This document shows, piece by piece, positions 1 to 24,643 of a DNA stretch of 24,643 bases. The translations under genes and the position numbers were made by a program. The notes beneath the pieces are model-generated. The model ran no database searches. It was not told the DNA's origin and saw only the letters and a program-made list of their open reading frames with translations. Each line of letters opens with the position of its first letter. Positions within the stretch are counted from its first letter, which is position 1. Source of the stretch: a virus; the IMG/VR virus record IMGVR_UViG_3300031825_000066, positions 1 through 24,643 of that record; one strand, 5' to 3'.

Positions 1-132
1 CTGGCCGCGCCCTGAGTGCCGGTGCTGCTGGCCGCGCCCTGATAGCCGGTGCTGCTGGCCGCGCCCTGAGTGCCGGTGCTGCTGGCCGCGCCCTGATAGC
101 CGGTGCTGCTGGCCGCGCCCTGATAGCCGGTG
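1..132. repeat. 27-bp tandem repeat, about 4.9 copies, in-frame within the DUF7666-type gene
   Basis: Units begin at 1, 28, 55, 82 and 109, each starting CTGGCCGCGCCCTGA and ending CCGGTGCTG. They differ only at the two bases that switch Thr and Tyr in the leftward protein (GAGTG versus GATAG). The last unit breaks down after 132. Because 27 is a multiple of three, gain or loss of copies by slippage would keep the frame. More copies may lie left of the window. Confidence 0.95.
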
Positions 133-530
133 ACATGGCTTTCGTCAGATTTAACCGCGCGCGACCAGACGTAATCCCATGCGCGCATAACCAAATCGCC
201 GATGGATATTTCGACACCGATCGTGATCGTGGCTGATGCTACTTTCGAACAGCCGATTTGCCGGCTGAGCTTCCCGCCTTGCAGCACATTGCAATAACGC
301 GAACCCGCCGGGGCGTAGAATTCAAAGACGGACAAGGGGTGTTCGTCGGCGTCACAGGCATGGAAGCCGGAAGAGCAGGCAGCGACAGTGCCCTTGTGCT
401 CGTAGGTTTTCCCGATCTCGAACTGATAGCCACGGCATGCAAGGTTCTGATCGAACCCCTTGATGCTGGCGATCGTTACAGGCGCGGTCTCAGCGCTCTT
501 TTTCGCGCGAGGTGTCTTGGTAGCTGCCAT
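1..530 (-). CDS. DUF7666-type phage protein with C-terminal 9-residue repeats (3' end outside window)
   Basis: Leftward gene starting at the ATG complementary to 528-530, preceded by a GGGAGA-type ribosome binding site, and running off the left edge after 176 codons. The N-terminal part (KGFDQNLACRGYQFEIGKTY, then an SSGFHAC and an APAGSRYCNV stretch) matches my memory of the DUF7666 family of phage and bacterial proteins of unknown function. The C-terminal part changes to tandem nonapeptides of the form STGYQGAAS/STGTQGAAS, read in frame from the 27-bp DNA repeat at 1-132. No signal peptide or membrane segment is seen. A promoter with an overlapping operator-like dyad lies upstream (576-627), related to the dyad between repressor and cro, so I infer control by the phage repressor. 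Function unknown; the repeats could form an extended or beta-helical stalk. The stop codon is not in the window. Confidence 0.85.
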   Translation of the reverse strand, partial: MAATKTPRAKKSAETAPVTIASIKGFDQNLACRGYQFEIGKTYEHKGTVAACSSGFHACDADEHPLSVFEFYAPAGSRYCNVLQGGKLSRQIGCSKVASATITIGVEISIGDLVMRAWDYVWSRAVKSDESHVTGYQGAASSTGYQGAASSTGTQGAASSTGYQGAASSTGTQGAA

Positions 531-575
531 CGGGTGTCTCCCTTGCGGCCCGGAACCAACGGGCTGCTTGGGGAC

Positions 576-604
576 CTTATCGTTATAAATTTCTCACAGG
601 TCAA
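576..604 (-). promoter_or_regulatory. Probable leftward promoter of the DUF7666-type gene
   Basis: On the minus strand TTGACC (604-599) is followed, after exactly 17 bases, by GATAAG (581-576). The first hexamer is preceded by C, giving the CTTGAC form common in alphaproteobacteria. The start codon at 530 lies about 40 bases downstream of the expected transcription start. The spacer is occupied by one arm of the dyad at 583-627, so repressor binding there would cover the promoter. Confidence 0.5.
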
Positions 605-627
605 GCGCCAAAATGAGAAATTTACAA
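583..627. promoter_or_regulatory. Operator-like inverted repeat upstream of the DUF7666-type gene
   Basis: Two 14-base arms, 583-596 and 614-627, read outward as TGAGAAATTTATAA and TGAGAAATTTACAA (13 of 14 identical), separated by 17 bases. They are AT-rich in an otherwise GC-rich region. The half-sites resemble those at 1357-1402 (shared core GAAATTTATAA) with centre-to-centre spacing of 27 versus 26 bases, suggesting the same dimeric regulator binds both. The remaining stretch 628-830 holds no gene I can support, only a 29-codon leftward ORF without good signals. Confidence 0.6.
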
Positions 628-830
628 CACCTGCGATTTAGCTCTAAGCGGGTGTCGCTAGGACCCGTGGGTTCAGACCGTAAGATTCTTCCTATGCTTG
701 TTGGAAAACGCGAGATAGAACGTAATGAGAACAAGCGGAGGCGAGTCGGTGGATACGGACATAGCGCTAGAGGCCCCGGCCTGTGACCGCGGATGTGCCC
801 CTTGCTATCGTCGGTGCGCCGTGGCGCGGA

Positions 831-1319
831 TTATGCGCGCTTGGTGGCAACGCGAGGAAGAGCGGCTTCTTCGCGAGCGTCCCGGTCTGAGGTCACCGCA
901 TCGGGTAGCCTGGCTATCCGCCCTGTCGGAAGCGCAAGGATATCTCGCACGACTTCAGCTAGATATCGTGGCTGATCCTCGGCCTTCGCTGGCAGCGCCG
1001 CCAACGCGGTTTCGAACGCCCGCTCTAAGTCTTGTTGCGTCGGAACCGGCGCCAATCGCCCCCGAGCTTCGTGTACGAAAAATTCGGGGATAGACGATCC
1101 AAGGGCCTCCAGCACCAGCCGCAGGTTGCCGACCGATGGCTCGCTCGGGACCTTCTTGTCGTTGCCCTTGAGTTGCGAAAAGAATGACGTGTTGACCCCG
1201 GCTCGCGTTGCCAGCTCGTTGTTCGATATCTTGCCGGGGCGCGGCATCGCCATGAGCCGGCGATAGATCGCCCGCGCGCGCATCTCCGATTCGCGCTTCT
1301 TCGATGCCTTGTCCGCCAT
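831..1319 (-). CDS. Phage repressor-like HTH protein (CI position)
   Basis: A 162-aa leftward gene. I chose the ATG at 1319 (MADKASKKRESEMRARAIY) rather than an upstream TTG at 1370, because the TTG falls inside the operator arm and the -10-like TATATC at 1358-1363 would place transcription start downstream of it. Residues about 28-60 form an XRE-type helix-turn-helix (NNELATRAGVNTSFFSQLKG). The C-terminal half is helical with no recognisable S24/LexA peptidase signature, unlike lambda CI, so RecA-stimulated self-cleavage is not expected. It is divergent from the Cro-like gene at 1417 and separated by a dyad; this layout is the main reason for calling it the lysogeny repressor. The exact role is inferred. 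Confidence 0.8.
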   Translation of the reverse strand: MADKASKKRESEMRARAIYRRLMAMPRPGKISNNELATRAGVNTSFFSQLKGNDKKVPSEPSVGNLRLVLEALGSSIPEFFVHEARGRLAPVPTQQDLERAFETALAALPAKAEDQPRYLAEVVRDILALPTGRIARLPDAVTSDRDAREEAALPRVATKRA

Positions 1320-1356
1320 GCCGTAAATATCCCACGACGGCGGGAGCGGAGCCATT

Positions 1357-1402
1357 TGATATATTTCCAATGCTCAGGCCTTGCATCGTTGGAAATTTAT
1401 AA
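1357..1402. promoter_or_regulatory. Operator-like inverted repeat between repressor and cro genes, with divergent -10 boxes
   Basis: Arms 1357-1370 and 1389-1402 read outward as TTGGAAATATATCA (minus strand) and TTGGAAATTTATAA (plus strand), 12 of 14 identical, with an 18-base spacer. A perfect TATAAT lies at 1398-1403 for rightward transcription and a TATATC at 1363-1358 for leftward transcription, each overlapping an arm. Good -35 boxes are not evident at the standard spacing. The rightward box would start transcription only about 7 bases before the ATG at 1417. Confidence 0.65.
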
Positions 1403-1416
1403 TAGAGTGCGTCGCT

Positions 1417-1626
1417 ATGAGCATCATGACAGACGCCGAGCTTCTTACCCAGGTGGAAGCGTTCCTCATCGAGACAGGCATGAAGCCGACCCGCTTCGGC
1501 CGTGAGACGATGGCCGATGGTGCGCTCGTGCAGCACTTGCGTGCGGGCCGGTCCTTGTCGCTGGCGAATGCGAACAAGCTGGTCACGTTCATGGCGCAGT
1601 ACGCTGCGCAGCAGGCGGCCGCATGA
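1417..1626 (+). CDS. Cro-like small HTH regulator
   Basis: A 69-aa protein beginning MSIMTDAELLTQVEAFLIET. I start it at ATG 1417 because upstream in-frame codons lie in the operator and promoter. The GMKPTRFGRETMADGALVQH stretch followed by LRAGRSLSLANANKL looks like a compact helix-turn-helix with a recognition helix around residues 30-45. Size and position, first gene of the rightward operon facing the repressor, fit a Cro-type antirepressor. The ribosome binding site is weak and the predicted leader very short, so translation may start near the 5' end of the mRNA. Its stop overlaps the next start as ATGA. The family assignment is by context and motif style only. Confidence 0.7.
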   Translation: MSIMTDAELLTQVEAFLIETGMKPTRFGRETMADGALVQHLRAGRSLSLANANKLVTFMAQYAAQQAAA

Positions 1627-2087
1627 GCGTATATTTCATCACCGCGCGATGCTTGGGCCTCGGCAAGATCGGGTTCGCCAAGAATCCTTGGAACCGACTG
1701 CTAAAAATGCAGGTGGATAGCCCGGTTGCACTCTCGCTGGAACGTGCGTTCGATGGCGGCCTTGACCACGAACGAGAATTGCATCGCCAGTTCGCTTGCG
1801 ATCGAGTGCGAGGAGAATGGTTTAATATATCGCCCGAGCTTGGCGCCTTCATGGCTACCCAACCCGCATATGTGCATCCGATGCGCGGATACTCGGCCCG
1901 CGACATGTCAAATTTGCTTGGCATCAGCATCTCCTATGCCAGCGAAATTCTGAGTGGGGTTCGCCGCCCCTCGCGACCCCTCGCGATCAACATCTTCATG
2001 AAGGCAGGCCGTAAATTCGGGCCAGTCGCCGACCTGACGGATGACGACATCGCGACGCTGGCCCGGATCGAGGGGATTGCGGCCTAA
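1623..2087 (+). CDS. GIY-YIG (T5orf172/MUG113-like) nuclease domain fused to HTH
   Basis: A 154-aa protein in ATGA overlap with the preceding Cro-like gene. Residues 1-70 show the GIY-YIG pattern of the T5orf172/MUG113 group: VYFI (3-6), KIGFAK (15-20), Arg25 within NRLLKMQ, and a later HERELHRQF with Glu50, followed by GEWFNIS. Residues 88-125 (SARDMSNLLGISISYASEIL) look like a separate helix-turn-helix. The domain family is linked to DNA cleavage or binding; biochemical activity of these small phage members is mostly unproven. Sitting directly behind cro suggests a role in regulation or early DNA processing. The final stop overlaps the stop of the convergent gene at 2084. Confidence 0.75.
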   Translation: MSVYFITARCLGLGKIGFAKNPWNRLLKMQVDSPVALSLERAFDGGLDHERELHRQFACDRVRGEWFNISPELGAFMATQPAYVHPMRGYSARDMSNLLGISISYASEILSGVRRPSRPLAINIFMKAGRKFGPVADLTDDDIATLARIEGIAA

Positions 2088-2335
2088 TGCTTGCGCCTCT
2101 CACCCGGGAACCGCAGCACCTTTGCCTTGGCGCGCTCTGCCTTGATCTCGCTTGCGACCGCCCGTGCGTCGACCGTGAGCGACAGGAACAGATCCTCGAC
2201 CATGGCAAGCCGGATGCCGGTCTCGACACCGATGAAATGGACCAGATGGTCCCGCCGCTCGATGCGCGGCTTCGTCTGAACCAGGATTGTTCCGGTAAAA
2301 ATAGTCTCGACGTCGCAGCGATTTTTGCTCGCCAT
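2084..2335 (-). CDS. Small leftward phage protein of unknown function
   Basis: An 83-aa ORF beginning MASKNRCDVETIFTGTILVQ with a well-placed GGGAGGG ribosome binding site 5-6 bases before ATG 2335. It contains mixed hydrophobic strands (residues 10-55), then a charged helix ending in a basic tail. It is the only leftward gene in an otherwise rightward early block and converges on the GIY-YIG gene, sharing stop-codon bases. A competing rightward ORF (2087-2530) is longer but has unconvincing composition in its first half. I do not recognise the family. Confidence 0.6.
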   Translation of the reverse strand: MASKNRCDVETIFTGTILVQTKPRIERRDHLVHFIGVETGIRLAMVEDLFLSLTVDARAVASEIKAERAKAKVLRFPGERRKH

Positions 2336-2401
2336 ACTTGCCCTCCCCAGAGCGTGGTTAGCGCGACCCATGACCGGGCTGCCCCCGGTTCTTCTGGTAT
2401 C

Positions 2402-2530
2402 ATGCGTGCAAATACAGTGCCCTGCAAGCTGGGCTGGTCCTTGCATGCAATCTGTTCGCCCGCTGCGCAATTGATCCATGTTGCGCTGTCCGGATCGGGT
2501 AGCGCCGAAATGGATGAGGTGACGGCGTGA
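2402..2530 (+). CDS. Possible very small phage ORF ahead of the 2527 gene
   Basis: A 42-aa ORF beginning MRANTVPCKLGWSLHAICSP. The only support is its GTGA overlap with the start of the next gene, which is the coupling style used throughout this operon. No clear ribosome binding site is present and the composition is not diagnostic. It could equally be untranslated leader; the 2336-2526 stretch otherwise holds nothing I can name, though it must contain leader or promoter DNA for the leftward gene at 2335. Confidence 0.3.
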   Translation: MRANTVPCKLGWSLHAICSPAAQLIHVALSGSGSAEMDEVTA

Positions 2531-2928
2531 CGCGGCGAGCGAAACGCGAGGACGGGGCCGGCTATCCAGTCGATACGCTGGAGCAAATGGCCGCGATCCC
2601 TGTCGATGTTCTCCCGCGCTTTCTGGCCGAACTCCCCGTCATGCTGTCCGAAATTCGTAAGATCAAGATGGCCGTCGATATCACGAACGAAGCGATGGGC
2701 GAGGATGTTCTCAAGGCGCCCGCGTTGGTTGGCGTCGTCTGGATTGATGATGATCTGAAAGAGTACACCACCACCATCGACTTCGCTGGTTTTGGTGACG
2801 AATATCCTGATGGGATTAAGCTGCACGGCAAGATTGATAGCCTCTCCCCCGTGACCGACACCCTCGGTCACCTCCTTGGCCGTGCCGCTCAACACGACGG
2901 CACGGCCAGCTTTTCGGAGGGCGAGTAG
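2527..2928 (+). CDS. Hypothetical early phage protein
   Basis: A 133-aa acidic protein starting at GTG 2527, in GTGA overlap with the possible small ORF upstream. A long helix around residues 25-55 (PRFLAELPVMLSEIRKIKMA) precedes a beta-rich segment with WIDDDLKEYTTTIDF. No catalytic motif, membrane segment or signal peptide is apparent. It is followed immediately (TAG then ATG) by the next gene, so the two are likely co-translated. I do not recognise a named family. Confidence 0.7.
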   Translation: MTRRAKREDGAGYPVDTLEQMAAIPVDVLPRFLAELPVMLSEIRKIKMAVDITNEAMGEDVLKAPALVGVVWIDDDLKEYTTTIDFAGFGDEYPDGIKLHGKIDSLSPVTDTLGHLLGRAAQHDGTASFSEGE

Positions 2929-3333
2929 ATGGGGGTGGGACCGATCCTGCGCGTGCAAGACAGCGTCGGTCGCGGGCCGTATCGCCCCGGGTTCAGCTAT
3001 CGCTGGAGCGATCCGAATGGCCCGAACTGCCCGCCATGGTGGGAAGAACTCGGAGAGGATATGGCTTCGGCCCATCGTCGGTTTTCTGGCGATCTTCATT
3101 ATGGTTGTGGGTTCAAGGATTACGCACAATTTGAGGCGTGGTTCAGCCCCCGCGAGCAACGCGCGCTTGATCGGCTCGGCTATCGGCTGGTAGCCATCAT
3201 TCCTGATGCGATCATCGCTGAGACCCCACGTCAGGTAGTCTTCGGCTCGATCCGACCGCTCGCCTACGTCTCGCATTTCTTCAAGTTGGGTAGCCGGGCT
3301 GCTCATGACGTTGGCCGGGTGCTGGCAGCATGA
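2929..3333 (+). CDS. Hypothetical early phage protein, PWWEE type
   Basis: A 134-aa protein starting at the ATG directly after the stop of the previous gene. The N-terminal half (RVQDSVGRGPYRPGFSYRW, then PPWWEELGED) and the later FEAWFSPREQRALDRLGYRL resemble a family of small phage proteins that I recall only as hypothetical. The aromatic-rich middle and conserved-looking GCGF suggest a globular cytoplasmic domain. It ends in ATGA overlap with the next ORF. No function can be assigned from the sequence. Confidence 0.75.
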   Translation: MGVGPILRVQDSVGRGPYRPGFSYRWSDPNGPNCPPWWEELGEDMASAHRRFSGDLHYGCGFKDYAQFEAWFSPREQRALDRLGYRLVAIIPDAIIAETPRQVVFGSIRPLAYVSHFFKLGSRAAHDVGRVLAA

Positions 3334-3548
3334 TCCCCCACGCCATCATCATCGTGTTCAGCGCCAGTGCCGCCTTCCCCTTCGCCTGGGCAGCGCCCGG
3401 CTGGCAAACCCGCAAGCCTGTCCACGATCGCCGCGACGTGTTCGCCGAGGGCGCGGGGGTCTTTTTCATCGCCGATGCCCACGGCGCTGGCTTCATTTCC
3501 GGATGTGTCGACCAAGATCATAACGGGAGAGATACTCATGCTGGATAG
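3330..3548 (+). CDS. Small phage protein with hydrophobic N-terminus
   Basis: A 72-aa ORF in ATGA overlap with the previous gene and overlapping the next gene by 11 bases. The frame shows strong preference for G/C at third codon positions, which supports it over the two antisense ORFs in the same interval. The N-terminus (MIPHAIIIVFSASAAFPFAW) is hydrophobic and could be a signal peptide or membrane anchor; the rest is hydrophilic. Function unknown. Confidence 0.55.
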   Translation: MIPHAIIIVFSASAAFPFAWAAPGWQTRKPVHDRRDVFAEGAGVFFIADAHGAGFISGCVDQDHNGRDTHAG

Positions 3549-4005
3549 CAATGTCGTTCCGCGCAAGGCGCCAGTAACGGAAGCACAGTTCCTCAATGCC
3601 ATGGTGACTGGTCTTGCTCGCGCTCAGGCATCGCTCGGCAGCCAGAAGGCTCTGGCCTACGTCATGGACCTGTCGACCAAACAAGTCGGCAACATCATGG
3701 CTGGCGGCTCCACGGACCCGAAGCGCCTGTGGGACGTGCGCGAGGCAGAGCCGTCTGCCCTGGACGATATCGCAGACCTGTACGGTTGCCGCGTCGTCCC
3801 GAAAGAGGCAGTCTGCTCGACGGATGCAAAGCTTTCCGTGGCGACATGCGCGCTGCTGGCCAAGGCGATCGATGCGGAACTCGATGGCATCGAAGACCAC
3901 CGGGAACTGCTCGGCATGGAGCATGAGCTCCGACAGCTTCGCGCGCTGATAGATGCGCGGATAGTTCGAATTACCGCGCTGCGTGCACCGCGAGAAGTCG
4001 CATGA
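3538..4005 (+). CDS. HTH-like phage regulator in CII position
   Basis: A 155-aa protein starting at ATG 3538 behind a GGGAGAG ribosome binding site; the longer in-frame extension to 3367 is Ser/Pro-rich and lies in another gene's frame, so I reject it. Residues about 32-60 (GSQKALAYVMDLSTKQVGNI) look like a helix-turn-helix, and the C-terminal region is a long charged helix (ELLGMEHELRQLRALIDARI) suited to oligomerisation. Position and build suggest a phage transcription regulator like CII, by analogy only. Its stop overlaps the start of the small membrane protein at 4002. Confidence 0.65.
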   Translation: MLDSNVVPRKAPVTEAQFLNAMVTGLARAQASLGSQKALAYVMDLSTKQVGNIMAGGSTDPKRLWDVREAEPSALDDIADLYGCRVVPKEAVCSTDAKLSVATCALLAKAIDAELDGIEDHRELLGMEHELRQLRALIDARIVRITALRAPREVA

Positions 4006-4115
4006 CCATCACCCTCGCCCTCACCGTCGTCGCCGCCGCGTTCGCGCTGCTGGCGATCGTCGTGGGCGTCGCGGCTGCTGTTGTTGGCTGGGCGACGGAA
4101 GGGGATGCGTGGTGA
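4002..4115 (+). CDS. 37-aa single-span membrane protein
   Basis: A short ORF in ATGA overlap with the regulator upstream and GTGA overlap with the methyltransferase downstream. Residues 2-28 (MTITLALTVVAAAFALLAIV onward) form one continuous hydrophobic span followed by a short polar end. Being exactly fitted between two coupled genes is the main argument that it is translated. It may only couple translation, or be a small inner-membrane protein. Confidence 0.55.
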   Translation: MTITLALTVVAAAFALLAIVVGVAAAVVGWATEGDAW

Positions 4116-5329
4116 CGGTCTCCATCCTCATCGGCGATGTCCGCGAGCAATTGGCGATGCTGCCGGATAATTCGGTCGATCTGTGCCTGACCTCACCGCC
4201 GTACTGGATGCTGCGGGATTACGATGTCGCGGGCCAAATCGGCATGGAGCCGACCTTGGCCGAGCACCTTGAGGTTCTTGTAGCGGTTTTCGAGGAAGTT
4301 CGCCGCATCCTGAAGCCACATGGCTCGTGCTTCATTAATTATGGCGACTGCTACGCGACGACGCCCAATGGCCGATCTGCGGCGGACGGCAAGGTGCTGA
4401 GCAGCGACGATCGCACCTTTCGCGACAAGCCCTTCAGCACCATCGGCGGCGGTATCAAGCCGAAGGATCTTCTGATGATTCCGAACCGGCTCGCCATCGC
4501 CCTGCAGGATTCCGGCTGGTGGGTTCGCTCCGAGATCGTGTGGGGCAAAACGAACCCGATGCCGGACTCGTCGGGATCGCAGCGACCCGCCACGGCGCAC
4601 GAGAAAATCTTCTGGTTCGCGAAATCCGATGACGCGCCGATCTGGCGGGCCAGAGACACCGGCGAATTATCGTTCGCGCCCGACCTGACGCAGCGCTGCC
4701 CGCTAATCACGGACCCGGAACGCACCGGCGCACGGTGGCTGAACATCGGCACGTTCTACGACGCCAACGCCGTGTTGCAGGGTCGGACATCGGACGAGGA
4801 TGCGAACGGTTATCGCGGCGGATCGTATATCGGTGGCGAGCCTGGGCCGCGCACGACCAAGGGCAACAAGCGCGTTAAGATGCCCGATGGCTGGGACACT
4901 GGCGCGGGCGGGCATGGCTCGCACCATCGCCAAGGCCGCGAGAAGGGCAAGACGCGAACCGTAGATCCACGCCATGCCGAGCATATCAACCATACCGACA
5001 TCGCCAATACGCCGCGTGGAGAGGGCCGCTACCTCCGCAACTACGAGCCCGCCGAACTGGCCGTTTGGGAAATGGCGATCGAGCCTTTCAAGGGCGCGCA
5101 TTTCGCGACTTTCCCGACCGAGCTTGCGCGCCGGGCGATCCTCGCCGGCTGCCCGGTTGGCGGCACGGTATTGGATCCGTTTTTCGGCGCCGGCACAACC
5201 GGTCTCGTCGCCGACCGACTGCAGCGCGACTGCATCGGCATCGAACTCAACCCGGCATACGCGGCCATGGCGCGCGCCAGAATCGACGGCGACCGTGGCG
5301 GCCTGCTCGACGGAATGGAGGCAGCATGA
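4112..5329 (+). CDS. Phage beta-class DNA methyltransferase (N4-cytosine or N6-adenine)
   Basis: A 405-aa protein from GTG 4112, in GTGA overlap with the preceding ORF; an upstream start at 3983 would cover the whole membrane-protein ORF. Motif IV (TSPPYW, residues 27-32) precedes the AdoMet-binding motif I (DPFFGAGTTG, near 355), the order of beta-class amino-methyltransferases. The SPPY form is common in N4-cytosine enzymes but also found in N6-adenine ones. The long middle section (about 90-310), with a Gly/His-rich stretch, probably holds target recognition. No restriction endonuclease gene is adjacent, so it is likely a solitary phage enzyme that protects phage DNA or affects regulation. 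The target sequence cannot be read from the protein. Confidence 0.9.
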   Translation: MTVSILIGDVREQLAMLPDNSVDLCLTSPPYWMLRDYDVAGQIGMEPTLAEHLEVLVAVFEEVRRILKPHGSCFINYGDCYATTPNGRSAADGKVLSSDDRTFRDKPFSTIGGGIKPKDLLMIPNRLAIALQDSGWWVRSEIVWGKTNPMPDSSGSQRPATAHEKIFWFAKSDDAPIWRARDTGELSFAPDLTQRCPLITDPERTGARWLNIGTFYDANAVLQGRTSDEDANGYRGGSYIGGEPGPRTTKGNKRVKMPDGWDTGAGGHGSHHRQGREKGKTRTVDPRHAEHINHTDIANTPRGEGRYLRNYEPAELAVWEMAIEPFKGAHFATFPTELARRAILAGCPVGGTVLDPFFGAGTTGLVADRLQRDCIGIELNPAYAAMARARIDGDRGGLLDGMEAA

Positions 5330-5829
5330 CCCTGGCACCAACCACCATCGCGCTGATCGAGCGCGGGCCGGCAGGCGATATCCGCGATAGCCACCGCCGC
5401 GTCTATGACCGCATCGTCGCTGCCGCACGCGCCGGCCAAGGGTGCCCGACAAACAGCGAACTGTGCGAGGCGACAGGTGCGGCATCGGCATCGTGTATCA
5501 GTGCTGCCGTCAGGAGTTTGGAAAAGCGCGGCCTGATCTCCGTCACCCGCTATGGCGTCGGCCGCGATGTCTCCTTGCCGTCGCTCGGGCTTTCCTGCGC
5601 CCCATGGCAAGGTAACCGAGAGATTCATTGGCGGCATCGCCCCGGGCATATCCGCGTCGCGCACAATCCAGTTCCTCGCGCAAAATCCGCAGCTGCCGAA
5701 GAAGACAGGGTTGATGAGGATCATCTCCCCCCAGCCGTCTACCGCGATCCTTGCCCGCGCTGTGGAACTCGCATGGATATCGGCTGCGGCCATCAGCCCA
5801 TCAGGATCGGGATGGGGGCTTTCGCATGA
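5326..5829 (+). CDS. Winged-helix DNA-binding protein with C-terminal zinc-ribbon-like motif
   Basis: A 167-aa protein in ATGA overlap with the methyltransferase. Residues 22-85 resemble a winged helix: NSELCEATGAASASCISAAV as the helix-turn-helix, then LEKRGLISVTRYGVGRDVSL as the wing. Near the C-terminus CPRCG (143-147) with Cys154 and His156 could bind zinc. The linker is basic and histidine-rich. It probably regulates phage genes or aids replication; the coupling to the methyltransferase may mean joint action, but that is inference. I know no named family for the full architecture. Confidence 0.75.
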   Translation: MTLAPTTIALIERGPAGDIRDSHRRVYDRIVAAARAGQGCPTNSELCEATGAASASCISAAVRSLEKRGLISVTRYGVGRDVSLPSLGLSCAPWQGNREIHWRHRPGHIRVAHNPVPRAKSAAAEEDRVDEDHLPPAVYRDPCPRCGTRMDIGCGHQPIRIGMGAFA

Positions 5830-6038
5830 ACATCTTCCGCAACTGGCTCACCCGCCCGTCAACCCCCTCCGAGGCAGCCCGCGCGCTGTCCCTCTCCGGT
5901 CACGCGCAACACCACGCCCGCGTCCTCGCCCGTGTCGCCGAGATCCGCGCGGACCTCGCGGCGGGCAAACGCCGCCCGATCGCGCCGCGTGATGAGGTTG
6001 TGGCCGGGGTTGAGAGGCGGCGGCGAGCGAAATCCTGA
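5826..6038 (+). CDS. Small basic helical phage protein
   Basis: A 70-aa protein in ATGA overlap with the winged-helix gene. It begins MNIFRNWLTRPSTPSEAARA and continues as a mostly helical, His/Arg-rich chain (HHARVLARVAEIRADLAAGK) with a strongly basic end. Possibly nucleic-acid binding. The gap 6039-6119 that follows is GC-rich leader DNA with an AGGA ribosome binding site for the next gene. Confidence 0.65.
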   Translation: MNIFRNWLTRPSTPSEAARALSLSGHAQHHARVLARVAEIRADLAAGKRRPIAPRDEVVAGVERRRRAKS

Positions 6039-6119
6039 CGAAATTCGCCGGGGCGGTTTGGGCCGCGCTCCGAGGAACAGCGAAGCACGGCCCGTTGCTC
6101 ACCGAAACAGGAATATATC

Positions 6120-6527
6120 ATGGAAGCCTTTGACAATGAAACCGGGGAGATCATCGCTCCCGCAGCGGATGGGCGGCCTCTTCGCCCCGCCGCGAGCACG
6201 CTGGGGCAATTCATCGCCCTGATCGAAGATGGCCAGTTCGATGCTGATGTCGCCGTCGATCTGAAGTCCATGGCGGCCGAGCTTCAGGACATCGCGGCGA
6301 CCCAGGGCACGGCCAAGGGGAAGCTGACGATCGAAGTCGACTTCAAGGTCAACAACGGCATGTTCGTCATCGCCGCCAAGTACAAGATCAAGCTGCCGGA
6401 ACCAGTCCGTGCCGCCTCGGTCGCTTGGACCACCGAAGACAACCGCTTCACCCCGCACAAGCCCAATCAGGGCCAGCTCTTCGGCGTTCGCGACGTGTCG
6501 TCCGGCGCCGGCATCCGCAACGCATAA
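6120..6527 (+). CDS. Phage protein encoded upstream of DUF2303 gene
   Basis: A 135-aa protein with an AGGA site shortly before ATG 6120. It has a helical first half (TLGQFIALIEDGQFDADVAV) and a beta-rich core (KLTIEVDFKVNNGMFVIAAK). I recall proteins of this type next to DUF2303 genes in alphaproteobacterial prophages, which supports a functional pair, but no activity is known to me. The next gene starts 12 bases after the stop, with AAGGA overlapping the stop region. Confidence 0.8.
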   Translation: MEAFDNETGEIIAPAADGRPLRPAASTLGQFIALIEDGQFDADVAVDLKSMAAELQDIAATQGTAKGKLTIEVDFKVNNGMFVIAAKYKIKLPEPVRAASVAWTTEDNRFTPHKPNQGQLFGVRDVSSGAGIRNA

Positions 6528-6539
6528 GGACCCGAGACC

Positions 6540-7445
6540 ATGGACACCGAAATCGAAGGCGTCGTCAACCAGGCGCGCGACCTTATCGAGGATTACATCC
6601 GCCCGGAAATCGAGACGTTCAAGGAGCCCGGAACCGGGGTCGAAGCACCTATCGTGCTCGGCAAGGATGGCGCGCGCGTCCTGCCGCAGTCCGTCTTCGA
6701 CGAATACCGGGACAAGCCGCTTCGTCGCAAGGGCACCGCCACGCTGCTCGATCTGGACAGCCTCATTGCCCATGTCGCGCGGTTCAAGGATGACGACACG
6801 CTCATCTTCGCCAATGACGACCGCACCAGCCCGACCCTGACCGCGGTTATCGACTATCACCGGGCCGGCGCCGAGGCGGACCCGCGCTTCGGCCAGCACC
6901 GCGCCAAGTTCGCTTTCCCGCTGTCGGACGAATGGAAGGCGTGGACGTCGCAGAACAAGAAGCCGATGGCGATGGCGGATTTTGCCGCGTTCCTCGAAGA
7001 CCGCATCGTCGATGTCCTCGACGATACGACGAACCTGCCTGACGATATGCAGCGCTTCATCACTGCGATCGGCGGCAACATCGCTTCGCCATCGAAGTTG
7101 ATGGAAATTGCGGTCGGCCTCAAGGTCCACGAGAAATCCCAGGTCGGCGAGACGGTGAACCTGTCGAGCGGTGAAGGCGAGATCACGTTCGTCTCGCAGC
7201 ATACCGACGCGAAGGGTGCTCCGCTCAAGGTGCCGAACCTGTTCCTCATCGGTATCCCGGTCTTCAAGAACGGGCCGACATGGCGCATCGCGGTTCGGCT
7301 CCGGTATCGCAAGCGCGACGGCCTGAGCTTCTGGTTCGAGATGTGGCGGCAGGAGCCTGTCTTCGACGCGGCATTCAAGGAAGCGCTCGACCGGGTCCGC
7401 AGCGAGACCGGCCTTGCCGTTCTTCTCGGCTCGCCGGAATCCTGA
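6540..7445 (+). CDS. DUF2303 family protein (YfdQ-like)
   Basis: A 301-aa protein with an AAGGA site 9 bases ahead of ATG 6540. It shows features I associate with DUF2303/YfdQ: an N-terminal helical region, the RKGTATLLDLDSLIAHVARF segment, FANDDRTSPTLTAVIDYHRA, FPLSDEWKAW, a FAAFLEDRI helix, and a C-terminal beta-rich part with WRIAVRLRYRKRDG. The family is common in prophage early regions next to recombination or replication genes; its biochemical role is not established. Length is typical. Cytoplasmic, with no signal or membrane segment. Confidence 0.88.
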   Translation: MDTEIEGVVNQARDLIEDYIRPEIETFKEPGTGVEAPIVLGKDGARVLPQSVFDEYRDKPLRRKGTATLLDLDSLIAHVARFKDDDTLIFANDDRTSPTLTAVIDYHRAGAEADPRFGQHRAKFAFPLSDEWKAWTSQNKKPMAMADFAAFLEDRIVDVLDDTTNLPDDMQRFITAIGGNIASPSKLMEIAVGLKVHEKSQVGETVNLSSGEGEITFVSQHTDAKGAPLKVPNLFLIGIPVFKNGPTWRIAVRLRYRKRDGLSFWFEMWRQEPVFDAAFKEALDRVRSETGLAVLLGSPES

Positions 7446-7474
7446 TCGTGGTCGGGGGGATAACAATTGATGAA

Positions 7475-7498
7475 GGGGCCGCCTTTCGGGGCGGCTCC
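7475..7498 (+). terminator. GC-rich hairpin after DUF2303 gene (possible terminator or attenuator)
   Basis: GGGGCCGCC (7475-7483) pairs with GGCGGCTCC (7490-7498), nine pairs including one G-U, around a six-base TTTCGG loop. It lies 30 bases after the DUF2303 stop and before the next ORF. No T-run follows, so it is either a weak terminator or an mRNA-stability hairpin. Confidence 0.4.
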
Positions 7499-7532
7499 GA
7501 TATCAGCGCTGTCCCGATGGCGGCGCACTGAG

Positions 7533-7736
7533 ATGCGCGGCAACGCCAGCAAATACCCGGACAAGAAGCTCGGCCGCGTCGATGCGGAGGCGCAGATGGT
7601 CGCGTTTCTCTGCGGCGTCACGCGGCCCCTGCGCGCGGCTATCACGGTGGATAGTCTGGTCGCCCGGTTCAATGTGACGCCGAAAACGGCGCAGTACCGG
7701 CTTATGCTGCAACAACAGCGCTGGGCGGCGGAATGA
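7533..7736 (+). CDS. Small HTH-like phage protein
   Basis: A 67-aa basic protein beginning MRGNASKYPDKKLGRVDAEA. ATG 7533 is chosen because an upstream extension would be translated through the hairpin at 7475-7498. Residues 35-65 (AITVDSLVARFNVTPKTAQY) resemble a helix-turn-helix. It ends in ATGA overlap with the nuclease gene. Likely DNA binding; the family is not recognised. Confidence 0.65.
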   Translation: MRGNASKYPDKKLGRVDAEAQMVAFLCGVTRPLRAAITVDSLVARFNVTPKTAQYRLMLQQQRWAAE

Positions 7737-8188
7737 GCGCGTTTGCGGCCTTTCTGGACGAGCCCGACACGCTCGCCCCGCTGTTCCCGGTGCAAGCCCC
7801 TGATGGCCGGCGGGATTGGGCGGAGGCGGATCGTCAGGCGACGTTCCGGGGTCGGCTGCGCATGGTGGCGCCGTCGCTGATGGTCTTCGCGAACGCCAAT
7901 GCGGGCAAGCGGGCGCGGCACCAGGCGATCAAGGAAGGCGTCCGCGCCGGGGTCTTCGATATCACCGTCGCATCCGGGACTGTCGGGCACCGGTTCACCG
8001 CATGGCCTGAGTTCAAAGGATATGCCGGCGGTCGCCCCGGGAAGCTCTCGATCGATCAAATCGAATGGGGCAACACGATGTGGCGCGCCGGGCATCACGT
8101 CGCCTGCTTCTTCGATCCGGATGCCGCGGTGGAGTGGATTCGTTCCATAGCGCCGGGTGCGTTTGTTGATCGGGTGGGGCGGCTGTGA
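7733..8188 (+). CDS. VRR-NUC-like phage nuclease
   Basis: A 151-aa protein in ATGA overlap with the small HTH gene. It matches the VRR-NUC branch of the PD-(D/E)XK nucleases: GVRAGVFDITVA places Asp76, WPEFKG gives the E-x-K pair Glu93/Lys95, and KLSIDQIEWGN carries the conserved Gln109, followed by GHHVACFFDPDAAVEWIRS. Phage VRR-NUC proteins are small stand-alone endonucleases, often found with helicases or replication proteins, and thought to act on branched DNA. Here it precedes the replicative helicase by one gene. The metal-binding residues appear intact. Confidence 0.85.
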   Translation: MSAFAAFLDEPDTLAPLFPVQAPDGRRDWAEADRQATFRGRLRMVAPSLMVFANANAGKRARHQAIKEGVRAGVFDITVASGTVGHRFTAWPEFKGYAGGRPGKLSIDQIEWGNTMWRAGHHVACFFDPDAAVEWIRSIAPGAFVDRVGRL

Positions 8189-8505
8189 ACGCGCCGGCCC
8201 GCATCCGTCTCGACGAATCCGCACGCGAGCGCGACCACCGCCGCGTCATCGCCATGCACTGCCCCAGCGGCAGCGAAATGGACATGGCGGCGCGCGTGGA
8301 TATCGCGACGATACGGGATGCGGCGTCAGTCGGGATGCGGCGGGCCACGGACAGCGCAGCAGTCATTCTCGGCGAGATATCGCGGCTGGCGACATCAGCG
8401 GTCTACGCGCCGCTCCCCACAAGCGAACTGATCCGCATCAAGTCAGCACTAGACCTCGCGATGATGGCGGCCCGGTCGATCGACCGAGTAACACGGAATG
8501 GATGA
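8185..8505 (+). CDS. Hypothetical helical phage protein
   Basis: A 106-aa protein starting at GTG 8185 in GTGA overlap with the nuclease gene and overlapping the helicase start by 8 bases. The sequence is mostly alpha-helical (AARVDIATIRDAASVGMRRA and later IRIKSALDLAMMAARSIDRV). No motif is recognised. Its place between nuclease and helicase suggests an accessory replication role; that is inference from context only. Confidence 0.65.
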   Translation: MNAPARIRLDESARERDHRRVIAMHCPSGSEMDMAARVDIATIRDAASVGMRRATDSAAVILGEISRLATSAVYAPLPTSELIRIKSALDLAMMAARSIDRVTRNG

Positions 8506-9775
8506 CGACGGCGTGGATGACCCCGACAACATCAATGGATACTGGGATAGCCTGCCGGAGCGCGCGGTGGATGATATCCCGCCGCCTGCCGAAGATACTG
8601 AGACGCCGCGTCTGCGTGTCGTCGACGAGAGCTTTGAGGTGGCTGAACCAAAGCCACTTGTGGCCGCGACCCCATTCACATGGCGGGCGACGGCCGACAT
8701 TCCGAAACGCCAGTTCGTCTACGGAAAGCATCTGATCCGGAAGTTCATCGCGCTTGACGTGGCAGCCGGCGGGGTCGGGAAATCTTCGCTGAAGATCGGC
8801 GAGCTTCTGGCTATGACATCGGGCCGCGATATCTACGGCAAGGGATTGCCTGAGGGCGCGCTCAACGTCTGGATGTGGAACCTCGAGGACCCGCACGACG
8901 AGATCGAGCGGCGCATCCATGCGACTGCCCAGCGGTTCCGGATCACGCCGGAAGAGACGGCCGGGCGCCTATATGTCGATAGTGGCCGCGACCAGCCGCT
9001 TGTTATGGCCGTAGAAGGCCCTGACGGCGCCATGATCGTCAGGCCAGTCGTGGACGCGCTTATAGCTGAGATGATCGCCCGAGAGATCGACGTGCTCCAA
9101 ATCGACCCCTTCATCAGTTCGCATGCCGTCTCCGAGAATGACAACAACGCAATCGACCTTGTCGCCCGTGAATGGAACGTTGTCGCCGAGCGCACCGGGG
9201 CAGCAGTCAATCTCGTGCATCACGTCCGCAAGCAGAATGGCGAGGCGGCCAATGCGGACAGCGCGCGCGGTGCCTCCGCCCTGATCGGGAAGGCCCGTTC
9301 CGTGTTGGTCTATAACCGCATGAGCGAGGATGAGGCGAAGCACCTGGGCATCGAAGAGCAGGAGCGCCGCTTCTTCTTCCGCGTCGATAACGACAAGGCC
9401 AACCTCGCGCCACCCGAATCCGGCGACTGGTACCGCATGAACAATGTGGATCTGGATAATGGCGACAGCGTCGGCGTCGCCTGCGCGTGGTCACCTCCAG
9501 ACCTGTTCGACGGCATGACGTCGAGGCATCTCTATAGCGTCCAGCGGGCTATCGCGGATGGAGATTGGCGCGAGAACGCGCAGTCCAATGAATGGGTCGG
9601 GAACCCGATTGCGAGCGCTCTCATGCTCGATCTGGATGATGAAAAAGACCGCAAGAAGGTAGCCCGATTGCTCAAGGCATGGCTCCGGGAAGGCGCGCTT
9701 GAGGTCGTGGAAAAGGAGGATCGGAAGCGCATGAAACGCAAGTTCGTGGTCGTCGGAAAGTGGGTGGAATTGTGA
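8498..9775 (+). CDS. RepA-like AAA replicative helicase (AAA_25 / RecA-fold)
   Basis: A 425-aa protein. Residues 1-65 are acidic and probably flexible. The RecA-type ATPase core follows: Walker A AAGGVGKSS (89-97), WMWNLEDPHDEI (125-136), Walker B VLQIDPF (199-205), HHVRK (241-245) and the ARGASALIGKARS segment (256-268). This is the arrangement of RSF1010 RepA-type hexameric helicases and AAA_25 proteins in phages and plasmids. The C-terminal region about 330-425 is charged and may be a winged helix (RKKVARLLKAWLREGALEVV). It probably unwinds the phage origin; the repeat block immediately downstream fits this. No primase domain is seen. Confidence 0.88.
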   Translation: MDDDGVDDPDNINGYWDSLPERAVDDIPPPAEDTETPRLRVVDESFEVAEPKPLVAATPFTWRATADIPKRQFVYGKHLIRKFIALDVAAGGVGKSSLKIGELLAMTSGRDIYGKGLPEGALNVWMWNLEDPHDEIERRIHATAQRFRITPEETAGRLYVDSGRDQPLVMAVEGPDGAMIVRPVVDALIAEMIAREIDVLQIDPFISSHAVSENDNNAIDLVAREWNVVAERTGAAVNLVHHVRKQNGEAANADSARGASALIGKARSVLVYNRMSEDEAKHLGIEEQERRFFFRVDNDKANLAPPESGDWYRMNNVDLDNGDSVGVACAWSPPDLFDGMTSRHLYSVQRAIADGDWRENAQSNEWVGNPIASALMLDLDDEKDRKKVARLLKAWLREGALEVVEKEDRKRMKRKFVVVGKWVEL

Positions 9776-9797
9776 TTGCCTCACCTGTGAAATCGCT

Positions 9798-9929
9798 GGT
9801 GGGGCAAGGTGTGGCAAGTGGGGCAAACTGGATAGCCCTGACGCCTGCCCCACCACCACCTCCCTCCCGTAGGGAGGTGGGGTGGTGGGGCAGTGGGGCA
9901 GGGTCGGCGGTCATGGGTGGGGCAAGGTG
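9798..9929. other. G-rich repeat and hairpin block, candidate phage replication origin
   Basis: The 154-base gap after the helicase gene holds five direct copies of TGGGGCA (starting 9800, 9819, 9886, 9894, 9918) and one inverted copy (9846-9852). A 14-base direct repeat GGTGGGGCAAGGTG occurs at 9798-9811 and 9916-9929. Between them, 9845-9893 forms a long hairpin: CTGCCCCACCACC pairs exactly with its complement at 9881-9893, and an inner ACCTCCC/GGGAGGT stem closes after a two-base bulge. The G-runs at 9879-9903 also fit a four-tract G-quadruplex pattern. Repeats next to a helicase gene suggest iterons or an origin; a regulatory RNA is an alternative. Confidence 0.5.
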
Positions 9930-10295
9930 ATGCCGGAACGTGTCCTAGTTTGCGGCGGCCGCGATTACTCCGATCAGGCGATGCTGTTCGGTGTCCTCGA
10001 CATGCTGGCAGAGGAACGGGTGATCAACGCGATCATCCAGGGCGATTGCCCGACCGGTGCGGATCATCTGGCGCGCATGTGGGCAATATCCCGCAACCAC
10101 CACTTCGATCGCTTCCCTGCTGATTGGGACAAGCACGGACGAGCCGCCGGTCCTATCCGCAATCAACGCATGATCGACGAAGGCAGGCCGACGATGGGGC
10201 TGGCATTCAAGGGCGGTCGTGGAACTGCGGACATGGCTCGTCGCCTGCGAGCCGCTGGCATCCCGGTCCATGAATATCCTGAGGGCCACCCATGA
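9930..10295 (+). CDS. DUF2493 / YspA-type SLOG family protein
   Basis: A 121-aa protein starting at ATG 9930, with AAGG from the second 14-base repeat serving as ribosome binding site; the longer ORF from 9882 would translate the origin-like repeats. The sequence starts as a Rossmann-like fold (RVLVCGGRDYSD), then QGDCPTGADHLARMWA, FPADWDKHGRAAGPIRNQRM and GRGTADMARRLRAAGIPVHE, which is the DUF2493 pattern of the SLOG superfamily. SLOG proteins bind nucleotides or nucleotide-derived ligands; the role of the phage members is unknown. It ends in ATGA overlap with the next gene. Confidence 0.88.
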   Translation: MPERVLVCGGRDYSDQAMLFGVLDMLAEERVINAIIQGDCPTGADHLARMWAISRNHHFDRFPADWDKHGRAAGPIRNQRMIDEGRPTMGLAFKGGRGTADMARRLRAAGIPVHEYPEGHP

Positions 10296-10492
10296 CCCTC
10301 CGCTCCTCCCTCGCCCCGTACTCCGGATCGATGCGCGATCCTGATCCGACAAAGGCCAGAACCGAGGCGCGCAGGGCATGGCACGACCACGGGCTGGTCC
10401 TGATCAATCCGGCATGGATCGCGGGATGGGCCGACCGGCAGCAGCTGATCAATCTCGCCGACCGGGTGCATGGGCCGAGGCCAAGTGGCTGA
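10292..10492 (+). CDS. Small conserved-looking phage protein
   Basis: A 66-aa protein in ATGA overlap with the SLOG gene. It begins MTLRSSLAPYSGSMRDPDPT and carries ARRAWHDHGLVLINPAWIAG with WADRQQLINLADRVHGPR, a Trp-rich helical segment that I recall as common in phage early regions but without known function. Cytoplasmic; no further inference is justified. Confidence 0.7.
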   Translation: MTLRSSLAPYSGSMRDPDPTKARTEARRAWHDHGLVLINPAWIAGWADRQQLINLADRVHGPRPSG

Positions 10493-10542
10493 TCCTGCCC
10501 ACCTAAACCGGGTCAGGGGTATCGGTAATTGGAGTGGAAGTT

Positions 10543-11499
10543 ATGGCGACGGGCGGGGACATGGTTGGAAAGATTGGGAAAAATCGCGCTCCCAAGGAGA
10601 TCAAGGCGATGACGACCAAGCACGAGCGGGTCCGTGTCGGCAAGCTGCTGCGCCGGGACCGCACCGATGCCGCGGTTGAACTGGCGCGTGTGACGGCGCT
10701 TGCCGAGGTCGGGGCCGGTCGGATCAAGAATATCGAGGCGACGTACATCGGGCCGACACCGGAGCACGCCAAGCAGGTGAAATTCGAGGAGGTGACGGTC
10801 GAGAAAGATGGAGCCGGCCGAGAGGTGAAGGCCTTGCGCCGGGTCAGCGTCAACCGGGTGAAGCAGCTGTACGATCGCGGGGTATTCACCGACGATACCT
10901 ACCCGGCCTGTCTCTGGTACCAGCGGCAGTGGGAGGCCTGCGGGTTCATCTTGGGTGCCTCGGCGGCAACCTGGGGCGAACAGGTGCGCGGGACCCCGAG
11001 CTATGGGTTCGGACCCAAGACACCGGCACAGCTGGAGGCGCGGCATAGCTTCCGCCATGCTCGCGGTTTCATCCCCGGTGACCTCGTCGGGATATTCGAA
11101 CTGGTCGTGCTCGATGAGCATTCGATCCGGGACGCGGCGCGGTTATCGCGGTGTCGGTTTTCCAGTGGCCCCAAGGCGGTGCAGGCAGCTGCGTTGCTGC
11201 TGCTCGGCGGTGTCGGGCATCTGCTGCCGGTGCGCGCCGTTGGGGCTCCTGGGAGCGAGCCTGCGGACCTGAAGAGCATCGACCGCCTGCGTAAGGCCGA
11301 GGCGCTGCGGGATGGAGCGACGGTCGCGGGCGAGCGCCAGGCGGCAGCCGATGCGGCTGCCCGACTTCGAGAGCGGGTCGATCCGATCTTTATCGATGCG
11401 CACGGGTATCTCCGGCTATGGGATCAGATCGCGGCGATTACGCGGTTACGGGTCGCCGGGGTGCCGGATTCGGAGATTTTGGCTGGGTTGGGAGAATGA
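10543..11499 (+). CDS. DUF6456-like putative late-gene regulator
   Basis: A 318-aa protein; ATG 10543 is preferred to GTG 10534 because GGAGTGG then sits at normal spacing. The N-terminal 65 residues are basic. Residues about 105-230 (VKQLYDRGVFTDDTYPACLW and onward to LVGIFELVVLDEHSIRDAAR) resemble, in order of helices, the DUF6456 domain of alphaproteobacterial proteins. That domain is linked to DNA-binding regulators, so control of late transcription or antitermination is plausible given its place ahead of the terminator and terminase. The C-terminal part is helical and Ala/Arg-rich. Resemblance is by eye, so treat it as tentative. Confidence 0.6.
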   Translation: MATGGDMVGKIGKNRAPKEIKAMTTKHERVRVGKLLRRDRTDAAVELARVTALAEVGAGRIKNIEATYIGPTPEHAKQVKFEEVTVEKDGAGREVKALRRVSVNRVKQLYDRGVFTDDTYPACLWYQRQWEACGFILGASAATWGEQVRGTPSYGFGPKTPAQLEARHSFRHARGFIPGDLVGIFELVVLDEHSIRDAARLSRCRFSSGPKAVQAAALLLLGGVGHLLPVRAVGAPGSEPADLKSIDRLRKAEALRDGATVAGERQAAADAAARLRERVDPIFIDAHGYLRLWDQIAAITRLRVAGVPDSEILAGLGE

Positions 11500-11501
11500 T
11501 C

Positions 11502-11738
11502 ATGGACTGGAATAGCTTCGCGATCGGGATGGGTGTCGTGTCGGTGCTGTCGCTGGTCGTCGGCATGGTCGAGTGGCGTCTCTTCCGGCAATGGGATGCG
11601 GCGCGTACCGAATTGATCGCGGCACAGCGCGAGTATATCGATGGCGCTGACCAATTGCTCGGGAAGATCATCGAGAGCCACCCATCGCAGGAACTCAGGG
11701 ATATCTGGGCGATACGGGACGGGGCACCGGAGCGATGA
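11502..11738 (+). CDS. Small single-span membrane protein
   Basis: A 78-aa protein. ATG 11502 is preferred to 11496 because GGGAGA (11490-11495) is then six bases upstream. MDWNSFAIGMGVVSVLSLVV is a hydrophobic span (about residues 5-25), followed by an amphipathic charged helix. This one-span plus coiled-tail layout could suit an inner-membrane phage protein such as a spanin or holin accessory, but no lysis gene is visible nearby, so no role is assigned. Confidence 0.65.
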   Translation: MDWNSFAIGMGVVSVLSLVVGMVEWRLFRQWDAARTELIAAQREYIDGADQLLGKIIESHPSQELRDIWAIRDGAPER

Positions 11739-11836
11739 TCCCGGACGACTGGAAGCTGTGGCTCGCCGTCTTCGTCATCGCCATGCTGGCCGTGGTGATC
11801 AATGGGATCGATCGTGATAGGAACGGGCATGGGTGA
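11735..11836 (+). CDS. 33-aa membrane peptide
   Basis: A short ORF in ATGA overlap with the previous membrane protein and overlapping the next gene by 8 bases. It reads MIPDDWKLWLAVFVIAMLAV and onward, one hydrophobic span of about 15-16 residues ending in a polar DRDRNGHG tail. Tight coupling on both sides supports translation. Function unknown. Confidence 0.5.
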   Translation: MIPDDWKLWLAVFVIAMLAVVINGIDRDRNGHG

Positions 11837-12242
11837 AATGACCGAGATACAGGCGCTCGAATACGCGCTCGATAGCTTCGCATGGGGCACCCACTTGGCT
11901 GACCTTGAGCCAATGGGGGTCATTATCGCGATGATCAAGGAGCGCAGGAGGCGCAAGGAAACGATGATTAAGCTGGTTGCCCGAGAACTGTGGCGGACCA
12001 ACCTGCTACGGGACGCCACCAAGCCCGATGGAATTCAGAACCTCGCATGGGAGGATCTGCTTAAGGCCGCTAGATCCGACGTGATGGCGAAGGTTCTGTT
12101 TGACCGCGTGCGAATGCAGGCCCGCGCCGTCCTAACCGCCATGCGCGAACCCACCGACGCGATGATCCGCGCGGCCGGATCAGGCCCGGCGGATCTGTCG
12201 TGCTGGCAGCGCATAATCGATGCCGCGCTGGAGGAGGGATGA
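11829..12242 (+). CDS. Hypothetical phage protein, MREPTDAMI type
   Basis: A 137-aa protein from ATG 11829, with AGGA six bases upstream. It is helical, with a basic central part (MIKERRRRKETMIKLVAREL) and the C-terminal MREPTDAMIRAAGSGPADLS followed by CWQRIIDAALEEG. The latter is a module I recall from many small phage proteins of unknown function. The N-terminal and C-terminal parts may have separate origins, since the C-terminal module often stands alone. Its stop overlaps the next start. Confidence 0.65.
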   Translation: MGEMTEIQALEYALDSFAWGTHLADLEPMGVIIAMIKERRRRKETMIKLVARELWRTNLLRDATKPDGIQNLAWEDLLKAARSDVMAKVLFDRVRMQARAVLTAMREPTDAMIRAAGSGPADLSCWQRIIDAALEEG

Positions 12243-12439
12243 TGGCCAGATGCCCATGCCCACGCTGCGATGCCGTGAAGCCAGGACGAGGTCCCCATTT
12301 CATCGGCCTGGATACAGCCGCATCGGGTAGCGATAGAACGATCTATGCCCTTTTCGAGGTTGGGCCGGATGGGCAAACCCGAGCGCTCGCTATGAGTGAT
12401 AAACCGTTTGATATCGAGTATCCACGACCGCGACATTGA
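12239..12439 (+). CDS. Small phage protein with Cys cluster and GLDTAASGSDRT motif
   Basis: A 66-aa ORF with GGAGGG directly upstream; ATG 12239 overlaps the previous stop and ATG 12242 is an equal choice. MARCPCPRCDAVKPG contains three closely spaced cysteines that may bind metal. FIGLDTAASGSDRTIYALFE resembles the first strand of RNase H-like folds, such as the GVDVARFGDDRTVF of this phage's own terminase nuclease domain. It is too short for a whole nuclease. It is the last gene before the terminator. Confidence 0.6.
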   Translation: MMARCPCPRCDAVKPGRGPHFIGLDTAASGSDRTIYALFEVGPDGQTRALAMSDKPFDIEYPRPRH

Positions 12440-12548
12440 GCGACAATCTGGCGCCGCGCACCAACCTTCAGCAAATCAGGCTTGACGACGGGAACCGACG
12501 AATGTAGGAAATGCCAGTCAATCAACGCGTCCAAAGCACATCGAAGTC

Positions 12549-12580
12549 AACCCGGAGCATTATCGCTGCCGGGTTTTTTT
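12549..12580 (+). terminator. Strong intrinsic terminator ending the early/middle operon
   Basis: AACCCGG (12549-12555) pairs with CCGGGTT (12569-12575), extended by AGC/GCT with one bulged G, and a run of seven T follows the GGG (12574-12580). It separates the early/middle genes from the head module and implies that late transcription needs its own promoter or antitermination. The gap 12440-12548 holds a weak promoter-like TTGACG-17-TAGGAA (12482-12510) and no gene I can support. Confidence 0.85.
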
Positions 12581-12629
12581 GTGCCTTTCGAGCCGTTTAG
12601 CTCGCCGAAGCGCCAGCATAGGCCGCCAC

Positions 12630-13010
12630 ATGCCCAACCTCTTCCACCGCATCGGCGACACCGCCGAGCGCATAGGTGCCAGCATCGCCGCGCTGGGCCA
12701 CAGCATCGCCCTCCACCTCGAACTCCACTGGGCCGAGTTCCGGGGCAACCACAACCGAGCCCTCAAGATCCTGGAGCGCATCACCATGGCCGATCTCACC
12801 GCCCTCTCCGCCGCCGTTGACCGCGCCGTCGCCAAGAGCGTCGCCGATGCTGCCGCATTGCAGGCCGCACTGGATGCCAATGCCAGCCTCCAGCCCGGTA
12901 TCGATGCACTGACGTCGAAGCTCGATGCCATCGCGCCGGTGCTGCCGGTCATCACTGCCGAGCCGGTGACCGAGCCGACGGCGCTCGATCTCAACCCTGC
13001 GGCCCGGTAA
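12630..13010 (+). CDS. Phage protein preceding the terminase, helical
   Basis: A 126-aa protein, first gene after the terminator. It begins MPNLFHRIGDTAERIGASIA and has an amphipathic N-terminal helix, then an alternating alanine-rich helical stretch (DLTALSAAVDRAVAKSVADA) and a Pro/Thr-rich end. An internal in-frame ATG at 12786, preceded by GGAGCG, would give a 74-aa form starting MADLTALSAAV, resembling small phage proteins seen near terminases. The ribosome binding site at 12630 is weak, so the shorter form is a real alternative. Function unknown. Confidence 0.6.
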   Translation: MPNLFHRIGDTAERIGASIAALGHSIALHLELHWAEFRGNHNRALKILERITMADLTALSAAVDRAVAKSVADAAALQAALDANASLQPGIDALTSKLDAIAPVLPVITAEPVTEPTALDLNPAAR

Positions 13011-13034
13011 GCCGCGAACCGAAGTGAGGCCGTC

Positions 13035-13571
13035 ATGACCGCGAAGAAAGCCGGCGGCAGCGGTCCTGCGAGGCTGCATCGCGCAACCGGGAATCGCCCT
13101 GGTCCGGAGACCAAGTACAGGCCGGAATATGTCGAGCAGGTGCGGAAGCTGTGCGCGATCGGCGCGATCGACGAGGAGATCGCTGATTTCTTCAAGGTCT
13201 CTCGCCGCACGATCACGGCATGGAAGATGCGGTATCCCGATTTCCTCGAGGCCCTGAAGCTCGGCAAATCCGCAGTTGATGACCGCGTCGAACGCAGCCT
13301 CCTCCAGATGGCGCTTGGCTACGAGCAGGACGAGGTCAAGATCTTCATGCCGGCCGGTGCCGACGAGCCGGTCTATGCGCCGTACCGCGCCAAGATCGCG
13401 CCTAGCCCGACGGCTGCGATCTTCTTTCTGAAGAACCGGCGGCCTGACCTGTGGCGGGATGTGCATCGGCTCGACCACAGCGGCTCCGTTGAGGTGACCG
13501 GCGCTGGCATCTCTGGCCTGCTCAATGCCGCGAAGGACATCCTGGATGCCAAGCGCGCAGGAGGCGAGTGA
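13035..13571 (+). CDS. terS: Terminase small subunit
   Basis: A 178-aa protein with GTGAGG ahead of ATG 13035. Residues 28-75 contain the DNA-binding helix-turn-helix (VRKLCAIGAIDEEIADFFKV then SRRTITAWKMRYPDFLEAL), typical of small terminases that recognise the packaging site. The middle helical part (SAVDDRVERSLLQMALGYEQ) is the usual oligomerisation region, and the C-terminal end should contact the large subunit. It overlaps terL by 26 bases, a standard arrangement. The cognate packaging site may lie within or near this gene; I could not identify it. Confidence 0.92.
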   Translation: MTAKKAGGSGPARLHRATGNRPGPETKYRPEYVEQVRKLCAIGAIDEEIADFFKVSRRTITAWKMRYPDFLEALKLGKSAVDDRVERSLLQMALGYEQDEVKIFMPAGADEPVYAPYRAKIAPSPTAAIFFLKNRRPDLWRDVHRLDHSGSVEVTGAGISGLLNAAKDILDAKRAGGE

Positions 13572-15030
13572 CTGGCTCCAGCTGCGCGGCATCTGGCGAC
13601 AGGACCCGCTCCTCTACGCGAAGCAACGGCTAGGCCTGAACCCCACTGTTCAGCAGGGCCAGCTGCTCGATGCCATTGCGCCTGATGGCGCCAAGGTCAG
13701 CGTCCGGGCCGGTCATGGTGTCGGCAAGTCTGCAAGCGTCGGGTCCGCCATCTGGTGGATGCTCGAATGCTTCGACTACCCAAAGATTCCCTGCACCGCA
13801 CCAAGCGCGTCGCAGCTACGGGACGTGCTCTGGTCCGAGCTTGGCAAATGGGCGCGCCGGTCGGATGATCTCAGCCGGGCGCGCGGCATCCCGGAAGATC
13901 TCTGGCTGTCCAATCTGTTCACGATCAATCAGGACCGCATCGCCGATAAGGGCGCGCCGGACCAGTGGTTCGCTGTTGCCCGTACCGCCCGCAAGGAAAA
14001 CCCCGACGCGCTGCAGGGGTTCCATGCCAGCGGGATCAGGATCAGCGCCGACGGCGAGACGATCGAGGAAATCGCCGAAGACGGACAGATCATGTTCGTG
14101 GTCGAGGAAGCCTCGGGCGTCGCCGATGCAATCTTCGAGGTCGCTGAGGGCGCGTTGTCCAGTCACGGCGCCCGCCTTCTCATGGTCGGTAACCCGACTC
14201 GCAACACCGGCTATTTCGCTCGTTCACACAAGCAGGACCGGGCGGACTTCAAGACCCTGCACTTCTGCTGCGCCGATAGCCCGCTCGTTGATGCCGGTTA
14301 CCGCGACAGGCTAGTCCGCAAGTTCGGCGAGGGCTCTAACGTCGTCCGTGTCCGCGCCGACGGTGAGTTTCCGAAGCAGGATGATGACACGCTCATCGCG
14401 CTCGAGGAGGTTGAGGGCGCGATCGAGCGCACCAATCCAGCACCATCCGGCGAAAGACGGATGGGTGTCGATGTCGCACGCTTCGGTGACGACCGTACCG
14501 TTTTCATCCTGCGGGTCGGGAACCAGATCGAGGAGTGCGAGATCAGGTCGAAGCAGGATACGATGGCATCGGCTGGCCAGGCCATGGCGTTCTACAAGAA
14601 ATGGCGCGCGGATAAGGTCTATGTCGATGCCAATGGCGTCGGCGCCGGTGTCGCGGATCGGCTGGCGGAACAGAATATCCCGGTCGTTGCCGTCATGGTC
14701 TCCGAAAAGGCCCCGGAGCGGTCGCAATGGTCGAAGGTCGATGGCCAGCCCGCCAAGATCCGGGACCATATCTGGATGGAAGTCGCGCAGTGGATCCACG
14801 ACGAGGAGCCATGCTTCGGGCCCCTGGAACGTGACACCGCGGAGGATCTGGCTGGCGAGCTCGCATCGGTGAAGTACAAGATCGATTCGTCCGGGCGCGT
14901 CGTCGTCGAATCCAAGGATGAGATGAAGCGGCGCGGTCTCCGCTCACCGGATATCGCGGATGCCGTCGGCCTCACCTTTGCGCCGAGCGACTTCAACATC
15001 GACACATTCATCAAGGCGTATGGCGGATGA
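13546..15030 (+). CDS. terL: Terminase large subunit
   Basis: A 494-aa packaging motor. ATG 13546 is chosen for its AAGGA site; the in-frame start at 13525 lacks one. The ATPase domain shows Walker A GHGVGKS (56-62), Walker B FVVEEA (184-189) and coupling motif GNPTRNTG (215-222). The RNase H-like nuclease domain shows GVDVARFGDDRTV (307-319, Asp309), YVDANGVGAG (359-368, Asp361) and DIADAVGLTF (469-478). All key residues appear intact and length is normal. It powers DNA translocation through the portal encoded next, whose start overlaps its stop by ATGA. Confidence 0.96.
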   Translation: MPSAQEASDWLQLRGIWRQDPLLYAKQRLGLNPTVQQGQLLDAIAPDGAKVSVRAGHGVGKSASVGSAIWWMLECFDYPKIPCTAPSASQLRDVLWSELGKWARRSDDLSRARGIPEDLWLSNLFTINQDRIADKGAPDQWFAVARTARKENPDALQGFHASGIRISADGETIEEIAEDGQIMFVVEEASGVADAIFEVAEGALSSHGARLLMVGNPTRNTGYFARSHKQDRADFKTLHFCCADSPLVDAGYRDRLVRKFGEGSNVVRVRADGEFPKQDDDTLIALEEVEGAIERTNPAPSGERRMGVDVARFGDDRTVFILRVGNQIEECEIRSKQDTMASAGQAMAFYKKWRADKVYVDANGVGAGVADRLAEQNIPVVAVMVSEKAPERSQWSKVDGQPAKIRDHIWMEVAQWIHDEEPCFGPLERDTAEDLAGELASVKYKIDSSGRVVVESKDEMKRRGLRSPDIADAVGLTFAPSDFNIDTFIKAYGG

Positions 15031-16568
15031 CCCGACGAGCACAGCGCCGCGCTCGTGGGCGGCAGCAAGGCCAGGGCGCAGCAGCGGCCCAGCCATTTAA
15101 CGATTCGTTCCAGAACCTGCAGGCGCGCCTCGGCACCGGCTCGGGCAATATCGGAGATGCTTCGGGCTACGTCCAATCGAACCTGATCACGCGCATGCCC
15201 AGGCAACTGGAGTTCATGTACCGCGGATCATGGATCGTCGGTGCGGTAGTCGATTCGGTCGCGGATGACATGACGCGCCAGGGCGTCGATTTCGGGACAG
15301 CGATCGATCCGGATATCGGGTTGGCCATGCAGGCCCGGCAGGACGATCTCCAGCTTTGGACCGGCATCAGCGACACGATCAAGTGGGCGCGGCTCTACGG
15401 CGGCGCGATCGGCGTCATGCAGATCGATGGGCAGGATCTTTCGACCCCGCTCGACGTCAAGACCATCGGCAAGGACCAGTTCCTCGGCGTCCTCCCGCTG
15501 TCACGGTGGGAGTTGAACCCGAATACGACCGATCTCGTGACGAACATGGGGGCATCCGTCGGCAAGCCGGAAATCTATACGGTTGGCCCAAACGCGACGG
15601 CGTTGCAGAACAAGGAAATCCATCACACCCGCGTGATGCGGATCGAGGGAATCAAGCTCCCCTATTTCCAGCGCCTTGCCGAACAGGGCTGGGGCCTGTC
15701 GGTCATCGAACGGATGTACGACCGTCTCCTCGCCTATGACAGTTCGACCACGGGCGCAGCGCAGCTGGTGTTCAAGGCGTATCTGCGGACGCTCAAGGTC
15801 GAAGGCCTGCGCGATATCCTCGCGCGCGGCGGCGCGGTCTTTGATGCGCTGGTCAATAACGTCGAGATGATTCGTCAGTTCCAGTCGACCGAGGGTCTGA
15901 CTCTCATCGATACGAAGGACGAGTTCGAGGCGCTGACCTACACCTTCGCCGGGCTCAACGACCTCCTGCTCGGGTTCGGGCAGCAGATCTCGGGTGCGAC
16001 CCAGATCCCACTGGTCCGCCTGTTCGGGCAGTCTCCGGCCGGCCTCAATGCTACCGGCGACAGCGACATCCGGAACTATTACGACACGATCAAGTCGCGG
16101 CAGGAGACTGATCTCCGCGCGCCGGTCAACCTGATCATGGATTGCCTCTACCGCTCGGTGACGGGCAAGTCGCCGCCTGCGGGCTTTCGACCCCAGTTCA
16201 ATCCGTGCTGGCAGCTGTCCGAAAGCGAGAAGGCGGAGATCGCCAAGAATGTCGGTGACACCGTCGGCGCGGCCTACAATGACCAGATCATCAGCCGCTC
16301 GGTCGCGCTGAAGGAGCTGAAGCAGTCCGCCGAGACGACGGGCGTCTTCAGCAATATCACTGACGCCGACATCACCGAGGCTGAGAACGAGCCAGACCCG
16401 ATCATGGGCGAAGACGGCGAGGATGACGATGGACCTGTCCCCGCACGCGACCCGGCTGATGGCGAGAGCGGAACGGCGAGGAGCCCGGTTCCAGGACCGA
16501 ATGCCGGGGCAGAAGAGCCACCAGCAGGCGATGAAAGCCGAAAGGTTCTACGGCTCGCGGCTACGTAG
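15027..16568 (+). CDS. Portal protein, DUF1073 (HI1409-like) family
   Basis: A 513-aa protein in ATGA overlap with terL. Features of the DUF1073 portal family include NLITRMPRQLEFMYRGSWIV, DDMTRQGVDFG, KWARLYGGAIGVMQIDGQD, IHHTRVMRIEGIKLPYF, the GWGLSVIERMYDRL helix and IPLVRLFGQSPAGLNATGDS. It forms the dodecameric DNA channel at one capsid vertex. This family is sometimes annotated by its link to anti-CBASS Acb1, but I see no paired H-x-T motifs of a 2H phosphoesterase here, so it is a plain portal. The last 49 codons (acidic, Pro/Gly-rich, disordered) overlap the next gene in another frame. Confidence 0.93.
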   Translation: MTRRAQRRARGRQQGQGAAAAQPFNDSFQNLQARLGTGSGNIGDASGYVQSNLITRMPRQLEFMYRGSWIVGAVVDSVADDMTRQGVDFGTAIDPDIGLAMQARQDDLQLWTGISDTIKWARLYGGAIGVMQIDGQDLSTPLDVKTIGKDQFLGVLPLSRWELNPNTTDLVTNMGASVGKPEIYTVGPNATALQNKEIHHTRVMRIEGIKLPYFQRLAEQGWGLSVIERMYDRLLAYDSSTTGAAQLVFKAYLRTLKVEGLRDILARGGAVFDALVNNVEMIRQFQSTEGLTLIDTKDEFEALTYTFAGLNDLLLGFGQQISGATQIPLVRLFGQSPAGLNATGDSDIRNYYDTIKSRQETDLRAPVNLIMDCLYRSVTGKSPPAGFRPQFNPCWQLSESEKAEIAKNVGDTVGAAYNDQIISRSVALKELKQSAETTGVFSNITDADITEAENEPDPIMGEDGEDDDGPVPARDPADGESGTARSPVPGPNAGAEEPPAGDESRKVLRLAAT

Positions 16569-17220
16569 GATCGCCGCTCACATCGGCGAACTGGTCAGCG
16601 CGAATCCTCCGGAGACGCCAGAGCAATCGGCGACCCTGCTGGATCATCTCCGCCGCTACTCGCTCGTCATCACGCCGTGGGCGAACAGCGTGGCGCAGCA
16701 GATGATCGCCGATGTCGCCCGCGAGGACCGGAATGTCTGGCGGGCGCGCGGCGCCGAGATGGGCCGGCTGCTGCACCGCGAGATTGAGACGGCGCCGACC
16801 GGTCTTGCGATGCAGCAGATCCTCGCCGAGCAGGTCGGGTTGATCACGTCGCTACCGATCGAGGCGGCCGAGCGCGTTCATAAGCTGACGATCGAGGGCA
16901 TCACGAACTCGACGCGGGCGAAGGAAATCGCGGCCGAGATCATGCGCACCGGCGAGGTGACGAAATCCCGCGCCATGACGATCGCGCGGACCGAGGTATC
17001 GCGCACGGCCACGACGCTGACGATGGTGCGGGCGCAGCACGTCGGCTCGACCTATTTCGAATGGGTGATCGCAGATTCGCGCGCCCGGCCTTCGCACAAG
17101 GCATTGAACCATCAGCGGTTCAGGTGGGACACGCCACCGGAGTGCGATCCTGGGTATCACGCGCTGCCGGGCTGTATCTGGAACTGCAGGTGCCGCCCGC
17201 GCCCGATATTCGACGGCTGA
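16423..17220 (+). CDS. Minor head / head morphogenesis protein (SPP1 gp7, Mu gpF-like)
   Basis: A 265-aa protein from ATG 16423, or 16429, overlapping the portal by 146 bases. N-terminal basic helices (RFYGSRLRRIAAHIGELVSA) lead to the family's C-terminal module: ARTEVSRTATTLTMVRAQHV, YFEWVIADSRARPSHKALNH and GYHALPGCIWNCRCRPRPIF, with a Cys/His arrangement near the end. These proteins are packaged in a few copies near the portal and help assembly or DNA ejection. The overlapping start is unusual; a later start such as the MARAERRGARF methionine would shorten the overlap. Confidence 0.9.
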   Translation: MTMDLSPHATRLMARAERRGARFQDRMPGQKSHQQAMKAERFYGSRLRRIAAHIGELVSANPPETPEQSATLLDHLRRYSLVITPWANSVAQQMIADVAREDRNVWRARGAEMGRLLHREIETAPTGLAMQQILAEQVGLITSLPIEAAERVHKLTIEGITNSTRAKEIAAEIMRTGEVTKSRAMTIARTEVSRTATTLTMVRAQHVGSTYFEWVIADSRARPSHKALNHQRFRWDTPPECDPGYHALPGCIWNCRCRPRPIFDG

Positions 17221-17222
17221 CC

Positions 17223-17639
17223 ATGGTAAAGCTGGTTCGGATCCACATCCAGGTTCGTGACACTGCCCCTGCGCTTCACGGTGCTGGCGTCATGTGTGTC
17301 GACCCCGACGGGCGCATCCTGTTCCTGAAGCGGAGCGAGGCCGCCGGCAGCCATCCCTCCACATGGTGCTTTCCGGGCGGTTCGATCGAGCCGAGCGAAG
17401 GCGCCAGATCCGCGGCACGGAGGGAGGCGAGGGAAGAGGTTGGCGTCAATGTCGCCGCTCCGCTCACCGGGCCGATCGATACCCGGATGGGATTTGCGAC
17501 CTATCTGGCCAGGCTCGCCCGGCAGTTCGACGTCGTGTTGAATGATGAGCATACCGACGCGGTCTGGGCATTGCCGACAGCCGCGCCGCAGCCGCTGCAT
17601 CCCGGAGTGGCTGCTACACTGAAAATGTTGGTCAACTAA
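17223..17639 (+). CDS. NUDIX hydrolase in the phage head operon
   Basis: A 138-aa protein starting two bases after the gpF-like stop. It carries a complete Nudix box at 53-75 (G-x5-E-x7-REAREEVGV), preceded by the usual GVMCVDPDGRILFLKRSE strand pair and TWCFPGG. NUDIX enzymes hydrolyse nucleoside diphosphates linked to another group; the substrate cannot be told from sequence. Position among virion genes suggests production late in infection, perhaps to cleanse nucleotides or remove a defence signal. Its TAA stop lies within the left copy of the IS target duplication, which kept the gene whole. Confidence 0.92.
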   Translation: MVKLVRIHIQVRDTAPALHGAGVMCVDPDGRILFLKRSEAAGSHPSTWCFPGGSIEPSEGARSAARREAREEVGVNVAAPLTGPIDTRMGFATYLARLARQFDVVLNDEHTDAVWALPTAAPQPLHPGVAATLKMLVN

Positions 17640-17640
17640 A
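17633..17640. repeat. Left 8-bp target-site duplication of the IS element
   Basis: CAACTAAA directly precedes the left inverted repeat and matches exactly the eight bases that follow the right inverted repeat at 19586-19593. Eight-base duplications are characteristic of the IS1595 family. This copy supplies the TAA stop (17637-17639) of the NUDIX gene. Confidence 0.95.
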
Positions 17641-17662
17641 GGGAATTATATACATGACTCCC
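17641..17662. repeat. Left terminal inverted repeat of the IS
   Basis: Begins GGGAATTATATAC and ends ACTCCC; 20 of 22 bases match the reverse complement of 19564-19585. The methyltransferase stop codon lies only 9 bases inside it. Confidence 0.9.
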
Positions 17663-17670
17663 TTTTCCTC

Positions 17671-18459
17671 TCACGCCATGCGAGCCAAAAGGGAGTGTTG
17701 GTCGGCCTCAATCCGAGCGCAGGCCATGTCGAAAAAGCGGGTGCTCAATTCGACGCCAACGAACTTTCGTCCAGCGCGCAGAGCGGCAATCGCAGTGGTC
17801 CCGGAGCCCATGAAAGGATCGAACACGATGGCCGGATCGGTGGCTTCAATGGCTTTGGCCGGAAGCTCAAGCGGGAACGGCGCGGGATGATCGCTGCCAA
17901 TATCAGGCCGCATAGACCACACATCCCCAAGCCCGGATACGCCCCGCGATTTCAGGCGGAAGGCGGGCTTTGCTATGAGCATGATCCATTCGCTGGTCGG
18001 CATGAAGGAAGCGGGACTGTAGTTCATGCCGCCAGGGCGCGCCCATGTGATAATCTGGCGCAATTCCACCTCGGGCGGCATCAATTCGAGCGGCGTCCAG
18101 AGCTTGGTCCCGATGACGCGAGGCTTGTGGTTATAGAATATCGCGCCGCCGGCAGAGAGGCCCGCCCACATCGCGCTTACAACAGCGCGCTGCCAAGCAA
18201 CGTATTCCTCCCAATCCATCGTGTCTTCGTGCTGACCATACACGATACCGACGCCTCCATCGGCCCCGGATTTCCACTTTGCACGCCCGCCAGCGCCAGC
18301 CTTATTGCCGGGTTTCCAGTGCCCCAAGCGCGCCCACGGCGCTCCACCGAGGTTGTAGGGCGGAGAGGTGACGGCAATATCGAACTCGCCGACATGCGGG
18401 ATCGCGTCGAGGCAATCAGCGCGGTAGAGGGTTGCGTTTCCAATCTGAACTTTTTCCAT
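17671..18459 (-). CDS. IS-borne DNA methyltransferase (beta class)
   Basis: A 262-aa protein, start ATG 18459. Motif IV TSPPYN (31-36) comes first and motif I DPFMGSGTT (214-222) near the end, the beta-class order; FVGVELSTRFFDMACARIEA completes the AdoMet site. The compact length leaves a recognition region at about 40-190, containing GGVGIVYGQHEDTMDWEEYV. The product is N4-methylcytosine or N6-methyladenine; the target is unknown. No endonuclease accompanies it. It begins one base after the 46-aa gene on the same strand and is probably transcribed from the transposase promoter. It is clearly different from the phage methyltransferase at 4112 in length and middle region. Confidence 0.92.
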   Translation of the reverse strand: MEKVQIGNATLYRADCLDAIPHVGEFDIAVTSPPYNLGGAPWARLGHWKPGNKAGAGGRAKWKSGADGGVGIVYGQHEDTMDWEEYVAWQRAVVSAMWAGLSAGGAIFYNHKPRVIGTKLWTPLELMPPEVELRQIITWARPGGMNYSPASFMPTSEWIMLIAKPAFRLKSRGVSGLGDVWSMRPDIGSDHPAPFPLELPAKAIEATDPAIVFDPFMGSGTTAIAALRAGRKFVGVELSTRFFDMACARIEADQHSLLARMA

Positions 18460-18460
18460 T

Positions 18461-18601
18461 CTACTCTGCCCTCGCCTTTGCGACCTTCTTGGCGCGTTTT
18501 TTCCGGTCCTTCGCTGCGTCGGAGACCGGCTTGGGCCGGTAGCGCAGCACCACGTCCGCGATGGCGTCCAGAATGGCTGGCGGTTTCGGAGCCTCGCTCA
18601 T
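18461..18601 (-). CDS. 46-aa basic passenger protein of the IS
   Basis: Start ATG 18601 overlaps the transposase stop as ATGA, and the stop lies one base before the methyltransferase start. MSEAPKPPAILDAIADVVLR is followed by YRPKPVSDAAKDRKKRAKKV, a short helix then a strongly basic tail rich in Lys/Arg/Ala. This suggests nucleic-acid binding or an accessory to the methyltransferase or transposase. I recognise no named family. Exact fit between two genes is the evidence for translation. Confidence 0.7.
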   Translation of the reverse strand: MSEAPKPPAILDAIADVVLRYRPKPVSDAAKDRKKRAKKVAKARAE

Positions 18602-19518
18602 GCGACCAGCCCGGCATAGGTGAGGCGCTTGCCCGCCGAACTGGCGATGAAGCTATCGAGCCGCGCCAGCGTGTGACGCTTCACGTCTCCCTCATTCAGG
18701 CGGAACGCGAACTCGTTGACGTAGCGGCCAAGGTGCTTCGGGCTGGCGTGGTGATAGACGCCGATCAGACCGCGCTTGAGCACCGCGAACACGCTCTCGA
18801 TGCCGTTCGTGGTGACGTTGCCGCGCCGGTATTCGCCCGCACTGTGGTTGATCGTGTCGTGCTTGTAGATCAGCCCGCCGAGGCGGTTGTAGATGGCGCT
18901 TTCGTCAGTGTGAATGGTCGAGCCCGCCTCGATATGACGGTAAGCGAAGCCTGTAGCGGTGCGGCGCGTGACCATGCTCGGCACCTCCGCCTTGACCCGG
19001 CCCGTGCTGCGCTCGCGGGCGGCGATGACGGCAGTCTTGCCGATCGCTCCGCGCCCCAAGCCCTCGCGCTTGGCCGCGTGCTTGTTCTTCTCGACGCCGC
19101 CGACGTAGGTTTCGTCCACCTCGACAATGCCGGTCAGCTTGGTCAGGTCGGAGCCGCAAGCCTCGCGCAGCCGGTGCAGGATGAACCACGCCGTCTTTTG
19201 CGTGACGCCGATCTCCTTCGCTAGTTGCAGGCTGCTGATGCCCTTCCGGGCCGTCACCAACAGATACATGGCATAGACCCACTTGTGCAGCGGGACGTGG
19301 CTGCGCTCGAAGATGGTGCTCGTCCGCACGGTGAAATCCTCCTTGCACTGGTTGCAGCGGTAGTAGCCACCCTTCCGCGTCGTGATGCGCTCGCCCATGC
19401 CGCACACCGGGCAGCGCGGACCTTCCGGCCAAAGCCGGGCTTCAAGGTAGGCGCGGGCTGTCTCGGCATCGGGGATCATGGCGAACAACTCGAAGGTGGA
19501 AATGGTGGACTTGCTCAT
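18598..19518 (-). CDS. IS1595-family transposase (ISXO2-like DDE)
   Basis: A 306-aa protein with AAGGGA ahead of ATG 19518. An N-terminal zinc ribbon (Cys36, Cys39, Cys55, Cys58) precedes a helix-turn-helix (SSLQLAKEIGVTQKTAWFIL). The catalytic core shows VDETYVGG (Asp135), HTDES (Asp205) and NGIESVFAVLKRG (Asn238/Glu241), the ISXO2-like layout. No frameshift or missing motif is visible, and with matching ends and target duplication the element may still be active. It probably promotes its own transcription from the right end inward. Confidence 0.95.
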   Translation of the reverse strand: MSKSTISTFELFAMIPDAETARAYLEARLWPEGPRCPVCGMGERITTRKGGYYRCNQCKEDFTVRTSTIFERSHVPLHKWVYAMYLLVTARKGISSLQLAKEIGVTQKTAWFILHRLREACGSDLTKLTGIVEVDETYVGGVEKNKHAAKREGLGRGAIGKTAVIAARERSTGRVKAEVPSMVTRRTATGFAYRHIEAGSTIHTDESAIYNRLGGLIYKHDTINHSAGEYRRGNVTTNGIESVFAVLKRGLIGVYHHASPKHLGRYVNEFAFRLNEGDVKRHTLARLDSFIASSAGKRLTYAGLVA

Positions 19519-19563
19519 GGCTTTTCCCTTGGGTTACCGGGCAAAACTAGCCCGAAAAGGCGA

Positions 19564-19585
19564 GGGAGTAAAGTATATAATTCCC
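19564..19585. repeat. Right terminal inverted repeat of the IS
   Basis: Reverse complement reads GGGAATTATATAC then TTTACTCCC, matching the left end except for two bases. The transposase promoter should lie between here and 19518; that stretch also has a small CGGGC/GCCCG hairpin. Confidence 0.9.
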
Positions 19586-19593
19586 CAACTAAA
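19586..19593. repeat. Right 8-bp target-site duplication of the IS element
   Basis: CAACTAAA, identical to 17633-17640. This copy supplies the stop codon (complement of CTA at 19589-19591) of the leftward gene at 19589-19831. Confidence 0.95.
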
Positions 19594-19831
19594 CCGGATC
19601 GGCCTTAGGCCCGCTACCGAATATCCAGTCCTGCCGGTCCAGCGCAGCCCGCGCGATCTCGTGAGGATCGCCCTCGCCAGCCTCGATCCTCCGCAATGCC
19701 TGCCGCAACCGCTCGATATAGTCCGCCGCCTCCCAACCGGTGCCTTCCTCGGCCGGTCCATCGAACTCGACGGCCTCGAGCCTCGCCCAGGTCCGCAACT
19801 CTTCGACGATCAATTCGGCGTCCGACCGCAT
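19589..19831 (-). CDS. Small leftward acidic phage protein in the head module
   Basis: An 80-aa protein. ATG 19831 has GAGG at proper spacing and is preferred over a TTG at 19861. MRSDAELIVEELRTWARLEA is followed by DYIERLRQALRRIEAGEGDP and DWIFGSGPKADPV; it is mostly helical and acidic. It is the only phage gene in the head module on the minus strand, so it may be a separately expressed cargo gene (moron). Its stop is inside the right target duplication; before the IS inserted, that stop overlapped the NUDIX stop in opposite orientation. Function unknown. Confidence 0.65.
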   Translation of the reverse strand: MRSDAELIVEELRTWARLEAVEFDGPAEEGTGWEAADYIERLRQALRRIEAGEGDPHEIARAALDRQDWIFGSGPKADPV

Positions 19832-19860
19832 CGTGTCCCTCAGCTCATGGAGCCCAAACA

Positions 19861-20445
19861 ATGGTTTTGCCCCGTTACGCCCTGAAGGGCAACTTCAATG
19901 GCGCGCTCGCGAACGCCGCCAGCTTCAAGCTGAACAGCCTGACGGCGACCATCGTCCTGACGAACGCGGGCGCCCCGGTCAACGGCACGAGCGGCACCGG
20001 AGCCGGTGTGGCCGTCCCGGGCCAGTTGTTGGTCGATACGACCAACGGGGTGCTGTACATGAACAGCAACACCCAGGCCTCGCCGACATGGTCCACGCAG
20101 GGCGGAGCGGCGATCGAGCAGCAGACGGTCGCGGACGGGCTCACGGCGAGCACCACGCAGACGCTGGCCGGTGCGCTGGCCCTGACCGCGAGGATCAACC
20201 GCGTCACGACCAGCGCGACATCGGGTAATGCCGTGAAGCTTGCAGCCCTCTCCCCCGGCCAGTCGCAGACGATCTACAATGCCGCGGCGAACCCGATCAA
20301 GGTTTTCCCCGCCGCATCCGGTGTCGCGATCGATGGCGGCACGGCCGGCGCCGCGGTCACGCTGACCAACGCGCTTCGCGCGGTGTTCACTTGCACCGCC
20401 GCCAACGTGATCGTCAGCGCCCAGCTCGGCGCGGTCTCCGCATAA
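19861..20445 (+). CDS. Phage structural protein, fibre/decoration-like
   Basis: A 194-aa protein with GGAG upstream of ATG 19861. It is rich in Ala, Thr, Asn and Val and low in charge (LNSLTATIVLTNAGAPVNGT; NPIKVFPAASGVAIDGGTAG; LRAVFTCTAANVIVSAQLGA), the composition of beta-rich virion surface proteins. An N-terminal PGQLLVDTTNGVLYMN segment is like those of phage head or tail fibre proteins. It lies between the NUDIX/IS region and the protease gene, so a head-surface role is more likely than tail. Assignment is by composition and position. Confidence 0.6.
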   Translation: MVLPRYALKGNFNGALANAASFKLNSLTATIVLTNAGAPVNGTSGTGAGVAVPGQLLVDTTNGVLYMNSNTQASPTWSTQGGAAIEQQTVADGLTASTTQTLAGALALTARINRVTTSATSGNAVKLAALSPGQSQTIYNAAANPIKVFPAASGVAIDGGTAGAAVTLTNALRAVFTCTAANVIVSAQLGAVSA

Positions 20446-20449
20446 TCCG

Positions 20450-21736
20450 ATGCGCGATCACTTCGACAGGGCGGCGTTCGATCGCGATGTCGCGGACATG
20501 GCGACCTATGCGCCTGAACAGATCGGGCGGACACAGTTCCTGACGCCCAAGGGTTATCTCTACTGCACCGGAGTCCGCATCGCCCGCACCGGGCCGATGT
20601 TATACCGGTCGGACGAGCCCGCAGTTGCCGAGGTGACGCCGAACCCCGATGGTTCGATGACGGTCATCGTCCGCGATGCCGATGTCCTGTTCGCGGCTGA
20701 AACGCTCGAATCGTTCAACGGCATGGATGTCACGGATGACCATCCGGACGCGATGCTCGATCCGGACAGCGACCGCAGCCTCTCTGCTGGCACGATCATG
20801 AACCCGCGTCGCGGCGAAGGGCTCGATTCCGAGTATCTGGTCGCCGACCTCCTGATCAAGAGCGCCAGGCTGATCAAGGCCATTCAGGCCAGGAAGAAGC
20901 TGCAAGTCAGCTGCGGCTACGACGCCGAGGTCGAAGAGATCAAGCCGGGACTGGGCCGGCAAACCCGCATCGTCGGAAACCATGCGGCAATTGTTGATCG
21001 TGGCCGGGCGGGTCCGGCGTGTGCAATTCAAGACGAGGAGCCAACCATGGCAACGCCGAAGAAGAAGTGGTTCGACCGCCTGCGCAAGGCATTCAAGGAC
21101 AGCGACGAAGCTGGGCTCGAAGCCGCGCTGGCCGCTGCGCCGGAGGACATGACCGATGAGGATGACGACGGCACGCAGCGTGTCGAGATCGTCGTCAGCG
21201 CCGCGCCTGCCGCCGCAGCCGATGATGACACGGAACTCGAAGGGCGGATCGCCAAGATCGAGGAGGGCCTGACCGGACTGACTGCGGCCTTCGACAAGTT
21301 CGTCGCCGACAATGCCCCGCCGGCCGATGATGAGGTCAAGCCGACGAATGACGAGGATGCGGACGAGGAAAAGCCCGCATCGTCCGAAGAGGTGATGGAC
21401 AGCATCGCCAAGGCCGAGTGCATCCTCCCCGGCTACAAGCCCGGCACGATGGATTCGGCGGTCGGCAAGACCGTCACGGCGCTGCGTCGCGATGTTCTCA
21501 CCCGCGCGTTCGCCGATACCGCGCGCCGCCCACATGTCGAGGCGATCGTCGGCAAGGAGGCTGATTTCGCCGCGATGAGCCCGCGCGAGATGCGCCGGGT
21601 CTTCGACGGCGCCGCAGCCGTGGCCAAGATGGCGAACAACGCACCCCGCGTGCGCCTCGCCGACATTCCGCAGGGCCGGATGACCCCGGAGAAGATGCAG
21701 GCGGCCATCATCGCCCGCCGCGCTGCCCGCAAGTAA
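20450..21736 (+). CDS. DUF2213 prohead protease fused to scaffold
   Basis: A 428-aa protein. Residues 25-195 match DUF2213: GRTQFLTPKGYLYCTGVRIA, a MDVTDDHP segment (His98), LQVSCGYDAEVEE (Ser154) and GNHAAIVDRGRAG (177-189). These give a His/Ser pair as expected of capsid maturation proteases. Residues 200-428 are acidic and helical (EDMTDEDDDGTQ; ELEGRIAKIEEGLTGLTAAF), ending in a basic alanine-rich tail: a scaffold. Protease-scaffold fusions precede the capsid gene in many siphophages. It sits directly before the cement and capsid genes, as expected. An internal start for the scaffold part is described separately. Confidence 0.9.
   Translation: MRDHFDRAAFDRDVADMATYAPEQIGRTQFLTPKGYLYCTGVRIARTGPMLYRSDEPAVAEVTPNPDGSMTVIVRDADVLFAAETLESFNGMDVTDDHPDAMLDPDSDRSLSAGTIMNPRRGEGLDSEYLVADLLIKSARLIKAIQARKKLQVSCGYDAEVEEIKPGLGRQTRIVGNHAAIVDRGRAGPACAIQDEEPTMATPKKKWFDRLRKAFKDSDEAGLEAALAAAPEDMTDEDDDGTQRVEIVVSAAPAAAADDDTELEGRIAKIEEGLTGLTAAFDKFVADNAPPADDEVKPTNDEDADEEKPASSEEVMDSIAKAECILPGYKPGTMDSAVGKTVTALRRDVLTRAFADTARRPHVEAIVGKEADFAAMSPREMRRVFDGAAAVAKMANNAPRVRLADIPQGRMTPEKMQAAIIARRAARK
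21047..21736 (+). CDS. Nested scaffold protein from an internal in-frame start
   Basis: Within the DUF2213 gene an in-frame ATG at 21047 is preceded by a strong GAGGAG (21035-21040) six bases upstream. It falls exactly at the junction of protease and acidic scaffold, giving a 229-aa product starting MATPKKKWFDRLRKAFKDS. Lambda makes its Nu3 scaffold from an internal start in gene C, and this has the same layout. Separate production is inferred from the ribosome binding site and position. Confidence 0.65.
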   Translation: MATPKKKWFDRLRKAFKDSDEAGLEAALAAAPEDMTDEDDDGTQRVEIVVSAAPAAAADDDTELEGRIAKIEEGLTGLTAAFDKFVADNAPPADDEVKPTNDEDADEEKPASSEEVMDSIAKAECILPGYKPGTMDSAVGKTVTALRRDVLTRAFADTARRPHVEAIVGKEADFAAMSPREMRRVFDGAAAVAKMANNAPRVRLADIPQGRMTPEKMQAAIIARRAARK

Positions 21737-21776
21737 CCCTCCCCTCTCACCAACCCCTCAAAGCAAGGAACCAGCC

Positions 21777-22286
21777 ATGACGGCAATCACCCTGCGAATG
21801 AACGCCGCCATCGCTGGCGCCGTGACTCGCTCCTACCCCGGTCAGGTGATCTCCCAGGAGATCGTCGACGCCAACACGCCCCCCACTGCTTACGGCCAGC
21901 CGGTCAAGCTTGTTTCCGGCAAAATCCAGCCGATGGGCAGCACCGATGCCGCGACGCTGATCTATGGCATCACCGTTCGCCCGTTCCCGAAGACGGACAA
22001 CACCGGCACCTCGCCGGGCTATGGTGCCGGTACGCCCCCAACCTCGGGCATCATCGATATCATGCGCGTCGGCTTCATGGGCACGAAGCTTGCGCTCGGG
22101 ACCGCCGCTCGCGGTGCTCAGGCGTATGTCGTCACGACGGCAGGCGGGACGGTCAACATCGGCGACATCGTCGATGCGGCCAGCCCGGCCGGTGGCGGCA
22201 CCGCCGTTGCTCCGGCCAACTGGTATTTCACCGGCGCCGCCGATCCTTCCGGCAACACCGAAATCTCGGTCGGCATCGCCTTCTGA
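21777..22286 (+). CDS. Head cement/decoration protein
   Basis: A 169-aa protein 40 bases after the protease-scaffold gene. It begins MTAITLRMNAAIAGAVTRSY and has beta-rich segments (YGQPVKLVSGKIQPMGSTDA; DIMRVGFMGTKLALGTAARG; GDIVDAASPAGGGTAVAPAN) ending in EISVGIAF. Low charge, small size and place between scaffold and capsid genes match structural cement proteins that brace the capsid lattice, sometimes annotated Gp24-like or DUF2190-like. Similarity is by style and position. Confidence 0.75.
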   Translation: MTAITLRMNAAIAGAVTRSYPGQVISQEIVDANTPPTAYGQPVKLVSGKIQPMGSTDAATLIYGITVRPFPKTDNTGTSPGYGAGTPPTSGIIDIMRVGFMGTKLALGTAARGAQAYVVTTAGGTVNIGDIVDAASPAGGGTAVAPANWYFTGAADPSGNTEISVGIAF

Positions 22287-22293
22287 TCCTCCC

Positions 22294-22313
22294 GGCCCGG
22301 GTAACACCGGGCC
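22294..22313 (+). terminator. Hairpin after cement gene
   Basis: GGCCCGG (22294-22300) pairs perfectly with CCGGGCC (22307-22313) around a six-base loop, eight bases after the cement stop. No T-run follows. It could weaken read-through or protect the 3' end of upstream mRNA, helping set capsid:cement ratios. Confidence 0.45.
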
Positions 22314-22402
22314 ACCACGCCCTTTCCCTAAAACCCGCTTGGGCGAGCGGACCCGGTACCGTCGCGATGACGGCCCCATTCCCTTTGTTGGAGCCCCTGA
22401 AA

Positions 22403-23494
22403 ATGATCTATCTCCGTCAGCGGGACCGTGCGCCCGCCATCGTGACCGACCTCATGACAGGCCTGTCGGTGCCCAGCCGCAAGCTGCGCCGCTTCCACGA
22501 CGAGTTCGCCACCTACGACCGCGCCACCATGGATTCGGCCGGCGCGTTCCTGGTCGGCGAACTTGAGCGGCTCGACCCGATGATCCATGAACCCCTGGTC
22601 AGCGTGACTTGGGATCGCGACATCGATCTGCGCACCGACGTCCAGATGGGCGACGAGCAGTCGAGCTACACGACCAGCACGTTCGCCTCGACCGGCGGCG
22701 TCACGCCCAGCGGGATCAGCTGGGCCGGTAAGGAAACGACCACCCTGCCGCGCACTAACGTCGACATCGCCAAGATCGTCAATCCGTTGACGCTCTGGGC
22801 CGAGCAGGTCTCATACTCGCTGCCTGAACTGATGTCGGCTCAGCTGCTCGGCCGTCCGATCGATACCCAGATGCTTGCCGGCCTGAACCTGAAGCATCAG
22901 ATGGACACCGACCAGATGGTGTACATCGGCGATACGGTGCTGGGGAAGACCGGGCTGCTCAACCACACGCTGGTGACCAACGTCGCCAATGTCGCGGCTG
23001 GCTCAGCTGCCGGCGGGCCGCTCCAGTGGATCAACAAGACGCCGGACGAGATCAAGGCCGACGTCAACGAACTGCTCGTCTCGGTCTGGGCAGCCAGCGG
23101 CTTCAAGGCACCGCCGAACAAGCTGCTGCTTCCGCCGATCCCGTTCGGCTATCTCACCACGACGCTGGTCGGCAATGCTGCCGGCGACTCGATCCTGAAG
23201 TGGCTGCGCGAAAACAACGTCATGACCGCGCAGTACAATATCGACCTCGATATCCTGCCGGTGAAGTGGCTGGACAAGGCCAACATCAATGGCCCCGGCG
23301 GTGCGGCGGCGACCTATGACCGCATGGTCGCGTACACCCAGAAGTCGGATTATGTCCGTTATCCGCTGGTGCCGCTCCAGCCGATGCAGCCGCAGTATCG
23401 TGGGATCTGGATCGATGTGCCATATTTTGGGCGCCTCGGCTGCGTCGAAGTCGTGTACCCCGAGACGATGGGCGCGCGCGACGGCGTTGGCTGA
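22403..23494 (+). CDS. Major capsid protein, DUF2184-like
   Basis: A 363-aa protein. ATG 22403 has GGAG at normal distance; an upstream in-frame ATG (22367) has none. The chain has an N-terminal arm (SVPSRKLRRFHDEFATYDRA), then a core with AGAFLVGELERLDPMIHEPL, TTTLPRTNVDIAKIVNPLTL and MSAQLLGRPIDTQMLAGLNL. C-terminal strands include VRYPLVPLQPMQPQYRGIWI and RLGCVEVVYPETMGARDGVG. This fits DUF2184 capsid proteins, which form the HK97-fold head. Position after protease-scaffold and cement is standard. The N-terminal arm may or may not be trimmed by the protease. Confidence 0.9.
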   Translation: MIYLRQRDRAPAIVTDLMTGLSVPSRKLRRFHDEFATYDRATMDSAGAFLVGELERLDPMIHEPLVSVTWDRDIDLRTDVQMGDEQSSYTTSTFASTGGVTPSGISWAGKETTTLPRTNVDIAKIVNPLTLWAEQVSYSLPELMSAQLLGRPIDTQMLAGLNLKHQMDTDQMVYIGDTVLGKTGLLNHTLVTNVANVAAGSAAGGPLQWINKTPDEIKADVNELLVSVWAASGFKAPPNKLLLPPIPFGYLTTTLVGNAAGDSILKWLRENNVMTAQYNIDLDILPVKWLDKANINGPGGAAATYDRMVAYTQKSDYVRYPLVPLQPMQPQYRGIWIDVPYFGRLGCVEVVYPETMGARDGVG

Positions 23495-23504
23495 TCGACA
23501 TCCC

Positions 23505-23543
23505 GGGGCGCTCCCGCAACACCACCAATAGCGGGAGCGCTCC
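23505..23543 (+). promoter_or_regulatory. Hairpin that sequesters the ribosome binding site of the DUF4054 gene
   Basis: GGGGCGCTCCCGC (23505-23517) pairs with GCGGGAGCGCTCC (23531-23543), 13 pairs with one weak position, around a 13-base loop. The start codon follows immediately at 23544 and the GGGAG ribosome binding site is inside the right arm. The structure may terminate part of the capsid transcripts, limit translation of the connector, or both. Confidence 0.65.
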
Positions 23544-23936
23544 ATGGCTTTCACCTATGGGCAATTCGTCGAATCCTTCCCGGAATTCGCCGACCCGGAA
23601 ACCTACCCGCCGGGCACCTTCGAATTCTGGAAGGGCATCTCGGCCCTTTCCCTCAACTCCTGCCGCTGGGGGGCACTGCTCGACTTCGGCGCCCAGCTGT
23701 TCATCGCGCACAACATGCTCGAGCAAGCCCGGGCACTGAAGGTCGCGGCGAACGGCGGAACATCCGTCGGCCAGGTCACCGGCCCGCTGAGCGCCAAGGC
23801 GATCGACAAGATCAGCATGGCGTTCAACACCGATGCAGTGACGCTCGAAGGTGCTGGCGACTGGAACGCCACGACCTACGGTATCCGGTTCTTCCAGCTT
23901 GCGCTGATGATGGGCTCCGGCGGCCTGCAATTATGA
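23544..23936 (+). CDS. DUF4054 head-tail connector protein
   Basis: A 130-aa protein. It begins MAFTYGQFVESFPEFADPET and continues as a helical protein (LLDFGAQLFIAHNMLEQARA) with TYGIRFFQLALMMGSGGLQL at the end. This matches DUF4054, a family of phage adaptor proteins encoded right after the capsid gene and thought to join the head to the tail. Its ribosome binding site is buried in the hairpin directly upstream. It ends in ATGA overlap with the next gene. Confidence 0.88.
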   Translation: MAFTYGQFVESFPEFADPETYPPGTFEFWKGISALSLNSCRWGALLDFGAQLFIAHNMLEQARALKVAANGGTSVGQVTGPLSAKAIDKISMAFNTDAVTLEGAGDWNATTYGIRFFQLALMMGSGGLQL

Positions 23937-24457
23937 AGAGCGGGGTCAGGCTCGTTCGCGACAACTCGCCCGCCCTGACCCGCGCGATTGCCGCCCTGAC
24001 GAAGACCGCCTGTCTGGTCGGGTTCCCGGCATCGGAAGCCGAGCGCAAGCCGGAACCGGGCGAGAAGGACCAGCCGATCACAAACGCGGCGCTCGGCTAT
24101 ATCCACGACAACGGATCGCCCGCCGCGAACATCCCGGCAAGGCCCTTCATGGTGCCAGGGGTAACGGCGGCGGCGGGCCGTATAACGACGATCTATTCGA
24201 AGGCAGCCAAAGCCGCGATGGGTCAGCCATCCTCTGCCGACACGATTGTCGACACAGCGCACAACAAGGTCGGCCTGACCGCACAGGATGCGATCCAGTC
24301 GAAGATCGAGGCTGGCATTCCCCCGCCGCTATCGGAACGAACCATCGCGGAGCGCAGGCGCAGGCGCGGTGCCGATGCACCAGAAACGCCGTTGATCGAC
24401 AGCGGTCAGATGAAGACCGCGGTCACCTATGTGATCAGGCCGAAGGGCAAGAGCTGA
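23933..24457 (+). CDS. Phage neck/tail-completion protein (virion morphogenesis type)
   Basis: A 174-aa basic protein in ATGA overlap with the DUF4054 gene. The segment ALGYIHDNGSPAANIPARPF followed by MVPGV is typical of phage morphogenesis and tail-completion proteins (HK97 gp10-like or Mu gpG-like). The C-terminal KIEAGIPPPLSERTIAERRR and TPLIDSGQMKTAVTYVI agree with that group. It probably caps the head-tail joint. Position after the connector supports the call. Confidence 0.8.
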   Translation: MKSGVRLVRDNSPALTRAIAALTKTACLVGFPASEAERKPEPGEKDQPITNAALGYIHDNGSPAANIPARPFMVPGVTAAAGRITTIYSKAAKAAMGQPSSADTIVDTAHNKVGLTAQDAIQSKIEAGIPPPLSERTIAERRRRRGADAPETPLIDSGQMKTAVTYVIRPKGKS

Positions 24458-24643
24458 TGCCGGATATCGACCTGACCGACCTGCTCTCCGACCCGGATTT
24501 CGCCGAACAGCTGATCGTCATGCGGCGCCGGCAGGTCATCGATCCGATCACCGGCATCGCGACGGCGCAGAGCAACATGGTCGCACCGAAACCGCTCGGC
24601 GTCGTCATCCCGCAGGCCGACCTCCCGATCCAGCGCGGGCCCG
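24457..24643 (+). CDS. Further head-tail joining protein (5' part only)
   Basis: ATG 24457 overlaps the previous stop (TGATG). The 62 visible codons read MPDIDLTDLLSDPDFAEQLI and continue VMRRRQVIDPITGIATAQSN, open to the window edge. The acidic start and VMRRRQV strand fit a small head-tail joining protein in this position. The rest lies outside the window. Confidence 0.7.
   Translation, partial: MPDIDLTDLLSDPDFAEQLIVMRRRQVIDPITGIATAQSNMVAPKPLGVVIPQADLPIQRGP

Follow-up and report, generated by a model that had tools for sequence, protein, structure and literature searches.

The IS1595 family includes transporter insertion sequences (tIS), such as tISCpe8 and MTnSag1/tISSag10, which have ends of about 25 bp, produce 8-bp duplications, and carry passenger genes (PMC5704250; concept cited in PMC3129680). 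Mobile insertion cassettes (MICs), such as the qnrD MIC and IS231-MIC231, have IS-type ends around their cargo, encode no transposase, and are presumably moved in trans (PMC3913671; MIC231 reference in PMC3129680). Modification genes have also been found to move with IS elements, as for PaeR7I with IS1 or IS5 (PMC3031569), and Tn7-like transposons pair a constant transposition module with cargo of many kinds, defense genes among them (PMC8649781). It is largely unexplained how phages come by solitary methyltransferases and other accessory genes.

Here, we describe an IS1595-family element in a 24,643-bp IMG/VR virus record, the whole of which is referred to as the window. The element and its relatives share with tIS the IS1595-family DDE transposase, the ends, the 8-bp duplications, and the presence of passengers. 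The tIS named above carry resistance genes on plasmids and chromosomes, whereas the present elements lie in phage genomes, have cargo that leans toward DNA modification, and hold a conserved micro-protein with the transposase; no cargo-free copy was seen among 81 nonredundant elements. A set of related cassettes resembles MICs, with cargo between IS-type ends and no transposase, but resides in phage contigs, has a methyltransferase or Mom-like gene in about 40% of cases, and has an identified autonomous partner family. The PaeR7I link was a laboratory plasmid cointegration, whereas the present elements are discrete, with their own ends and duplications; compared with IS-linked restriction-modification, they mostly carry a solitary methyltransferase and no nuclease. 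A fixed module and diverse cargo are also shared with Tn7-like transposons, from which the present elements differ in being far smaller (1.3 to 4 kb), in using one transposase and a micro-protein, in residing in phages, in entering AT-rich sequence instead of a dedicated target, and in carrying modification genes rather than whole defense systems.

Cargo-bearing IS1595 elements are already known. Relative to the open-licence papers searched, the phage setting, the micro-protein, the lack of cargo-free copies, the fast cargo exchange, and the modification bias are new, and parts of this may be in the original description of the family from 2009. From the sequence comparisons presented below, we consider it fairly probable that a tIS chassis moves exchangeable DNA-modification cassettes among phages, probably as an anti-restriction measure. 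Because the vehicle is discrete and exactly bounded, with a chassis that is conserved and cargo that is interchangeable, gene acquisition can be counted, dated, and tested rather than being put down to illegitimate recombination. Carried on phage elements, modification genes would allow protection against bacterial restriction enzymes to pass between phages.

Structure of the element

The intact IS1595-family element is 1,945 bp long and spans positions 17641 to 19585 of the window (Table 1). The initial annotation had assigned it positions 17633 to 19593, a region that does contain the element but also its duplications, which lie outside the element proper. The other structural features described at that time, namely, ends of about 22 bases with two mismatches, perfect 8-bp duplications, and three genes on one strand, were all recovered. 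The ends are 23-nucleotide repeats, and the duplications agree at 8/8 positions. The transposase, a 46-amino-acid open reading frame (ORF), and a methyltransferase are encoded on the minus strand, with an ATGA overlap between the first two genes and a gap of 1 base between the second and third. A simple calculation gives about 1e-4 chance occurrences of such end pairs per 2.5 kb and about 1.5e-5 for a perfect 8-mer duplication once the ends are fixed, indicating that the boundaries of the element are not due to chance. The cargo-side end type of the window is also found in dozens of related elements.

Table 1. Features of the IS1595-family element and its insertion site (window coordinates)
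Feature	Position	Strand	Evidence or remarks
Target-site duplication, left copy (CAACTAAA)	17633-17640		Identical to 19586-19593; contains TAA stop of Nudix gene
Terminal inverted repeat, cargo-side end	17641-17663	+	21/23 complementary to 19563-19585
Constant cargo-side end, 37 bp	17641-17677	-	97% identical in L002 despite unrelated cargo
Solitary DNA methyltransferase (cargo), 262 aa	17671-18459	-	PF01555, E 4.4e-26
46-aa basic protein, core companion of transposase	18461-18601	-	Motif LDAIADVVLxYRPKP, then basic helix
IS1595-family transposase, 306 aa	18598-19518	-	NCBIfam transpos_IS1595, E 1.3e-60; Pfam DDE_Tnp_IS1595, Zn_ribbon_IS1595
Terminal inverted repeat, transposase-side end	19563-19585	-	23 nt, 21/23 paired with other end
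Target-site duplication, right copy (CAACTAAA)	19586-19593		Contains stop of 90-aa minus-strand gene

The transposase scored 205 bits against NF033547 (cutoff, 75), and PF12762 and PF12760 were also matched above the cutoff. A DDE transposase with a zinc ribbon, an 8-bp duplication, and related ends place the element in the IS1595 family, in line with the first reading of the locus as an intact IS1595 element that carries a methyltransferase. With a passenger gene unrelated to transposition between its ends, it qualifies as a tIS. The perfect duplication is what suggests that the element moves as one unit.

Distribution of the transposase

Viral contigs contained 61 relatives of the transposase, most with 63 to 83% identity. 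Bacterial and archaeal genomes contained 232, and the best 80 of these 232 were all from MAGs. Close relatives were found neither in isolate phages (best match, 37%) nor in plasmids (best match, 47%), which may explain why the family has gone unnoticed. A sample of 384 further genomes belonging to the same class as one MAG host also lacked the subgroup (best score, 388 bits, versus about 620 bits for a member), and PDB searches with the transposase or the small protein returned no convincing sequence relatives. Viral copies are flanked by phage genes, such as those for RecT, terminase, portal, and capsid, and MAG copies of the same subgroup are flanked by chromosomal genes. These flanks indicate that both phages and uncultured bacteria harbor the family; a phage-only element is ruled out by the MAG loci, and the cargo may also serve cells. 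One gammaproteobacterial MAG of about 3.1 Mb (G002, which contains L220) has 91 matches to the transposase profile, representing a burst of a cargo-bearing copy that encodes a 100-amino-acid protein.

Both ends and a duplication matching at 7 to 8 of 8 positions were located for 92 relatives. Once near-identical elements had been dropped and the window had been counted in, 81 nonredundant elements were left. The duplications of related elements are 85% AT, compared with 41% in the flanks. A general preference for gene ends was dropped, since naive ORF calls were too unreliable (39 insertions inside ORFs, 21 between them, and 11 at ORF ends).

Exchange and content of the cargo

The closest element, L002, has a transposase 83% identical to that of the window. 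Counted from the transposase-side end, the two elements are homologous over 1,121 bp, through the 46-amino-acid gene, and then contain unrelated genes, with the methyltransferase of the window facing a PAPS-reductase-like gene in L002. Homology restarts at the cargo stop codon and covers the last 37 bp. When near-identical elements had been removed, 45 pairs had transposases at least 85% identical, and homologous cargo was found in 3 of these. Cargo turnover greatly outpaces sequence divergence of the transposase. The chassis consists of two terminal repeats, the transposase, and the small basic protein just behind it, and the rest is cargo.

Methyltransferases, which belong to several unrelated classes, make up 13 of the 100 cargo ORFs of these elements (five C5-methyltransferases, four N6/N4-methyltransferases, two Eco57I-type enzymes, one EcoRI methylase, and one Dam) versus 5 of 268 comparison genes (Fisher p, 6e-5, with simple ORF calling and with related elements that are not fully independent in this or the other counts and tests). 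Further cargo includes SfiI-type and GmrSD nucleases, Vsr, and PAPS-reductase-like genes. Nonmodification cargo also exists (P63C, Beta protein, and TnpB), and much of the cargo has no recognizable function.

Scans of viral contigs from metagenomes for exact matches to end or peptide patterns, the proportions from which hold for that sample, yielded 43 nonredundant cassettes of 183 to 1,371 bp that have the same ends, each with its own 8-bp duplication, and no transposase gene. In having IS-type ends and a duplication without a transposase gene, these 43 relatives are MICs. Their cargo includes 15 methyltransferases and 3 Mom-like genes, and these 18 are found among the 31 cassettes of at least 450 bp. 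Methyltransferases represent 15 of the 50 cassette ORFs but only 2 to 4 of the 139 genes flanking the same cassettes, a background of about 2 to 3% (Fisher p, 6e-7, using at most 4). The cassette methyltransferases are at most about 50% identical to one another, indicating that many were captured separately. DNA-modification genes are thus overrepresented as cargo, as judged from genes recognizable with Pfam or PHROGs, among which methyltransferases are easier to recognize than most phage genes. DNA modification is the leading recognizable cargo, so the methyltransferase passenger is no accident.

The strongest competing account is that of an ordinary tIS, in which the methyltransferase is a chance passenger and the bias only reflects phages and mobile DNA that are rich in methyltransferases. 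Passenger-bearing IS1595 elements have been on record since 2009 (cited in PMC3129680 and PMC8496243), and the nearest relatives of the window methyltransferase (67% identity, L063/L064) lie in viral contigs without such an element in the flanks examined. However, methyltransferases are scarce among the genes that flank the cassettes, and autonomous elements and other subgroups of IS1595 show the bias as well. We consider a chance passenger unlikely.

Two further observations concern individual cassettes. The 1,178-bp cassette at positions 2001 to 3178 of L523 has these ends, a perfect duplication, and a gene that matches OrfB_IS605/Cas12f1-like TNB (TnpB-like), representing one mobile system within the ends of another. 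In the cassettes of L309, L325, and L332, the cargo ORF has its first start codon within the terminal repeat, at an ATG in CATGACTCCC (read MTP...), and the end may therefore supply the translation start.

A small basic protein accompanies the transposase

The motif of the 46-amino-acid protein was detected at an E value of <0.01 in 65 of the 81 nonredundant elements, whatever their cargo, and weaker forms were present in several others. The small gene is retained with PAPS reductase, nuclease, C5-methyltransferase, or unknown-gene cargo, and its start often overlaps the transposase stop in relatives (ATGA or TAATG). As an unbiased test of the link with the transposase, viral contigs were searched by end sequence alone, yielding 79 nonredundant elements with paired ends and a duplication. 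The small gene was present in 30 of the 31 elements with a full transposase and was missing from 38 of the 43 transposase-less elements, including most of those that carry methyltransferases. When the small protein itself served as the query in a separate search, 61 of 78 loci contained transposase sequence. These data identify the small gene as a companion of the transposase that is dispensable in cis. A requirement in cis had been suggested by the transposase-less elements that keep the gene and was overturned by the 38 that do not have it. Since most transposase-less cassettes are without the protein, it could act in trans.

The initial annotation had singled out the 46-amino-acid protein as a likely helper and had paired it with the methyltransferase. 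The helper idea is retained here, with the transposase as the partner and the methyltransferase as cargo. A functional pair, in which the small protein helps or regulates the methyltransferase, would fit the spacing of the two genes, the in-frame fusion of the motif to the N termini of C5-methyltransferases (L036, L179, and L198) and N6/N4-methyltransferases (L167 and L187), and the similar motif with which L450 begins, before a methyltransferase. However, the motif accompanies unrelated cargo, forms in-frame N-terminal fusions with P63C (L195 and L196) and Beta protein (L161) too, is missing from most methyltransferase cassettes, and was found in none of 80 relatives of the methyltransferase elsewhere. 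This makes such a pair highly improbable. The three-gene cassette proposed earlier recurs across genomes with respect to the small gene, which relatives keep, but mostly without this methyltransferase (PF01555 in 4 of 100 cargo ORFs). No family in Pfam or NCBIfam matches the 46-amino-acid protein, which is a candidate new transposition factor of a size that gene annotation misses.

The methyltransferase of the window

The TSPPY and FMGSG motifs of the methyltransferase are intact. Its best PDB matches are the DNA cytosine-N4 methyltransferases 8s9m/8s9n (84 bits), which are bdelloid rotifer enzymes of probable bacterial origin, and judged by these nearest solved relatives, it is probably of the cytosine-N4 type. 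No cognate restriction endonuclease lies beside it within the element, which otherwise encodes only the transposase and the 46-amino-acid ORF; the locus is therefore not a type II restriction-modification system.

Among 80 viral loci with the same methyltransferase family, 8 have it directly behind the transposase of a more distant IS1595 subgroup, and L104 and L112 are complete elements with duplications. In this second subgroup (L102, L104, L109, L112, and L126), the transposase and methyltransferase genes overlap at their stop and start codons, and the methyltransferases have a conserved N-terminal extension, MDDLLxAAVTxVP. Homology between this extension and the 46-amino-acid motif was unsupported by profile comparison. 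Other IS1595 copies in bacterial genomes also have a methyltransferase directly downstream (L435, L438, and L450).

Dam controls IS10, a precedent for methylation-controlled transposition. By analogy, the methyltransferase could act on the element itself, methylating the ends or the promoter and thereby timing transposition or protecting intermediates, and the GACTC that is common in the ends is a GANTC site. However, GANTC was seen 42 and 44 times in the element ends, versus 41.4 and 42.9 times expected from column frequencies (n = 81), and CcrM-type control of the ends was rejected on this basis. The earlier proposal that methylation of the ends controls transposition thus finds no support in the frequency of GANTC, although this need not be the motif of the present enzyme. 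The window methyltransferase is nearest to cytosine-N4 enzymes, and relatives of the element do without any methyltransferase. We give self-methylation a very small chance of being correct.

Proposed mechanism

A conserved DNA site or spacer in place of a small protein gene is scarcely credible: the ORF is short, basic, and sometimes adjoins an element end, but its position within the element varies among relatives, its mismatches are distributed 0.38/0.34/0.63 over the three codon positions, and its conserved residues use many synonymous codons, with the third-position excess indicating selection at the protein level. The predicted model of the 46-amino-acid protein contains two helices, at residues 9 to 20 and 28 to 45 (mean pLDDT, 87.6).

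Under the preferred reading of a tIS chassis that moves modification cassettes among phages, one transposase would move both autonomous and transposase-less elements into AT-rich sites. The 46-amino-acid protein would be a translationally coupled transposition factor, making contact with the transposase through the first helix and with DNA through the second, basic one. Exchange of cargo would take place when chassis recombine with each other or when a gene is captured beside an end. Judging from gene families, methylation by the solitary methyltransferase would shield phage DNA from a restriction enzyme of the host, and the favored cargo would differ between hosts. Such host-dependent choice would account for the modification bias as well as for the fast turnover. 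A broader version, which we hold tentatively and would place slightly short of an even chance, is a phage cassette economy for modification genes. One IS1595-subgroup transposase and an undescribed micro-protein would move autonomous elements and single-gene cassettes (C5, N4, and N6 methyltransferases and Mom-like genes), swapped fast enough to track the restriction of new hosts.

Insertion site and host phage

Phage head genes surround the insertion site. The element lies between two convergent genes, a Nudix gene (17061 to 17639, plus strand) and a 90-amino-acid gene (19589 to 19861, minus strand), and the duplication supplies the stop of each, so neither ORF is damaged. In syntenic phage relatives, which are about 50% identical, the genes at 16423 (a head gene) and 20450 are near neighbors with a variable gap, indicating that the element landed in an accessory-gene slot. 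An IS-free close phage relative with the same junction was not found, and the relatives at hand, without the neighboring genes, offer synteny only.

The phage has a second, larger beta-class DNA methyltransferase of its own (3983 to 5329, 448 amino acids), nearest to CcrM-type models, and would therefore carry two modification enzymes. Positions 3 to 530 of the window encode a minus-strand repeat protein (ASSTGYQGAASSTGTQG...). The phage beside L002 also has a YdcK-type beta-solenoid gene.
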